Positions 1 to 64,000 of a stretch of DNA of 64,000 bases are shown in pieces. How positions within the stretch are numbered: the stretch's first letter is position 1; every line of letters begins with the position of its first letter. Both the position numbers and the translations under genes were made by a program. Origin of the DNA: Thermostichus lividus PCC 6715 (lineage in GTDB: Bacteria; Cyanobacteriota; Cyanobacteriia; Thermosynechococcales; Thermosynechococcaceae); assembly GCF_002754935.1 (NCBI RefSeq), contig NZ_CP018092.1:1054001-1118000 (forward strand). Direction: 5' to 3'. The notes beneath the pieces were generated by a model. It was not told the origin of the DNA. It saw nothing but the letters and a program-made list of their open reading frames with translations, and did no database searches.

Positions 1-437
1 GCAAACGGATTGGGGTGGCGGGCTGCGATCGCCTCGGGCAGCTTGCGACCGGCTTAAGAACGATTCAGCGCCGCAGCTTTGCCCACGACCTTGAGCAACT
101 CCGGCAACTGTGTCAGGAGCGGCAGGTCGAACGCCTCGTGGTGGGGCTACCCTACACCCTCAACGGTGAGCTGGGATCCCAAGCGCGGCAGGTACAGCAC
201 TTGGCAGAACGCTTTGGCAAGGCGCTTGACTTGCCGGTGGAGTACGTGGATGAACGGCTGACCTCCTTTCAAGCCGAAGAGATTCTCAAGCAGCGGGGGC
301 GATCGCCGCGGCGGGAAAAAGCCCTTGTAGATCAAATTGCGGCGGCGTTAATTTTGCAGCAGTGGCTTGACGCACTCAAGCAGCCTGTGCAAACGACGGT
401 AGCAACGCCTAGGCCGACGGCGGCAGAGAGAGATTGA
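1..437 (+). CDS. ruvX: RuvX/YqgF-family Holliday junction resolvase-like protein (5' end outside window)
   Basis: The frame is open from the first complete codon at position 3, so the true start lies upstream of the window. The visible part covers nearly all of a typical protein of about 140-150 residues. Family hallmarks seen are the VDERLTS segment in the middle and the DQIAAALILQQWL segment near the C-terminus, which carry acidic residues of the RNase H-like fold. YqgF proteins act in 16S rRNA 5' processing and are predicted Holliday junction resolvases; which role applies here cannot be read from sequence. The C-terminal tail overlaps the convergent phosphatase gene by 29 bases. Confidence 0.88.
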   Translation, partial: KRIGVAGCDRLGQLATGLRTIQRRSFAHDLEQLRQLCQERQVERLVVGLPYTLNGELGSQARQVQHLAERFGKALDLPVEYVDERLTSFQAEEILKQRGRSPRREKALVDQIAAALILQQWLDALKQPVQTTVATPRPTAAERD

Positions 438-1035
438 AGCCGTGAATTTGCCACCAACGCACATTTTCCGCCTCAAAGCGACCATCTACATCCACTCTGA
501 CTGAAAAGTCAAACCATGCGGCTGGTGGGATATTGATTCCCCACAGGCGATCGCTGCCGAGAACCACACTCACTAAGCACTGCAAAAATCCGCCGTGGGA
601 AATACACCACACACAGTGCTCATCCTCGTGTTTGCGTAGGTGCTTCCACGTTTGTTTGGCCCGCTGCCATGCCGCTGCCATCGACTCCGCTTCGGGAATC
701 GGCACAAGACAGTCCTGCTCCTCCAACTCATTACAGAGATGCGGCTGCTGTTCCTGAGCTTGCGCCCAAGTCAGACCGGTAAAAACCCCCTGATCAATCT
801 CAATTAAGTCCGCCAATTCCTGAATCTTTAAGCCAGAGATTGGGTTCATGAGGCGAGCCGCCTCACAACAGCGCTGCAGCGGACTGGTATAGATAAAATC
901 CGGCGGGGGCAAAATCTCCCGTAGCGCAAGGGCTTGCTGGCGACCCCGCTGTGTGAGGGGAACATCCTGCCGCCCTAGCATCACGCCAGTGTCATTCCCC
1001 ACCGCTTCACCATGGCGGACTAAAATTAAGCGCAT
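409..1035 (-). CDS. Histidine phosphatase family protein (phosphoglycerate mutase-like)
   Basis: 208 residues. The N-terminus carries the phosphohistidine motif LVRHGEAV, and the second catalytic histidine is in CISHGGF about two thirds along. The arginine-containing segment YTSPLQRC is also typical. These features place it in the phosphoglycerate mutase-like (branch 2) superfamily; the substrate is not predictable, and such proteins in cyanobacteria are often general phosphatases. A GGGGAGGG Shine-Dalgarno-like run stands just before the ATG. It converges on ruvX and overlaps its end by 29 bases. Confidence 0.85.
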   Translation of the reverse strand: MRLILVRHGEAVGNDTGVMLGRQDVPLTQRGRQQALALREILPPPDFIYTSPLQRCCEAARLMNPISGLKIQELADLIEIDQGVFTGLTWAQAQEQQPHLCNELEEQDCLVPIPEAESMAAAWQRAKQTWKHLRKHEDEHCVWCISHGGFLQCLVSVVLGSDRLWGINIPPAAWFDFSVRVDVDGRFEAENVRWWQIHGFNLSLPPSA

Positions 1036-1168
1036 TTTGCCCTCCCCTGAATATCATGACTCGCGGTAAAATTGGCAATTGCTCCACTCCTCGGTAGAAT
1101 TATCGTACTGAGTGGCTGCTCTCGATGGCTGGCCACAGATTTATTTACATTTGATTGATTGCATACCT

Positions 1169-2251
1169 GTGCCCGTAATCGCCCCTCCCATTCGTCCTGC
1201 TTGGCATGGCTTAATTCACGCCTACGGTGACTTTTTGCCCGTCAGCGATCGCACCCCCATTGTGACCCTTTATGAAGGGAACACGCCCCTGATTCCGGTG
1301 CCCCGCATTGCTGAGCGGGTGGGTCGGAATGTTTCAGTATATGTCAAGTACGACGGCCTTAATCCCACCGGTAGCTTCAAGGATCGCGGTATGACCATGG
1401 CGATCTCTAAAGCCAAGGAGGCGGGAGCGGAAGCAGTGATTTGCGCTAGTACTGGGAATACCTCCGCAGCAGCAGCGGCCTATGCGCGGCGGGCGGGTCT
1501 GCGCGCCTATGTCCTCGTCCCGGAAGGCTATGTGGCTCAGGGCAAGCTGGCTCAGGCATTGCTCTATGGTGCTGAAGTGATTGCCATTGAAGGGAACTTT
1601 GACCAAGCCCTTGACATTGTGCGGGTGATGGCCGATACCTACCCCATTACCCTAGTGAACTCTGTCAATCCCTATCGCCTTGAAGGGCAAAAAACCGCAG
1701 CCTTTGAGGTGGTGGATAGCTTGGGCAATGCCCCCGATTGGCTGTGCATCCCCATGGGCAATGCTGGCAATATTACCGCCTATTGGATGGGCTTCTGTCA
1801 GTATCGTGAACAAAATCGCTGCGATCGCCTCCCCCGCATGATGGGTTTTCAAGCAGCGGGATCTGCCCCCCTCGTCAACGGTGCCGTGGTTGTGCATCCA
1901 GAAACCGTGGCTACCGCCATTCGCATTGGCAACCCCGCCAATTGGCAGCGGGCGATCGCCGTCAAGGAGGCCAGCCAAGGGGCTTTTAATGCCGTCACCG
2001 ATGCTGAAATCCTCACGGCTTACTGCCTATTAGCCTCTGAAGAAGGCATTTTCTGTGAACCGGCCAGTGCTGCCTCTGTGGCAGGCTTACTCAAATTAGC
2101 CGATCAGGTGCCCAGCGGTGCCACCGTCGTTTGTGTGCTGACCGGCAATGGCCTGAAGGATCCGGACACGGCCTTGCAGCAGGAGAGCGATCGCTTTCAT
2201 CGCCACATCGACCCAAGCGAAGCCACCGTCGCTAAAGTCATGGGGTTTTAA
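1169..2251 (+). CDS. thrC: Threonine synthase
   Basis: PLP-dependent enzyme converting O-phosphohomoserine to threonine. The lysine that should form the Schiff base lies in [10 protein letters not shown]. The glycine-rich phosphate-binding loop is in CVLTGNG, and [14 protein letters not shown] is typical of the fold-type II family. The reading frame is open further upstream to a GTG at 1112, but family members begin close to the segment RPAWHGLI. I therefore prefer the GTG at 1169, giving 360 residues; TTG 1151 is another option and no clear ribosome-binding site decides. The stop overlaps the small minus-strand gene that follows by 4 bases. Confidence 0.92.
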
Positions 2252-2412
2252 TCACCTCCTAGGAGCCAAGCCAACAGCAGCAAGAAGGATCCCCACAGCA
2301 CAACGCTGGGAAGATGGACCCAGCCAAAAAACTCCATGGGAACACTCACAAACAGTTGAGTCAGCAGGATGCTGATGTAGCACAGAGCACTCAACAGAAC
2401 CAGAAAAACCAT
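2248..2412 (-). CDS. Small hydrophobic membrane protein (54 aa)
   Basis: Short ATG-to-TAA frame of 54 residues. Two strongly hydrophobic stretches (about residues 2-24 and 36-51) are separated by a short loop containing MEFFGW, and the C-terminus is GGD. It lies 13 bases downstream of the SDR gene on the same strand, so it would be the last gene of the VanY-SDR unit, and it overlaps thrC by 4 bases. The two-helix layout, fitting start and tight spacing support a real gene. I do not recognise a named family; function unknown. Confidence 0.55.
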
Positions 2413-2425
2413 GGCTCATACCTAG

Positions 2426-3130
2426 CTAGGCGTTGCCATAGATGGGGATCGCTGCGCCACTGATTGCCCCTGCACTCTCGGAAATGAGATAGGCAATCAG
2501 TTGACCAATGGCTGTTGGCGGCACCCACATCGCGGCTTGGTCGCTCCCCATCGCAGCACGGTTGTTGGGGGTATCGATAATACTGGGAAGAATTACATTG
2601 GCAGTAATGTTCATCCCTTTGGTTTCAGCAGCGATCGCCCGCGTGAAGGCCACAACAGCGGCTTTGGCAGCACAGTAGGCGGCCAACTCAGCCGTGGGTT
2701 CCACCGCCCCGCGTGAACCAATCGTGACAATTCGACCGTAGTGTTGGGGCTGCATCCGTTTAAGGGCGTGTTTACACACTAGGAAGGTGGTTTCAACGTT
2801 GAGGGCGAAGCTGTGCTGCCAATCACTCAAGGCAACGTTAGCCGTCGCGCCCATGCTAAAGCCCCCCACTAAATGAACCACTGCATCGAGTTGGGGCATA
2901 CGATTAATCAGTGCGGCTACTTCACTTTCGTTGTTGAGGTCGGCAGCGACAAAGCGGACATTGGCCAGCTCTGCTGCGGCCAGTTGCTGCTCAAGGTGCT
3001 CCCGTCCCACCGCATCAATGTAGGGAATGGTGAGGGTATAGCCCTGAGCCAGTAATACCGGAGCTACCCCTTGACCTAAGCCGCCCGTGCCACCCGTTAA
3101 CAGGACGGATCGATGCCCTAGCCCACTCAT
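2426..3130 (-). CDS. Short-chain dehydrogenase/reductase (SDR family)
   Basis: 234 residues, the usual length of a classical SDR. The NAD(P)-binding motif TGGTGGLG is at residues 12-19. The active-site serine is likely in TIGSRGAV and the catalytic YxxxK is YCAAK. The C-terminus carries the family segment VILPSIIDTPNN. Substrate unknown. The start overlaps the upstream VanY-like gene by 4 bases (ATGA), so the two are probably co-transcribed and translationally coupled; the 54-residue membrane protein gene follows. Confidence 0.87.
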   Translation of the reverse strand: MSGLGHRSVLLTGGTGGLGQGVAPVLLAQGYTLTIPYIDAVGREHLEQQLAAAELANVRFVAADLNNESEVAALINRMPQLDAVVHLVGGFSMGATANVALSDWQHSFALNVETTFLVCKHALKRMQPQHYGRIVTIGSRGAVEPTAELAAYCAAKAAVVAFTRAIAAETKGMNITANVILPSIIDTPNNRAAMGSDQAAMWVPPTAIGQLIAYLISESAGAISGAAIPIYGNA

Positions 3131-3861
3131 TTTGCACTCCTTACGTTTAGTTGCCGTGCTTTATAAAACGTTTGCAAACTGTGGCGATCGCCCACAAATC
3201 GCCAATGCCACGGTTCATAGCTAACCCCTTGCGAATTGCTCTCAGGGAACGATAGTTCAAAGCTAAAGCGAGCAGCATTCACCGCTAACCACTGAAAGGC
3301 CGGGGTTTGCTCAAAGGCCACGCTAAGATGAGTGTCGGGCTGGCTGGCATCGCCAATATCAATGGCATACCCTGTATGGTGTTCACTGTAGCCCGGCGGC
3401 GCACTCACTAAGGCACGCTCACTCGTTCGTTGTCCTCGCTGTTCCTTCACCTGAAAAAAGAGATAATCTTGATCCTGCTTAGAGCGGAAGCCCGAAAGGG
3501 GAACCAGAATAATTCCCTCCTGCTGAGCCGCAGCAACCATGGCTCGAAATCGCTCCGCCGCCGCTCGGCGTAACTGGATCTGGCCGTCGGCACTTACGGG
3601 CACTAACTCACTCAGGGGTGCTTCTTCGTAGGGTAAATGCCCCAACAGATTCTCTGTGGGAACCGCAATGGGGTTCCCAACTGCTTCAGCAACGGCTGAG
3701 GGTTCCGTAGAACGGCTGAAAACCCAGACACCCCCAGCCATACAACCTAAGCCAATGATGCTGGCGATCGCCCACCGTTTATACAAGGGTTGTTTCTGAA
3801 GCCTAACCGCAGAGTCTGTTGGTAAGCGTTCTGCAATAGGAATATCTTGATCCATGCTCAC
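3127..3861 (-). CDS. VanY-like D-alanyl-D-alanine carboxypeptidase (M15 family)
   Basis: 244 residues. An N-terminal membrane anchor (about residues 30-48, WAIASIIGLGCMAGG) is followed by an M15B peptidase domain. Zinc and catalytic signatures are SEHHTGYAIDIGD and EPWHWRF. It probably trims D-Ala from peptidoglycan stem peptides in the periplasm. It is first in a minus-strand set with the SDR and the small membrane protein. An ISL3 element begins 68 bases upstream of its start codon and may have replaced part of its promoter. Confidence 0.87.
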   Translation of the reverse strand: MSMDQDIPIAERLPTDSAVRLQKQPLYKRWAIASIIGLGCMAGGVWVFSRSTEPSAVAEAVGNPIAVPTENLLGHLPYEEAPLSELVPVSADGQIQLRRAAAERFRAMVAAAQQEGIILVPLSGFRSKQDQDYLFFQVKEQRGQRTSERALVSAPPGYSEHHTGYAIDIGDASQPDTHLSVAFEQTPAFQWLAVNAARFSFELSFPESNSQGVSYEPWHWRFVGDRHSLQTFYKARQLNVRSAK

Positions 3862-3929
3862 ACCCGCTAAGCGTGTTTCCTGTTCACAGGATATATGAGG
3901 CTAAGCATACAAGGATTATTTTTCAGTTA

Positions 3930-5215
3930 GGGTCTATCGGACTTGGTATGCTAATGTAACATGCTATACGAAATCTGAGATATGCAGCTACTTCTAACTG
4001 ATCTACTCAACCTACCTGGAATTGAGGTTGAAGATTATACCGATGTTGCGGGAGAATTGATTCTTATAGTGGAAGCAAAGACAACCGAGGCGATTTGCCC
4101 ACGTTGCCAACAAAAAAGTTGTCATTTACACCAGAATCATTGGTATCTAGTGCGAGATTTAAGCATCAGTGGACGAACCGTATTTCTTAAGATCAATCGT
4201 CGCCAGTTTAAGTGTCGAACTTGTGGTAAGCCATTCAGTGAAACGCTCGATTTCATCGGCAATCGTCGCAAGCAAACGGATCGATTTGCTCAGTCAATCG
4301 TGCAACAGGTTTTGCACAGCGACATTCATAATGTTGCAATTTCAAATGGTCTCACTGATGAAGAAGTATGGTCAATGGTACAGTATGTCAGTAAAAAAAA
4401 ACTCCACGTCGATGTGAGTTCAGTAAAACGATTAGGTATAGATGAGATTTCCTTAGGTAAAGGACAAGGAGATTACATAGTTGTTTTGGTCGATTTAGAG
4501 CGGCGAATTCCCCTTGCCTTTGCGCCTTCTCGTAAGCAGGAAGATGTGAGGCAAGTGCTTGAGGCATGGGGAGCAGCAGTACTCAATCAAATTATTGAGG
4601 TGAGCATTGACCTGTCTGGAAACTATAAAAGTTTGGTTCATAAACTCCTACCGAATGCTACGGTGGTTGCCGACCGATTTCATGTTATAAAAATTGTGAA
4701 TCAGGAATTGGATAAGGCTCGACAAAGTATTTGTAAAGCGAATGAGCAGACGGTAAATGAAGTCCAGAAAGCCCAGATTGCAGCCGCGCTCAAACAAAGT
4801 AAATATGCGTTACTGAAGCCGGAGGAAAATCTAACTCAGAAGCAAAAAGCAAAACTGGAAGAAATTCGAGAAGTAGTGCCAAGTCTGGCTCGAATGCATC
4901 AGGAGAAGGAATCGTTTAGAGCTATCTTTGAGCAAGCAAAAGATTGGAAAGATGGAACCTTTCAATTGCTCGATTGGTTAGCTCAAGCTCAGGATTCTTT
5001 TCAAGAGAGCGTAAGAACAATTTGTCGGTGGTTTGGTGAAGTCACCGCCTATTTTGATAATCACACAAATAGTGATGTTGTTGAAGGTATTAACAATAAA
5101 TTGAAGCTGATCAAGCGGTCAGGTTATGGGCTCAGGAACTTTGACAATTTTCAGTTACGTTGCTTAATTTGCTGGCATTTAGCTATTGATTAAGCATAAC
5201 TCGGACGATAGAGCC
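3930..5215 (+). mobile_element. ISL3-family insertion sequence, copy 1
   Basis: 1286-bp element with imperfect 23-bp terminal inverted repeats: the left end starts GGGTCTATCG and the right end, read from outside, starts GGCTCTATCG; 17 of 23 positions match. It carries one transposase gene. No flanking direct repeat is visible: the 8 bases to the left are TTCAGTTA and to the right ACTTCAAA. The missing duplication points to rearrangement after insertion. A second copy starts at 5792. Confidence 0.9.
3982..5193 (+). CDS. ISL3-family transposase (copy 1, apparently intact)
   Basis: 403 residues. The N-terminal zinc-binding region has C39-x2-C42 and C78-x2-C81, followed by a helix-turn-helix region. 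The DDE catalytic core likely uses D154 (in RLGIDEI), D210 (in VSIDLSG) and E368 (in DVVEGINNK); these assignments are by motif position. All four cysteines are present, unlike copy 2, so this copy is the more likely source of active enzyme. The gene is AT-richer than its surroundings and lacks the HIP1 octamer, consistent with foreign origin. Confidence 0.92.
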   Translation: MQLLLTDLLNLPGIEVEDYTDVAGELILIVEAKTTEAICPRCQQKSCHLHQNHWYLVRDLSISGRTVFLKINRRQFKCRTCGKPFSETLDFIGNRRKQTDRFAQSIVQQVLHSDIHNVAISNGLTDEEVWSMVQYVSKKKLHVDVSSVKRLGIDEISLGKGQGDYIVVLVDLERRIPLAFAPSRKQEDVRQVLEAWGAAVLNQIIEVSIDLSGNYKSLVHKLLPNATVVADRFHVIKIVNQELDKARQSICKANEQTVNEVQKAQIAAALKQSKYALLKPEENLTQKQKAKLEEIREVVPSLARMHQEKESFRAIFEQAKDWKDGTFQLLDWLAQAQDSFQESVRTICRWFGEVTAYFDNHTNSDVVEGINNKLKLIKRSGYGLRNFDNFQLRCLICWHLAID

Positions 5216-5269
5216 ACTTCAAATAAATTACAAACCCTAAAAGCCTTGATGTAGTTGGCTCCTAGCCTA

Positions 5270-5341
<72 letters not shown>

Positions 5342-5398
5342 ATTGATTTCCTTAAACAAGAATACTAGTTTAGGTCAATATGGCAAGATTTGCAAGCG

Positions 5399-5791
5399 TA
5401 AACTTCCCCGCCCTAGAAGGGCGAGGCTTTCTGTAGCCCTCCGGCTATCTCGCAAGCTAGCCAGGAGCCTCCAGGCAGCGTTACGGACTGCCCCAAAAGC
5501 GCAATATTGATTGCTCCATTTAGGTCTGCATCACCAATCCATCCGCAATGCCCACACTTGAACTTTTTTTCAGTCCTCAGCCCAATATGCAAGCAACAAT
5601 GGCAGGTTTGACTGGTATAGGCAGGTGGTACAGCAACCACCTCAACTCCTTCCTTCATACCCTTGTATTCCAAGAATTGTCGCAACTGATAGAACGCCCA
5701 ACTGTTAGACCGTCTCCGCTCGGTCGTGTTTCTCGGTTGCTGGTTGATTCTATCTCGAATGCCTGTCAAATCCTCGATAGCAACAATGGCA
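5399..5791 (-). pseudogene. TnpB (IS200/IS605 group) 3' fragment, truncated by ISL3 copy 2
   Basis: The open frame at 5413-5769 encodes the C-terminal part of a TnpB-type protein. It shows the zinc-ribbon pair CHCC and CGHC and the RuvC-III-like segment GDADLNGAINIALLG. The frame runs into the left end of ISL3 copy 2 at 5792, and the missing N-terminal part is not found beyond that element, so material was deleted. Beyond the stop lies a hairpin (5404-5420) with the sequence form of an IS200/605 right end. A full TnpB would be about 400 residues. Confidence 0.8.
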
Positions 5792-7077
5792 GGGTCTATC
5801 GGACTTGGTATGCTAATGTAACATGCTATACGAAATCTGAGATATGCAGCTACTTCTAACTGATCTACTCAACCTACCTGGAATTGAGGTTGAAGATTAT
5901 ACCGATGTTGCGGGAGAATTGATTCTTATAGTGGAAGCAAAGACAACCGAGGCGATTTGCCCACGTTGCCAACAAAAAACTTGTCATTTACACCAGAATC
6001 ATTGGTATCTAGTGCGAGATTTAAGCATCAGTGGACGAACCGTATTTCTTAAGATCAATCGTCGCCAGTTTAAATGTCGAACTTTTGGTAAGCCATTCAG
6101 TGAAACGCTCGATTTCATCGGCAATCGTCGCAAGCAAACGGATCGATTTGCTCAGTCAATCGTGCAACAGGTTTTGCACAGCGACATTCATAATGTTGCA
6201 ATTTCAAATGGTCTCACTGATGAAGAAGTATGGTCAATGGTACAGTATGTCAGTAAAAAAAAACTCCACGTCGATGTTAGTTCATTAAAACGATTAGGTA
6301 TAGATGAGATTTCCTTAGGTAAAGGACAAGGAGATTACATAGTTGTTTTGGTCGATTTAGAGCGGCGAATTCCCCTTGCCTTTGCGCCTTCTCGCAAGCA
6401 GGAAGATGTGAGGCAAGTGCTTGAGGCATGGGGAGCAGCAGTACTCAATCAAATTATTGAGGTGAGCATTGACCTGTCTGGAAACTATAAAAGTTTGGTT
6501 CATAAACTCCTACCGAATGCTACGGTGGTTGCCGACCGATTTCATGTTATGAAGATTGTGAATCAGGAATTGGATAAGGCTCGACAAAGTATTTGTAAAG
6601 CGAATGAGCAGACGGTAAATGAAGTCCAGAAAGCCCAGATTGCAGCCGCGCTCAAACAAAGTAAATATGCGTTACTGAAGCCGGAGGAAAATCTAACTCA
6701 GAAGCAAAAAGCAAAACTGGAAGAAATTCGAGAAGTAGTGCCAAGTCTGGCTCGAATGCATCAGGAGAAGGAATCGTTTAGAGCCATCTTTGAGCAAGCA
6801 AAAGATTGGAAAGATGGAACCTTTCAATTGCTCGATTGGTTAGCTCAAGCTCAGGATTCTTTTCAAGAGAGCGTAAGAACAATTTGTCGGTGGTTTGGTG
6901 AAGTCACCGCCTATTTTGATAATCACACAAATAGTGATGTTGTTGAAGGTATTAACAATAAATTGAAGCTGATCAAGCGGTCAGGTTATGGGTTCAGGAA
7001 CTTTGACAATTTTCAGTTACGTTGCTTAATTTGCTGGCATTTAGCTATTGATTAAGCATAACTCGGACGATAGAGCC
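5792..7077 (+). mobile_element. ISL3-family insertion sequence, copy 2
   Basis: Same length (1286 bp) and orientation as copy 1, offset by 1862 bp, with the same terminal repeats. It interrupts a tnpB fragment on its left and ends one base before the stop codon of the ArsB/NhaD-type transporter on its right. The flanks (CAATGGCA left, GCTAGCTG right) show no direct repeat, and the flanks do not match in cross-combination with copy 1. Confidence 0.9.
5844..7055 (+). CDS. ISL3-family transposase (copy 2, Zn-ligand cysteine lost)
   Basis: 403 residues, differing from copy 1 at five positions: S46T, C81F, V148L, I236M and L384F. C81 is the last cysteine of the second CxxC pair in the N-terminal zinc-binding region, so C81F probably impairs DNA binding. 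The DDE residues D154, D210 and E368 are kept. The element can probably still be moved in trans by copy 1. Confidence 0.9.
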   Translation: MQLLLTDLLNLPGIEVEDYTDVAGELILIVEAKTTEAICPRCQQKTCHLHQNHWYLVRDLSISGRTVFLKINRRQFKCRTFGKPFSETLDFIGNRRKQTDRFAQSIVQQVLHSDIHNVAISNGLTDEEVWSMVQYVSKKKLHVDVSSLKRLGIDEISLGKGQGDYIVVLVDLERRIPLAFAPSRKQEDVRQVLEAWGAAVLNQIIEVSIDLSGNYKSLVHKLLPNATVVADRFHVMKIVNQELDKARQSICKANEQTVNEVQKAQIAAALKQSKYALLKPEENLTQKQKAKLEEIREVVPSLARMHQEKESFRAIFEQAKDWKDGTFQLLDWLAQAQDSFQESVRTICRWFGEVTAYFDNHTNSDVVEGINNKLKLIKRSGYGFRNFDNFQLRCLICWHLAID

Positions 7078-7078
7078 G

Positions 7079-8455
7079 CTAGCTGCGAGGCCAAATTAAA
7101 AATCGAACCGTGAGAAATAGGGCTGAGACCCCCAGTTGCAGTGCTGTAATGGGAACGCCATAGCGCAAAAACGTCTTAAAGCTAATACGTCGTCCATGGA
7201 GTTCGGCAACACCTGCCCCAACAATATTGGCAGAGGCACCCACCAGTGTGGCATTTCCCCCTAGGGTAGCGCCCAGCATCATGGCATAAAACAAGGGCAA
7301 AACTGTACTGGGAATATCGCCACCATAGCCAAGGTGGAGAATTTCACTACCGGCGAGGCCAACCTGAACCACGTATTTTTTCAGTAAGGGTACCATCGCC
7401 ACCACTAACGGAATATTAGGAATCACACTGGACACAATGCCCATCATAAACAACAGCAACAGTGACCCTAAAAAGATATTTTTACCAATCACAAACGCTA
7501 AGACTTGCGAAAGTTGGTCAATGATCCCCGTTTTCTCTAGCCCCCCAATCAACACAAATACACTCATGAAAAAGATGAGGGTTCCCCAATCCACATCGCG
7601 CAAAATTTGGGTTACCGTATCAATTTTGCTTTGATGGGCAAGGAGCAGGGCAAGTGCCGCCCCCATCAAGGCCACGGCTGGCGGTGACACCTTCACCAAC
7701 GTGCCATCGCCAATGACAAAAAACACCAAGACAAAGAGGATAATCACTGAGCCAACCGCCAAGGTGCGGGGATGATTAATCTGGGGATGGGGCAACTGAT
7801 CAAGGCTCTTGAGTTCCTTGCGCCAAATTCGCCGAAACAATACCGGTAAGCACAAAACAATGACAGCGATCGCCAACACCCCCGCCATGCTCATCCGCAG
7901 CAGATAATCCGTAAAGCTAAGGTTAATGGCATCCCCAACAATGTAGGTCGCTGGATCCCCCACTAAGGTGAGCAAGCCAGCACTGTTGGAAACAATAACC
8001 ATTAAAATAATTAGCGGCACAAAATCCACCCCAACCTCCGCCGCCATTGGGGGTAACAGCGGCGCTAGCAGCATGACGGTGGTGGCATTGGGCAGCACCG
8101 CACAGATGGGGGTGGTGAGGGCAACAATGCCCAAGAGTAATCGCTTACCTTGTCCTCGGGCTAAAATCACCATTTGCGTGGCAATATAATCAAAAATCTT
8201 GGTAGGCTCAAACGCTCGCACCAAGACCATCACGCCAAAAAAAAGGGCAAGGGTGCCATGGCTGCGGCCAATGTAGCTAATGGCCTCTGAGAGGGTCATA
8301 ATATTCAGAAAAACCAGCAGGATTGCCCCTAAAAAAGCCGCAATGGTGATATTGATCAATTCGGTCATGATCAGGGCGATCACGCCCAAAAAAATGAAAC
8401 CTGCAACAAGGGGCTGCCAGTGTTGGATAAACATGTTCAATCCTAGCGAATTCAA
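7079..8455 (-). CDS. ArsB/NhaD-type ion transporter (SLC13-like permease)
   Basis: 458 residues with about 11-12 hydrophobic segments. The segments NATTVMLLAPLLPP and LVGDPATYIVGDAI near the middle, and the pseudo-symmetric GGNATLVGASANIV near the C-terminus, are typical of the ArsB/NhaD ion transporter superfamily. Members export arsenite or exchange Na+ and H+. The upstream c-di-AMP-type riboswitch favours an ion-homeostasis role over arsenite export (inference). The TAG stop is one base from the inner end of ISL3 copy 2, yet the protein looks full length. Confidence 0.85.
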   Translation of the reverse strand: MNSLGLNMFIQHWQPLVAGFIFLGVIALIMTELINITIAAFLGAILLVFLNIMTLSEAISYIGRSHGTLALFFGVMVLVRAFEPTKIFDYIATQMVILARGQGKRLLLGIVALTTPICAVLPNATTVMLLAPLLPPMAAEVGVDFVPLIILMVIVSNSAGLLTLVGDPATYIVGDAINLSFTDYLLRMSMAGVLAIAVIVLCLPVLFRRIWRKELKSLDQLPHPQINHPRTLAVGSVIILFVLVFFVIGDGTLVKVSPPAVALMGAALALLLAHQSKIDTVTQILRDVDWGTLIFFMSVFVLIGGLEKTGIIDQLSQVLAFVIGKNIFLGSLLLLFMMGIVSSVIPNIPLVVAMVPLLKKYVVQVGLAGSEILHLGYGGDIPSTVLPLFYAMMLGATLGGNATLVGASANIVGAGVAELHGRRISFKTFLRYGVPITALQLGVSALFLTVRFLIWPRS

Positions 8456-8521
8456 GGGTTAAGGATTTCGGTCAACGCAGCGAAACCGAACCATGGAACA
8501 CTGAGCAGTGATAAACAACAG

Positions 8522-8650
8522 CCAGTCTCCAACTGAGTGCCGACGAAGTTAGCTGACGGGCTAGGATTCAGTGGTATCCTATCTCTGGCGAGAATGCGCC
8601 CCTATTCACTGGGTTCTCCGTTCTGAATCTTGAGGTTTCAGATTAGGCAA
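8522..8650 (-). promoter_or_regulatory. ydaO/yuaA-type c-di-AMP riboswitch
   Basis: Read on the minus strand, this leader carries the ordered conserved blocks of the ydaO aptamer: ACGGAGAACCCA, AGGGGCGCATT, GATAGGA, then CCCGTCAGCTAAC and TTCGTCGGC. The CCGTCAGCTAAC core is diagnostic. It lies about 70-195 bases upstream of the transporter start. A stem GGTTCGGT/ACCGAA between aptamer and ATG could be part of the expression platform. Boundaries are approximate. Confidence 0.8.
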
Positions 8651-8800
8651 GCTTTAGATAAATTGCTGCTGAGTTTAGCACAGCCATTTCCGAGGATTCA
8701 AGAGAGGATTTTCTATGGTCAAAATTAAGGAGAACATAGCTAGTCTGTTAAGACTGCCACAATTTTGGCAAATGTGTCAAAATGTTTCCTGTGTCAACTA

Positions 8801-9720
8801 GTGTGCTGCTTACCCTTGCAAACCCCTACCGCGATCGCCCTCGGCAATTTTGATGGTGTCCATCGGGGGCATCAGCACGTCATCCATACCCTTATCGAGG
8901 CGGCACCCCCAGAGTGTTACCGCTCGATCATTACTTTTTCCCCCCATCCTCAAGCGTTTTTTACAGGGGAGGAGCGGCTACTGTTGACCCCCGCCGCTGA
9001 GAAACGCGCCCTGCTCAGCCAGTATGGCATTGAACAGGTGATTGTTTTACCCTTTACGCAGCAGTTGGCGCAGCTTTCGCCCTTAGAATTTATTGAGCAG
9101 ATTTTGGTGCAGCAACTCCAGGCCAAGGTGCTCAGTGTTGGCTTTAATTTTGGGTTTGGGCGTGGGCGCTCTGGTACTGCTGAGGATTTGCGAACCCTCT
9201 GTGCCGCCTTTGGCATTCCTGTCCATATTGTGCCCCCTTACTGTCATGGTGGCGATCGCGTCAGTAGTTCTGCCATCCGTGCCGCCCTAGCCACCGGGGA
9301 TGTTGATCTTGCCGCGAGCTATTGGGGCGACCCTATGCACTGACGGGAACTGTGATCTACGGCCACCAACTGGGTCGTCAACTGGGGTTTCCGACCGCTA
9401 ATTTAGCCGTGCCGACCGATAAACTCTTGCCCCGCCATGGTGTTTATGCCTGCTGGGTCACAGCAGCCATCTTCCCTAGCCCCCAGTTGGGGGTGGTGAA
9501 TATCGGTGTGCGTCCTACCGTAGATGGCCGAGCCGTGACCACAGAAGTTCATCTCTTGGATTGGTGCGGTAACCTCTACGGCCACGAGCTAACCCTACAC
9601 CTTGAAGCCTTTATTCGCCCCGAAATGCAGTTTTCAGCCTTAGCGGATCTGCAATCCCAAATTGTGCGGGACTGCTGCGAGGCCGCCACCCATCTACGGC
9701 GAGTTAAATCCTATGCGTGA
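8801..9720 (+). pseudogene. ribF: Bifunctional riboflavin kinase/FAD synthetase, frameshifted
   Basis: The first frame (GTG 8801 to TGA 9343) holds the FAD synthetase domain with GNFDGVHRGHQ and FSPHP. The second frame (to 9720) holds the flavokinase domain with LGFPTANL and VNIGVRPT. The protein should read AASYWGRPYALTG, but the sequence goes from AASYWG into another frame; adding one C in the run near 9328 restores one continuous frame of about 306 residues. RibF is normally essential, so a sequencing or assembly error is as likely as true inactivation. The 3' end overlaps moxR by 8 bases. The first codons of the longer frame (TTG 8765) look non-family. Confidence 0.88.
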
Positions 9721-10621
9721 TCCCCTACAGCAATTGGTGACCAATCTGGGTCAAGTGATGGTGGGCAAGGAAACTGCTCTTGAATTAGTGCTGGTGGGCT
9801 TACTGGCGGCGGGGCACGTGCTGCTCGAAGATGTGCCTGGTGTCGGTAAAACGCTCTTGGCTAAAGCCTTGGCACGCTCCCTTGGCGGTTCCTTTCAGCG
9901 CATTCAAGCCACCCCTGATCTCCTGCCAACGGATTTATCGGGCACAAATATCTGGAACCCGAAAACCGCTGAATTTGAATTCCGTCCGGGGCCAGTCTTT
10001 TGCAACATTCTGCTGGCGGACGAAATCAACCGGGCTACACCGCGCACGCAGTCGGCCTTACTCGAGGTGATGGAAGAGTACCAAGTCACCATTGACGGGG
10101 TCACCTACCCGTTGCCCCAGCCCTTTTTTGTGATTGCCACCCAAAACCCGGTGGAGTACCAAGGTACGTTTCCGCTGCCTGAGGCACAGCTCGATCGCTT
10201 TGCCCTCTGTCTGAGCTTGGGGTACCCCACTGAAGAGGAAGAGCTACAAATGCTCCAGCGCCTGCGGGGAGGCTTAGATATAAACCAGCTTAGTCCCTGC
10301 TTAAGTCTCAGTGAGATTGAACAGTTGCGCCAGCAGGTTCTGCAGGTACGGGTTGAGCCGGTTGTGCAAAAGTACATTCTTAGCCTTGTCCGCAGCACTC
10401 GCCACAGCGATCGCATTACCCTAGGTGTTAGCCCCCGCGGCACCGTTATGCTCCAGCGCACGGCTCAAGCCTTGGCCTTTCTCTGTGATCGGGATTATGT
10501 TGTTCCTGATGATGTGAAACGCCTCGCCCCTCACGTTCTGGGACATCGTCTAATTACCACTGCTGGTCGCTCCAATTTAGGAGTTGTTGCCGAGTTACTG
10601 GACGCTGTGCCTGTGCCCTAG
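9713..10621 (+). CDS. MoxR-family AAA+ ATPase
   Basis: 302 residues from ATG 9713, which overlaps the end of ribF by 8 bases; the upstream in-frame extension is ribF shadow. Walker A is GVGKT within VLLEDVPGVGKTLLAKAL, Walker B is ILLADEINRA, and FFVIATQNPVEYQGTFPLPE is a strong MoxR signature. MoxR proteins are chaperone-like ATPases that help assemble or activate partner proteins, often with a DUF58/VWA partner. No such partner is adjacent here. Confidence 0.9.
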   Translation: MRDPLQQLVTNLGQVMVGKETALELVLVGLLAAGHVLLEDVPGVGKTLLAKALARSLGGSFQRIQATPDLLPTDLSGTNIWNPKTAEFEFRPGPVFCNILLADEINRATPRTQSALLEVMEEYQVTIDGVTYPLPQPFFVIATQNPVEYQGTFPLPEAQLDRFALCLSLGYPTEEEELQMLQRLRGGLDINQLSPCLSLSEIEQLRQQVLQVRVEPVVQKYILSLVRSTRHSDRITLGVSPRGTVMLQRTAQALAFLCDRDYVVPDDVKRLAPHVLGHRLITTAGRSNLGVVAELLDAVPVP

Positions 10622-10761
10622 GAGAAGTGGCAAGAGTGTTCTCGGTGAACATCTCGCAGTCTCTAAAACTGTCATCGTTGTTAAGTAGAGTTAAATAAAC
10701 GACGAATGTTGCAGTTGGTTTCTGCATCCTTGGCGGCAAAATTTTGAAGGATTTTGAGATC

Positions 10762-11394
10762 ATGAAACCCACCGTACTAATGACGCAAGCGGTTCAACGT
10801 CAGGGGGAAATTTGGCATAGTATTCTCAGTAGTCAAAACATCACGGTCATCTGGGAAAGCCTCGATGGTGACATTCTGGGCGTATTAGAGCAAATGGAAA
10901 CCGCTGGTTTGACCCTGCCCAACTTGCTCTTGTTGGATCTAGGGATGACCGTAACCAATCCCTACCGGTTTTGTCAGGTTGCCCAGTCTCGCTTTCCATC
11001 GCTGCCGATTGTGATTACCGTGGGTCAAGAACGCCAAATTAGCAGTGCCGAACGCCGTTGGGCATTACGCCTCGGCGCGACCGATCTACTCCCAGGTATT
11101 CAAGAGTCCACCCTGATTGCTACGGCGGTGTCCCACCTCACCCGTATTCTAGAGTTGCTGGATGCGCTGCCCATTCAGCAGGATGCCTTGATGGAGAGTT
11201 TGAGTCGCCTCTCAGCCCCCCTGCAATCTCCCCCCCCGCCAGCGCCGTCACCCACGGTCGAACCCGCTGCACCTGAACCGTCCCAAAGTATGCAGCAGTA
11301 CCGCGGAGTTGGTACTGTTGCAGACACCAGCACCTTACCCAAAGGGGATGAAGATGGTCAGCGTCGCCGCCGTTACCGTGGCTCAAGCTATTAG
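10762..11394 (+). CDS. Receiver-like domain protein with Pro-rich tail
   Basis: 210 residues from ATG 10762 (a TTG at 10744 is less likely). Residues about 5-125 resemble a two-component receiver fold, with a possible phospho-acceptor Asp in LLLLDLGM and the segment RLGATDLLPG. After about residue 140 comes a low-complexity Pro/Ala stretch (SPPPPAPSPTVEPAAPEP) and a basic end (GQRRRRYRG). No output domain is recognised. Whether the receiver is phosphorylated is uncertain because the acidic pair at the N-terminus is not obvious. Confidence 0.7.
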   Translation: MKPTVLMTQAVQRQGEIWHSILSSQNITVIWESLDGDILGVLEQMETAGLTLPNLLLLDLGMTVTNPYRFCQVAQSRFPSLPIVITVGQERQISSAERRWALRLGATDLLPGIQESTLIATAVSHLTRILELLDALPIQQDALMESLSRLSAPLQSPPPPAPSPTVEPAAPEPSQSMQQYRGVGTVADTSTLPKGDEDGQRRRRYRGSSY

Positions 11395-11398
11395 GAAA

Positions 11399-11470
11399 CT
11401 CCTCAGGCCGGATTCGAACCAGCGACCAATCGGTTAACAGCCGACCGCTCTACCACTGAGCTACTGAGGA
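11399..11470 (-). tRNA. tRNA-Asn (anticodon GTT)
   Basis: 72-nt cloverleaf on the minus strand. The acceptor stem is TCCTCAG/CTGAGGA with a G discriminator. The anticodon stem GTCGG/CCGAT encloses loop CTGTTAA, giving anticodon GTT. The T arm contains GGTTCGAATCC. CCA is not encoded. Confidence 0.92.
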
Positions 11471-11524
11471 ATATGGACGATTTCTTACTATAGCCTAGCT
11501 AGAATCACTTGGCAAGCCCATGGT

Positions 11525-12190
11525 ATGCTAGGGTTGCCACTGGAGGTTCCCTTGGTCTATCGCTACGTCATCTTGAATAAGCCCTACCGGGTCTTATGCC
11601 AATTTCAGGATGAACGGGGTCGGCAAACCCTCAAGGACTACGTCCCCATTCCTGATATTTATGCGGTGGGTCGCCTCGACTATGATAGCGAAGGCTTGGT
11701 GTTGCTCACGAACGATGGGCGCCTACAACACCGCCTGACTGACCCCCGCTACCGCCATCCCCGGACTTACTGGGTACAGGTGGAAGGGCACCCTACGCCT
11801 GAGGCTCTGGAACACCTTCGCCAAGGGGTACTGATTCGAGGCGATCGCACCCTGCCGGCCACTGTTACGGTTCTACCTGAGGCTCCCGCTTTACCGCCAC
11901 GGACGCCACCGATTCGGTTTCGCCGCTATATTCCTACGGCGTGGCTCAGCATCACCTTACGGGAAGGGCGTAATCGACAGGTGCGGCGCATGACTGCTGC
12001 TGTTGGCTTCCCCACGCTTCGTTTGGTGCGGGTTGCTCTTGGTTGCCTTGAACTGAACGATCTTGCACCCGGCTGCTGGCGGCATTTGACCCCCCAAGAG
12101 GTGACACACTTGCGACGGTTGTGCTCTTTAGAGCCTGTTCTGTATAAAATTTGTGATTATGACTCATTCCAAAGACCCTCAACAGGCTGA
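11525..12190 (+). CDS. RsuA/RluE-type rRNA pseudouridine synthase
   Basis: 221 residues. The catalytic aspartate lies in [18 protein letters not shown], the RsuA/RluB/E/F signature. [17 protein letters not shown] is the second conserved block. No N-terminal S4 domain is present; the protein opens directly into the catalytic domain ([14 protein letters not shown]), as in the 23S rRNA enzyme RluE. Starts at ATG 11525 or TTG 11552 are both possible. The end overlaps the DUF3493-like gene by about 30 bases. Confidence 0.87.
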
Positions 12191-12461
12191 TTTTCGGCAG
12201 CGGCTGCGCTCAGAAACTCAGGCACCCTATCGCGGGCTACGGCGCGTTTTTTATGGCGTTTTTGCAGCTTCAGGGCTAATGGGCGGCTTCATCCTTAGCT
12301 TGAAGTGGCTGGCAGGGACTGCTCCGGCAGATGTGGGCTGGAGTTTGGCTTTGCAGCTAGGGGTTGTTGCCGTGATGGTTGCCCTATGGCGATGGGATCA
12401 GCCGCGATCGCCCCAACGCTCTAGTGGCACTGTGCCACCAAAAATCGATCCACCCGATTGA
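12159..12461 (+). CDS. DUF3493-like small membrane protein
   Basis: 100 residues from ATG 12159 (GTG 12153 is an in-frame alternative). Residues about 15-30 ([18 protein letters not shown]) fit the start of the DUF3493 family found in cyanobacteria and plastids. Two hydrophobic segments follow (about 30-52 and 65-82), then a proline-rich tail. Function unknown; plastid relatives are linked to photosystem accumulation, which I cannot confirm here. It overlaps the pseudouridine synthase upstream and converges on prmC. Confidence 0.72.
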
Positions 12462-13344
12462 TATCAGGGCAGATGTGCACCTGTTGATAGGCACCGGTGG
12501 CCGTGGCGATCGCCCGTGCCGACTTCCCCTGCCCCGCCATGAGTTCTATAAAGAGCCACCCCTGGGGCAGCAAATACGCGGGGGCAGCTTGCACAAGGAG
12601 GCGCACCGCTGCCAGCCCGTCACTGCCGCCATCAAGGGCAAGGTGGGGCTCGTGGTACTGCACTTCCGGTTGCAGGCGGGCAATCATGGCCGTGGGAATA
12701 TAGGGGGGGTTACTGATGATACCCTGTACCTGACCTTTGAGAGGGGCGATTGGCTCAAACCAACTCCCTTGGTGGCAGTGAATGCGATCGCCCAACCGGT
12801 AGCGCTGAATATTAATTTTTGCTACGGCTAGGGCAGCAGCACTGCGATCAACTGCATGAAGCTGGACTTGTGGCCATAGGCGCGCCAGTCCCAAGGCGAT
12901 CGCCCCGCTACCGGTACCTAAATCCAGCCAGTGCCCCTGCTGTTGATGAACAGGAACCCAGCGGTCAACCCACTCCAGCAGTTCCTCGGTTTCTGGTCGC
13001 GGAATCAAGACACTAGGGGTCACTGTCAATTCCAGATCTCGCCAGTAGGCACATCCCAGAAGGTACTGCAGCGGCACCCGTTGTTGCCAGCGTTGTTGCC
13101 AGCGATAACTGAGTTCGGCAAGGGGCAGTCTTAAGGGTAGAGAAGGCTGGCTGCGGTAACTGTGCAGGGTCAGGTCGAGGGGGGTTAACTCACTGAACGC
13201 AAGCAAAAAGGTTTTCAATTCAGCTCGACCAGCGGCTTTTTCAGTCTCAGGAATGCACTGGCAGGCCCACTGCCACCACTCCCATAGGTGCTCACCACTA
13301 ATGGAACATGATTGAGACTTGTTTTCTGAGGATACTCGTATCAC
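12421..13344 (-). CDS. prmC: Peptide chain release factor N5-glutamine methyltransferase
   Basis: 307 residues. The SAM-binding motif is WLDLGTGSGAIALGLA and the catalytic NPPY motif is in IISNPPYIP. The LIPRPETEELLEW block is specific for the HemK/PrmC family. It methylates the GGQ glutamine of release factors RF1 and RF2. The 3' end overlaps the convergent DUF3493-like gene by 41 bases. Confidence 0.92.
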   Translation of the reverse strand: MIRVSSENKSQSCSISGEHLWEWWQWACQCIPETEKAAGRAELKTFLLAFSELTPLDLTLHSYRSQPSLPLRLPLAELSYRWQQRWQQRVPLQYLLGCAYWRDLELTVTPSVLIPRPETEELLEWVDRWVPVHQQQGHWLDLGTGSGAIALGLARLWPQVQLHAVDRSAAALAVAKINIQRYRLGDRIHCHQGSWFEPIAPLKGQVQGIISNPPYIPTAMIARLQPEVQYHEPHLALDGGSDGLAAVRLLVQAAPAYLLPQGWLFIELMAGQGKSARAIATATGAYQQVHICPDINRVDRFLVAQCH

Positions 13345-13379
13345 AATAGCCCTAGATCATGCTGTGCCTTATATTCACT

Positions 13380-13748
13380 GTGGCAGATTTTCAGGATCAG
13401 CTTCAACGCCTCCAAGAGCAACTGCAAAAGGCGCAGGCGCGAGCCAATGAGCTGCAAAACGCTATGCCAACTGCGGCACCGCCAGAGCCATCACCAGCGG
13501 TTGATCTGCCAGAATCGTCTGATTGGGCGGATGAGGTGGCTCGCATTGAGGCTAGGGTACGGGCGCAAACCTCGATCACGGATCTACAACAGCAATTAAT
13601 TGAGGCCTTGCTGGAAAATCAGCGGTTACATTTGGCGCTGGAGCAGGAGCGTCAACATCATGCCCGCACCCGCCAAAGTCTGATTACTGCCTTGGGCGAT
13701 GCCCTCGATACCCTCAAGCAACGGCGGCGATCGCCCAAGCCCCCCTAG
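13380..13748 (+). CDS. Coiled-coil protein of unknown function
   Basis: 122 residues if started at GTG 13380 (ATG 13359 gives 129). Two coiled-coil stretches are visible: about residues 3-28 (Gln/Leu-rich heptads) and 55-110 (ARIEARVRAQ onward, with LIEALLENQRLHLALEQE), joined by a Pro/Ala linker. The end is basic ([10 protein letters not shown]). Divergent from prmC and convergent with the transporter that follows. No family recognised. Confidence 0.65.
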   Translation: MADFQDQLQRLQEQLQKAQARANELQNAMPTAAPPEPSPAVDLPESSDWADEVARIEARVRAQTSITDLQQQLIEALLENQRLHLALEQERQHHARTRQSLITALGDALDTLKQRRRSPKPP

Positions 13749-14683
13749 GAATTGCTCCCAGACCCTATCCTCTGATAAGGCCATAGGGAGATGGTTAGCC
13801 CCATCAGGACAATTGCGCCACCGACAACCACCGATAGCGCCGGTACCTCCCCAAATAAGAGCAACGCAAATAAGCTGGCGGCGACGGGTTCTGCCAGCAC
13901 AAGAAGCGTAACCCACGTGGGAGACAGCCACCGCACCCCCCAATTCAAGCTGGTGTGGCCAACTAGCTGCGGAATGAGTGCCAGCAGGACGATAGCCAGA
14001 TACAGCGTTCTGGGCCAACCCGTGTAGGGGACCCCTAGCAGCAGTGGCATGGGCAGTAAGAGAATCGCCGCAGTGGAATAGGCAATCAATGCGTAACGGT
14101 GGATGTGCAGCCCAGTCGCTTGGGCACGCTGGCTCCACAGGAAGTATAGGCTGACCGCCCAAGCTGCCGCTAATGCTAACGCATTCCCCAGCAGGGGGTG
14201 GCTTGCGGCAGCACTGGTGGGTTCGCCCCAGCCAATCAGGGCACTGCCCATCAAGGCTATCCCCATGCCTAGCATCGTCCGGGGTTTTAGGGTTTGCTGC
14301 AACCAAACGTAACTGATGAGTGCTGACCAGATGGGGGTTGTGGTGACTAGGGTAGTGGAGGCCGCCACTGACGTGTAACTGAGGGAGGTAAACCAAAGGC
14401 TAAAATGAGCCGCCAACGCACCCCCCGCCAGCAATGCGTAGCGCAGGTTGCGATCGCCTAGGTCGGGCCACGGCCAGTAAAACAGTTGTGGGGACAGAAA
14501 AATAGCCGCCAAGGACAGCCGTCCCGCTGCCAGCAGCATACTAAAGCCTACGGTGGTGCCAAAGGAGTCAGTGCTCAGCCCTTGGGTGCCCCAGCGCACT
14601 AACACCGCTGCCGTAGAAACCGCCAGCACCCCCAAGGCTAGGATGAGGGCAATGCACCAGCGGGGTGGACTACTTGCCGACAT
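13745..14683 (-). CDS. EamA/DMT-superfamily transporter
   Basis: 312 residues with about ten transmembrane helices, built as two EamA repeats. ATG 14683 is preferred, giving [18 protein letters not shown] and a 14-base overlap with lysC; the longer frame to 14800 would run far into lysC. The overlap suggests co-transcription with lysC. EamA members export amino acids and other metabolites, so export of an aspartate-family amino acid is a reasonable but unproven idea. Confidence 0.83.
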
Positions 14684-16475
14684 TGGGAATGGGGATCGGT
14701 GTGTCGCCATCGAGGCCAAAGGCACTGTGAACCGCTTGCAGGGCGCGAACGCCATCGGTGGCCGCCACGACACAACTGACTCGAATTTCTGAGGTGGCAA
14801 TCATCTGAATGTTGATGCTTTCCTGGGCAAGCGCCGCAAACATTTGGGCGGCAATGCCCGGACGGTGAATCATCCCCACGCCGACAATGCTGACCTTGGC
14901 GATCGCCCGATCCACTAACACCTCGGTGTAGCCTAGCTTGGGTTGCAGGTCTTGGAGTAAGGCTTCGGCGCGATCGGCATCTGCTGCTGCCACCGTAAAG
15001 GCAATATCCCGACTCATCACCCCTGCGAGGGATCGCGATCGCTGGGATTGAATGATCATGTCCACACTAATCCCCGCATCCGCAAGGCTCTGAAAGATAG
15101 CTGCTGCCATCCCAGGGCGATCGGGCACATCGCGAATCGCCAGCCGCGCCTGCTTTGCGTCAAGGGCAACCCCCCGTACCGGCGGTGCTGCCGTCGTCTG
15201 TTGGGGGCAGGCAGAGTCAGCCTCCACGCCAAAGGTTTGAGTCAGCACCGCAATGGCACGCCCCGCATCTGCTGCTGCCACCGTGCAACTCACATTCACT
15301 TCCGATGTGGAAATCATCTGGAGGTTAATGCCAGCAGCGGCTAAAGCCGAAAACATTTGCGCGGCCACCCCAGGGCGACCAATCATCCCTGCGCCGGTAA
15401 TACTGACTTTGGCAATATCGCGATCCACAAGAACATCCGTTTCCTGCACCACTTGGTGGGGGTTCAACCGTGGATAAAAGGCCGTGGCCACGGCCTCTGC
15501 TTGGTTGAGTGCCGCCTTTTGCACGGTAAAGGCAATATCGTTGGTTTGCCCTTCGTGGATCGATTGAATAATCAAGTCCACATCAAGGTTTTGGCGGGCC
15601 AATTCACCAAAGAGCTGGGCGGCCACCCCGGGGCGATCCGCCACCCGTAGCAGCGCCACTTTGGCTTGATCCGTATCCAAGGCCACCCCATCCACCGGCT
15701 TGCCTAGTTCTAGGTTTTCAACTGGACGGGGCGATCGCCGGGGTGCAACGACCCGTGTTCCCGGATCGTCACTCCAACTGGAGCGCACAACCAGATCAAC
15801 GCCGTAATTGCGGGCAATTTCCACCGCCCGTGGATGCAACACCTTTGCCCCTAGGCTCGCCAACTCCAGCATCTCATCGCAGGTAATTTCGGCCATCAGT
15901 TGGGCAGTGGGTACCAGCCGTGGATCGGTGGTTAAAATGCCCGGCACATCGGTATAAATCTCGCAACAATCCGCCCGCAGGGCAGCCGCCAAGGCCACAG
16001 CCGACGTGTCAGAGCCACCGCGACCAAGGGTCGTGACCTCAAAATCTGCATCGGCAGTAATCCCCTGAAAACCTGCCACCACAACTACTTGGCCATCCTT
16101 GAGGTGCCGCTCAAGGCGTTGGGTTTCGATGTGCAGAATGCGGGCACGGGTATGGGCGGGTTCAGTGACAATCCCCACCTGTGCCCCCGTCAAGGAAATC
16201 GCCGCTTCCCCAAGGGCATGGAGCGCCATGGTCAATAGGGCAATCGAGACCTGCTCGCCCGTTGACAGCAGCATATCCATTTCCCGCTGACTGGGGTGGG
16301 GGGTAATGGCTCGCGCCAGTTCCACAAGACTGTCGGTGGTTTTGCCCATCGCGGAGACCACCACCACCACCTGATGCCCCGCTGCCACCGTTGCCTGCAC
16401 CCGCTGTGCTACGGCTTGGATACGCTCTACACTACCGACGGAGGTGCCGCCGTACTTTTGTACAATGAGTCCCAT
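14670..16475 (-). CDS. lysC: Aspartate kinase with tandem ACT domains
   Basis: 601 residues, longer than the usual 400-450 because of duplicated ACT regions, as known in cyanobacteria. The kinase domain opens with [15 protein letters not shown] and includes [24 protein letters not shown]. The regulatory half repeats segments such as [40 protein letters not shown] and [20 protein letters not shown], indicating four ACT units for lysine/threonine feedback. First step of Lys/Thr/Met synthesis. Confidence 0.93.
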
Positions 16476-16723
16476 GCCTGTGCTGAAACAATGCTTTCGC
16501 TATCTTAGTCTAGCGATGGGGTCAATGTCCGTTTGGGCAGCGTCACTGGGGCACTGCTCAATCGTTCCTTGACGATGAGCAGATAGAGGCAAGGTATGTT
16601 CTGCTGTGCATGAGCTATGCCCAGTCTAATTGCACAATTCTGCCTGAACAAGAGCCATCACTGTTGGCTTAATGCCCCGCTGGGATCGGCATCGCACCTT
16701 AGCGATCCTGCGATGTCCTTTTC

Positions 16724-17958
16724 CTAGCGTTGGGACAGAATACTGGGTCGAATTTTATCCCCGTCTTGAAGCGGGCGACTTGATCGCACCACGTAGCGAT
16801 CGCCAACCTCTAGCCCCTCTAGAATTTCTACGGTTCCCTGTCGCCGCTGTCCCAGCCGGACATCCCGCTCAACGGCGCGATCGCCCATAACCACAAAAAC
16901 GGTGCCTTGTCGTGCGGACAGTCGCCCCTCCTCTGCCCCTGCTAAGGCTGACTGGGGAATCAATAGCCGTGGGGGATTGACCGAGCCAAGGGTCACCCGA
17001 GCCAACAAGCCACTGCCAAGGCGTTCATCGCCATTATCGATCAGAATTTCCACAGGGGTCAGCCGTGCATCAGCCGCTGGGGAAATACGGCTAATACGAC
17101 CGTTGTAGGTGCGATTGGGAACCGCATCAAAGGTCAAGGTAGCCTTTTGGCCTAGGGCAAGCCGCCCCAGTTCCTGCTCTGAAACCTCGACAACCACTTT
17201 CAACTGCTTGAGATCCCCTAAACGCAGTACCTCTCCCCCCGGTTGCAGCAGGTTACCGACTTCTGTGAGCCGTTCTAAGACAACGCCATTGAGGGGCGAT
17301 TTCATCAGGGCATAGCTGAGGCGCGCCCGAGCTTGTTGAACAAAGGCCGCCTGAGCTTGGACTCGCCCTTGTGCGACGGCTACCCCTTGCTGTGCGGTGA
17401 CCACTTCCGCTTGGCGAGAGTGCAACACCTGCCGTGCGGTTTGGGCGGTTGTGCGTGCTTGTTCTGCCGCTTGGGCAGAGACCGCCCCATCTTGGCGGAG
17501 GGTTTCAAGGCGTTGGGCATCACTTTCTGCCTGTTGCAGGATGAGTCGCGCTTCTTCGACGGCCGTGCGAGCACTGTTGACAGCCGCTTGGGCTTGAATG
17601 ACCTCATTGCGACGGGCAGCCAACTCTGCTTCGGCTTCAAAAACAGCGGTTTTGAGGACAATCGGATCCACCTCTGCCAACACTTGCCCCGCCCTGACGC
17701 GATCGCCCACGTCAACGCCAAGGCGAACCACTTGGCCTTCAACTTGGGAGCGCACCATAACCTCACGGTAGGGATGGGTAGTTCCAGTTAGAGTGGTGTC
17801 GCTCTCTAATTGCCCCAACTGCGCAACTGCCACATCAACCGCCACCCCTCCCTCTCTGGCCGTGCCACCGCAGGCGCATCTAAGCGGTTCATTGCCGACT
17901 GACACCCGCCAAGGAGAACCCCCACCGCGATCGCCCCCGTCAGCCGTTGCCCAATCAT
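16724..17958 (-). CDS. RND/ABC efflux periplasmic adaptor (HlyD/MFP), probable N-terminal frameshift
   Basis: The main frame encodes a membrane fusion protein: a biotinyl-lipoyl half (REVMVRSQVEGQVVRLGVDVGDRVRAGQ), a long alpha hairpin rich in Ala/Gln/Glu, a second lipoyl half (ALMKSPLNGVVLERLTEVGNLL), and beta-barrel and membrane-proximal domains. The first residues of that frame are not protein-like. In the neighbouring frame, ATG 17958 opens a clear lipoprotein signal (MIGQRLTGAIAVGVLLGGCQ, lipobox LLGGC). One extra G near 17845-17855 would join the two frames. The protein would be an inner-membrane-anchored lipoprotein. No inner-membrane pump is adjacent; a TolC gene lies at 26.2 kb. Confidence 0.82.
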
Positions 17959-18001
17959 TAAAATATTCCCCCCGACACTGCACATTTTTGACCCCAGCCT
18001 A

Positions 18002-18967
18002 TCACAGTGCCCTGAGCTGCATCAGCAGGACTTCCCACACTAAGCGCGGTTGGACGTACTGCTGCAAATACTGCTGTGCCTGCTCGAGATGCCGCAGAGC
18101 GCTCATCGCCGCCGCCCAGTTACCCTGTTGCGAGTAAACGCGCCAACACTGCTGCTGCATCAGACTCAGCAGCCACACTTGGCGTTCCACCTCAAGCATT
18201 TGGCTCAGGTCACGAGCCAGCTCAAGACATTGACGCAGCGGCATGGGACAGGTCAGTTGGTGCCCTAGGGTGCGGAAGGCTTCGGGGATCTGCTGCCACG
18301 TCTGCCATGCGTGTAGCACGGCTCCCGGGGAACCAGCGCCAAGGTGCCATAGTTCTGGGGTCACCTCTTGCCAAAAACTGGCGGGAGCCACCCGCTGCAG
18401 AACGGTTTCTAAGTCAGTGCGGCGCAAGGGGGTAAAGGGAATTTTTTGGCAGCGCGAGACGATGGTATTGAGCACAGAGGCTTCGCTCGGGGCAATCAGA
18501 ATCAGAGTTGCCCGACCCGGCTCTTCGAGGGTTTTTAGCAAGGCATTGGCAGCGGCTTCGTTGAGGGTTTGCGCCTGTTCAATGACCACTAGCGATCGCG
18601 GGGCATGCATGGGAGGTTGACTCAGCACCCGACTGAGATGACGTATTTGCTCAAGACGAATCTGGGCGGTGCCCCGGGGAATATCTTTACCCGCCGCCAT
18701 CAATTGGGCGCGGGTGTAAAGCGTCCCTTGGTGGCTGTAGGTGGGCTCAACCCAGAGCACATCAGGATGGTTGGTCAGGGAGGCGATCGCCGACGGCTGC
18801 TGCCCCAAAAGGATCTGTAGAAAGTGGCGGGCTGTGAGGGCGCGGCCCACCCCTTCAGCCCCCACGAATAGATAGGCCGGAGCCAACCGCTGGCGCTGCA
18901 CCGCATAGCTCAGCAACTCTACGGCTGTCGGCTGGCCAATGACCCCTGCAAACCATGCCTCACTCAT
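18002..18967 (-). CDS. holB: DNA polymerase III delta' subunit
   Basis: 321 residues from ATG 18967. Clamp-loader features are GVIGQPTAVELL, the P-loop remnant FVGAEGVGRALTARHF, TLNEAAANALLKTLEEPG, and the SRC motif in NTIVSRCQKIPF. The altered P-loop fits a non-ATPase delta' role. The zinc-binding cysteine cluster of other clamp-loader subunits is not evident. Divergent from leuD. Confidence 0.88.
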   Translation of the reverse strand: MSEAWFAGVIGQPTAVELLSYAVQRQRLAPAYLFVGAEGVGRALTARHFLQILLGQQPSAIASLTNHPDVLWVEPTYSHQGTLYTRAQLMAAGKDIPRGTAQIRLEQIRHLSRVLSQPPMHAPRSLVVIEQAQTLNEAAANALLKTLEEPGRATLILIAPSEASVLNTIVSRCQKIPFTPLRRTDLETVLQRVAPASFWQEVTPELWHLGAGSPGAVLHAWQTWQQIPEAFRTLGHQLTCPMPLRQCLELARDLSQMLEVERQVWLLSLMQQQCWRVYSQQGNWAAAMSALRHLEQAQQYLQQYVQPRLVWEVLLMQLRAL

Positions 18968-19037
18968 GCCTGACCTTGAACGTCCCTTAGTAACTGCGTG
19001 TATTGACATCCAAAACTCAGCGCTAGCTAGTTTACTA

Positions 19038-19085
19038 TTTAGTAACCTACCCCCAGTTAAAGCTGGGGGCTTTTAGTAGCCCTGC
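19038..19085 (-). repeat. Hairpin resembling a solitary IS200/IS605 end
   Basis: CCCCCAG/CTGGGGG stem with a TTAAAG loop. The flanking block GGGCTAC..AAAGCC, read on the minus strand, resembles the block after the tnpB fragment at 5.4 kb. It lies between the divergent holB and leuD genes, where a terminator is not expected. Confidence 0.4.
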
Positions 19086-19104
19086 AACTGGTGAACTAAC
19101 CCCT

Positions 19105-19695
19105 ATGAGTAACATCCAGCGTATTACAGGCCGTGGCTTGCCCCTGCGCGGCAACGACATTGATACCGATCGCATCATTCCGGCACGCTTTCTCCGCTGT
19201 GTCACCTTTGATGGGTTAGGTGCCCACGTCTTTGCTGACGATCGCCACGCTGCCAATGGACAGCACCCCTTCGATGCCCCCCAGTATCAAGGGGCACGTC
19301 TGCTGGTGGTGAATGCCAATTTTGGCTGTGGCTCAAGTCGCGAACACGCCCCCCAAGCGATCGCCCGCTGGGGAATTCAAGCCTTGATTGGCGAAAGCTT
19401 TGCCGAAATTTTTGCCGGTAATTGCTTAGCGATGGGAGTGCCCTGCGTCACAGCAGCACCCGAAGCAATTCAACGGCTACAAACGCTGCTAGAGACGGCA
19501 CCGACTACAGAATTGGTGTTGAACCTTGAGACTCTGACCCTCAGTGGTGCGGACTTGACCCTAGAGGTAAGTATGCCCGACAGCACCCGCCAAATGCTGC
19601 TCTCTGGCCAATGGGATGCCTGCGGCCAACTGCTTGCTAACCTCACCCAGATTCACCAAGTGGCAGCCCAATTGCCCTATCTAGCTTATGCCTGA
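19105..19695 (+). CDS. leuD: 3-isopropylmalate dehydratase small subunit
   Basis: 196 residues. Motifs GNDIDTDRIIPARFL and FGCGSSREHAPQAI are the aconitase-family swivel-domain signatures. It pairs with LeuC in leucine synthesis; leuC is not in the window, as is common in cyanobacteria. The end overlaps the convergent glycosyltransferase by 10 bases. Confidence 0.93.
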   Translation: MSNIQRITGRGLPLRGNDIDTDRIIPARFLRCVTFDGLGAHVFADDRHAANGQHPFDAPQYQGARLLVVNANFGCGSSREHAPQAIARWGIQALIGESFAEIFAGNCLAMGVPCVTAAPEAIQRLQTLLETAPTTELVLNLETLTLSGADLTLEVSMPDSTRQMLLSGQWDACGQLLANLTQIHQVAAQLPYLAYA

Positions 19696-20642
19696 TCTAC
19701 CCGCAGCAGACGCAATGCCACCCCAAACAGGAAGCGGGTCACGGCCCAGCGGGGCGATCGCCCAGTAACTTCGGGTGCTTCCAACAGGCGGTACACAGCG
19801 GCGGCCTGCTGCCACTGTCGTCGCCGTAAAAACCGCCATGTGCCAGCCAAAATAAACTGGTGTAGGAAATCCCGCTGGGCGTGATGCAGTACCCTAGGGG
19901 GCAGAAGGTTAAGCTGGCGGGCTTCCTGAAAGATAGCACTGAGGTGACCGAGGGTCTGGGGCTGAAACATCCCCATGCTCAGGGCTTGATCGTGAATTGT
20001 ATAGGCTGCAGTGGCCAGAGGAACCGTATAGACTCCCGCAGTAGCAAAGAAGCGGAGCCATTGATAAATATCTGTAGCTTCACCGTAGGTGTGGCTAAAT
20101 TCCCCCACCCGCGCTAGGAGCGATCGCCGCCACACCAAGGCAGGAAAGCGGACAAAGGAGGAGTGCGATAAAAGTTGCCGTACCGCAGTGGCGGGTGGGA
20201 GCCACCGTGCCCGAGGCGGAATTTGTTTGCGCAAACAGTGCCCCTGCCCATCCACAAGATGCACCCCAAACAGGAACACATCATACCGCGAACCGTAGCA
20301 GTTCAGCGTATGCAGAAGATGGGGTATCCCCTGCGGTAGCAGATAATCATCATCGTGCAGTAACAGCACAAACTCGCCCCGCGCATAGGCCAAACTCTGA
20401 TTCCAATTGGCAACCATCCCCAAACGTTGCGGATTTTTGTGATATTGCCATGCCCCCTGCCAACCATGGAGAAGACACTCGACCTGTGGCGTGGCAAGGG
20501 TTGAATCATCCGTAATCACGAGTTCAATCGCCGCAGTCTGAGCTGGAGTCAGGGCACTCAGGATGGAGGTAACAGCAGTGCGCAGCCCATCGGGGCGGTT
20601 ATAGGCCGGAATGCAAATACTGAGTTGGGGCAGAGAGATCAC
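19686..20642 (-). CDS. Glycosyltransferase family 2
   Basis: 318 residues. The GT-A fold starts with QLSICIPAYNRPDGLRTAV, and the metal/UDP-binding acidic motif is LLLHDDDYLL. The C-terminal 120 residues lack membrane helices, suggesting a soluble transferase. Acceptor unknown. An IS200/605-like element starts 4 bases beyond its start codon (20,647), so its promoter region must lie in or beyond that element. Confidence 0.85.
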   Translation of the reverse strand: MISLPQLSICIPAYNRPDGLRTAVTSILSALTPAQTAAIELVITDDSTLATPQVECLLHGWQGAWQYHKNPQRLGMVANWNQSLAYARGEFVLLLHDDDYLLPQGIPHLLHTLNCYGSRYDVFLFGVHLVDGQGHCLRKQIPPRARWLPPATAVRQLLSHSSFVRFPALVWRRSLLARVGEFSHTYGEATDIYQWLRFFATAGVYTVPLATAAYTIHDQALSMGMFQPQTLGHLSAIFQEARQLNLLPPRVLHHAQRDFLHQFILAGTWRFLRRRQWQQAAAVYRLLEAPEVTGRSPRWAVTRFLFGVALRLLRVDQA

Positions 20643-20646
20643 ACCT

Positions 20647-20909
20647 TTGACACTCCCAGCACCTAAAGGTGGGGGATTCTTACGCAGTCCATAAACGAAC
20701 TCATAAAGGCGTTGTCAAGACGCCCCTACACAGTTCCTAGAGGCAAAGCCCCAAGGTTCTGCTTACTTGTAACAACTGTCGCCGATTGGGTTTTTCACCA
20801 AGGATGACGACCAAGTATAGTTTAGCACAGAGCAACTAAAGTTGCTTTAGGGCTTTTCCACCCTGTACTAAAGTACGGAGCTACCAAGCTAACCCTCTGT
20901 GTCACTCCT
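20647..20909 (-). mobile_element. ORF-less IS200/IS605-like element with HEARO/omega-RNA-like core (263 bp)
   Basis: Read on the minus strand, the left end AGGAGTGACACAG follows a TTGAT target-like flank. The right end has GAATCCCC, a hairpin and terminal GTCAA. Inside lie TGTGCTAAACTA (20,818-20,829), CATCCT (20,801-20,806) and CAAGTAAG (20,762-20,769) in that order. The 438-bp element at 57.2 kb has the same ends and the same internal order. No protein is encoded. The link to HEARO/IscB omega-RNA is inference from layout. Confidence 0.6.
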
Positions 20910-21007
20910 ATCAACCTGCACAGTTTGGTGCATAAATTGCTGTACTTTGCCGTTAAGGCAAGGGAATGTTGCTAGCACCCGAGAGCCAATTTGCAGGATC
21001 CACCGCT

Positions 21008-21970
21008 ATGACTACCCCGACCCTTGATCGCAACCGTTTGCAAGCTGCCTTGGCCTCCCTAAATCTTAGTTTAGAAGCAGAACTCACTCAATTTCGCTGC
21101 CATCGGCTTGTTCAGTCTCACCGTCCTCTCGAAACTCCTCAGCCAGGCAGTCCGGGGCTTACCGTGTCTGAGCCTCTAGACACCCCTGCTCCTGTCGTCA
21201 CCACCCCCATCGCTCCTGCAGCAGCCCCTGCCCCTGTTGAGCTGCCATCTTCTCTGAGCCTGCAGTCTGACGCCACGGCCGCCCAGAGCGATACGGACGA
21301 GTTTATCGACTTTGACCCAGCAGAACTGGCGGGACTATTGCCCCAGTCCTACACCAGCAGTGCCCCTGAAGCCGTTGCTTCCCCACCGCAGCAGCAGACC
21401 AAACGCCCCTTTGCCTCTACCCGCGAACTCCTCAAGCACGCTCGTCAGAATAACCGTCCGTGGTTTCAGCAGCAGGATCGCAACAGGTCGCACCATTTTC
21501 AACGTTGGCTGATCGTTATTGGGGTGCTTGCGGGACTCGGTGGCGGCACCCTTTTGTGGTTGGCACGGCAGGAGACTCCTACCGTGGTGGTGAACGAGGT
21601 ACCAGCGGACACCAGCCCGTCTGCTCCCCCCTCTGGCCCAAATATGGCCGCCCGCGAGTTTCCTGATGTTAACCGCAGTACCCTTGCGCAACTGGAGCCA
21701 GCGTCCTCCCCTGAACCTAGTCCAGCCCTATCGTCCCCATCGCCAGTGGTGGAATCTACCCCCTCCAAGGTATTTATTGAGCACGCGAGTAATGGCCGTT
21801 ACTATGTGCTTGCCCCCTATACCGAGCCGGCGGACTTAGCCAAAGTTCAGGAGATTTTGCCGGATGCGTTCTTAGTGGGTGATGGTGCTGAAACGAAGAT
21901 TCAGTTAGGCATGTTTGAGGATGAGGCTTCGGCGCAAGCCATGGTTAACCAACTGCGCGATCGCCTCTAA
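21008..21970 (+). CDS. SPOR-domain single-pass membrane protein
   Basis: 320 residues from ATG 21008 (upstream in-frame starts look non-coding). A Pro/Ala/Ser-rich cytoplasmic half is followed by one transmembrane helix (RWLIVIGVLAGLGGGTLLWL). After a second Pro/Ser linker, the C-terminus has a SPOR-like domain (SNGRYYVLAPYTEPADL... IQLGMFEDEASAQAMVNQL). SPOR domains bind denuded peptidoglycan at division sites, so a cell-envelope or septal role is likely. Confidence 0.75.
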   Translation: MTTPTLDRNRLQAALASLNLSLEAELTQFRCHRLVQSHRPLETPQPGSPGLTVSEPLDTPAPVVTTPIAPAAAPAPVELPSSLSLQSDATAAQSDTDEFIDFDPAELAGLLPQSYTSSAPEAVASPPQQQTKRPFASTRELLKHARQNNRPWFQQQDRNRSHHFQRWLIVIGVLAGLGGGTLLWLARQETPTVVVNEVPADTSPSAPPSGPNMAAREFPDVNRSTLAQLEPASSPEPSPALSSPSPVVESTPSKVFIEHASNGRYYVLAPYTEPADLAKVQEILPDAFLVGDGAETKIQLGMFEDEASAQAMVNQLRDRL

Positions 21971-22040
21971 GCGCGCCCCCTAATTGACGCTGCTGCCAAT
22001 CCCTTGCACTATAGGGGGTACGGTCTTATTTCCCTTGCCC

Positions 22041-22838
22041 ATGGCGCGTCGCCCCGTTACCCTACCCCAACTCCAGCAAAAAAAACAGCACGGTGATCCC
22101 ATTACGATGCTGACAGCATGGGATTATCTTTGGGCGCGGCTGCTCGATGCAGCAGGGGTTGATGTAATTTTGGTAGGGGATTCCCTAGGGATGGTGGCCT
22201 TGGGTTACAGCACCACGTTACCGGTCACCCTAGAGCAGATGATTCACCATGCGCGGGCGGTGCGGCGGGGGGTAACTGCTAGCTTTGTGGTGTGCGATCT
22301 GCCTTTTTTGAGTTATCACGAAAGCCCGGAACAGGCGCTGCGATCGGCGGGACAACTGGTAAAGGAAGCGGAGGTGCAAGCGGTGAAGATGGAGGGTGCC
22401 TCACCAGTGGTCTGTGCAGCCACTCAACGGCTTGTGGAAGCGGGGATTCCAGTTTTGGGTCATGTTGGATTACTGCCCCAGCGGGTGCATCAGTTGGGCG
22501 GGCTGCGGCAGCAGGGAAAAACTGAGCAGGCAGCAGAGGCAATTCTTGCCGACGCGATCGCCCTAGCTCAGGCGGGTGCCTTTGCCTTAATTCTTGAGCA
22601 TATTCCCAGTGAGCTCGCCCAACGCATTACTGCCAAACTAGAGATTCCCACCATTGGTATTGGTGCAGGGCCTCACTGCGATGGGCAAGTGCTGGTCACT
22701 GCCGATGTGCTGGGGTTGACCCCTCAAGCGCCGCCCTTTGCGCCGGTGTACGCTGACCTTGGTACGCAGGCGATCGCTGCGCTGCAGCAGTACTGTCACG
22801 ACGTGCGCTCCCGCATTTACCCGCCCCCTCAGCCCTAG
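22041..22838 (+). CDS. panB: 3-methyl-2-oxobutanoate hydroxymethyltransferase
   Basis: 265 residues from ATG 22041. [20 protein letters not shown] and [15 protein letters not shown] are PanB hallmarks, and VKMEGAS and [15 protein letters not shown] are also conserved. It makes ketopantoate for pantothenate/CoA synthesis. The stop overlaps the convergent ftrC end by 4 bases. Confidence 0.93.
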
Positions 22839-23206
22839 GACACCGTAAAACGGTTTGTTTCCTCGCGAATTTGTTCAAAGGTAATTGTTTGCTGGGTGCC
22901 CACAAACGGATTATCTGGTGTCAAAAATAGTAAACAGTGGCATTCGCGCCGTTCTCGCATGGGTACACAGGGGCAGTTCCAGTAGGCTGCCGCCACTTCC
23001 GCTTCCTTATCTTCGTAGTGTCGGCAGGGGCACAGGGGCGATCCATAATCGTCTTTGTGTTTGGCTAAACCTTCTAAAACAACCGCAGTGGTTCCTAGAT
23101 CAGCGCAAAAGTAGGTTCCTGTTCGTTGGGCATAGGTTTCCGCAAATTTGCGCACGGCTTCTAAATTTTTGTCAGAGGCTTGCTGTGGCTTGTAGGCATT
23201 ACTCAT
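22835..23206 (-). CDS. ftrC: Ferredoxin-thioredoxin reductase catalytic chain
   Basis: 123 residues from ATG 23206. The cysteine pattern that binds the 4Fe-4S cluster and the redox disulfide is present: [34 protein letters not shown]. It passes electrons from photosystem I-reduced ferredoxin to thioredoxin. The variable chain is not in the window. Confidence 0.94.
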
Positions 23207-23294
23207 GGCACAATTTGCGACGGAGGACATTCCTATAGTTTGACATACTCCCTAGCCTAACGTCACAGAGATTCCAACGGTGTTACTACACGTA

Positions 23295-24044
23295 TTACAA
23301 GCTGAGGATTTGAATCGTTGTTGTTTGTGGCAAATTCCCCGCTGAGACCGCAAGTGAGCTACTGCCACTTCGCCGCACAGGGGTACCTTCCATCACCGCT
23401 AAAAAGTCATCTAAGCCCGTTAGATCGCAATTGTTTGGATCAGAGGCGGCGGTGCGAAAGTGCGACGGAATGACTAAACGGGGTTGCAATAACTCAATCG
23501 CAGCTTTGGCCTCTGCCGCAGTATAGGCTTTGTCAGTGCCCCCCACAGGCACAATCATCACATCGGGTCGGCCCATGAGAATTTTTTGCTCAATGCTGAG
23601 GGGCATAGCAATTCCCCCCATATGGAGAATGTTGACCCCCCCCTGCTGCCACCGCCACACAACATTAACACCAAAGCGAAAGCCACCCACGCGATCGTGG
23701 TTTGTCCGAATTCCCTGAATTGTCAGACCATTGACTTTATAGTTACCCGGTTGAAACAGCAGCTTCGGGCGACCCGGCAGCCCTTCAATGTACCCCTCAT
23801 CCAGTAAGCGGCTGCTAATCATGACAATATCTACAGCAACGCGGGGGGGGCGTAACCCTTTGGTACATCCCATGGGACGAAAAGGATTCACAAGAACCCG
23901 CTGGCCACTGCCGCTAAACAGAAAGCAAGTGTGCCCCAGCCATTGTAGTGACAGTCCTGCTCCTTGCGCGTGAGCCGCCCAATGTCCTCCTAAACTGGCG
24001 ATCGCCCCTACCTGCGCCCAACGCAAAAACTGTCGCCGTTCCAT
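23295..24044 (-). CDS. UlaG-like MBL-fold protein with Tat-type signal
   Basis: 249 residues from ATG 24044. The N-terminus has MERRQFLRWAQVG and a hydrophobic stretch ending AHAQG, which fits a twin-arginine signal. The domain starts LQWLGHTCFLF and resembles lactonase/UlaG-type metallo-beta-lactamase folds. Only part of the usual metal-ligand set is obvious (GHT, the Asp in NPF/DIVMIS, NHD, SHF). Probably periplasmic or lumenal; activity unknown. Confidence 0.75.
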   Translation of the reverse strand: MERRQFLRWAQVGAIASLGGHWAAHAQGAGLSLQWLGHTCFLFSGSGQRVLVNPFRPMGCTKGLRPPRVAVDIVMISSRLLDEGYIEGLPGRPKLLFQPGNYKVNGLTIQGIRTNHDRVGGFRFGVNVVWRWQQGGVNILHMGGIAMPLSIEQKILMGRPDVMIVPVGGTDKAYTAAEAKAAIELLQPRLVIPSHFRTAASDPNNCDLTGLDDFLAVMEGTPVRRSGSSSLAVSAGNLPQTTTIQILSL

Positions 24045-24108
24045 AGGTCTCCCCACAGTGCATTCCCAGCTAAGTATAGAGAAAAATTGGCTTATGCCGC
24101 GAGGCTAG

Positions 24109-24711
24109 TTAAGGCCGCTGACGGGCAACTGTTGCCAAAAAGTTCCTAAGCAAGTCTTTGCCGCAGCGGGTCAAGATACTTTCAGGATGGAACTGTACCC
24201 CTTCAAGGGTGGGATACTGCCGATGGCGAACCCCCATAATCAGGTTATCTGCCGTCCATGCCGTAATTTCTAAGACATCGGGACAAGTCTCGCGGTCAAT
24301 GACCAAACTGTGGTAACGAGTGGCAGTAAATGGTTGAGCCAAACCTTCAAAGACTCCTACCCCAGCATGATAGATGTCGGAAGTTTTACCGTGCATCAGA
24401 GTTGGTGCCAATGTAATAGTGCCACCAAACACCTCGCCAATCGCTTGATGCCCTAAGCACACCCCTAAAATAGGACACTTAGGCGCGTAGGCGCGAATCA
24501 CTGCTTCGGAAATACCAGCATCTGCTGGCCGCCCGGGTCCCGGAGAAATGACGATGCCGTCTGGGGCTAGGGTCTCAATATCGGCAAGGGTGATCTTGTC
24601 ATTGCGAAAAACACGGAGATCAGCAGCAACGGCAAACTCCGTAGCTAGCTCCCCCAAGTATTGAACCAAGTTGTAGGTGAAGCTATCATAGTTGTCGATC
24701 ACAATAATCAA
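24109..24711 (-). CDS. trpG: Anthranilate/aminodeoxychorismate synthase glutaminase subunit
   Basis: 200 residues of class I glutamine amidotransferase. The nucleophile Cys is in [13 protein letters not shown], and the His/Glu pair is in [24 protein letters not shown] is typical of TrpG/PabA. The same subunit may serve both tryptophan and folate synthesis; the synthase large subunit is not nearby. Confidence 0.9.
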
Positions 24712-24862
24712 TGGCTAACAGCCTCCAAAGTTGCAGTGTCCCGTCATTTTACCGTTGAAAGGAGGGGAGATCGCTTTCTCCCCCATGGGTAGCAAGCTAG
24801 GACGCATGGATGGTAGCAGAGTCATGGGTAGCTCTCCTGCTGAACGCGAAGGGAGTGTCAAA

Positions 24863-25501
24863 CTAGGCATAGTGATGATCCATGGCCCAGCGAGCCAGCT
24901 CTGTACGGTTGTGAAGTCCTGTTTTCCCTAGCATATTACTCACATGGCTTTCTACGGTGCGCTGACTGACATGCAGTTCCGCGGCAATTTCGCGGTTAGC
25001 CAACCCCCGCGCCACGTACTGCAAGATGCGGGTTTCCGTGGGGGTTAGCTCAACCCCCGGGGGCGGTGTCGGCGCTGTGGGGGAGGTGCGCTGCTGCTCT
25101 CGCAACCGTGCGGTTTGCTTCAGTAAGGCTTGCACTTGGGCGAGCAGTTCATCGGGTTCAAAGGGTTTGACAAGATACACATCGCCTCCTGTTTGTAGCC
25201 CCTTGATGCGATCGTGGGTTTGCCCCTTAGCGGAAAGAAACAATACCGGTAACCAGTGTAAATGCTGATGCTGTCGCATTGTACTGACAAAGCTATAACC
25301 ATCCATCTGCGGCATCATCACATCACAAATAATCAGATCAGGCGTATGCTGTTGCAATTGGTCTAGGGCTTCACGACCGTGGGCGGCGGTGAGTACTGCG
25401 TAGCCCTGCATTTCCAAGTAGTCTTTCACTAGCAAGACTAAGTTGGGGTCATCATCTACCAGCAAAATGGTGGCGCTTTGGCGGTTATGGGTCTGGGTCA
25501 T
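24863..25501 (-). CDS. NarL/LuxR-type response regulator (Ycf29-like)
   Basis: 212 residues. The receiver domain has LLVDDDPN, phospho-acceptor Asp in LIICDVMMPQMDG and Lys in YLVKPFEPDEL. A Pro/Thr linker follows, then a LuxR helix-turn-helix (LTPTETRILQYVARGLANREIAAEL..., TVESHVSNM). The layout fits the cyanobacterial/plastid Ycf29 group. No histidine kinase is adjacent; target genes unknown. Confidence 0.86.
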   Translation of the reverse strand: MTQTHNRQSATILLVDDDPNLVLLVKDYLEMQGYAVLTAAHGREALDQLQQHTPDLIICDVMMPQMDGYSFVSTMRQHQHLHWLPVLFLSAKGQTHDRIKGLQTGGDVYLVKPFEPDELLAQVQALLKQTARLREQQRTSPTAPTPPPGVELTPTETRILQYVARGLANREIAAELHVSQRTVESHVSNMLGKTGLHNRTELARWAMDHHYA

Positions 25502-25619
25502 GGCGTTAACGCAGCGGCAGGAGCATTTCTAGGGTGAGCGCGTTTAATCTGCCCCTATTCTAAATTGCCCCATCACTTGCCCCAGCCTTTTATCTTAAAC
25601 CTCCGAGATACCCCGGTTT

Positions 25620-26175
25620 GTCTGTAGGGCGGGGAGGGATAGGAGCAGCAGTCCCAGACTGCCAAATGCAAACTTACAAGTTATAATTTAACGCATGGAA
25701 AAGGCTTACAGCTATCGTTTCTATCCAACCCCTGAGCAAGAAAGCTTGCTGAGGAAAATGTTTGACTGTGTCCGACTGGTGTACAACCGAGCGGTGACAG
25801 CGCGAACTGACGCATGGGATGAACCGCAAGAGCGAGTTGAATACGTCCAACCCTCTGCCATGCTGACGGAGTGGAAAAAACAGGATGACTTCCAGTTTTT
25901 GAATGAAGTTAGCAGCGCTCCCTTGCAACAAAGATTCAGGCATCTGCAAACCGCCTTCACCAACTGCTTTGCGGGACGAGCGGGATACCCACAGTTCAAC
26001 AAGAAGCGCAACGGCGGCAGTTTGGCCGTGGGACACACGCTATCCGCCTGTGGAGGGTTCGCCTTGGCGGCGCGGAGCGCTAACGTAATAAGGGTGGCGG
26101 CAGTTGCAATGAAGCAGGAACCTACGTCGTGAGACTTGGGAATCCCCGTCCTCTAGAGGACAGGGAGGATGTCAA
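25620..26175 (+). mobile_element. Degenerate IS200/IS605 element carrying internally deleted tnpB
   Basis: The right end is clear: GAATCCCC, a GTCCTCTAGAGGAC hairpin, then GGATGTCAA ending at 26,175. The left part has GC-rich inverted sequence near 25,625-25,665 upstream of the tnpB start. Left boundary approximate. The right end matches the two ORF-less elements at 20.6 and 57.2 kb. Confidence 0.65.
25695..26132 (+). pseudogene. tnpB remnant with large internal deletion
   Basis: The first ~110 residues are TnpB-like (EKAYSYRFYPTPEQESLLRKMFDCVRLVYNRAV, then YPQFNKKRNGG). The text then jumps to a C-terminal-tail-like stretch (ACGGFALAARSAN, KQEPTS) and stops, giving 145 residues instead of about 400. 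The RuvC and zinc-ribbon regions are missing, so it cannot be an active nuclease. Confidence 0.75.
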
Positions 26176-26226
26176 ATTAGGCGCAGCTAAGCCGTAGCAG
26201 GAGTGTTATCGGTGGGAGGAGTGCGT

Positions 26227-27711
26227 ATGGACAACCAAGTGATGTGGCAAAAGAGTCTTTGGCTTCTGGGTCACTTGAGCGGGCTGTTACTGATGGCCAT
26301 TCCGGGGGCGATCGCCCAACCAAGGACAACCGCTGCAGATCTCATCCCCCTCAATCCCAATCCTGATCCCCTCTACTTACCCAGCCGGCCTGAGCAGGTC
26401 ACTATTGATGTCGATCGCCCCATTACCCTCACCGAGGCGATTGAATTGGCACGCCGCAATAATCGGCAGTTACAAATTATTGAGGCTCAACTGCAACAGA
26501 GCCGGGCAGTATTGCGCCAAGCTGAATCAGCCTTGTATCCTACCCTGTCGTTCCAAACAAATATTAGCCGTACCGATTCGGCGGCCATTCGTCTGCAAAA
26601 TGCCCAAGCACAGCAGGCATTTATCAAGGGCGGTGGTCTGGGGATACCACCTGTGCCCTTAAACACCACCAGTAACACCTGGACCAATACGGTTCAGTTA
26701 GGCTACAACATCTTTACAGCGGGGCAGCGCTCCGGCAGCATTCAAGCAGCGCGGGAACAGGTGCGCAATGCCGAACTGGATCTGCAACGCCAATTTGAGC
26801 AACTGCGCCAAGATGTGGCCAACGACTACTACAATATTCAGCAGGCAGAAGCACTGGTGCGCATTGGCCAAGCCGCTGTCCAAAACTCGCAAATTAGTTT
26901 GCGGGATGCCGTAGCTCGGGAACGGGCCGGCCTCGGCACACTCTTTGACGTGTTAACTGCCGAAGTGCAATTGGCCAACAACCAACAGCAGTTGGTGCAA
27001 GCCCAAAGCCAGCTAAAAACGGCACAGCGGCAACTGGCGAAAACCCTGAGCCTAAATGATAAGGCGACTGTGCAGGCCGCAGACCCCATTCAAGTGGTGG
27101 GGGAATGGAAACTTTCCCTCGAAGAGAGTATTACCCTTGCCTTCCGCAATCGGGTTGAACTGGAGCAACAGCTTGCCCAGCGCAATACTGCCTTGCAACA
27201 GCGGCGCGTGGCCTTGGGGAACCTAGGCCCCCAACTGGTGGCCGGGGGCAGCTTTAATACCACCGATGACCTGAGTGATTCCCTTGCTCCCCGCTGGGGC
27301 TATACCGTCGGTGGCCAAATGAATTGGACGCTGTTTGATGGCGGCGTCTCCCGTGCCAGTGCGGCGCAGCAAGAAAGTTCAGCGGCGATCGCTGAAGCCC
27401 AGTACGCAGCGTTTAAGAACCTGATTCGCTTTCAAGTAGAGCAAGCCTACTACACCTTGAAGTCTAGCCAAGAGAACATCCGCACCAATGAAGTAGCGGT
27501 GCGCCAAGCAACGGAAGGCTTACGGTTAGCGCGGCTGCGGTTTCAGGCGGGGATTGGCACCCAAGCGGAGGTAAGTAATGCTGAAACGTCCTTGATTCAG
27601 GCGCAAAGCAACCTCCTTAGCTCAACTATTGACTACAACCGCGCTATTGCCGCACTGCAGCGGTTTGTGAGTGGCTTACCCCTAAATCCGCAAACAGCTT
27701 CTACTCCCTAA
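26227..27711 (+). CDS. TolC-family outer membrane efflux protein
   Basis: 494 residues from ATG 26227, chosen for the GGGAGGAG ribosome-binding site just upstream. A signal peptide ends near AIPGAIAQP. Two repeats of the TolC fold follow, each starting with [14 protein letters not shown] / [14 protein letters not shown], with long helical Gln/Ala-rich stretches. It forms the outer-membrane channel of tripartite efflux or type I secretion. truB follows with a 1-base overlap. Confidence 0.9.
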
Positions 27712-28580
27712 TGCTGGGCTTTTTGAATCTGGATAAACCGGCAAACTACACCTCCCACGACTGCATTGCCCAACTGCGGCGGCAACTGCACTACAAACGT
27801 ATTGGTCATGGGGGTACCTTAGATCCGATGGCTACAGGGGTGCTGCCGATCGCCATCGGAGCGGCTACGCGGCTGCTGCCGTATCTGCCACAGACAAAGG
27901 TTTATGTTGGCACCATTCGCTTTGGCCTGACCACAACCACCGATGACATTACCGGCACCGTGCTGACTTCTACGACGGCGCAGCAGTTAACCGTGGCAGC
28001 CATTGAAGCCATCCTTCCTCAGTTTATTGGCACTATTGAGCAACGCCCCCCCGCCTATAGCGCCATCCAAGTTTCAGGACAGCGGCTCTATGCCCGTGCC
28101 CGCGCGGGTGAGGTGGTCAATGCGCCCCTGCGAACGGTTGAGATTAACGCCATTGATCTGTTGATGTGGCAGCCGGGGGATCAACCAGAAGTGACCTTGC
28201 GCATTACCTGTGGCAGTGGCACCTATATTCGCGCCCTTGCCCGGGATCTGGGGGGTGCTCTGGGGGTGGGGGGCACCCTCTGCGCCTTGCGGCGGGTTGA
28301 AAGTGGCGGCTTGCCCATTGAGCAGAGCGTAGCCTTAGACCAGATCACCGTAACCGATTTACCGCTGCTGTCGCCCCAAAGGGTTTTAGCACATTTGCCG
28401 TGGGTGGCGCTGGAGGCTGGGCAAGTGACAGATTGGTACCATGGGCGAGGGGTACTAGGGGACTGGCACCAACCTGAGAATACCCTGATGGGGGTCACCT
28501 GTGCCGCTACTCAAGCCTGTTTGGGGCTTGGCATCAGCATCGGCGATCGCCTTCAACCTAAGGTTGTGCTGAGGGACTAA
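27711..28580 (+). CDS. truB: tRNA pseudouridine(55) synthase
   Basis: 289 residues. The catalytic Asp is in [19 protein letters not shown]. The [17 protein letters not shown] and [20 protein letters not shown] blocks are typical. The start overlaps the tolC stop (TAATG), indicating coupling. Confidence 0.93.
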
Positions 28581-28592
28581 GGGAATTGCCCC

Positions 28593-29456
28593 TCAAACCA
28601 CACTCAACTGTTGAAGTAACCAAAACCCTTGTAACTGCTCTTGCTGGGGTCTCTCCTGCACGGCAATGAAGTGTAGCCCCCTGCTGGCCTTGCATGCCTC
28701 CATAAAGGCTGTGATTTCCCCTCGCAGTGCCTCGGTTCGCAAGCGAGCTAACACCCAGCGATCGCTGGCACCACTGTCGAGAATCAGCAGCGGTTGTGGC
28801 TCAGATTCAAGGGAAAGGTAGGCCGGTTCTAGCCCTGAGAGCCAACCCGCCAGAGGTAGGGCGCGCTGTGAGTAAATGATGACCCCCGGAATAATCGTGT
28901 CTGGCGCTAACTGTAAAAAGGGTAAGGGCGGAATATCCCCAAAGGGCAGTTGCCATTCATGGGCTGTTGCTAGCTCCTGCCAAGGCAAGGCGGTGACCTG
29001 CCAGCGATCGCCCATGAGGGCGGGGGGTAACGGTTCGGGGGCAGGGGGCAACAATTGCAGAGCCTCGGCAAGCTCTGCCTGATAGTTGGCTAAGCTGGGA
29101 TAAACGTGGGCGTGGCGCTCTCGCAACCAGTGGTAGAGGGCAAAGGTGCGCCGACTGGCCAGCATCCCTAACCCAGCAGCTGTGCCCCCACGCGTAATGA
29201 TAGCGCTCATGGCACGGCGAAAAAACCGTACGCGATCGGGCTGAGTGTCGGCGGCTAGGCCAAACTGCTGCTGCCACTCCCCTAATGCTTCCCCAAGAGC
29301 CGCCTGTAACCAGCGGGCATTGGCTTCAGTACCTGAACAGGTTTTGCTGAACTGAAACTGTAACTGGCGATCGCAAATGAGCAATTCCCAAATTTTTTTG
29401 TTGTTTTCATCCACTACAGGTCGGGAATAAAAATCTAGCTCCCATATCCTATCCAT
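28593..29456 (-). CDS. Tab2/Atab2-family RNA-binding protein
   Basis: 287 residues from ATG 29456. The opening MDRIWELDFYSRPVVDENN KKIWELLIC and the middle RRTFALYHWLRERHAHVYP are Tab2/Atab2 family signatures. In chloroplasts these proteins bind the psaB 5' region and help its translation; in cyanobacteria the role is presumed photosystem-related. It converges on truB. Confidence 0.85.
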   Translation of the reverse strand: MDRIWELDFYSRPVVDENNKKIWELLICDRQLQFQFSKTCSGTEANARWLQAALGEALGEWQQQFGLAADTQPDRVRFFRRAMSAIITRGGTAAGLGMLASRRTFALYHWLRERHAHVYPSLANYQAELAEALQLLPPAPEPLPPALMGDRWQVTALPWQELATAHEWQLPFGDIPPLPFLQLAPDTIIPGVIIYSQRALPLAGWLSGLEPAYLSLESEPQPLLILDSGASDRWVLARLRTEALRGEITAFMEACKASRGLHFIAVQERPQQEQLQGFWLLQQLSVV

Positions 29457-29552
29457 TGGCCGACTGCCCCACTCCCACAAGAGAAAACGCCACCTTAACG
29501 AGTGACAAGGTTGCCTTCCCTAGGATAGGCGGTTTTGGCAGCCCAAGTAAAT

Positions 29553-29566
29553 GTATAACGCGATAC
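29553..29566 (+). promoter_or_regulatory. NtcA-type binding site
   Basis: GTATAACGCGATAC is a perfect GTA-N8-TAC palindrome, the site of the nitrogen regulator NtcA. It lies 193 bases upstream of the amt start codon. A well-placed -10 hexamer (TAN3T 20-24 bases downstream) is not obvious. Confidence 0.6.
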
Positions 29567-29759
29567 AGATTTTCAGCGGGCAGAACTGGTGCAATCAAAG
29601 GTTAACTGCGGGTCAAGGCTTAATTTGACTTAAGCCACACAACAGTCATGATTTTCTGTCGTGCTGTTGCGCCACAACTGTGGTTGCCTGCTGCGAAGTC
29701 TCCTCCGCTCAAATCGTTTGCAAGCCTTGTCTTTTGTCCATCCGTTGAGAACGAAAGCG

Positions 29760-31190
29760 ATGTCCAAGTTAAAACTGAAACGTGCTAGACGGCAAAAGCG
29801 ACCGTTACTAGATTGGCAACCCAACATCCGCTGGCGATCGCCAGCGCTTGTCGCTTGCATCCCCCTTGCCCTCATTATTGTTGCCGTTTGGGGTGTCGCA
29901 GCACAGGCACAGGATCAACCCCTTACTCCTGAATACGTTCAAGGGGTACTCAATACCATTTGGGTGTTTATTGCCGCCGTCTTGGTGATTTTCATGAATG
30001 CTGGCTTCGGGATGCTGGAAACCGGCTTCTGTCGCCAGAAAAACGCAGTGAACATCCTCTCGAAAAACTTGATTGTCTTTGCCTTGGCCACCTTGGCCTA
30101 CTGGGCCATTGGCTTTTCCTTTATGTTTGGTACCGAAGGAAATGCCTTTATTGGCTTGGGGGGCTTTTTCCTTAGCAGTGAAAATCCAGAAACCTACGGC
30201 CTCGCTCCCTTTCCAGAAGGCTTAGCGATCCCGGTAGCGTTTCTGTTCCAAGCAGCCTTTGCCGGTACGGCTGCCACCATTGTTTCTGGGGCAGTTGCCG
30301 AGCGCGTCAAATTCATTGACTTTTTAATCTTTAGCTTGCTGCTCACAGGCATTTCCTATCCCATCAGTGGTCACTGGGTCTGGGGTGGCGGCCTGCTATC
30401 TGATATGCCCTTCCTGGGTGAAGAGGTTGCCTTTTCTGACTTTGCAGGCTCCACGGTGGTTCACGCCGTAGGCGGTTGGGCGGCTCTGATGGGGGCAGCG
30501 TTCCTAGGACCGCGCATTGGCAAGTACGCCGCCGATGGCACCCCCAATGCACTCCCAGGGCATAACATGGGCTTTGCGATGCTGGGGTGTTTAATTCTGT
30601 GGATTGGCTGGTTTGGCTTTAACCCAGGGTCTGAACTCGCTGCCAATGAAGCGGTACCCTATATTGCTGTAACCACCAACCTTGCGGCGGCAGCGGGCGG
30701 TGTTGCGGCAACGATTACCGCGTGGGTGGTCATTGGCAAGCCCGATTTATCCATGATTATTAACGGCATTCTTGCTGGCTTGGTCTCCATTACGGCACCC
30801 TGTGCTACCGTTTCCTACTGGAGTGCCGTGGTCATCGGTGCCATTGGTGGTGTCATTGTCGTTTACTCTGTCCTCTTCTTTGATCGGATTAAAATTGATG
30901 ATCCTGTTGGTGCCACGTCGGTTCACCTTGTCTGTGGGACGTGGGGAACCCTAGCGGTTGGTTTATTCCATAAAGAACTGGGATTGCTCACAGGTCATGG
31001 GGTTACCCAGCTCATTGCCCAAGTCATTGGCATCTTAACGGTTGGTGGTTTCACGGTGTTGATGACGAGCATCTTCTGGCTGGCACTGAAGCAAACCCTT
31101 GGCATTCGCGTGTCGGAAGAAGAGGAGCTAAAAGGTTTAGACATTGGCGAGCATGGCATGGAAGCCTACAGTGGCTTCCTGAAGGAGTAG
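29760..31190 (+). CDS. amt: Ammonium transporter
   Basis: 476 residues from ATG 29760; the longer frame upstream is not family-like. A signal-like first helix ends VAAQAQ, followed by 11 membrane helices. Amt signatures include [41 protein letters not shown] (conserved pore His) and [18 protein letters not shown] (second His). It brings NH4+/NH3 into the cell. An NtcA box upstream and a terminator downstream frame it as a single-gene unit. Confidence 0.94.
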
Positions 31191-31205
31191 CCGGCCATAC
31201 AAGTT

Positions 31206-31234
31206 TGGAGTTGAACCACTCTGGTGGTTGACTC
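31206..31234 (+). repeat. Perfect stem-loop after amt
   Basis: GGAGT-TG-AACCAC pairs with GTGGTT-G-ACTCC around a short TCTG loop. It has no T-tract of its own and precedes the main terminator, so it may protect the 3' end of the amt transcript. Confidence 0.5.
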
Positions 31235-31255
31235 CATTGCCCTAGGTGGTTTTTA

Positions 31256-31283
31256 CTGCCCTCCTCGGGGGGGCAGTTTTTTT
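31256..31283 (+). terminator. Intrinsic terminator of amt
   Basis: ACTGCCC pairs with GGGCAGT around CTCCTCGGG, followed by a run of seven T. It lies about 66 bases after the amt stop. Confidence 0.8.
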
Positions 31284-31287
31284 ATCT

Positions 31288-32001
31288 CTAGGCAAAATCA
31301 ATGCGGCCATAGCGGGCAACGATATCCGATTGCCCGGTTTGCTGCTGTGTTTGCCATGCCCATAGCTGATCGCCAAGGGAAAAATGCCACCACTCGTTCG
31401 GATGGCGTTGAAACCCGGCGTTGGTCATCGCTTGGTTGAGTCGCTGACGACGTTCGGCAATGTTCTTGGCATGAGCTAAATGGGGGTGGCGATCGTAAAA
31501 GTCAGGATAAGAGCGTTCCGATAGTTCATCAATTGCCCCGCCCATGTCTAGGAGAGTGCCTGTCTCATCGACGAGGGTGAGATCCACCGCTGCGCCGGTA
31601 CTGTGGGGAGGAGGCTGTTGCGGGTCTTGACTGGGAATGGCCCAAAACAAATACACTTGCTCCCATAGGGTGGTGGCAAGGGACCCATCTATCTGTTGGG
31701 GATTAAGATCGCGCTGGGTGCAGAGTTCCCGAAAGGTGTGCTCCACCATGAACTGCTGCACGGCTACCGGTCGATAGGCATCAAAAATTGCTAATCGCCA
31801 ACCGTAGCTCATGAGGGATGCTTGAGCTGCCTCTAGGGCAGTAATGACGCCCACGCGCAGCCAGAAGGGGGACGCATTACCGTAGGGGGCACCCACCTGC
31901 TGATAGGGATGGGGAGACAAACGTACAATCCCCTCGGGAATCGGGGCGAGGGGTTCACCACACTCATGAATGGGAACACAGGTGTAGGGTTTTTGCCCCA
32001 T
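31288..32001 (-). CDS. D-alanyl-D-alanine dipeptidase-like protein (VanX/M15D)
   Basis: 237 residues. The zinc ligands and catalytic Glu are likely in PHSTGAAVDLTL (H-x6-D) and NEWWHFSLG (E-x2-H). The segment FDAYRPVAVQQFM is also typical of VanX-type dipeptidases, which split D-Ala-D-Ala. No signal peptide is visible, so it is probably cytoplasmic. It is followed in transcription order by nothing on its strand before the amt terminator; psb27 lies 6 bases upstream. Confidence 0.85.
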   Translation of the reverse strand: MGQKPYTCVPIHECGEPLAPIPEGIVRLSPHPYQQVGAPYGNASPFWLRVGVITALEAAQASLMSYGWRLAIFDAYRPVAVQQFMVEHTFRELCTQRDLNPQQIDGSLATTLWEQVYLFWAIPSQDPQQPPPHSTGAAVDLTLVDETGTLLDMGGAIDELSERSYPDFYDRHPHLAHAKNIAERRQRLNQAMTNAGFQRHPNEWWHFSLGDQLWAWQTQQQTGQSDIVARYGRIDFA

Positions 32002-32007
32002 ACGGCA

Positions 32008-32412
32008 CTAGCTATTGGCTTCCCGCTCAAGCGCCAGTTCAACTTGCTTAAATTCCTGTTCGAGGCGGGCCTTTAATTTTTCAGGGAGGGGGCGGTTGGG
32101 ATAAGAGCTATAGTGACCGGCTAGGGAGTTCAGCGCCGTCTGCATGGTTGTAAAGGACGCTAAGGAGCGCAGAGACTCATCGCGGCGGTACAGGGCGAAA
32201 AAGTCGTTGAGCTTCTTGCGGGCGTCGGCTTGAGCCGCTTTCTTGCCGGGGTCATTCTCCGGTAGGGCGATCGCCTCGCGTAAGCTCCCAATCAAGGTTA
32301 ATGTATCCTGCCGAAAGTTACCGCTCAAGCCCGCTGGCACATTGGCACAACTGGTGAGCAGTAGGGAAAAACTCAGGAAAATGACGCAAACGGCGACCCA
32401 AAAACGCTTCAT
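32008..32412 (-). CDS. psb27: Photosystem II assembly lipoprotein Psb27
   Basis: 134 residues from ATG 32412. The lipoprotein signal MKRFWVAVCVIFLSFSLL ends in lipobox LLTSC. The mature part is an acidic/basic four-helix-type domain containing NFRQDTLTLIGSLREAIAL and DARKKLNDFFALYRRD, matching Psb27. It binds CP43 on the lumenal side during photosystem II assembly and repair. The VanX-like gene follows after 6 bases on the same strand, so the pair may share a transcript. Confidence 0.92.
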   Translation of the reverse strand: MKRFWVAVCVIFLSFSLLLTSCANVPAGLSGNFRQDTLTLIGSLREAIALPENDPGKKAAQADARKKLNDFFALYRRDESLRSLASFTTMQTALNSLAGHYSSYPNRPLPEKLKARLEQEFKQVELALEREANS

Positions 32413-32516
32413 AGCAAACCCCAACAAGAGATCTGCACAGCCATCGTAGCTATGCACAATGCTGATTTTAACCCATGACGGTTTCGAGAACGATCCACAA
32501 CGCTCTGGCCTAGGGA

Positions 32517-33523
32517 TCACGAGCAATGGGCTGGGGTGTCTGAGGCCGCAAGGATATGCAAACGCACCGCTTTGCCGCCTAGGTCTATTTGCACCATATC
32601 ACCGGAGAGTAAATCCAGTGCCTCTAATAGTGCCTGTAGGTGGGGCGTGCTGGCGCCAGCCTCGGTGTAGAGGCGATCGCTTAACTGACTGACCCGCTGC
32701 CATGTGGTATAAAGACGGGCAATGGTGCTCTCTAACTGTGCGGCTTGCTGGAGGAGATCCGCGAGGGTGTGTAGTTGGCCAAGCCGTTGGGCTTCTGCCA
32801 GTACCTGCTGTAGATCCACGGGGTGGCATTCAGGGCTTGAATGTGTGGGGCTGCCTCGAGGTAACGCCCCAACTGCCGCGCTGTAGCGGTGACCTGTTTG
32901 ACGGTGTCAACACTTGGATCTCTAACCAATTCCTGGGTGAGTTCTTGCTGCTGATCCGCGGGGAGTTTACGGAGTTCTTTGACCAATGGCGCTACATAGC
33001 GGGGGGCAAGGGTGCGATCGCTCGCTTTTTCGCGAACAATGGTGGGTAACAGGTCGGAGTTGAGGGCAGTCCACTGCTCCTGTAGTTGGCGAACCTCGCG
33101 ATGGGTAATGCGATCGCCCTGTTGCGCCGCATCGGTAATGAGGGCTTGGACTTCGGGGTCGGCAGCGGCGGTTTCTAAAAAAGCCCGTTTGCTAAAGCGA
33201 GAAATAGCTTCGGGGGGAAGGGGACGCTGGGTTAGTAGCTCATCGGCGCGATCGGCCAACTGAATCAGATCGTAGGCACGGCGCTTGCTAATGTCGTGTT
33301 CCTGTAGCCAGTGGCTAAAGCCTACTCCCCGTTCATCGCCTTGATGGCGGTAGCGATCGCGCACCGCCCGTAAAATTTGCCCCCGCCAAATCTCCGTTTG
33401 CAGATCAAAGCGTTCACACACCTGCCACGCTTGGCGCACCTGCTGTAAAAACTCCGCTTCAGTGAGAGAGGCATCCGCAGCAGGGAGAGGCAAGACAAAA
33501 TCAGGGGTTGGCTCCATCGACAT
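32517..33523 (-). pseudogene. Uncharacterised protein with HTH-like segment, frameshifted
   Basis: The first frame (33,523 down to about 32,820) and the second (down to 32,517) join as NATP + VDLQQVLAEAQRLGQL if one C is added to the CCCC run near 32,819. The joined protein is about 335 residues. It is rich in charged helices. The segment FSHWLQEHDISKRRAYDLIQL looks like a helix-turn-helix, and DAAQQGDRITHREVRQLQEQW like a coiled coil. I do not recognise a named family. The indel may be a sequencing error. Divergent from argC. Confidence 0.6.
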
Positions 33524-33604
33524 GAATGCTTGAGGACAGATCCGGCAGTATAAGCGAACTGGTGAAAAAACGGTACACTAAGGGCAACAACAAGGGAGTG
33601 AGGT

Positions 33605-34657
33605 ATGGGCGATCGCATTGCGGTTGGCATTATTGGGGCATCGGGGTATGGTGGCATTCAACTGGTGCGTTTACTGCTAGATCATCCCTACGCGGACATT
33701 ACCTATCTGGGGGGCGAAGGTAGCGCGGGTCGCCCTTACACTGAGTTGTATCCCCATTTGCAAGGACGGGTGAATTTAACGGTTGAGCCAGTGGATGTTG
33801 CCGCTATTGGCGATCGCACCCAAGTTGTATTTTTATCCCTCCCCAATGGCCTTGCCCTCACCCTCGCTCCGCAACTGTTAGCGCGGGGCTGTAAGGTACT
33901 GGATCTCTCGGCGGATTATCGCTTTCAGAACCTCAAAACCTATACCCAGTGGTATGGCACCGAGCGGGATGATGCTGCGATTGCCGCACAGGCGGTGTAT
34001 GGCCTACCGGAGCTTTATCGCGATCGCATTGCCAAAAGTTCCCTGATTGGCTGTCCAGGGTGTTACCCCACAGCCAGTCTGCTGGCGCTTGCCCCCTTGA
34101 TCAAACAGGGGCTTATTGAACCTAATACCGCAATTATCGATGCCAAATCCGGCACCTCCGGCGGCGGGCGTCAAGGCAAAGTGAATTTGTTGCTGGCGGA
34201 AGCCGATAATTCTGTAGCCGCCTACAATGTTGCCCGCCACCGCCATACCCCTGAAATTGAAGCCATCTGTAGCGATTTATCAGGGCAGTCGGTGTTGGTA
34301 CAGTTTACCCCTCACCTTATCCCGATGCCGCGGGGGATTCTTGCCACGGTGTACGCGACTCTGCGGGATCCAGGTCTGGTACGGGAGGACTTAATCACCA
34401 TTTATCAAGCGTTCTATCGTCATTCGCCCTGGGTCAGTATTTTGCCGCCAGGCATCTACCCGCAAACCAAGTGGGCGTGGGGCACCAATGCCTGCTTCAT
34501 TGGCATTGAGGTGGATGAACGCACTGGACGGGTGATCGTTATGTCGGCTATCGACAACCTGATGAAGGGGCAAGCAGCGCAGGCAATCCAGTGTTTGAAT
34601 ATCATGATGGGGTGGCCGGAAACCCTTGGCCTACCTCAAGTAGCCTTTTACCCCTAA
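33605..34657 (+). CDS. argC: N-acetyl-gamma-glutamyl-phosphate reductase
   Basis: 350 residues. The NADP-binding start is [18 protein letters not shown]. The catalytic Cys is in [16 protein letters not shown]. The C-terminal HTPEIEAI and [15 protein letters not shown] blocks are conserved. Third step of arginine synthesis. The RBS-like AAGGGAGTGAGGT stands before ATG 33605. Confidence 0.94.
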
Positions 34658-34830
34658 ACCTCGTCAGCATTCACTAGGGGCAGGCACTCCCCTCGGAGGA
34701 GTTCGGTACTCGCAGCACTGAGGTCTAAGCTGAACGCCCACAGGACACGGCCAACACACACCCCCACCAGAAAAGGCGCTGTGCCCAAGCTCAGTAGTAG
34801 GGTCGTGGGATAATGGGGCGATCGCGGCAT
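34654..34830 (-). CDS. Small membrane protein (58 aa)
   Basis: 58 residues from ATG 34830, one base after the TAA of the upstream DUF7219-like gene. One hydrophobic helix ([25 protein letters not shown]) is followed by an acidic tail. The spacing argues for translational coupling and so for a real gene. Family unknown. The end overlaps argC by 4 bases. Confidence 0.45.
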
Positions 34831-34831
34831 T

Positions 34832-35110
34832 TTAGTCCCCAGCGGTCTCATCGGGTGGGTTAGGCTCATAGTCCAACAACATTTCGCGGGATTTTTTTAA
34901 CTGCTTCCAGAGCGCTTTGATTTCGTTATAGGCCTCTTGAGGGGGCAACTTACCACCCGTTTCCAACCCACAGATGTAACTCACCCGCTGAGCAAACTCC
35001 TGCAAATTGGCATTAAATGCCAAATTTTGCGGCGTAAAGTTACCGTGATAGCGACTGGTAGGGTACAAAAACTTGTCTTTATCAAATTCTGGTTGGGGCA
35101 GTTCAGACAC
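34832..35110 (-). CDS. DUF7219-like small protein
   Basis: 92 residues. The block FLYPTSRYHGNFTPQNLAF followed by NANLQEFAQRVSYICGLETGGK and EAYNEIKALWKQLKKS is a conserved small cyanobacterial protein; I assign DUF7219 from memory of the family pattern. Soluble and helical, function unknown. It is followed one base later by the 58-residue membrane protein gene. Confidence 0.7.
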   Translation of the reverse strand: MSELPQPEFDKDKFLYPTSRYHGNFTPQNLAFNANLQEFAQRVSYICGLETGGKLPPQEAYNEIKALWKQLKKSREMLLDYEPNPPDETAGD

Positions 35111-35245
35111 AGGAGTAGCCCTTTGGCAAATGAATCTACTAACTATTCTATCAACACTTGCGGGATCACTGGCGCTGTAGGGTTCCGACAGGGCTTAGCA
35201 AATACAAAAATCGCCCTTCTTTTTGGTGGGTTGGGGCGGCACCCC

Positions 35246-35371
35246 CATCGCTGCGCATGTGGGGCTAAACTAGACCGAGACCCAAACGTGGCAATCAACA
35301 TAGGGCAGGTGGCATTCAATACCAAGAATATGTTGGAAATCATCTGCGTGATAGCCGAAATTATTGGGTAA
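35246..35371 (+). pseudogene. TnpB C-terminal remnant
   Basis: The plus-strand text HRCACGAKLDRDPNVAINIG matches the zinc-ribbon plus RuvC-III tail of TnpB-type proteins (CxCG then DRDxNxAINI). Upstream there is no matching frame beyond a short stretch, so only a decayed 3' piece remains in this gap between the DUF7219-like gene and the methyltransferase. Confidence 0.5.
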
Positions 35372-35479
35372 AGGTGACTCGGTTTGAACCAGTTGCCTCA
35401 TACCACCAAGGCTCTTCTCCCTCACGCCAATGAGGAGGGTCAATTGGTGAAATTTGGTTTATTTATGGAGTGTTGGTTG

Positions 35480-36817
35480 ATGGCCACTGATGCTGATCTA
35501 GAGAAAGTTCGCCGCCAGTTTGACTATGGTCCGTATCCACGCATTGCCCTTGACAAGTCGCCTAAGGATAACCCCAATGTTCTGTTTGTTCATGATCTGG
35601 TCACCGCCTTTTATCTGAGGGATCGTCGTGTCCCCGAGACCCGTGGCAAACGCATTCTTGATGCGGGGTGTGGGACAGGCTATAAGTCCTTGGTGCTGGC
35701 GATCGCCAATCCGGGGGCAGAAATTGTCGGCATTGATTTGTCGGCGGAATCCGTCAAATTGGCGGCGGAGCGCTTGAAGTTTCACAACATTGAGAATGTC
35801 TTCTTTGAAACCCGCTCCATTTTAGAGTTACCCACCTGGGCAGAGCAATTTGATTACATTAACTGCGATGAGGTGCTGTACCTATTGCCCGATGCCGTAG
35901 AGGGGTTACAGGCGCTTAAAAGTGTCCTCAAGCCAGAGGGCATTCTGCGCACTAATTTGCACAGTGCGTTCCAACGGTTTCCCTTTTATCGCGCTCAAGG
36001 TCTCTTTCGTTTGATGGGACTGATGGATGGTAACCCCGAAGACTTAGAGATGGAAATCGTGCGGGAGGTGATGCAGGAACTCAAAGACGGCGTGGACTTA
36101 AAAGCACGGGCATGGAACCCCCATTACAACGATGTCAACGATGCCAGCAATGAAGCCCTGTTGGCCAATCATCTTCTCGTTGGGGATAAGGGCAGCACGA
36201 TCCCTGAGATGTTTGCCTACTTGGCGGCGGCTGATCTGGAGTTCATTTCGATGGTTAACTGGCGCCATTGGAACCTGTTGGATCTGTTTAGGGATCCTGA
36301 GAATTTACCGACCTTTTTAGCCTTGAGCTTGCCAGATGTGCCCTTACAGGTACAACTCGAGATGTACGAACTGATTCATCCAGTGCATCGCCTTTTAGAT
36401 TTTTGGTGTGGGCATGGTGGCACTAAGGCTGAGGTTGCGCCCCTTGAAGAGTGGTCAGAAACGCAATGGCAGCAGGCCACTATCCACCTCCACCCGCAGT
36501 TGCGAACCGCCGAGATCAAGGAGAAATGGCTCAATTACTTAAGCGATCGCCTGATTGTGGATTTAGGCACCTTCATGAGTGCTGCTAGCCCTAGCTCGGT
36601 GTACATCGATCCTCTTGGGTTGGCCACTCTCCTACCCTTGTTTGAGGGATCACTACCCTTTACAGCGCTATGCGATCGCTACCGGCAACTCTCACCCCGT
36701 GATCCCGTCACCCTTGACCCCCTTGAGCCTGCCGCTGCGCAACAGCAATTACGGGCACTGCTGACCCGCTTAGAAACAGGCTTATTTGTTCTTGTCAGTC
36801 CTAATTGGGGCGAATGA
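35480..36817 (+). CDS. Class I SAM-dependent methyltransferase with long C-terminal region
   Basis: 445 residues from ATG 35480. The SAM motif is RILDAGCGTGYKSLVLA, followed by the acidic motif II GIDLS. CDEVLYLLPD fits motif IV. About 220 residues follow the Rossmann fold with no recognised domain. Substrate unknown; similar two-part cyanobacterial proteins are annotated only as methyltransferases. It converges on the CofE-like gene, overlapping by 17 bases. Confidence 0.78.
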   Translation: MATDADLEKVRRQFDYGPYPRIALDKSPKDNPNVLFVHDLVTAFYLRDRRVPETRGKRILDAGCGTGYKSLVLAIANPGAEIVGIDLSAESVKLAAERLKFHNIENVFFETRSILELPTWAEQFDYINCDEVLYLLPDAVEGLQALKSVLKPEGILRTNLHSAFQRFPFYRAQGLFRLMGLMDGNPEDLEMEIVREVMQELKDGVDLKARAWNPHYNDVNDASNEALLANHLLVGDKGSTIPEMFAYLAAADLEFISMVNWRHWNLLDLFRDPENLPTFLALSLPDVPLQVQLEMYELIHPVHRLLDFWCGHGGTKAEVAPLEEWSETQWQQATIHLHPQLRTAEIKEKWLNYLSDRLIVDLGTFMSAASPSSVYIDPLGLATLLPLFEGSLPFTALCDRYRQLSPRDPVTLDPLEPAAAQQQLRALLTRLETGLFVLVSPNWGE

Positions 36818-37976
36818 GAACGATGGGGGTTTGCTCATCGGCATTACCGGCCGGGTTTTTGCGCAGGGCAGCGGTCAATAGCTGTGGCGATACGCCCGCA
36901 CTTGCCGCCAGCACTTTGACCGCACCGAGATCGTTGACATCGACAATGGCTACCCCAAGACCTGTTTTGGCCGCGAGGTCGTCCACTACCACTTGGGGGT
37001 TGGCAGGTCCCATGACAATAAATTGATCGTAGGGGGGTAAGGTGCCGGTGACATCATCAATGAGTCGCGCTTGCTCTCCGGCCAACTGGTAAAATCCACC
37101 CCGATAGCCAAATAGTTTGGCGATCGCCCCACCTAAGAAGGCCAGCAGCACCCGTAGCTCGCCTACCTCCTCAACCAGAGCTTGCATCCCACAGGCCGTG
37201 GCAAGGCTAGAGGTCGGCAAAAAGAACTGACACACCCGCGTAGCCACCCAGCCCGGTGTTAACTGCGCCGGATCCTTGAGGCGACCTTGGATGATGGCGA
37301 TCGGCGTTTCGCCAATGGCCACAATATCTCCCGCTTGGGCGTGGGGGAGCACGTAGCGATTGACAACCTCCAGCGGCACATCTAGGGGTGTGAGTAAGTG
37401 GGTGCGAATGGGCAGCACTTGACAGCCTTCCGCCGGCCGCCACACACCGCTTTCCCCCTTGGCTGGAAATTTCAGGGGGATAAATTCATGGTGGGTCTTG
37501 GCAAAGCGACCATGGGGACCATAGGCAACGTAATGCACCTTAACCCAAGCTGCCTGCACGTCTGCCACATTCACCCCCCGCAGATCCACCCGCAGTTCAA
37601 CACTGGTTTGCTTTGTGGATTTCACAATATAGGCAAACCAATAGCCATCGGCGCGGGGGGCAAATTCGGGTTCTGGGTGCCGGGGGGTAACGTACACCTC
37701 TGTTTGAATGGTGTCCACGGCGCTGTCGGCCAAGAGAACTACTTCAGCCGTGAGATTCGGCACCATGACTTCTAGCCCACGGTGCGGATTGCTCAGCCCC
37801 AACTGGCCGACAAAGCGATAGTGCTGCGGCTCGTAAATTTCAAGGTTCCACACGGCAGGAATAATCTCTAAGGGATGGGCTGGCCGCTTACGATAGCGCC
37901 ATTCCAACCCTAGAGCCACTAGTGCTGCCAGTACCCCAACTCCGGCTGCGCCAAGGGCAATCAGTTGAGCGACCAT
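36801..37976 (-). CDS. F420-0:glutamate ligase-like (CofE-type) protein
   Basis: 391 residues. An N-terminal membrane helix (about residues 3-25) and a beta-rich region of about 150 residues precede a CofE-like domain. That domain contains VVNRYVLPHAQAGDIVAIGETPIAIIQGR and the C-terminal VAIVDVNDLGAVKVLAAS. Cyanobacteria often carry this gene without a full F420 pathway, so the reaction may differ. Divergent from the DUF1350 gene. Confidence 0.72.
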   Translation of the reverse strand: MVAQLIALGAAGVGVLAALVALGLEWRYRKRPAHPLEIIPAVWNLEIYEPQHYRFVGQLGLSNPHRGLEVMVPNLTAEVVLLADSAVDTIQTEVYVTPRHPEPEFAPRADGYWFAYIVKSTKQTSVELRVDLRGVNVADVQAAWVKVHYVAYGPHGRFAKTHHEFIPLKFPAKGESGVWRPAEGCQVLPIRTHLLTPLDVPLEVVNRYVLPHAQAGDIVAIGETPIAIIQGRLKDPAQLTPGWVATRVCQFFLPTSSLATACGMQALVEEVGELRVLLAFLGGAIAKLFGYRGGFYQLAGEQARLIDDVTGTLPPYDQFIVMGPANPQVVVDDLAAKTGLGVAIVDVNDLGAVKVLAASAGVSPQLLTAALRKNPAGNADEQTPIVLIRPN

Positions 37977-38051
37977 ACCGTCTCCTATTACACCGTTGTC
38001 CGCGTATTCGTTACATTACAGTTAATTGCGCACGTTTGGAGGTCAATCATT

Positions 38052-38828
38052 TTGGAATGGCAAGAGGTGCGTGGCAACTGGCTGTTGGTGCCACGTCGTC
38101 CCGTGGGCTGGATTCATTTTCTTGGGGGAGCCTTTGTGGCGGCAGCCCCCCAGTTGACCTATCGGCGATTGCTGGAGCACTTAGCCAGCGTTGGCTATGG
38201 CATTATCGCTACCCCCTTTGTGAATACCTTTGATCACGCGGCGATCGCCCTTGAGGTGCTCAACAAACTTGACTATGCCCTTGACTGGCTGGAGTACCGC
38301 CAAAACTACCCCCCTGGGTTGCCCATCTACGGGCTGGGGCACAGTATGGGCTGTAAGCTCCACCTGCTGATTAATAGCCTCTACGATGGCGATCGCGCCG
38401 GTAATATATTTATGGCCTTCAATAACTACGCCGCCAGTCAATCCATTCCTTGGATGGAGAACCTTGCGCCGGTGGGCGTTGAATTCAGCCCCAGCCCCAA
38501 AGAAACAGAACACCTGATCCAAGAGCGCTACCCCGTCCGCCGCAACCTCCTCATTCGCTTTCAAGAGGATGACATTGACCAAACAGCCCGCCTGCGTAGC
38601 CTCTTAAAAGCCAAATTTGCCGATCTGGTCACTGCCTTAAGCCTACCGGGCAATCACCTGACCCCCCTCAGCCAAGGACTCAACTGGCAAGTGGGGGCAG
38701 AATTTTCCCCTCTAGATGCGATCGGGCAATGGCTGCGGCAAAGCCTTTTTCCCGAAATGCAGGTTTTAGAGGCGTGCCTAGATGATTGGCTGAACCCAAG
38801 CCGCACCCTCAGCCGCCGTCTGCCATGA
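38052..38828 (+). CDS. DUF1350-family alpha/beta-hydrolase-like protein
   Basis: 258 residues from TTG 38052, chosen because relatives begin near EWQEVRGNWLLVPRRP; ATG 37965 is an alternative that overlaps the divergent neighbour. The GxSxG-like nucleophile elbow is GLGHSMGCKLH, and the final active-site His is likely in LPGNHLTPL. The family occurs in cyanobacteria and plastids; its substrate is not known. Confidence 0.8.
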   Translation: MEWQEVRGNWLLVPRRPVGWIHFLGGAFVAAAPQLTYRRLLEHLASVGYGIIATPFVNTFDHAAIALEVLNKLDYALDWLEYRQNYPPGLPIYGLGHSMGCKLHLLINSLYDGDRAGNIFMAFNNYAASQSIPWMENLAPVGVEFSPSPKETEHLIQERYPVRRNLLIRFQEDDIDQTARLRSLLKAKFADLVTALSLPGNHLTPLSQGLNWQVGAEFSPLDAIGQWLRQSLFPEMQVLEACLDDWLNPSRTLSRRLP

Positions 38829-38831
38829 CGT

Positions 38832-38880
38832 GGCACAATCCTATAAGACCCCCTCAACATTACTCGTGAAGGATTGTGCC
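38832..38880 (+). promoter_or_regulatory. 11-bp perfect inverted repeat at the trpB start
   Basis: GGCACAATCCT (38,832-38,842) and AGGATTGTGCC (38,870-38,880) flank 27 bases. The 3' arm ends one base before the preferred GTG start at 38,882. It could be an operator or an mRNA stem affecting initiation. Confidence 0.5.
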
Positions 38881-38881
38881 T

Positions 38882-40120
38882 GTGACTGCTGCTTCTACTG
38901 ATGCTTTGAGTACTGCTGCCCGCCCCGATCATCGTGGCCGCTTTGGTCGCTTTGGTGGTCAGTACGTCCCCGAAACCCTCATGCCGGCCTTGGCAGAGCT
39001 AGAAGCGGCCTTTAATCACTATCGTCAAGACCCCAGCTTTCAGCAGGAACTACAGCAGCTCCTCCACGATTATGTGGGTCGCCCTAGCCCCCTATACTTT
39101 GCTGAGCGCCTCAGTGCCCACTACGCCAATTCCTACGTTCAACCCCAAATTTACTTAAAACGCGAAGACTTAAACCACACCGGTGCCCACAAAATCAACA
39201 ATGCCTTGGGACAGGTACTCCTTGCTCAGCGCATGGGCAAGCGGCGCATTATTGCCGAAACCGGTGCCGGACAGCACGGTGTGGCCACGGCGACTGTCTG
39301 CGCTCGTTTTGGCCTACAGTGCGTGATCTATATGGGCGTACAGGATATGGAGCGCCAGCGGCTGAATGTTTTACGGATGCGGCTGCTGGGTGCAGAGGTT
39401 GCGCCGGTGAGTGCCGGAACAGGCACCCTCAAGGATGCTACCTCTGAAGCAATTCGCGACTGGGTGACCAATGTGGAAACCACCCACTATATCCTTGGCT
39501 CTGTGGCTGGCCCCCATCCCTACCCCATGCTAGTGCGGGAGTTCCATGCCATTATTGGGGCGGAAACACGGCAGCAGTGTCAGCAAAAGTGGGGTGGCCT
39601 ACCGGATATTCTCCTAGCCTGTGTTGGCGGTGGCTCGAATGCCATGGGACTGTTCCACGAGTTTGTCCCCGATACCCAGATTCGCCTCATTGGTGTTGAA
39701 GCCGCTGGCGAAGGGATCGATAGCTCTCACCATGCCGCCACCCTCACCAAGGGACAGGTCGGCGTGCTGCACGGTGCCATGAGTTACCTGCTCCAAGATC
39801 AAGATGGCCAAGTGGTCGAGGCTCACTCTATCAGCGCAGGCTTAGATTATCCGGGGGTGGGGCCAGAGCACAGCTACTTAAAAGACATTGGCCGGGCGGA
39901 ATACTATAGCGTGACCGATGCCGAGGCGATCGCCGCCTGTGTGCGCTTAGCGGAACTCGAAGGCATTTTGCCTGCCCTAGAAACCGCCCATGCCCTTGCC
40001 TACCTTGAAACCCTATGCCCGCAACTTACAGGCCAACCACGGATTGTCCTCAATTGCTCGGGGCGTGGGGACAAGGATGTGGAAACCATTGGTCGTTACT
40101 TCGAGGCTCAGCAAGCATAA
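38882..40120 (+). CDS. trpB: Tryptophan synthase beta subunit
   Basis: 412 residues from GTG 38882; GTG 38876 adds two residues. The PLP lysine is in [15 protein letters not shown]. The TrpB blocks [31 protein letters not shown] and [10 protein letters not shown] are all present. It condenses indole with serine; trpA is not in the window, as usual for dispersed cyanobacterial trp genes. Confidence 0.95.
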
Positions 40121-40184
40121 TTTGCTCCGATGATTCATCAGATGATCTGAATCAACACTCTTGTCCATAGCAGGGTAAGCACCA

Positions 40185-42236
40185 ATGGATGTCAGCAACC
40201 CCATTTTTGTCTTTACGGTTCTGCTGGCGGTGATTCTGCTGATTCCCCCAGTCTTTGAACGGCTGCACCTTCCGGGTCTAGTGGGATTGCTGTTGGCCGG
40301 GGTGATTCTTGGCCCCAATGGCCTGCGGTTTCTCTCACACGAGACCGAGACAATGAAGCTGCTGTCAGACATTGGCAAAGTCTATCTGATGTTTGTCGCT
40401 GGTTTAGAAATTGATCTCAGTCAGTTTCGCAAAACTCGCCAACGCTCGATGGCCTTTGGCTTTCTCACGTTTATTGTGCCAATTTTCACCGGTATTACCA
40501 TTGGCCGTTGGTTTAATTTTGGCTGGAATGCGTCACTGCTCATTGGCTCTTTGCTGGCCTCCCATACCCTTTTGGCCTACCCCATTGTGCGGCGGTTGGG
40601 GGTGGTGCAAAACGAAGCAGTGACAGTGACCATTGGTGCCACCATTTTTACGGATACAGCCGCACTGGTCGTCTTGGCTATCTGCGTGGGGATTAACCAG
40701 GGGGAGTTTACCGCCCTAACGCTGGTGAATCAACTCATCACCCTAGGGCTGTACTGCGTCTTAGTGCTGTGGGGGTTTGACCGCGCTGGGAAGGAATTTT
40801 TCCGGCGATCGCGCGACGATCAAGGGAATCAATTTTTGTTTACCCTTTTGGCGCTCTTTGTGGCATCGGTGGGTGCGCAAGTCATTGGTGTTGAGCAGAT
40901 TGTCGGTGCGTTCTTGGCAGGGTTGGCCGTCAATGACGTTTTAGGCGACAGCCCCGTCAAAGAAAAGGTGGAGTTTGTGGGCGGGGTGTTGTTTATCCCC
41001 TTCTTTTTCGTCGATATGGGGTTACTGATTGACATCCCGGCCTTTGTAAAGACGTTGGCATCCATTGGGATTACGGTGGCCATTGTGGTTGGCCTCATTG
41101 GCAGCAAGTTTATTGCCGCATGGCTCGCTGCGCTATGGTACCGCTACACACGGGTAGAGATGCTGACGATGTGGTCTCTTTCGCTGCCGCAGGTGGCAGC
41201 CACCCTAGCCGCCACCCTAGTGGGGTTTCAAGAAGGGATTCTCACCAAAGACATCCTGAACAGTGTCTTGGTGCTGATGGTGGTGACCTCAATTCTGGGC
41301 CCCATTATTACCGCCCGCACCGCCAATCGCATTCCCATTCCACAGCCGGAACAGGAGGCCATTGATGAAGTGGCGGCATGGTGGGATAGCTCCCATGGGG
41401 ACGCTGAGGATCCGCAGCCGCCGTTTACGGTGGTTGTGCCGGTCAACAATCCCCAAACTCAGCGATCGCTCATTGAACTAGCGGCATTGCTAGCCCGCTA
41501 TGAGTCAGGACGAGTCGTCTCGGTAGCGATTGTACGTGGTCAAGTCCACATGGACGATCCCCGACTCGAGGGTGAGTTGATCCGCAGTCGTAAGTTAATC
41601 CGTCGTGCAGTTGAGCTAGCGGATGCCTACGGAGTGGAAGTAACTCCGGCCATTCGCATTGATGATGATATTGCCTTGGGCATTACCCGCCTCAGTCGTG
41701 AACAAAATGCCAGCCTTATTGTTATGGGCTGGTCAGAAACCAGCAGTCTCAAGGCACGGTTGTTTGGCAGCATGATTGATAGCGTCCTCTGGTCAAGCCC
41801 TTGCCCTGTGGCCATTACGCGCCTGTTGGATGCACCAGAAAACATTGCTACCATCCTAGTACCCACGCGGGATTTAACCCCCATGACCCTGCGGATTGTT
41901 CGTTTTGCCCAAGCCTTGGCGGGAGTGAGTAACGCCAAAGTGATTTTGTTGCATGTGGTGCTGCCCAACACTCCCCAAGAGCAAACCTCTCAGTTTGAAG
42001 ACGATTTAGGGAGCATCACTCAAGAGCAAGCCCCACAGATCACGACTATTATTAAGACTCTGGTTAGCAACGATATTGCCGCTGCAATTTTGCAAGAGGC
42101 ACAACAGTGTGACCTAGTGCTAATGCGCTCTATTCGTCGCGGTACTGCTGGGGGGTTAACCGTAAGTGATATTACAACTCAAGTGGTTCAACAATTGCAC
42201 ACATCAGTGATTTTATTTGGTGAGCCTCATAAATGA
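40185..42236 (+). CDS. CPA2-type cation:proton antiporter with universal stress domains
   Basis: 683 residues. Residues about 1-390 form a 12-13-helix Na+/H+ or K+/H+ antiporter (GLVGLLLAGVILGPNGL, FVAGLEIDL, GAFLAGLAVNDVLG). The rest is cytosolic with one or two universal-stress-protein-like folds (FTVVVPVNNPQTQRSLIELAALLA, SLIVMGWSETSSLKARLFGS). This build is common in cyanobacterial NhaS-type antiporters. Its 3' side marks the edge of the defence island. Confidence 0.87.
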   Translation: MDVSNPIFVFTVLLAVILLIPPVFERLHLPGLVGLLLAGVILGPNGLRFLSHETETMKLLSDIGKVYLMFVAGLEIDLSQFRKTRQRSMAFGFLTFIVPIFTGITIGRWFNFGWNASLLIGSLLASHTLLAYPIVRRLGVVQNEAVTVTIGATIFTDTAALVVLAICVGINQGEFTALTLVNQLITLGLYCVLVLWGFDRAGKEFFRRSRDDQGNQFLFTLLALFVASVGAQVIGVEQIVGAFLAGLAVNDVLGDSPVKEKVEFVGGVLFIPFFFVDMGLLIDIPAFVKTLASIGITVAIVVGLIGSKFIAAWLAALWYRYTRVEMLTMWSLSLPQVAATLAATLVGFQEGILTKDILNSVLVLMVVTSILGPIITARTANRIPIPQPEQEAIDEVAAWWDSSHGDAEDPQPPFTVVVPVNNPQTQRSLIELAALLARYESGRVVSVAIVRGQVHMDDPRLEGELIRSRKLIRRAVELADAYGVEVTPAIRIDDDIALGITRLSREQNASLIVMGWSETSSLKARLFGSMIDSVLWSSPCPVAITRLLDAPENIATILVPTRDLTPMTLRIVRFAQALAGVSNAKVILLHVVLPNTPQEQTSQFEDDLGSITQEQAPQITTIIKTLVSNDIAAAILQEAQQCDLVLMRSIRRGTAGGLTVSDITTQVVQQLHTSVILFGEPHK

Positions 42237-42278
42237 ACCGTTGCTGCCGTCAAAACTGGTTGTCTAATCGATTCAACT

Positions 42279-42314
42279 CCCCTCTCCCGTTCTAGGAGAG
42301 GGGCTGGGGCTGAG
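42279..42314. repeat. GC-rich palindromic repeat (REP/MITE-like)
   Basis: CCCCTCTCCC-GTTCTA-GGAGAGGGG followed by CTGGGGCTGAG. The same form recurs at 54.1 kb (twice) and 56.7 kb. Here it lies between the antiporter and hsdM. Confidence 0.75.
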
Positions 42315-42369
42315 AGCGGATGCGATCGTTTAAGGGTAAGGTGGATGTGAACAATCGCTCTGTACCCCG

Positions 42370-43935
42370 ATGCCCAACTCCTCTTCATCCCAAACGAATG
42401 GCGCCAACCTAGGTTATGAAGCCGAACTTTTCAAGGCGGCGGACAAATTGCGGGGCAACATGGAGCCGTCAGATTACAAACATGTGGTCTTGGGTCTAAT
42501 CTTTCTCAAGCACATCACCGATCGCTTCGAGGCGCAACGGCGCAAATTAGAGGCATCATTTCCCAATGACCCAGACATCTTGGAAGATCGCGATGAGTAC
42601 CTAGCAGAAAATGTGTTTTGGGTTCCGCAGGCGGCGCGGTGGTCGCACTTGCAAGCCAACGCCAAACAGCCAACCATCGGTAAACTAATTGACGAAGCGA
42701 TGCTGGCGATTGAAAAGGATAATCCATCGCTGCAGGGGGTTTTGCCTAAAGAATATGCCCGTCCTGCCTTAAATGCGGTGATGTTGGGGGAGTTGATTGA
42801 CTTGATTTCTAACATCGCGTTGGGAGAGGCACAGGATACCGCCAGGGATGTATTGGGGCGGGTGTATGAGTATTTTTTAAGCCAGTTTGCCGGGTCGGAG
42901 GGCAAGCGGGGGGGTGAATTTTACACGCCGCGATCGGTGGTGCGGGTGATGGTGGAGATGTTGCAACCCTATCGGGGACGGGTGTATGACCCCTGCTGTG
43001 GTTCGGGGGGAATGTTTGTGCAGTCAGAAAAGTTTGTGCAGGATCACCAAGGACGGATTGGGGATATTGCCATTTATGGACAAGAGAGCAACTACACTAC
43101 TTGGCGCTTGTGCAAGATGAATTTGGCAGTGCGGGGGATTGATGCGGATATTCGCTGGAACTCGGACGGGTCATTTCACAAGGACGAATTCCCCGATTTG
43201 CGGTTTGATTTTATCTTGGCGAATCCACCGTTTAATACCTCGGATTGGGGCGGGGAAAGGCTGAGAGAATCTGCCCGCTGGCAGTTTGGCATTCCGCCGG
43301 TAGGCAATGCAAACTATGCCTGGTTACAGCATATCTGGCACCATTTGAAACCGACAGGGACAGCGGGGGTAGTGTTGGCGAATGGTTCGATGTCATCCCA
43401 GACCAGCGGGGAGGGGGAAATCCGCAAGGCAATGATTGAGGGTGAGGCGATCGATTGCATGGTTGCCCTACCGGGACAGTTGTTTTATTCTACCCAGATT
43501 CCCGCTTGTTTGTGGTTTTTGGCAAAGGATAAGTCCAACGGCATCGCACGGAATAAGAAATTAAGGGATAGGCGGGGGGAAATTTTATTTATTGATGCCC
43601 GCAAGCTGGGACACATGGTCGATCGCACACGGCGGGAATTGAGCGATGAAGATATAGCCAAAATTGCTGATACTTATCATGCTTGGCGGGAAGGGAGCGG
43701 CTATGAGGATGTACCAGGTTTTTGTAAGTCAGCAAGTCTAGAAGAAGTTCGGGGGCATAACTATGTGCTGACCCCTGGGCGGTATGTGGGGGCAGCAGCG
43801 GCTGAAGAGGACGATGTGCCTTTTGAGGAAAAGATGGCAGAACTGACGGCAAAGTTAGCGGAACAATTCGAGGAGTCGGCACGGTTGGAGGGTGTGATTC
43901 GTCAAAATTTGGAGTGGCTGGGGTATGAGGTATAA
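42370..43935 (+). CDS. hsdM: Type I restriction-modification system, M subunit
   Basis: 521 residues. An N-terminal HsdM helical domain contains [24 protein letters not shown] motif I is [10 protein letters not shown] and the catalytic NPPF is in [15 protein letters not shown], indicating N6-adenine methylation. It heads a unit with hsdS and hsdR, though a Uma2 gene and two toxin-type genes lie between M and S. Confidence 0.94.
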
Positions 43936-43969
43936 GATAGTATTCCAGCTCTGGAATTAGGAGAATCCT

Positions 43970-44584
43970 ATGATTGCTGTCAAAACACAAGATCGTTACT
44001 TTACTCCCGAAGAGTATTTTGCTTGGGAAGCACAGCAGTTAGAAAAGCACGAACTGATTGACGGTCGGGTTCATGCGATGAGTGGTGGGACAAAAAATCA
44101 TAGCGTGATTGCCATAAATTCCTTGTTGTTGATTCGATCGCACTTGCGAGGAAGTCAATGTCAGGTTTTCAACTCGGATTTGAAGATTAGGATTCTCCAT
44201 ACAGCCAACTACACCTATCCAGACTTGAGCGTAACTTGTGACGACCGCGATCGCGAGCATCCGCTCTATATTACCTATCCTTGCCTAATTGTAGAGGTTT
44301 TATTACCAAGTACCGAGGCTTACGATCGCGGCAAAAAGTTTGATCGGTACCGTCGCAATCCTAATTTAATTGATTATGTGTTGGTCAGTTCTGATGAGAT
44401 GGCGATTGATATTTATCATAGAAAAGATACGGGCGAATGGGTAATCCTGAGTTATAGAGAGGGCGATCGCGTAGATTTGAAGAGTATCAATCTAAGTTTA
44501 CCGATCGAGCAGTTCTACGAAGAAGTGGTTTTTGAGTCATCAACAACTGAAGATGAGAATGGTTCAGAGAAAATCACACTATAA
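43970..44584 (+). CDS. Uma2-family endonuclease-like protein
   Basis: 204 residues. Segments EEYFAWEAQQLEKHELIDGRVHAMSGG, YTYPDLSVTCDD and CLIVEVLLPSTEAYDRGKKF match the Uma2 PD-(D/E)xK fold common in cyanobacteria. Role unknown; such genes are often in multicopy families. It lies 34 bases after hsdM. Confidence 0.88.
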   Translation: MIAVKTQDRYFTPEEYFAWEAQQLEKHELIDGRVHAMSGGTKNHSVIAINSLLLIRSHLRGSQCQVFNSDLKIRILHTANYTYPDLSVTCDDRDREHPLYITYPCLIVEVLLPSTEAYDRGKKFDRYRRNPNLIDYVLVSSDEMAIDIYHRKDTGEWVILSYREGDRVDLKSINLSLPIEQFYEEVVFESSTTEDENGSEKITL

Positions 44585-44588
44585 AATC

Positions 44589-44819
44589 ATGTTGATGCAA
44601 GAATTAAAACTAAAATTGCCCCTTGAAGTTTCACCAGATGAAGTCAAACTGTTATTAGCCATTAAGTTATATGAAGTTGGCAAACTCTCGATCGGTCAGG
44701 CGGCAAAAGTAGCGGGCTATTCCAAACGGGCATTTATGGAGATTTTGGGGCATTACCAAGTGCCTATATTTTCCTATTCCCCTGATGAATTAGCCGCAGA
44801 AGTTGATCTGTTGTCATGA
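44589..44819 (+). CDS. UPF0175 family protein (probable antitoxin)
   Basis: 76 residues from ATG 44589 (ATG 44595 possible). LKLPLEVSPDEVKLLLAIKLYEVGKLSIGQAAKVAGYSKRAFMEIL is split here by length limits: the key parts are KLYEVGKLSIGQAA and AGYSKRAFMEIL, typical of UPF0175. The stop overlaps the DUF3368 gene start (ATGA), the usual antitoxin-toxin arrangement. Confidence 0.85.
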   Translation: MLMQELKLKLPLEVSPDEVKLLLAIKLYEVGKLSIGQAAKVAGYSKRAFMEILGHYQVPIFSYSPDELAAEVDLLS

Positions 44820-45325
44820 CTCAAACTCCGATCATTACTGACAGTGGATGCTTAATTGCTTTGGAGCGGATCGATCGCTTGGATATTCTATCTAGCTTGT
44901 TTGGTGAGGTGTGGATTCCCCCCGCTGTCTCTCAGGAATTCGGTAGTAGTTTATCTTGGCTTAAGGTTGTAGTTCCAAAAGATCAAGGAATGGTTGCGGC
45001 GCTTTCACTTTCGGTTGATGATGGCGAAGCACAGGCGATCGCCCTTGCCTACGAATATCAATATCGATTGATTGTGGATGACCTAAAAGCTCGGAAAGTA
45101 GCTCAAGGCTTGGGTCTAAAAATCACGGGAACTATCGGAATCTTGATTTTTGCTCAGAAAAGGGGAATAATTGCCTCGATTCAAGATGCGATCGTGTCGC
45201 TGGAAGCCGTTGGCTTTTATATGAGTGATGCCTTGAAATTACAAGCGTTAAAGTTGGTAGATAATGTTTCAGCAGATGTTAGCGGAGGTGGCGATTCGGT
45301 AAAGCCGACGCTAGGCGAACGATGA
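44816..45325 (+). CDS. DUF3368 PIN-like toxin
   Basis: 169 residues. ITDSGCLIALERIDRLDIL and DDGEAQAIALA followed by LIVDDLKARKVAQGLGL fit DUF3368, a PIN-type nuclease with conserved acidic residues. Partner of the UPF0175 gene. It overlaps hsdS by 4 bases, so the toxin pair is embedded in the hsd operon. Confidence 0.85.
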   Translation: MTQTPIITDSGCLIALERIDRLDILSSLFGEVWIPPAVSQEFGSSLSWLKVVVPKDQGMVAALSLSVDDGEAQAIALAYEYQYRLIVDDLKARKVAQGLGLKITGTIGILIFAQKRGIIASIQDAIVSLEAVGFYMSDALKLQALKLVDNVSADVSGGGDSVKPTLGER

Positions 45326-46650
45326 GTGAGTGGAAAATAATTAACATTGGACAACTAGGCAGTTTTCGTAATGGCTTGAACTTTTCTCAAGATGATTACG
45401 GCTCTGGTTTTTCAATCATAAATGTTAAACAGCTTTATGGTGGAAGGTTTGTACAAATCAACAATTTAATGGAGGTTAAAAAATCAACAGTTCGGAACCT
45501 TGATAGTTTAGCACTAAAGTATGGAGACATTTTATTTGCGCGGTCGTCAGTCAAAGCATCAGGTGCAGGTCAAGTCGCAATGGTTAATGTACATCCCATA
45601 AACTGTGTTTTTAGTGGGTTTATTATTCGTTTTCGTATTGAGGCACTTGATCAAGCTTATCCTCTATTCATAAACTATCTTCTAAGGTCGCCAGAATACC
45701 GAGAAATTCTGACTAGGATTGGGAGTGGGACAACTATTACTAACCTTACCCAAGAAACGCTATCTGGTTTAGAGATTTGCTTACCCCCACTTACTGAACA
45801 AAAAGCGATCGCCCACATTTTGGGCAGTCTCGACGACAAGATCGAACTGAATCGGCGGATGAACGAAACGCTGGAGGCAATGGCAAGGGCGATCTTCAAA
45901 GATTGGTTTGTGGACTTTGGACCCACCCGCGCCAAAATCGAGGGTCGCGCCCCCTACCTACCAGAGCCGATCTGGTCGCTGTTCCCTGATGCGATCGATC
46001 CTCAGTCGGGCTTGCCCGTTGGGTGGGAAAAGAAACCGTTGCCTGAAGTTATCGACTTTAAAGAGGGTCCAGGAATCAGGAATTGGCAATATACTAATTC
46101 GGAAGAAGGGACTCGTTTTATAAATATTCGATGTATTCAAGATAACGATCTAAATCTTAAAACAGCAAATCGCATAACTGATGATGAAGCAAATGGTAAA
46201 TATTCTCACTTTCACTTGAGAGAGTGGGACATTGTTGTGTCCACTTCTGGCACGCTGGGTAGAAGTGCAATAGTGCGTAAGGAACATTTACCTCTCGTTT
46301 TAAATACCAGCGTCATCAGGTTTAGACCCATTGATCAGAAAATTACAAAATCTTTTTTGTTTTTATATTTAAATAGTCCATATTTTCTCGAAGAACTAAT
46401 GGCGATGGCTTCAGGAAGTGTTCAAAAAAATTTTGGGCCAATGCACCTAAAAAAGATGAGAGTTTTAACTCCACCATTTGATCTTGTATGCCAGTTTGAA
46501 AAAAGAGCAGGTAGTCTTCTCAACAAAGTTATATGCAATCGATCCGAGTCTGATTCACTAGCAGAACTGCGCGATCGCCTATTACCCAAGCTCATGTCAG
46601 GGGAGATTCGGGTAAAAGATGCTGAGAAAATAGTAGAGGAAGTGTTATAG
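45322..46650 (+). CDS. hsdS: Type I restriction-modification system, specificity subunit
   Basis: 442 residues. Two target-recognition domains (about 1-150 and 225-380) are each followed by a helical spacer. The first spacer is LPPLTEQKAIAHILGSLDDK then NRRMNETLEAMARAIFKDWF, and the second ends ELRDRLLPKLMSGEIRV. The recognition domains are AT-richer than the spacers, as usual for exchangeable regions. It determines the methylated DNA sequence. Confidence 0.92.
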   Translation: MSEWKIINIGQLGSFRNGLNFSQDDYGSGFSIINVKQLYGGRFVQINNLMEVKKSTVRNLDSLALKYGDILFARSSVKASGAGQVAMVNVHPINCVFSGFIIRFRIEALDQAYPLFINYLLRSPEYREILTRIGSGTTITNLTQETLSGLEICLPPLTEQKAIAHILGSLDDKIELNRRMNETLEAMARAIFKDWFVDFGPTRAKIEGRAPYLPEPIWSLFPDAIDPQSGLPVGWEKKPLPEVIDFKEGPGIRNWQYTNSEEGTRFINIRCIQDNDLNLKTANRITDDEANGKYSHFHLREWDIVVSTSGTLGRSAIVRKEHLPLVLNTSVIRFRPIDQKITKSFLFLYLNSPYFLEELMAMASGSVQKNFGPMHLKKMRVLTPPFDLVCQFEKRAGSLLNKVICNRSESDSLAELRDRLLPKLMSGEIRVKDAEKIVEEVL

Positions 46651-47087
46651 TGAGGGTTTACCTAGACACTAGCGTTTTTCACCGTCCATTTGATGACCAA
46701 TCCCAAGCCAAAATCTTTTTAGAAACTCAGGCTACTATATTGATTTTTCAAGTCATTGAGAGTCGACAAATAGAACTTGTCGTTTCTGAGGTATTGGAAT
46801 ATGAAATCAGCCGCAATCCCAAGCAAGAGCAAACCTTATTTGTCCTTACATACTTTCGGTTTGCTACTCACAACCAGACACTTACACCAGCGATCAAAGA
46901 TCGTGCTAAAAAACTACAAGAAAGTGGCATAAAATTATTAGATGCCTTACATGTTGCTTGTGCTGAAGCCGCAAACTGCAACTATATGCTAACCTGTGAT
47001 AGACGGCTCATCAACCGTTGTACTAGCTTGACTATTTCCGTTCTTAATCCAGTAGATTTTATTTTGGAGTTGGGCAATGAGGGTTAA
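46650..47087 (+). CDS. PIN-domain protein (probable type II toxin)
   Basis: 145 residues, start GTG overlapping the last base of hsdS. The acidic PIN residues are seen in MRVYLDTSVFHRPFD, VSEVLEYE, LDALHVACAEA and TCDRRLI. The following 84-residue gene overlaps it by 11 bases and may be its antitoxin, with toxin first. Confidence 0.82.
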   Translation: MRVYLDTSVFHRPFDDQSQAKIFLETQATILIFQVIESRQIELVVSEVLEYEISRNPKQEQTLFVLTYFRFATHNQTLTPAIKDRAKKLQESGIKLLDALHVACAEAANCNYMLTCDRRLINRCTSLTISVLNPVDFILELGNEG

Positions 47088-47331
47088 CTTAGCATCCGAT
47101 CAACAAATCCTAGCAGAAGCTCTAAAAATTTTAGTCAAAGAAATGGAGCCTTGGAAAGTTGCCCGTTTTGTTGCCTCTTTAGGCTTAGGAAGTGGCGACT
47201 ATCTCCAAACCAAAGATGAACTATTTGCAGGCGAAACAGTAGATAGTTTGTACGAAAAAATCCAAGCCTTCACAAAAGAAAAACAAAACAATCCTTGCAC
47301 CCAAGCTGATGTCAGGGCAGATTCGGATTAG
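47077..47331 (+). CDS. Small protein, possible antitoxin partner of PIN protein
   Basis: 84 residues, overlapping the PIN gene by 11 bases. Acidic and helical (ILAEALKILVKEMEPWKVARF, then LQTKDELFAGETVDSLYEKI). No DNA-binding fold is certain. Antitoxin role is inferred only from position. A 76-base gap separates it from hsdR. Confidence 0.6.
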   Translation: MRVNLASDQQILAEALKILVKEMEPWKVARFVASLGLGSGDYLQTKDELFAGETVDSLYEKIQAFTKEKQNNPCTQADVRADSD

Positions 47332-47407
47332 GGATATTGACGGCTTGATTCGCTTGGCAAATAACCTACTATTGAAGAAAGCATCCATGCCTTAACCCAC
47401 TGCTCGC

Positions 47408-50400
47408 ATGAGTTATCTATCCGAAGCCGATATTGAACAACTGCTAATTGAGCAATTCCAAAATCTCGGTTACACCTACCTGCCCAATGTCATCGCCTCC
47501 CCCGACGGTTCCCAGCCCGAACGGGAATCTTATAGCGATGTTATCCTCGCCCGCCGACTCAAAGAAGCGATCGCTCGTCTGAATCCCACCATCCCCCCAG
47601 ACGCCCGCGACGATGCCTTTAAGAAACTCATCGCCACCGCCAAGCCTAATTTAATCGAAGAAAACCGCCGCCTGCACCAAGCCCTCGTCGAAGGAGTTGA
47701 TGTCGAGTACACAATAGACGGCACTATTCGCGGCGATAAAGTCTATGCGATCGATTTTGCTAACCCAGAGAATAACGACTGGCTGGTACTTAACCAATTT
47801 ACCGTCATCGAAAATAGCTACAACCGCCGCCCCGATGTCGTAGTGTTTATCAATGGACTGCCGATCGCTGTCATTGAGATTAAAAAATCCCAGCAGTGAA
47901 TCCGCTACCCTTACCGCCGCCTATAACCAACTGCAAACCTACAAAAACCAGATTACTTCCCTCTTCCGCACCAATGCCCTGCTCGTTATTACCGATGGTC
48001 TGACCGCTCGCATTGGCTCTCTCACTGCTGACCTAGAGCGGTTTATGCCTTGGCGCACCATTGACGGAGAACGCATCGCCCCCAAAGGCACACCAGAAAT
48101 GCAGGTATTGATTGAGGGCGTATTTGCCAAACAGCGACTGCTCGACCTCGTGCAAAACTTCATCGTTTTTGGCGATACAGGCTCTGGCATCTACAAAATC
48201 ATCGCCGGATACCACCAATTCCACGCTGTTAAAAAAGCTGTAGCACGAACCATTGCCGCAATTCAGAGCGATCGCAAAGTGGGGGTGATCTGGCATACCC
48301 AAGGTTCTGGCAAAAGCCTATTGATGGCATTTTATGCTGGGCAGTTGGTGCGCCGTCCCGAACTGGAGAACCCCACGCTCGTAGTGATCACCGATCGCAA
48401 CGACCTAGACAATCAACTGTTTGCCACCTTTACCATGTGCCTCGATTTAATTCGTCAAAATCCCGAGCAAGCCGAAAATCGGCAAGACCTGCAAGCGATT
48501 CTCAGTCGAGCCGCTGGTGGGGTTATCTTTACCACCATACAAAAGTTTTTACCAGAGCGAGGAGAAAGCCGCTTTCCCCTGCTAAGCGATCGGCGTAATG
48601 TGATCGTGATTGCTGATGAAGCCCACCGTAGCCAGTACGGCTTCAGGGCAAAAGTAGATCAAAAAACTGGAGAAATTGCCTACGGCTTCGCTAAATATCT
48701 GCGCGATGCCTTACCCAATGCCTCCTTTATTGGCTTTACAGGCACGCCGATCGAAGCCACCGATGTCAACACCCCCGCCGTGTTTGGCGACTACATCGAC
48801 ATCTACGACATCAGCCGTGCGGTAGAAGATGGGGCAACAGTTCCTATCTATTACGAAAGCCGCCTCGCTCGGATTGAATTGCCCGAAGACCAAAAGCCCA
48901 AAATTGATGCAGAGATCGAAGAACTTTTGGAAGACGAAGAACAAACAGAGCAGGCGAGACTCAATCAAAAATGGGCAAAGGTGGAAGCCCTCGTTGGGTC
49001 AGAAAACCGATTAAAGCTGGTCGCCGCTGACCTAGTGAGCCACTTTGAAAACCGAGTCGCCGCCCTCGCGGGTAAAGCCATGATCGTCTGTATGAGTCGG
49101 GCGATTTGCGTCAAACTCTACCATCAAATTATCGCTCTCCGTCCCGATTGGCATTCTGACAACGACAATGAGGGCAAAATTAAAATTGTGATGACAGGTT
49201 CTGCCAGCGACCCCCAAGAATGGCACTCCCATATTGGCACTAAAGCCCGCCGCGAGCTATTGGCAAAGCGATTAAAAGACCCTAACGACCCACTCCAACT
49301 GGTAATTGTGCGGGATATGTGGCTCACGGGGTTTGATGCCCCCGCACTGCATACCCTGTATGTGGATAAGCCGATGAAAGGGCATAGCCTAATGCAGGCG
49401 ATCGCCCGTGTGAACCGCGTTTTTCGGGATAAACCTGCGGGCTTAGTAGTGGATTACATTGGTATTGCCCAGCGGCTAAAAGAAGCCCTGCGGGACTATT
49501 CCCCCCTAGACCAAGGACAAGTGGGGATTGATGAGCAAGAGGCGATCGCCCTGATGCTGGAAAAATACGATGTGGTGCGCGCCATGTTTCATGGTTTCGA
49601 TTACCAGCGGGGCTTGGTGGGTACGCCCCAAGAACGCCTAGCGGTGATGGCAGAAGCGATCGAGTGGATTCTGGAACAACAACACCAAGCCGCCCAAGGG
49701 GAAACGGACGACAACGCCAAAAAGCAAGCACACCGCGGCTATCAAGATGCAGTGCTGGCACTCTCTAAAGCCTTTGCTCTCGCCTCTGCCAGTGATGAAG
49801 CCCGTCAAATTCGCGATGAAGTCGGCTTCTTTCAGGCTATCCGTGCCGCTTTGGTTGGCTCCCGCACCCCTAATGGTAAGTCAAAAGCAGAGCGGGAATT
49901 GGCTGTCCAACAAATCATCGATCGCGCCGTAGTCTCTACCGAAATTGTCGATATTCTCAGTGCGGCTGGGTTATCCTCCCCTGACATTTCCATTCTCTCC
50001 GATGACTTCCTGCTGGAAATTCAGCAGATGCAAAAGAAAAACCTCGCCCTTGAAGCCATGAAACGATTGTTGAATGATGAGATACACTCCCGTACTCGGA
50101 TAAATATAACAGAGGAGAAGAAATTTTCCCAACGGCTGGAGCAGGCGATCGCGCGCTATCACACCAACGCCATTAGTACCGTTGAAGTGATCCAAGAACT
50201 CATAGAACTTGCGAAAGACATTCGTAACGCCCGTCAGCGTGGGCAAGAGGAGAGACTATCGACTGAAGAAATCGCTTTCTACGATGCCCTAGCAGAGAAT
50301 GAAAGTGCCGTACAAGTCATGGGGAATAACCAGTTAAAAGTGATCGCCCGTAAATTACTCAAAAGCCTGCGATCGAATATCACCGTTGATTGGGCGCATC

Positions 50401-50561
50401 GTGAGAGTGCTAGAGCCAAACTGCGGAGGACGGTTAAACACATTTTGAGGAAGTATGGTTATCCGCCCGATCTCCAGACTGCTGCTGTTCAGAATGTACT
50501 AAAGCAAGCAGAAGCGCTATCGGCTGCATGGGTGGCTGGTAGTTCGGTTCAAATTACCTAG
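47408..50561 (+). pseudogene. hsdR: Type I restriction-modification system, R subunit, frameshifted
   Basis: The first frame (47,408-47,899) has the N-terminal nuclease domain with [20 protein letters not shown] (PD-ExK). The second frame (to 50,561) continues with [20 protein letters not shown], the helicase P-loop [13 protein letters not shown], the DEAH box [11 protein letters not shown] and the [11 protein letters not shown] motif VI. The frames join exactly as IEIKNPSSES if the A6 run at 47,882-47,887 is five bases. Full length would be about 1050 residues. Either an assembly error or a real, possibly reversible, loss of restriction. Confidence 0.9.
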
Positions 50562-50572
50562 AAGTCCTAAAT

Positions 50573-50731
50573 ATGAAGACAATACACCCAAGATCTCACT
50601 ATGTCTTAGTTTATCGTTCTGCTCAAGAACCCGATCGCCTACTCAAATCCACTGATTCTCTCGATGGGGAAGACGTGATTCCCGGATTCACGCTGCCCGT
50701 CGCCGAACTGTTTCAAACCCTCTCATTCTAG
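50573..50731 (+). pseudogene. Uma2 C-terminal remnant
   Basis: A 52-residue frame whose second half (LDGEDVIPGFTLPVAELFQ) matches the usual end of Uma2 proteins. The nuclease part is absent. It lies just before an intact Uma2 gene. Confidence 0.55.
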
Positions 50732-50739
50732 GTTGGCTT

Positions 50740-51372
50740 ATGTATGCTGTCATCTCCCGTGAAAAAATCCAACTTCCCCCCGGTAGCGTCATGCGAATGC
50801 CCGGCACCTGGCAAGACTACTGCACTCTACGCGATAGTCGCGGCGACGGCTCCATCCCCCGCATCAAGTATCGCGACGGAGAAATTTTGCTGATGAGTCC
50901 CCTACCCCGCCACGGACGCGAAGCTAATATTCTGGCTGATGTGGTTAAAATCCTCCTCGATAGCGAAAATCGCAATTACGAAGCCTTTACCCCCATCACA
51001 ATGGATATTCCTGAAGTAGGGGGCATTGAACCCGACTACTGCTTCTACATCGATAACTGGCAGGCAGCCGTCGGCAAAGACCGCATCAATTGGCAGACCG
51101 ATCCGCCCCCGGATCTGGTGATTGAAATTGACGTGACCACCTATACCGCTGCTGAAGATTATGCCCCTTACGGTGTTTCTGAAGTCTGGCTGCTCGAAAA
51201 AAGTGGTTTAAAGATGTATGCCCTGCAAGGGGAAACCTATGCACTTCAAACCCGCAGTCGCTATTTTCCAGGGGTGGATCTGCCTGAACTCATTGCTCAA
51301 GTGTTCGCTACCGCCGCTGAACAAGGTACAGGCGTTGCGCTCCGCAACTTGCGCCAACAATTAATGCGCTAA
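50740..51372 (+). CDS. Uma2-family endonuclease-like protein
   Basis: 210 residues. IKYRDGEILLMSPLPRHG, GIEPDYCFYIDNW and PPDLVIEIDVTTYT hold the acidic and Lys-region pattern of Uma2. Different subfamily from the copy at 44 kb. Function unknown; lies between the type I and type III-like restriction genes. Confidence 0.86.
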   Translation: MYAVISREKIQLPPGSVMRMPGTWQDYCTLRDSRGDGSIPRIKYRDGEILLMSPLPRHGREANILADVVKILLDSENRNYEAFTPITMDIPEVGGIEPDYCFYIDNWQAAVGKDRINWQTDPPPDLVIEIDVTTYTAAEDYAPYGVSEVWLLEKSGLKMYALQGETYALQTRSRYFPGVDLPELIAQVFATAAEQGTGVALRNLRQQLMR

Positions 51373-51444
51373 TGATGAGCTAACCTCTGGGATACCTTGA
51401 TCACTGTAAATGCGAGCTTTAGTGGATACGCAGCGGCCTAGCTT

Positions 51445-54400
51445 ATGACCTCCTCCACCCTCAATCCCGCCGTTCTCGAACCCCTGTTTGCCCCTTGGCA
51501 AGAACCCAACGCCCATCGCGTGCGGGCGGAAAAGACCGGCGACCCCGCTGTGGTGAAACAGGGACGCAGAGCCTCCCCGATCGAGGTGGTCAACAACCTA
51601 CGGGCAGCGGTGCGAGAGTGGCGAGAAGCCTTTTACATCGGCGCCAGTGATACCACGATTCAACTGCTGAACCACTGGTTTAACCGCGCTCACCGTAAAA
51701 CCACGCCCGATGGGGAAGAATTTGAGTTTCGCTACTACTTCTGCCAGCGAGAAGCCGTCGAGACTCTGATTTATCTCAAAGAAGTGCGGCGGATTGAGTG
51801 CCTATCCCAAATCATTGCCGAATTTGGCGGCGCCAATGCCGAATTGCAAGCCCTGGGTATCACCGAAGATGAAGATGCCTGGAGCCGCTATGCCTTCAAA
51901 CTGGCAACCGGAGCCGGAAAGACAAAGGTGATGAGCCTGTGCATCGTCTGGAGCTACTTCCACGCCCTGCGGGAATCCGATTCAGAAATGGCGCGGCATT
52001 TTGTCGTGATCGCTCCCAACCTCACCGTGTACGAACGCCTCAAAGACGACTTTGGCAACGGGCGCGTGTTTGACGAAGACCCCCTGATTCCTCCCGAATG
52101 GCGCGGCGACTGGAACCTATCGGTAGTGCTGCAAGACGAAGCCAGCGGTGCCGCTACGGGGGGGACGCTCTACCTCACCAATATCCATCGCCTCTACGAC
52201 ACCGCCAAACGCAAACAGAAAGCTGAGCAAGAGACCTATGATTGGCTGGGGCCAGCCGTCTCTAAGACGAAGGCGCTGGATACGGGGGCAGCCTTGCGCG
52301 ATCGCATCACCGCCCACCGCCAGGTGATGGTACTCAACGACGAAGCCCACCACGTTTGGGACCCCGGCTCTGCCTGGAACGAAGCCATCCGCACCCTGCA
52401 CGAAACCATCCTGTCTCGCAGCGGTTGCAAACTGGTGGCTCAACTGGATTTCTCTGCCACCCCCAAAGACAATAAAGGGTTACTGTTCAAACACATTGTT
52501 TGCGATACGCCCCTAGGGGAAGCAGTGGATGCCGGAATTGTCAAAACTCCCGTCATCGGGCAAGCCAGCCGCAAGCTGGTGGAGCAAGCCACCGACAACG
52601 CCGCCTACCGCTGGGAACAGCATTTGCTTTTGGGCTACGAGCGCTGGAAAAAAAGTTTGGAGGAATGGCAAGCCAGCGGTAAAAAACCCCTGCTGTTTGT
52701 CATGTGCGATAACACCGAAGCCGCCGATCAGATTACCCAACGCCTCAACACCGACCAGCTGTTTGAGCAACTCAATGGCAAAACGATCAACCTGCACACC
52801 AACCTTAAGGGCAAGCTCAAAAAAGTCGGACGGGGCAAAGAGGCGCGGTATGAATTTGTCGAAGACGAAAAAGCCATCAGCGATGAAGACCTGAAAGCTC
52901 TGCGAAAACTCAGCCGGGAACTGGATAGCAACGCCAGTCCCTATTTCTGCATTGTCTCGGTGCTGATGCTGCGGGAAGGCTGGGACGTGCGAAACGTGAC
53001 GACGATCGTGCCCCTGCGTCCCTATAGTTCTAAGGCGAACATTCTACCCGAACAAACGCTAGGGCGAGGCTTGCGCCGCATGACTCCCCCCGGTCAAGCC
53101 AATGAACTGGTGACGGTGGTGGAGCATCCCGCCTTTGCCAGTCTCTATCAGCAAGAACTGGCTCAGGAAGGCTTGCCGCTGGATATTGTGGAACTCGATC
53201 GCGTTCCTGCCACGACGATTTCCATCTTCCCCGATGAAGCCCATAAAGATGTAAATGCTCTGAACATCCAGATTCCTACCCTTTCCGCTGGCTTTCGGAT
53301 TGTGCCCAAGCTGGAAGGGTTGACGATTCAAGACGTGAAAAAAGCGTTTAAGCCCTACAAACCATTACCGTTAGGCAAACAGGGCAGCAACGAAATTCAG
53401 TATGAGGGACGGCACCTGTTTACAGGTGAAGTGGTGGAGAAACTACAACTCAATCTACCGCTGTTAGCATCAGGGATTGGCGCGGTTTCCTACTACGTCA
53501 AGCAACTGGAAACCATTTGCAAACTGCGGGGACTCCATCCCATCCTTGCTCCCCTGATCCAGACCTTCCTAGAAGAGATTCTGTTTGAGCAGAAAACCAC
53601 CCTATTCGATCCAGTGCTGGTCGCTCGCCTAGCCGACTCCGATGTGGGCGAACACCTGCGGGCAGTGTTTGTGCCCCTGATTCGCAGCCGCACCATCACC
53701 ACCGAAGAACGGCTGATGGTTGAACTGCCCAAATCCCTGAATGCCTGGAAACCCTTTCAAGTCACCCTGAGCGAACGCCGTCCCGCCCTGGAAGCGGCCA
53801 AGACCCTGTTTAACCTCGTCCCCTGCAACCGAGAGCTAGAGGTGGCAGTCGCAAAGTTCTGCGATCGCGCCCCCGATGTCGTTGCCTTTGCCAAAAATGC
53901 TGGCCCCCAGTGCTTGCGGATTGATTACCTGGCAAATGGAGACAGACTTGCCTTCTATACCCCCGATTTCTTTGTCCGCACGATTGATGGTCACTACTAT
54001 CTGGTAGAAACCAAAGGGCGCGAAGATCGGGATGTACCCCTGAAAGCTAAAGCGGCGATCGCCTGGTGCGAGGCTGCTAGTCGCCCTCATCCCCTCACCC
54101 CTTCTCCCGTTCTGGGAGAAGGGGAACAAGAAAAAGCATTGGCTCCCCTCTCCCCACCTAGGAGAGGGGCTGGGGGTGAGGGAGTCCAATGGCACTATCT
54201 CTACATTCCCCAGGGCGTGTTTGAACGCATGGCAGGCGATACCATTGCCGAACTCGCCCGTGCCTGTGCTCCCGCTCTGCAAAACTTGCTCCAATCCGAG
54301 GAATTCCAAGATTTACCCCTGTTTGTGAATTTGGGGCAATCTGACGAAGAAGTTGCTATTGTGGATAGCCTGATTGACCCAGCCATTCTCAATGCGCTGC

Positions 54401-54939
54401 CTTCCCGCTATCGCCGTGCTGCCGATCAAGCCGTTATGCTCTATCGCTTCTTTGAAAACAAAGAAGGCATGAATTATGCTCCTGTCTTTACCGCTCTGCT
54501 GGGTTCAATCGATGAAGTGGCTAAAGGCTTCCTGGTACGTCGGCTACAACCGGAGATGCCTGCTACCGTAGATGACCAAAAAGCCTGGTTTGCTCCCTAC
54601 CTGGGAGGTGTAGACCGTAAATCTGAAGACTATTATCGAAAACTCGCCCAAAATCTGAAACGAACGCTGGTGTTTAATAACGGGCTATCAATGATTGGCT
54701 TGCTGCGATCGTGCCTAGACTATGCGCTGAATGACACGACTAAAATCGGTGGTGTATTTGAAGCCTTGCAAACTCAGTTACGTTTTCAGGGCGGACGAAA
54801 AATTTTAGAAACCGTCACCCGCATCAATGATTTTCGGAATACTTACATCGCCCACCAGGAACAGGAGTTGACTGATAAAAACCTAGCTGAGCAAGAACTC
54901 AAGATCTGGATCGAGGCATTGCACATGATTGGAAAGTAA
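51445..54939 (+). CDS. Type III-like restriction endonuclease (Res) with in-frame repeat and C-terminal HEPN-like region
   Basis: 1164 residues. The helicase core has P-loop KLATGAGKTKVM, DEAH-like box LNDEAHHVWD and LREGWDVRNVTTIVPLRPY. The nuclease site is likely PDFFVRTIDGHYYLVETKG (PD-ExK). Residues about 881-913 are encoded by palindromic repeats (HPLTPSPVLGEG, PLSPPRRGAGGEG) inserted between EAAS and VQWHYLYIPQG, which are contiguous-looking family text. The last ~150 residues end with RNTYIAH (R1131 to H1137), the HEPN RNase-type R-x4-6-H pattern. Partner of the mod gene at 55.1 kb. Confidence 0.87.
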   Translation: MTSSTLNPAVLEPLFAPWQEPNAHRVRAEKTGDPAVVKQGRRASPIEVVNNLRAAVREWREAFYIGASDTTIQLLNHWFNRAHRKTTPDGEEFEFRYYFCQREAVETLIYLKEVRRIECLSQIIAEFGGANAELQALGITEDEDAWSRYAFKLATGAGKTKVMSLCIVWSYFHALRESDSEMARHFVVIAPNLTVYERLKDDFGNGRVFDEDPLIPPEWRGDWNLSVVLQDEASGAATGGTLYLTNIHRLYDTAKRKQKAEQETYDWLGPAVSKTKALDTGAALRDRITAHRQVMVLNDEAHHVWDPGSAWNEAIRTLHETILSRSGCKLVAQLDFSATPKDNKGLLFKHIVCDTPLGEAVDAGIVKTPVIGQASRKLVEQATDNAAYRWEQHLLLGYERWKKSLEEWQASGKKPLLFVMCDNTEAADQITQRLNTDQLFEQLNGKTINLHTNLKGKLKKVGRGKEARYEFVEDEKAISDEDLKALRKLSRELDSNASPYFCIVSVLMLREGWDVRNVTTIVPLRPYSSKANILPEQTLGRGLRRMTPPGQANELVTVVEHPAFASLYQQELAQEGLPLDIVELDRVPATTISIFPDEAHKDVNALNIQIPTLSAGFRIVPKLEGLTIQDVKKAFKPYKPLPLGKQGSNEIQYEGRHLFTGEVVEKLQLNLPLLASGIGAVSYYVKQLETICKLRGLHPILAPLIQTFLEEILFEQKTTLFDPVLVARLADSDVGEHLRAVFVPLIRSRTITTEERLMVELPKSLNAWKPFQVTLSERRPALEAAKTLFNLVPCNRELEVAVAKFCDRAPDVVAFAKNAGPQCLRIDYLANGDRLAFYTPDFFVRTIDGHYYLVETKGREDRDVPLKAKAAIAWCEAASRPHPLTPSPVLGEGEQEKALAPLSPPRRGAGGEGVQWHYLYIPQGVFERMAGDTIAELARACAPALQNLLQSEEFQDLPLFVNLGQSDEEVAIVDSLIDPAILNALPSRYRRAADQAVMLYRFFENKEGMNYAPVFTALLGSIDEVAKGFLVRRLQPEMPATVDDQKAWFAPYLGGVDRKSEDYYRKLAQNLKRTLVFNNGLSMIGLLRSCLDYALNDTTKIGGVFEALQTQLRFQGGRKILETVTRINDFRNTYIAHQEQELTDKNLAEQELKIWIEALHMIGK
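54098..54182. repeat. Double GC-rich palindrome inside res
   Basis: Two palindromes: CCCCTTCTCCC/GGGAGAAGGGG (54,098-54,124) and CCCCTCTCC/GGAGAGGGG followed by CTGGGGGTGAGGG (54,145-54,182). They keep the res frame open. Confidence 0.8.
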
Positions 54940-55139
54940 ACCAAATGTACTTGCCAAGTAAGATAACAAATCGTTGGCGTAGCCTCGACCCAGGAGTTTG
55001 GAGCCGACCGCCGAAAGGTGAAGAATCTCTACGATCGCCCTTGTCCTGTCCCTACCCACCACGCCTATTCCATCCAGTAAGCAGTTGGGGCAGTGACTAT
55101 AATTAATTGACGGCAGATATTTGATCCTCAGTGCCTTTT

Positions 55140-57071
55140 ATGCCCCAGCAACCCACCTACGGCCCCCACAACCCCCACCCCCTCTCCCAAATGCGGACGG
55201 AACTGATCTGGGAGGGCAAGTATGACGAGTATGGCAACCGGCGAGAGGTGGATATTGCCGGGTGTGCCATGCCCATGCAGAAGATTGAAAGCATCGACGA
55301 ACCGCGGCGGGCGGCGGCGGCAACGGGGCAGTTGGAACTGTTTGAGCAGCAGAATCCCCGTGTGGATGACTTTCGCAATCGGCTGATCTGGGGCGACAAC
55401 AAGCTGGTGATGGCTTCCCTGTTGCAAGAGTTTAAGGGCAAGATTGACCTGATTTATATTGATCCGCCGTTTGATGTGGGCGAAGACTTTACGATGGATG
55501 TGCCGATTGGTGAGGATAAAGATACTCTTGAGAAAGATCAGTCCACTCTTGAAATGGTTGCATATCGAGATATGTGGGGTATGAACACAGATTCTTACCT
55601 TCACATGATGTATGAACGGCTGACTCTCATACGAGATCTGTTATCTGAAAAGGGAATTCTTTATGTTCATTGTGATTGGCACATGAACTATTTTCTACGT
55701 GCGCTTCTAAACGAAATCTTTCATGTTGATAATTTTCTAAACGAGTGTATTTGGTATTACTACAACAAGATGCATGACGTGAGGAAGCCAATCTTTCCTC
55801 GTTCACACGACACAATCCTTTCATATGCAAAACAGAAAGGGGGACATACTTTTAATCTCCAGCTAGAGAAGCGAGATAAACCTGTGACTCAACTTGTACG
55901 GAAAAAAGTTGACGGTCGAATGGTAAACGCAAGAGATCAGGATGGAAATGTTCTTTATCAGCAACGTGACGAAAGAACGGTAGATGATATATGGCGCATT
56001 CCGATGATTCAACCAGCAGACAAATCTCAAAATACAGGATATGCCACACAGAAGAATGAGCTTATCTTAGAACGCATCATCCAAGCCTCTTCCAACGAAG
56101 GCGATCTGGTTGCCGATTTCTTTTGTGGCAGTGGCACCACCGGGGCGGTTGCCGAGCGGTTGGGGCGCAGGTGGATTATGTGTGATTTGGGGCGGTTTGC
56201 CATCCACACCTCGCGCAAGCGGCTGATTGAGCTACAGCGCAAACTGCACAGTGAGGGCAAACCCTATCGCGCCTTTGATGTTTATAACTTGGGGCGCTAC
56301 GAGCGGCAGTGGTGGCAAAAAGACCGCTTGCAGGGGGCGGATGAAGAACATCGGCGGGTGATTCTGGAGTTTTTCAAAGCCGAAATTCTCACCAACCCAC
56401 CCTCACCCCTGCTGCATGGGCGCAAAGCGGGGGCATTTTGCCATGTGGATGGTATTGACTCCATCTTTACCCGTGAGGAAGCCAAACAGGTCGCCCAAGC
56501 GGTTGCCTCTGCGGGCGGGCGGGAGTGCTATTGCCTCGCTTGGGAATTTGAGATGGACTTGCACTTAACGGTGAATGCCCTGGTGCAGGAGTTGGGCGTA
56601 AAGCTCAAGCTGGTGCAGATTCCCCGCGAGATTATGGAGAAGAATCGCAAGGCACCGCCGCCATTTTTGGAAGTTGCCGTCCTTGCCGCCGAACCCGTTT
56701 ATCGTTCTTCCCCCCTCTCCCCCTCTGGGAGAGGGGCCGGGGGTGAGGGACTCCGCACCGTAGACATCAAACTTACTCAGTTCATCCCATCTCTTGCCGA
56801 AGTGCCCACCAAAGAACTGGAAGCGATCAAGGAACGAGCTATTAAAAGCGGCTTTGATTTTATTGACTTCTGGGCGGTAGATTTTAACTGGCAACCGGGC
56901 AAGCCCTTCACCCACGACTGGCAAGATTATCGCACCCGCAAAGATCGCAGCCTCAAAACCATCAGCGATGCGGGCTACACCTACCCCGAACCGGGCAAAT
57001 ACACCGCCTGCGTCAAAGTGGTGGATACCTTCGGCTGCGACACCTCGATTACCGTAGAAATAGATGTTTAG
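55140..57071 (+). CDS. Type III-like site-specific DNA methyltransferase (Mod)
   Basis: 643 residues from ATG 55140 (GTG 55131 possible). Order of motifs is catalytic DPPF (IDLIYIDPPFDVGED) then SAM-binding DFFCGSGTTGAVAERLGRRW, so the beta group. The region 55,510-56,090 is clearly AT-richer than the rest and probably holds the target-recognition domain. Residues about 523-538 (SPLSPSGRGAGGEG) come from a palindromic repeat. It is 200 bases after res, with a TATAAT hexamer at 55,098-55,103 in the gap. Confidence 0.88.
   Translation: MPQQPTYGPHNPHPLSQMRTELIWEGKYDEYGNRREVDIAGCAMPMQKIESIDEPRRAAAATGQLELFEQQNPRVDDFRNRLIWGDNKLVMASLLQEFKGKIDLIYIDPPFDVGEDFTMDVPIGEDKDTLEKDQSTLEMVAYRDMWGMNTDSYLHMMYERLTLIRDLLSEKGILYVHCDWHMNYFLRALLNEIFHVDNFLNECIWYYYNKMHDVRKPIFPRSHDTILSYAKQKGGHTFNLQLEKRDKPVTQLVRKKVDGRMVNARDQDGNVLYQQRDERTVDDIWRIPMIQPADKSQNTGYATQKNELILERIIQASSNEGDLVADFFCGSGTTGAVAERLGRRWIMCDLGRFAIHTSRKRLIELQRKLHSEGKPYRAFDVYNLGRYERQWWQKDRLQGADEEHRRVILEFFKAEILTNPPSPLLHGRKAGAFCHVDGIDSIFTREEAKQVAQAVASAGGRECYCLAWEFEMDLHLTVNALVQELGVKLKLVQIPREIMEKNRKAPPPFLEVAVLAAEPVYRSSPLSPSGRGAGGEGLRTVDIKLTQFIPSLAEVPTKELEAIKERAIKSGFDFIDFWAVDFNWQPGKPFTHDWQDYRTRKDRSLKTISDAGYTYPEPGKYTACVKVVDTFGCDTSITVEIDV
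56709..56750. repeat. GC-rich palindrome inside mod
   Basis: CCCCTCTCCCC-TCT-GGGAGAGGGG followed by CCGGGGGTGAGGG. Same family as the repeats at 42.3 and 54.1 kb; translated in frame as SPLSPSGRGAGGEG. Confidence 0.8.
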
Positions 57072-57082
57072 GAGGTCAGACC

Positions 57083-57748
57083 ATGCAACAAGTTGATATT
57101 GCCGACGCTCAAACTCAAATTAACCAACTTCTGCAATCTGCCCTGCAAGGCGAAGAAGTGATTATCACCCGCATTGACTTCTCCCCTCCTTGAAAGAGAG
57201 GGGATTCCCAAAGGATGCTACGCAACGGGCTGAAGCCGCGTTGCTTCGCTTTTCCCTTGAGCTGTCACCCACAACTTAATGCGGGTGGGGGCAGTCAAAG
57301 ACCCCCTACTCACCTCAAGCATTTCTGCTATTGGGACTACGTTTATGTTTCGGTTCGTGGTTTCGCGCTTTTCAACACTAGCCAATTCGATACGCTCAAC
57401 ATCCTGCCATTGCTTGCAGTGGTTTAGGCTTGCCGCCAAAGCGGTAGTGACTTACTTGCCGGGATTTCTCCGTACTAGGATGTTTCTTCGCGTAGTTGAT
57501 ACGCCTACTTTCCACGTCTCTAGTTTAACACATAGAGAGGGCTAAAGCCCCCTGAGTTGGCTGTATTCCCTCGCTAAAGCGGAGGGGTTTTAGCCCGCCC
57601 ACATCACTCCTATAACCAGCCTATTCTGAAGTTGATTCAGATTTTGTCTCCTGCCAAACGACGACAACGAGGCAGTGCCAAAGGTCAAATCTGGATGGCT
57701 CCTGACTTTGATGCACCCCTTGAAGACTTTCAGGAGTATAGGTCATGA
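57083..57748 (+). pseudogene. Phd/YefM-type antitoxin, split by IS200/605-like element
   Basis: With RBS GGAGG, ATG 57083 starts MQQVDIADAQTQINQLLQ and reads to codon 30. After removal of 57,174-57,611 the frame continues NNQPILKLIQ ... GSAKGQIWMAPDFDAPLEDF and stops at TGA 57,748, a complete 75-residue antitoxin. The stop overlaps the vapC start (ATGA). The split gene can only make a short non-functional product. Confidence 0.85.
57174..57611 (-). mobile_element. ORF-less IS200/IS605-like element with HEARO/omega-RNA-like core (438 bp)
   Basis: Boundaries are set by exact restoration of the antitoxin frame. On the minus strand the target flank is TTAT, the left end AGGAGTGATGTGG with hairpins, and the right end GAATCCCC + hairpin + GTCAA. 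No target duplication, as expected of the family. Internal blocks TGTGTTAAACTA (57,531-57,542), CATCCT (57,477-57,482) and CAAGTAAG (57,451-57,458) recur in the 20.6-kb element. A 73-residue open frame (57,218-57,439) is of doubtful coding value. Confidence 0.75.
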
Positions 57749-57930
57749 AACTACTCCTGGATACGCATACCTTTCTCTGGTTCATTAACGATAGTCCCGA
57801 ACTGAGTAGCTCTGCTGCCGATCTTTTGGAGTCTGATGTTGATTTACTCCTCAGTACAGCTAGTCTCTGGGAAATCGCGATCAAAGTCAGCCTGAATAAA
57901 CTGATGTTACCTGATAGTTATCAAGGTTAA
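57745..57930 (+). pseudogene. vapC: VapC-type PIN toxin, truncated
   Basis: 61 residues (MKLLLDTHTFLWFINDSPEL, ASLWEIAIKVSLNKL) matching the first half of a ~130-residue PIN toxin; first Asp and middle Glu are kept, later Asp residues are lost. The frame ends at 57,930 where unrelated promoter and riboswitch sequence begins, so this is a recombination junction. Confidence 0.82.
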
Positions 57931-57936
57931 AGGTGG

Positions 57937-57942
57937 TATAAT
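57937..57942 (+). promoter_or_regulatory. Probable -10 box of the metE transcript
   Basis: TATAAT, about 15-20 bases before the riboswitch aptamer. No good -35 match at the expected distance; that region is the vapC remnant. Confidence 0.45.
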
Positions 57943-57954
57943 TTGGAAAATCGG

Positions 57955-58115
57955 TTTTGATGGGGAACAGCCATCAGACGCAAGGGGGAAAGTGCAGTGT
58001 GAATCTGCCGCTGTCCCGCAGCTGTGAAGAGAGGCGCAACTCTCTGAGTCAGAATGCCCGCCGAGCTATGAACCCGTTACGTATACATCTGCGAGGTACG
58101 GATGATGCAAACTTC
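57955..58115 (+). promoter_or_regulatory. Cobalamin riboswitch
   Basis: The aptamer shows GGGGAACAGCC, GTGTGAATCTGCCGCTGTCC, CGCAGCTGTGAAG and the B12 box GAGTCAGAATGCCCGCC (58,046-58,062). It lies upstream of metE, so high cobalamin should shut the B12-independent enzyme off. Ends approximate. Confidence 0.9.
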
Positions 58116-58228
58116 AAGCTTTTGCGATTCGATTTTTGTCGGAAATTTAAAGGTTGTAGCGTTCTGTGTTGAACCTCTGAGCTGAACGCAAGGCTGACAT
58201 TTAGCATTAGTGTTCTGTCTAGTGACGG

Positions 58229-58260
58229 ACTGTTTCCCAGTCGGGGAACGGTAGTTTTTT
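58229..58260 (+). terminator. Intrinsic terminator of the riboswitch leader
   Basis: ACTGTTTCCC pairs with GGGGAACGGT (two G-U pairs) around AGTC, followed by AG and six T, 34 bases before metE. It fits transcription attenuation as the expression platform. An upstream GCGTTC/GAACGC pair may be the alternative stem. Confidence 0.75.
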
Positions 58261-58294
58261 CACGCTTATTCACAGAATTTAGGACGCTACAACC

Positions 58295-60541
58295 ATGATC
58301 ATTCAAACTGCAACGCTGGGATATCCCCGCATTGGTAAAAATCGTGAAGTTAAAAAGGCACTAGAAGCCTTCTGGAGCAGTAAGTCCGATGCAGAAACCT
58401 TACTGCAAACGGTGCGAGAGGTTGAATTTGCCCACTGGCAGACGCAACTCCAAGCCGGGATTGATCGCATTGGCATTGGCGACACTACCCTTTATGACCA
58501 TGTGCTGGATTGGAGTGTGCGTTTAGGGCTAATTCCTGATCGCTTTCGTCATCTGACTGGACTGGATCAATACTTTGCAATGGCGCGAGGCAGGGATGGC
58601 ATTCCGGCACTGGAAATGACCAAATGGTTTGATACCAACTATCACTATCTGGTGCCCGAAATCGACCCAGTTCTGCAACCAGCAGATTTTAGCGATTTCC
58701 TGGAAACAGTGCATCGTGCCCAAACTCTCTTGGGTCAACGGGCAATTCCCATCGTGTTAGGACCGCTCACACTGCTGCGACTCAGTCGTCTGGAGTTAAA
58801 CGTAGAGCAAGCGGTTTCCTATCTGCTCGATCGCTATCTTGTCTTACTGGGTGAACTGAAAAATCTGGGTGTGGTCGAGGTACAAATCCATGAGCCTGCT
58901 CTGGTTCTGGGAGATGCCGACAATTTCAAAGGAGCTTATCAGTTAATCTATGATTCTCTCGGTCGAGTCGGTTTGCCAATCCATCTTGTTACCTACTTTG
59001 ATGATTTGGGGTCTGCCTATCCCTGGGTGATGGAATTGCCTGTGGCTGGCATCAGTTTAGACTTCACCCGTGGGCGCAATTTAGACTTACTCCAGCAGCA
59101 TGGTTTCCCAGCAGATAAACAGTTGGGTGTGGGCATTGTCGATGCGCGGAACGTCTGGAGAGTTCGACCTGAATCGGTATTATCAACGCTAGAAACCATT
59201 CAAAGCATCACGCCAAATATCAGATTGCACCCTTCCTCATCTCTGCAATTTGTGCCCTACGATGCCCAGCGAGAAGCCAAACTACCAGAACCCCTGAGAA
59301 ATGTGTTGAGTTTTGCGGAACAAAAGCTGGAAGAAGTCGTAATTCTGGCACAAACCTTGGCTGGGGGTGATCCGAGCGACAAATTGGCAATGGTGCAAAC
59401 GCAGTGGAAAGCCTTTGAGCAGTTCAGCCCCGTGAATCCAGCCGTACAGGAGCGACTCCGCAACCTGACTGTTCAGGCTCTGGAGCGTGCTATGCCCTAC
59501 GAGCAACGCAAAAAACTCCAGCCAACGCTGCCGCCCTTGCCGACAACGACCATTGGCTCGTTTCCCCAAACCACAGAGGTACGGCAACTGCGAGTCAAGC
59601 TCAAACGGGGTGAAATCACTCAAGCCGAGTACGAAGCGGCGATCGATGCAGAGATTGCCAAATGCATTCAAATTCAAGAGGAAGCTGGGCTAGATGTGTT
59701 GGTGCATGGCGAGTTTGAGCGCACGGACATGGTGGAATTCTTTGGGCAGCAACTCTCTGGGTTCGCCTTTACCGAGCAGGGTTGGGTGCAAAGCTATGGC
59801 AGTCGCTGTGTGCGTCCGCCCATTATATATGGAGATGTAGCGCGAGCTGCACCGATGACGATTCGGGAGTTCAAGGTGGCACAATCCCTCACCGACAAAG
59901 TTGTCAAGGGAATGCTAACTGGCCCTGTAACTATGATCAACTGGTCGTTTACTCGCACGGATATTCCCCGCAGTGAACAGGCGATGCAGATTGCCTTCGC
60001 CTTGCGAGATGAAGTCGCAGATTTAGAAGCGGCGGGCGCGAAGATGGTGCAAATTGATGAACCCGCTCTGCGGGAGGGATTGCCCCTGAAGCCAGAACGC
60101 TGGAATGAGTATCTGTCTTGGGCAGTCGATGCGTTCCGTTTGGCGGCAGGAGTTGCCAAGCCGGAAACTCAAATTCACACCCACATGTGCTACTCCGAGT
60201 TTGGCGACATTATTCAGCACATTGAGCGTCTGGATGCAGATGTGTTGTCGATCGAGAATAGCCGCAGTAACAATGAAACTCTATTTGAAATTACGGATGC
60301 AGGCTACCAACATCAAGTTGGCAACGGTGTCTATGATGTCCATAGTCCAGCTATCCCTAGCACTGAACAGATGGTTCAGCAGCTCAAAACTGGGATTGCC
60401 AATCTACCGATCGAACAGATTTGGGTCAACCCTGATTGCGGATTGAAAACTCGCCGTTGGGAAGAAGTGATTCCGTCGCTGAAAAACATGGTGGAAGCCG
60501 CAAAAATCATGCGGGAGGAAATCAATGCGACCCAGGAGTGA
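58295..60541 (+). CDS. metE: Cobalamin-independent methionine synthase
   Basis: 748 residues. The N-terminal half starts TATLGYPRIGKNREVKKALE. The C-terminal catalytic half has TTTIGSFPQTTEVR, the zinc-site segments HTHMCYSEF and NPDCGLKTR, and VQIDEPALREGLPL. It transfers the methyl group of methyltetrahydrofolate polyglutamate to homocysteine. The cobalamin riboswitch upstream is consistent with this role. The next gene overlaps its end by 17 bases. Confidence 0.95.
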   Translation: MIIQTATLGYPRIGKNREVKKALEAFWSSKSDAETLLQTVREVEFAHWQTQLQAGIDRIGIGDTTLYDHVLDWSVRLGLIPDRFRHLTGLDQYFAMARGRDGIPALEMTKWFDTNYHYLVPEIDPVLQPADFSDFLETVHRAQTLLGQRAIPIVLGPLTLLRLSRLELNVEQAVSYLLDRYLVLLGELKNLGVVEVQIHEPALVLGDADNFKGAYQLIYDSLGRVGLPIHLVTYFDDLGSAYPWVMELPVAGISLDFTRGRNLDLLQQHGFPADKQLGVGIVDARNVWRVRPESVLSTLETIQSITPNIRLHPSSSLQFVPYDAQREAKLPEPLRNVLSFAEQKLEEVVILAQTLAGGDPSDKLAMVQTQWKAFEQFSPVNPAVQERLRNLTVQALERAMPYEQRKKLQPTLPPLPTTTIGSFPQTTEVRQLRVKLKRGEITQAEYEAAIDAEIAKCIQIQEEAGLDVLVHGEFERTDMVEFFGQQLSGFAFTEQGWVQSYGSRCVRPPIIYGDVARAAPMTIREFKVAQSLTDKVVKGMLTGPVTMINWSFTRTDIPRSEQAMQIAFALRDEVADLEAAGAKMVQIDEPALREGLPLKPERWNEYLSWAVDAFRLAAGVAKPETQIHTHMCYSEFGDIIQHIERLDADVLSIENSRSNNETLFEITDAGYQHQVGNGVYDVHSPAIPSTEQMVQQLKTGIANLPIEQIWVNPDCGLKTRRWEEVIPSLKNMVEAAKIMREEINATQE

Positions 60542-61004
60542 GGTATGGCAAGGATGCTCTGGCTACTGGCAAAATCAATTCATTCAGGAAAACCTGTTAC
60601 CCCTAGGACATGCGGCATGGCAGGGGTTTATGACTCAGGGAAGAGGCATGGTGGTATGCAATGTGATGATGCCTACAGCACGCTATGCCAATGTTGAGGC
60701 TGTCGATTGGCGCATTGACATTGTTGATTACACCGTTCGGTTTGTTCCTTCATCCCATGTTTCAGCCTATTTGCAATCTTTCAGCCTGGAGGCAAGCTTA
60801 ATTGAATGTTTGACCGATACCGTTCAAATCTACGATCCTGAACGGGCAGTCCTGTTATTAATTAATGAAAACGGACGGGTAGATATTAATCTACTGCAAA
60901 ACCTCAAGGTTTCTCCAGTTGATTGTTACCAACAGGTGCAACGGCATTGGATAGAGTTTCAACTTGATCAAATCCCCGGAGATTTATATGAACAAAGACT
61001 CTGA
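60525..61004 (+). CDS. Uncharacterised protein A (tandem paralogue pair)
   Basis: 159 residues. ATG 60525 overlaps metE by 17 bases and has GGGAGG upstream. It shares with the next gene the pattern WQ-x4-FI-x2-NLL-x2-G-x2-AW-x-G near the N-terminus and P-x2-CY-x-QV-x4-W-x-EFQ near the C-terminus, so the two arose by duplication. No signal peptide or membrane helix. I recognise no family. Position in a metE-methyltransferase-hydroxylase run suggests a role in methyl or quinone metabolism (inference). Confidence 0.75.
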   Translation: MRPRSEVWQGCSGYWQNQFIQENLLPLGHAAWQGFMTQGRGMVVCNVMMPTARYANVEAVDWRIDIVDYTVRFVPSSHVSAYLQSFSLEASLIECLTDTVQIYDPERAVLLLINENGRVDINLLQNLKVSPVDCYQQVQRHWIEFQLDQIPGDLYEQRL

Positions 61005-61443
61005 TTTGATGGACTGGCAGCAAGAGTTTATAGCTACAAATTTGTTGGCGATCGGCTATAACGCTTGGGCAGGATACCTCGGTGGAGAACGAGGCGCACT
61101 CATTTGCAGCACTAATTCTCCAGCAGTTGGCGTTACAGGGGAATCTTTCCAAACTTACTTTATTCGGCGATCGCGCCTAGCTGCTTTTCTGAACGCCTGG
61201 TTAGTCGCTCCTGACACGGTGATTTTGCGCCATCACTTCATGAATGCCCACATTCTGGAAGCGGTGGATTCTTATAATCCAATGACGGAATTGGTCTTTC
61301 TGATGGAATCGTTTAACCAAGTGACGTTCTTTTACCTCAAGAATCTGCCCATCTCACCACCCCAATGCTACGAGCAAGTGTGTAAAACCTGGGAGGAGTT
61401 TCAGCCAGCAATTTGTGCCTTACAAAAGAATGTTGTGTCCTGA
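60988..61443 (+). CDS. Uncharacterised protein B (tandem paralogue pair)
   Basis: 151 residues from ATG 60988, chosen for GGAG seven bases upstream; a start at 60,964 is less likely. It overlaps protein A by 17 bases, the same overlap as between metE and A. Shared motifs include WQQEFIATNLLAIGYNAWAG and CYEQVCKTWEEFQ. The middle part is more diverged. Function unknown. Confidence 0.75.
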   Translation: MNKDSDLMDWQQEFIATNLLAIGYNAWAGYLGGERGALICSTNSPAVGVTGESFQTYFIRRSRLAAFLNAWLVAPDTVILRHHFMNAHILEAVDSYNPMTELVFLMESFNQVTFFYLKNLPISPPQCYEQVCKTWEEFQPAICALQKNVVS

Positions 61444-61448
61444 CCCTG

Positions 61449-61688
61449 ATGGTCAATAGCACTGCGACTACTGAATCTCTGAACCGATCACCCAACTCAA
61501 GATCTATTATGCTCAAGTATTACTTGCATCGCTCTGGAAAAATTCCTGCATCTATTCATCCATTCGTGAAAAATCAGGTCAACTCTCAATCTAATTCACC
61601 GCCTCAATTCGGTTTAATTCAGATGGTCGATCGCATTTACAGCTTTATTTTCTCTAAAGTTCAACCTATTTTTCAACAGAAACGCTAG
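61449..61688 (+). CDS. Small basic protein of unknown function
   Basis: 79 residues from ATG 61449, five bases after protein B. Ser/Asn/Gln-rich with basic residues and a hydrophobic end (MVDRIYSFIFSKVQPIF). No family recognised; could be a short membrane-associated protein or a spurious frame. Confidence 0.45.
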   Translation: MVNSTATTESLNRSPNSRSIMLKYYLHRSGKIPASIHPFVKNQVNSQSNSPPQFGLIQMVDRIYSFIFSKVQPIFQQKR

Positions 61689-61711
61689 CCACATTTATTC
61701 AAGGATTGAAC

Positions 61712-62731
61712 ATGAACATCTTCTTGGGGGCGATCGCCCTGCTAATCTCCTTTCTGCTGATTGGATCGATTCTTTACCTACTCTTTCCCCGCAAGTATCA
61801 GTCTGCTGATTCCGTTGCCAATTCCTATGACAATTGGACAAATGATGGCATTCTGGAGTTCTACTGGGGCGAACACATCCACCTGGGGCACTATGGCACT
61901 CCACCCCGCCGCAAGAATTTTCTCAAAGCCAAAGAAGACTTTGTGCATGAGATGGTGCATTGGGGCAAACTCGATCGCCTTCCTCCCGGCAGTACAGTTT
62001 TAGACGTGGGCTGTGGCATTGGTGGCAGCAGTCGCATTCTGGCACGGGATTATGGCTTCCATGTGACTGGCATTACCATCAGTCCACAGCAAGTAAGACG
62101 CGCCCAAGAATTAACACCGCCTGGGGTGAGTGCCCAGTTCCAGGTTGATGATGCCTTGGCACTGTCCTTTCCCGATGCCAGCTTTGATGTGGTCTGGTCG
62201 ATTGAAGCAGGGCCGCACATGCCAGATAAAGCGCAGTTTGCTAGAGAGCTATTGCGGGTGCTGAAACCAGGTGGAATTCTAGTGGTCGCCGATTGGAATC
62301 AACGGGATGATCGTCGGCTTCCACTCAATTTTTGGGAAAAACTAGTCATGCGGCAACTGCTCGATCAATGGTCGCATCCAGCATTTTCCAGCATTGAGGG
62401 ATTTTCAGAATTACTGGAGGCAACGGGACTGGTCGATGGAACTGTAACAACAGCGGACTGGACTGCTGAAACCCTACCCTCATGGCTCGATTCCATCTGG
62501 CAAGGCGTTGTCCGTCCAGCCGGAATTGTTCGATTTGGCTTGATCGGGTTGATTAAATCCTTGCGAGAAGTGCCCACCTTCCTGTTGATGCGGCTGGCAT
62601 TTGGAGCAGGGCTATGTCGCTTTGGCATGTTTCGGGCGGTACGCGCCAATGTCTCTGCGAGTGAGGCGTTATCTGTGCAGACAAGGGATAGGCTTGCGGG
62701 ATTTTCTTACGGAGACGCTGCACGAACATGA
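61712..62731 (+). CDS. MPBQ/MSBQ-type methyltransferase (tocopherol/plastoquinone pathway)
   Basis: 339 residues from ATG 61712 (AAGGA upstream). An N-terminal membrane helix (FLGAIALLISFLLIGSILYL) is followed by a methyltransferase: SADSVANSYDNWTNDGILEF, SAM motif LDVGCGIGGSSRILA, GITISPQQVRRAQEL and SIEAGPHMPDKAQFA. The whole pattern matches the cyanobacterial 2-methyl-6-phytylbenzoquinol methyltransferase known from Synechocystis. It methylates the quinol ring at the membrane using SAM. The next gene overlaps by 4 bases. Confidence 0.87.
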   Translation: MNIFLGAIALLISFLLIGSILYLLFPRKYQSADSVANSYDNWTNDGILEFYWGEHIHLGHYGTPPRRKNFLKAKEDFVHEMVHWGKLDRLPPGSTVLDVGCGIGGSSRILARDYGFHVTGITISPQQVRRAQELTPPGVSAQFQVDDALALSFPDASFDVVWSIEAGPHMPDKAQFARELLRVLKPGGILVVADWNQRDDRRLPLNFWEKLVMRQLLDQWSHPAFSSIEGFSELLEATGLVDGTVTTADWTAETLPSWLDSIWQGVVRPAGIVRFGLIGLIKSLREVPTFLLMRLAFGAGLCRFGMFRAVRANVSASEALSVQTRDRLAGFSYGDAART

Positions 62732-63960
62732 GTGAGATGAATGCTCTCGTTCCTGAAAATGCAGCCGATATTACCTATGATGTCATCATTGTTGGTGGTG
62801 GCATTGTGGGGTTAGTCCTAGCCTGCGGATTGTTATCTTCGGGTTTGCGGATTGCAATTGTTGAAGCGAAGACACCTCAGCAGGTGGCAGATCGCCTCCG
62901 CGCCTACGCCCTGTCGCCCCAGTCTGCCCACATTTTTCGTGCTTTGGGGGTGTGGGAGCAAATTGCGCCGGCGATCGCCCATTTTCCTAAAGTCGTCCTG
63001 TCGGATGCCGACTATCCACACTATGTGGAATTCTTGCCAGATGATATTGGCGAACCTGCTGTCTACTATTGTGCTGAGCATTCTATTCTGGTGCAGGCAC
63101 TTCAACAGAAGGTTGCAACTTGCCCCGCTGTGACCTGCTGGTATGAAACTCAAGTCGTAGAAGTCAGTTATGGCACTGATCGAGCGACTCTGATGCTCAG
63201 CCATTCGCAACAACCAGAACGAACAGTTGCTGTGAATGCAGCCCTCGTCGTGGCGGCTGATGGCGCTAACTCTCAATTGCGAATCGGAGAAGAAATTAAA
63301 ACCATTGGCTGGGATTACTGGCAATCTTGTGTTACAGCCTTTGTCTCACCTGCTCCACCTCACCAAAACATCGCCTATGAGCGGTTTTGGTCAAGTGGTC
63401 CGTTTGCCGTTTTGCCTTTACCTGACAATCGCTGTCAGATTGTTTGGACTGCTCCCCATGCGGAAGCGAGGGCGATCGCTGCTTTGCCATCTACCCAGTT
63501 TATTGCTGAAATGAGTCGTCGCTACGGCAACCAAGCCAGCGACCTTACCTTACTCAGTGCTCCCCTGGTGTTTCCTGTCCGGTTGGTACAGAGTCAAACC
63601 TATTGCAAACCTCGCCTTGCTTTAGTCGGAGATGCCGCCCATTGTTGTCATCCCATTGGCGGACAGGGGCTGAACATGGGCATCCGCGATGCCGCAGCCC
63701 TGGCTCAAGTTCTCCAAACAGCGCAGCAGCAGCAACAGGATCTCGGTAGTTTAGTGGTTTTGAAATCCTACGATCGCTGGCGGCGTTATGAAAACTGGCT
63801 CGTCTTACTCATGACCGATCTGCTCAACCGTACCTTCTCTAACCACTGGTTGCCTCTGGTCACCCTGCGGCGCATTGTCCTGCACGGAATGATCACTTGG
63901 ACTCCTTTGCGGCAATTATTCCTGCGACTCATGACTGGACTCTGGGGCAGACAACCCTAG
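62728..63960 (+). CDS. UbiH/COQ6-family FAD-dependent hydroxylase
   Basis: 410 residues. FAD-binding GxGxxG is VIIVGGGIVGLVLACGL, the DG motif is VVAADGANSQLR, and the GD motif is LALVGDAAHCCHPIGGQGLN. This is the UbiH/UbiF/COQ6/VisC group, which hydroxylates quinone or aromatic rings. The 4-base overlap with the methyltransferase suggests a shared ring-modification pathway. 40 bases after its stop the window ends, with no further gene visible. Confidence 0.87.
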   Translation: MSEMNALVPENAADITYDVIIVGGGIVGLVLACGLLSSGLRIAIVEAKTPQQVADRLRAYALSPQSAHIFRALGVWEQIAPAIAHFPKVVLSDADYPHYVEFLPDDIGEPAVYYCAEHSILVQALQQKVATCPAVTCWYETQVVEVSYGTDRATLMLSHSQQPERTVAVNAALVVAADGANSQLRIGEEIKTIGWDYWQSCVTAFVSPAPPHQNIAYERFWSSGPFAVLPLPDNRCQIVWTAPHAEARAIAALPSTQFIAEMSRRYGNQASDLTLLSAPLVFPVRLVQSQTYCKPRLALVGDAAHCCHPIGGQGLNMGIRDAAALAQVLQTAQQQQQDLGSLVVLKSYDRWRRYENWLVLLMTDLLNRTFSNHWLPLVTLRRIVLHGMITWTPLRQLFLRLMTGLWGRQP

Positions 63961-64000
63961 TTATCGAGTTTTGCACCGCTAGCCGCATTTATCGCCTATT

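Follow-up and report, generated by a model that had tools for sequence, protein, structure and literature searches.

A 256-bp ORF-less IS200/IS605 element of Thermostichus lividus with a TnpB ωRNA scaffold at its right end, and its RNA-only relatives

Cas12 is held to descend from TnpB. HEARO, the IscB ωRNA, is an IS200/IS605-linked guide RNA, sometimes found with no nuclease gene beside it, and TldR proteins are cutting-impaired and repress neighbouring genes by RNA guidance. Protein-less IS605 elements, called PATEs, are already known: in the passages of PMC3119063 and PMC7290912 that deal with them, they lack a transposase ORF, keep IS605 ends and a tnpB 3' remnant at a complete right end, and produce no target duplication, with a high copy number in Haloquadratum (PMC3119063) and a 271-nt PATE-like example in Halanaerobium hydrogeniformans (PMC7290912). 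The ωRNA (or reRNA) of TnpB, in the sections devoted to it for ISDra2 (PMC10097598) and Halobacterium (PMC12558985), has its 3' end at the right end of the element, a right-end hairpin, a pseudoknot with a 3' motif (present in the ISDra2 ωRNA, PMC10097598) and a guide expected from the 3' flank; according to PMC10278001, it can be processed from the mRNA of tnpB itself.

Here we describe an element that shares these PATE features and this TnpB ωRNA architecture, located in a 64,000-nt stretch of the chromosome of Thermostichus lividus PCC 6715 (hereafter the window). Unlike PATEs as described in the above passages, which do not discuss RNA, it carries a covarying ωRNA scaffold with a pseudoknot, together with promoter-like sequence; unlike known TnpB ωRNAs, it has no tnpB in cis, so that its RNA would need to act in trans. 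No report of promoter-bearing ωRNA PATEs was found in the literature searched, which did not include a 2023 Nature article dealing with TnpB and selfish spread, and a text search for Thermosynechococcus and TnpB together gave no match. We propose, with a probability of about 0.6, that the element is a minimal ωRNA transposon whose flank serves as guide for a TnpB made elsewhere, and that cutting of empty sites retains or copies it. Its features are as follows:

20647–20902, minus: RNA-only (ORF-less) IS200/IS605 element of family A, 256 bp, 14 full-length genomic copies
20899–20902, minus: ACAC, putative target/TAM tetranucleotide at the left edge, from comparison of the 14 copies and unoccupied sites
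20861–20880, minus: left-end hairpin CTCCGTAC-TTTA-GTACaGGG, one pair broken in the window copy only
20831–20846, minus: second left-end hairpin AGCAACTTTAGTTGCT, from comparison of copies
20814–20827, minus: promoter-like −10 region TGCTAAACTATACT (TGnTAAACT and TATACT), weak alone
20778–20811, minus: 5' hairpin of the RNA, GTCGTC...GGCGAC, from the GEKP region of tnpB, by copy comparison
20647–20769, minus: core of the TnpB ωRNA scaffold (model R1, 132.4 bits)
20714–20718, minus: pseudoknot loop TTGAC, pairing with the 3' GTCAA (hand-drawn structure, counted pairs)
20647–20679, minus: right end, GAAT ... hairpin ... GTCAA, which is the 3' end of the scaffold (end-pattern match)
20627–20646, minus: predicted guide, 20 nt of host flank past the right end, as expected from TnpB ωRNA architecture
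57174–57614, minus: sibling RNA-only element of family B, about 441 bp (sequence comparison)
57215–57343, minus: ωRNA scaffold of this 57-kb element (model R1, E = 7e-7)

BLASTN with the window element against the whole genome (one contig, 2,659,739 bp) returned 37 matches. They include 14 full-length ORF-less copies (78–100% identity, window copy included), each at a different site and with flanks unrelated to those of the others; the 13 other copies are 78–99% identical to the window copy (E values from 3e-128 to 5e-55), and the rest consists of partial matches and of two end-match pairs, each spaced by 1.8 kb. Length is exactly 256 bp in 13 of the 14 copies and 257 bp in the last one, and 13 start with ACAC and one with ACAT. 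A preliminary description of the locus had proposed an ORF-less element of 263 bp. Its lack of ORFs is confirmed, no ORF of 60 aa or more and no recognisable protein-coding frame lying within the element, but its left boundary has to be moved: AGGAGTG (20903–20909) is host DNA, absent beside all 13 other copies. As a whole, this description stands for the ORF-less element, the end motifs and the shared blocks, and is corrected for the left boundary and the type of element. Across the 11 genomes of the genus that were searched, family A matches are found in five; outside T. lividus they amount to one near-full diverged copy (71%, in G006) and short partial matches in G004, G009 and G010.

The 14 family A sites and one unoccupied paralogue indicate insertion at a short target without target duplication. 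The element-free orthologous site in the relative G008 retains GAGGAGTG, and the G008 orthologue of the site of copy L002 reads CCCTACAC. The clearest 4-nt target is provided by an unoccupied paralogue of the L008 site in the same genome, where four nucleotides (ACGC) separate the flanks. The comparison with G008 spanned the junction at L001, L006 and the long-copy site L031, all of which are too diverged to define an exact target. Note that the unoccupied L008-target paralogue (L138, G000:C1:453081-453163) has ACGC rather than ACAC at the TAM position, which is possibly the mark of a protected target or possibly due to chance. At L002 (G000:C1:429682-429937), about 510 bp that are continuous in G008 (L140) have been lost on the right-end side of the insertion; the present guide of L002 therefore does not come from its original neighbour. 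Three changes are private to the window copy: both end hairpins have one that breaks a pair, and the 5' hairpin has one that is kept as a G-U pair, so that this copy may now be poorly mobile.

The origin of family A is revealed by two long relatives (1,788 and 1,787 bp), which carry tnpA (Y1_Tnp) and an open 410-aa tnpB; the Y1 transposase frame is open over 162 aa in L031 and over 101 aa in the second long copy. The long copies have their first 73 bp and last 122 bp in common with the ORF-less copies (88–91% identity to the query), hence the ORF-less form is an internal-deletion derivative. By comparison of the two forms, it has kept both ends, the 3' end of tnpB and a hairpin segment from the GEKP region of tnpB. 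Its subterminal hairpins and ends are common to a TnpA-encoding relative, as in PATEs, and family A is probably mobilised by TnpA in trans; the segment homologous to the tnpB 3' end stops at the right end, as in TnpB ωRNAs. The assignment to IS200/IS605 made in the preliminary description is thus upheld by two tnpA/tnpB relatives with the same ends.

The 410-aa TnpB matches PF01385 and PF07282 over the cut-off and has 31 relatives in cyanobacteria; a search of viral contigs gave no match and a search of the PDB a single weak one, to Cas12f (E = 1.8e-4). Its RuvC-III motif reads NADAN. From our reading of the alignment, the canonical RuvC-II glutamate is missing, and nuclease activity of the family A TnpB is therefore not assured; rearranged TnpBs can be active, as reported for one RII-r5 ortholog in PMC10278001. 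Two more TnpB domain fragments lie in the window, at 5503–5694 (minus) and 35141–35302 (plus), the second one below the Pfam cut-off.

The nature of the partner protein bears on the type of RNA. A HEARO or IscB ωRNA, as suggested by the preliminary description, would fit an ORF-less, IS200/IS605-linked sequence with cyanobacterial relatives. Yet HEARO goes with another nuclease and has another fold, and its covariance model RF02033 has no match in this genome, while it matches 8 of 59 genomes of the phylum used as positive control (6 over the cut-off). Moreover, the long copies encode TnpB and not IscB or IsrB, and the scaffold sits at the right end. Membership of HEARO is thereby refuted, its probability being practically nil; what holds of the suggestion is an IS200/IS605-linked guide RNA devoid of a nuclease gene, of the TnpB type.

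The identity of the right end as a TnpB ωRNA is well supported. We aligned 29 right-end regions: eight of the 14 RNA-only copies of this genome, one from G006, two TnpB-bearing copies of this genome and, after removal of near-duplicates, of truncated loci and of those lacking a clear right end, 18 of the 31 relatives of TnpB. RNAalifold was uninformative on the scaffold when applied to the 14 copies of the genome (covariation term of −2.01, two-sided change in 4 of 70 pairs) and found only 11 pairs in the 29-row alignment; the structure was therefore drawn by hand from the reference sequence as four stems, the right-end hairpin and the pseudoknot (38 pairs, counted over 27 distinct rows). With the pseudoknot included, 79.9% of the cells are paired versus 67.3% in shuffles, and the covariation score is 0.305 versus 0.144. 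Cells with two-sided changes number 124 versus 57.5 in shuffles, so that covariation is present, in line with the structured RNA postulated in the preliminary description. Two of the five measures are not clearly above shuffles, namely the pairs with two-sided changes (20, a value reached by 34 of 500 shuffles) and the further pair types (54, reached by 91 of 500). When slid by one to three columns, the structure is 38–50% paired, but the excess over these slid versions is partly built in, one of the aligned sequences having served to draw the structure.

The pseudoknot helix is paired in 92.6% of cases and is compensated in two relatives (TTAAG:CTTAA and TTGAG:TTCAA). Conserved stems, a hairpin at the right end and a hairpin loop that forms a pseudoknot with the 3' motif are the traits by which the ωRNA is recognised in PMC12558985, and all are present here. 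In L014, L088 and the tnpB of L031, the 5' hairpin still pairs although its letters differ. Both TnpB-bearing family A copies have the loop TTGCT, which leaves three pseudoknot pairs, versus TTGAC in the window copy; the TTGCT loop characterises one family A lineage (L007, L009–L014, L031 and L032) that includes these two copies. A covariance model, R1, was built from the 29-row alignment with the pseudoknot excluded and the 57-kb element absent from the training set.

Model R1 recovers the scaffold of the 57-kb element, which substantiates the relationship between the two elements put forward in the preliminary description, as does their common end, GAATCCCC followed by a hairpin and GTCAA. 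Their supposedly common start, AGGAGTGA, is rejected: this sequence (or AGTAGTGA) lies inside the element in the 57-kb family and is host DNA at the 256-bp element, hence the resemblance is a coincidence. The blocks TGTGCTAAACTA, CATCCT and CAAGTAAG do occur in the same order in both, at element positions 74, 97 and 134 in the 256-bp element and 83, 133 and 157 in the 57-kb element, with a second CATCCT at 398 in the latter. The analogy is incomplete: CAAGTAAG marks the start of the scaffold in the former, but in the latter the scaffold match lies about 108 nt downstream of it, so that this block holds a different structural place. Family B comprises at least 40 near-full-length RNA-only matches in this genome (429–442 nt, 98–100% identity). 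The last 136 bp of the 57-kb element are 98.5–99.3% like the B tnpB copies and its upstream part has no match to a TnpB copy within the stretch compared; from this comparison, the family B RNA-only element may be a mosaic. In G004, another species of the genus, we observed 29 partial matches to the B element (contigs of L242–L260, even numbers), mostly to its first or last 30–80 bp and often at contig ends, whose pattern suggests a many-copy sibling of B with a different interior.

How widespread are such elements in the genome? The search for end motifs proposed in the preliminary description proved informative: the pattern GAATCCCN{8,28}GTCAA occurs 96 times versus 6 for the backward control, which, with the 14 full-length copies, argues against chance. 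By itself, the 8-mer GAATCCCC is mildly enriched in the window (7 versus 2.5 expected). When end types are assigned by simple rules on the end letters, a TnpB domain match is found within 400 bp upstream for 2 of 20 type A, 7 of 52 type B, 7 of 14 type C and 4 of 6 type D ends; four occurrences fall outside types A–D, and an eighth B-like TnpB domain match (G000:C1:1660954) lacks the end pattern. The window also contains a D-type right end, GAATCCCC...GGATGTCAA, at 26140–26175 (plus). A further family, E (about 225 bp), which has a different TnpB, is present as 27 near-full copies and one partial copy, with the left edge TCAC in 22 of 26 copies, and eight of its left-end matches lie about 1 kb from eight 392-aa TnpB genes. 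In the RNA-only copies and the five TnpB-bearing copies of E that were read, loop and 3' end are complementary (GTAAAC and GTTTAC, respectively). RNA-only and TnpB-bearing copies number 14 and 2 for A, at least 40 and 7 for B, and 27 and 8 for E, i.e. at least 81 RNA-only versus 17 TnpB-bearing copies.

At the scale of the phylum, 27 of 117 genomes contain R1 matches. We selected 30 of the listed matches from four other genomes (10 of 13 in G061, 15 of 26 in G074, 3 of 16 in G112 and 2 of 6 in G078). A near-full TnpB lies upstream in 14 of these 30 loci, and in 10 of 26 loci from the phylum search (26 of 30 were examined; two from G000, as well as L286 and L287, were left out). Several of the remaining loci are at contig edges, fragmentary or decayed, therefore not all ORF-less matches are intact RNA-only elements. 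In G061, a genome of the same class but of another cyanobacterial family, there are five RNA-only copies (L298–L302) in which a TTGACA-18/19 nt-TATACT module ends right before the scaffold and the pseudoknot is TTAAG:CTTAA; L300 is interrupted further left. In L295, which has a near-full TnpB, and in L294, where tnpB is truncated, this module stands directly upstream of tnpB, so that the ORF deletion joined the left end and the tnpB promoter-like sequence to the scaffold. The RNA-only copies of G061 have accordingly kept this module and did not acquire it. Among the other G061 loci, L297 is truncated and L296 and L303 hold short remnants. Altogether, RNA-only forms that preserve the scaffold occur in three families of this genome and one elsewhere.

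If the RNA of these elements is functional, its region should be constrained. The alternative is a plain PATE, of which only the ends matter, moved by TnpA in trans, the ωRNA part being carried along as a remnant of the 3' end of tnpB and making no working guide. IS605 PATEs, some with tnpB 3' remnants, are indeed numerous in Haloquadratum in the account given in PMC3119063, alongside the single 271-nt Halanaerobium case described in PMC7290912. Many copies here are nearly identical, hence conservation may reflect youth, and the window RNA does not stand out for the stability of its fold (z = −1.12, a value equalled in 27 of 200 shuffles), which is higher in L014 (z = −3.0). The segregating changes nevertheless argue for constraint in two families: they affect 24 of 90 positions in the left end and promoter versus 25 of 166 in the RNA region for A (p = 0.03; 13 of 14 copies, L014 being dropped for its different length), and 25 of 88 versus 16 of 137 for E (p = 0.002; 26 of 28 copies, L235 and L238 having misfit end patterns). 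In family B (20 exact-length copies), the RNA region shows no excess of conservation (2 of 85 versus 17 of 347, p = 0.39). Pair-breaking changes are below the mean of a null that ignores double changes in A (7 versus 9.4, p = 0.16), B (2 versus 5.0, p = 0.04) and E (4 versus 6.0, p = 0.14), with a combined p of 0.03, the single-family tests being weak. Together with the scaffold-preserving RNA-only forms of the three families and of G061, where the tnpB promoter module has been joined, these data make the plain PATE the less likely reading.

A −10-like hexamer stands directly upstream of the scaffold in all three families: TGCTAAACT/TATACT in A, TGGTATAAT in L014, TGTTAAACT in B and TATAAT in E. 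Its probability in composition shuffles is 0.07 for A (L002, whose letters are those of the window copy), 0.002 for L014, 0.05 for B and 0.04 for E, and 0.28, 0.09 and 0.63 for the further copies L007 and L008 and the diverged G006 copy, respectively. A generic two-hexamer promoter scan detected none on the strand of the element and two on the opposite strand, and for the promoter segments of A and E no clear equivalent was seen in the TnpB-bearing copies set against them (L031, L058). From these motifs, the family A segment is a candidate promoter.

The right end of the window copy lies 4 bp from the GTG start of a 318-aa frame (19686–20642, minus), whose sequence resembles that of a glycosyltransferase. 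The element sits between AGGAG, a likely ribosome-binding sequence, and the start of this frame, and its right-end letters GGGAG may replace AGGAG in this role. The predicted guide thus corresponds to the start of the downstream gene. This overlap, along with the atypical RuvC-II of the family A TnpB, would suit a TldR-like role in which some copies, with a cutting-impaired TnpB, repress neighbouring genes; but the insertion itself splits the site to which the guide corresponds, and flanks differ from one to another of the 14 copies without any relationship, which renders such a role very improbable. Elsewhere in the window, a c-di-AMP riboswitch (8523–8659, minus) and a cobalamin riboswitch (57935–58079, plus) score over the Rfam gathering threshold.

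The minimal ωRNA transposon that we favour would operate as follows. The element comprises (i) a left end with the target tetranucleotide, (ii) a putative −10-type promoter, (iii) a scaffold that stems from the 3' end of tnpB and (iv) a right end that coincides with the scaffold 3' end, so that transcription would continue into the flank and the flank would become the guide. TnpA of an intact relative would move the element as single-stranded DNA, and TnpB of an intact relative would bind its ωRNA in trans and cut alleles in which TAM and flank are joined with no insert, be they left by excision or carried by sister chromosomes; repair would then restore or copy the element. We infer transcription, loading in trans, cutting and retention from this architecture. 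The roughly five-to-one ratio of RNA-only to TnpB-bearing copies could also be that of decoys or brakes, RNAs that occupy TnpB and lower cutting, by which the copies would parasitise or tame autonomous elements; the retention of the guide-placing 3' end and of the pseudoknot speaks against this, no decoy-specific feature was seen, and we hold it to be quite improbable. More tentatively, and somewhat short of even odds, the 81 or more dispersed RNA-only transposons of the three families might constitute a genome-wide, gene-drive-like guide library that ensures retention with a few TnpBs acting in trans, the ωRNA having become an independent selfish gene. Such RNA genes would have arisen repeatedly by ORF deletions that left a promoter beside the scaffold, as in G061, where it is the promoter-like module of tnpB itself.

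A few TnpB copies may thus protect many gene-less transposons. If ωRNAs have turned repeatedly into separate mobile genes that have a promoter and employ TnpB in trans, they would represent a natural step from a cis-acting transposon guide to stand-alone guide RNAs, and would offer a directly testable case of RNA-guided homing by protein-less elements. In practice, guide RNAs should be looked for in IS605 'MITEs/PATEs'.
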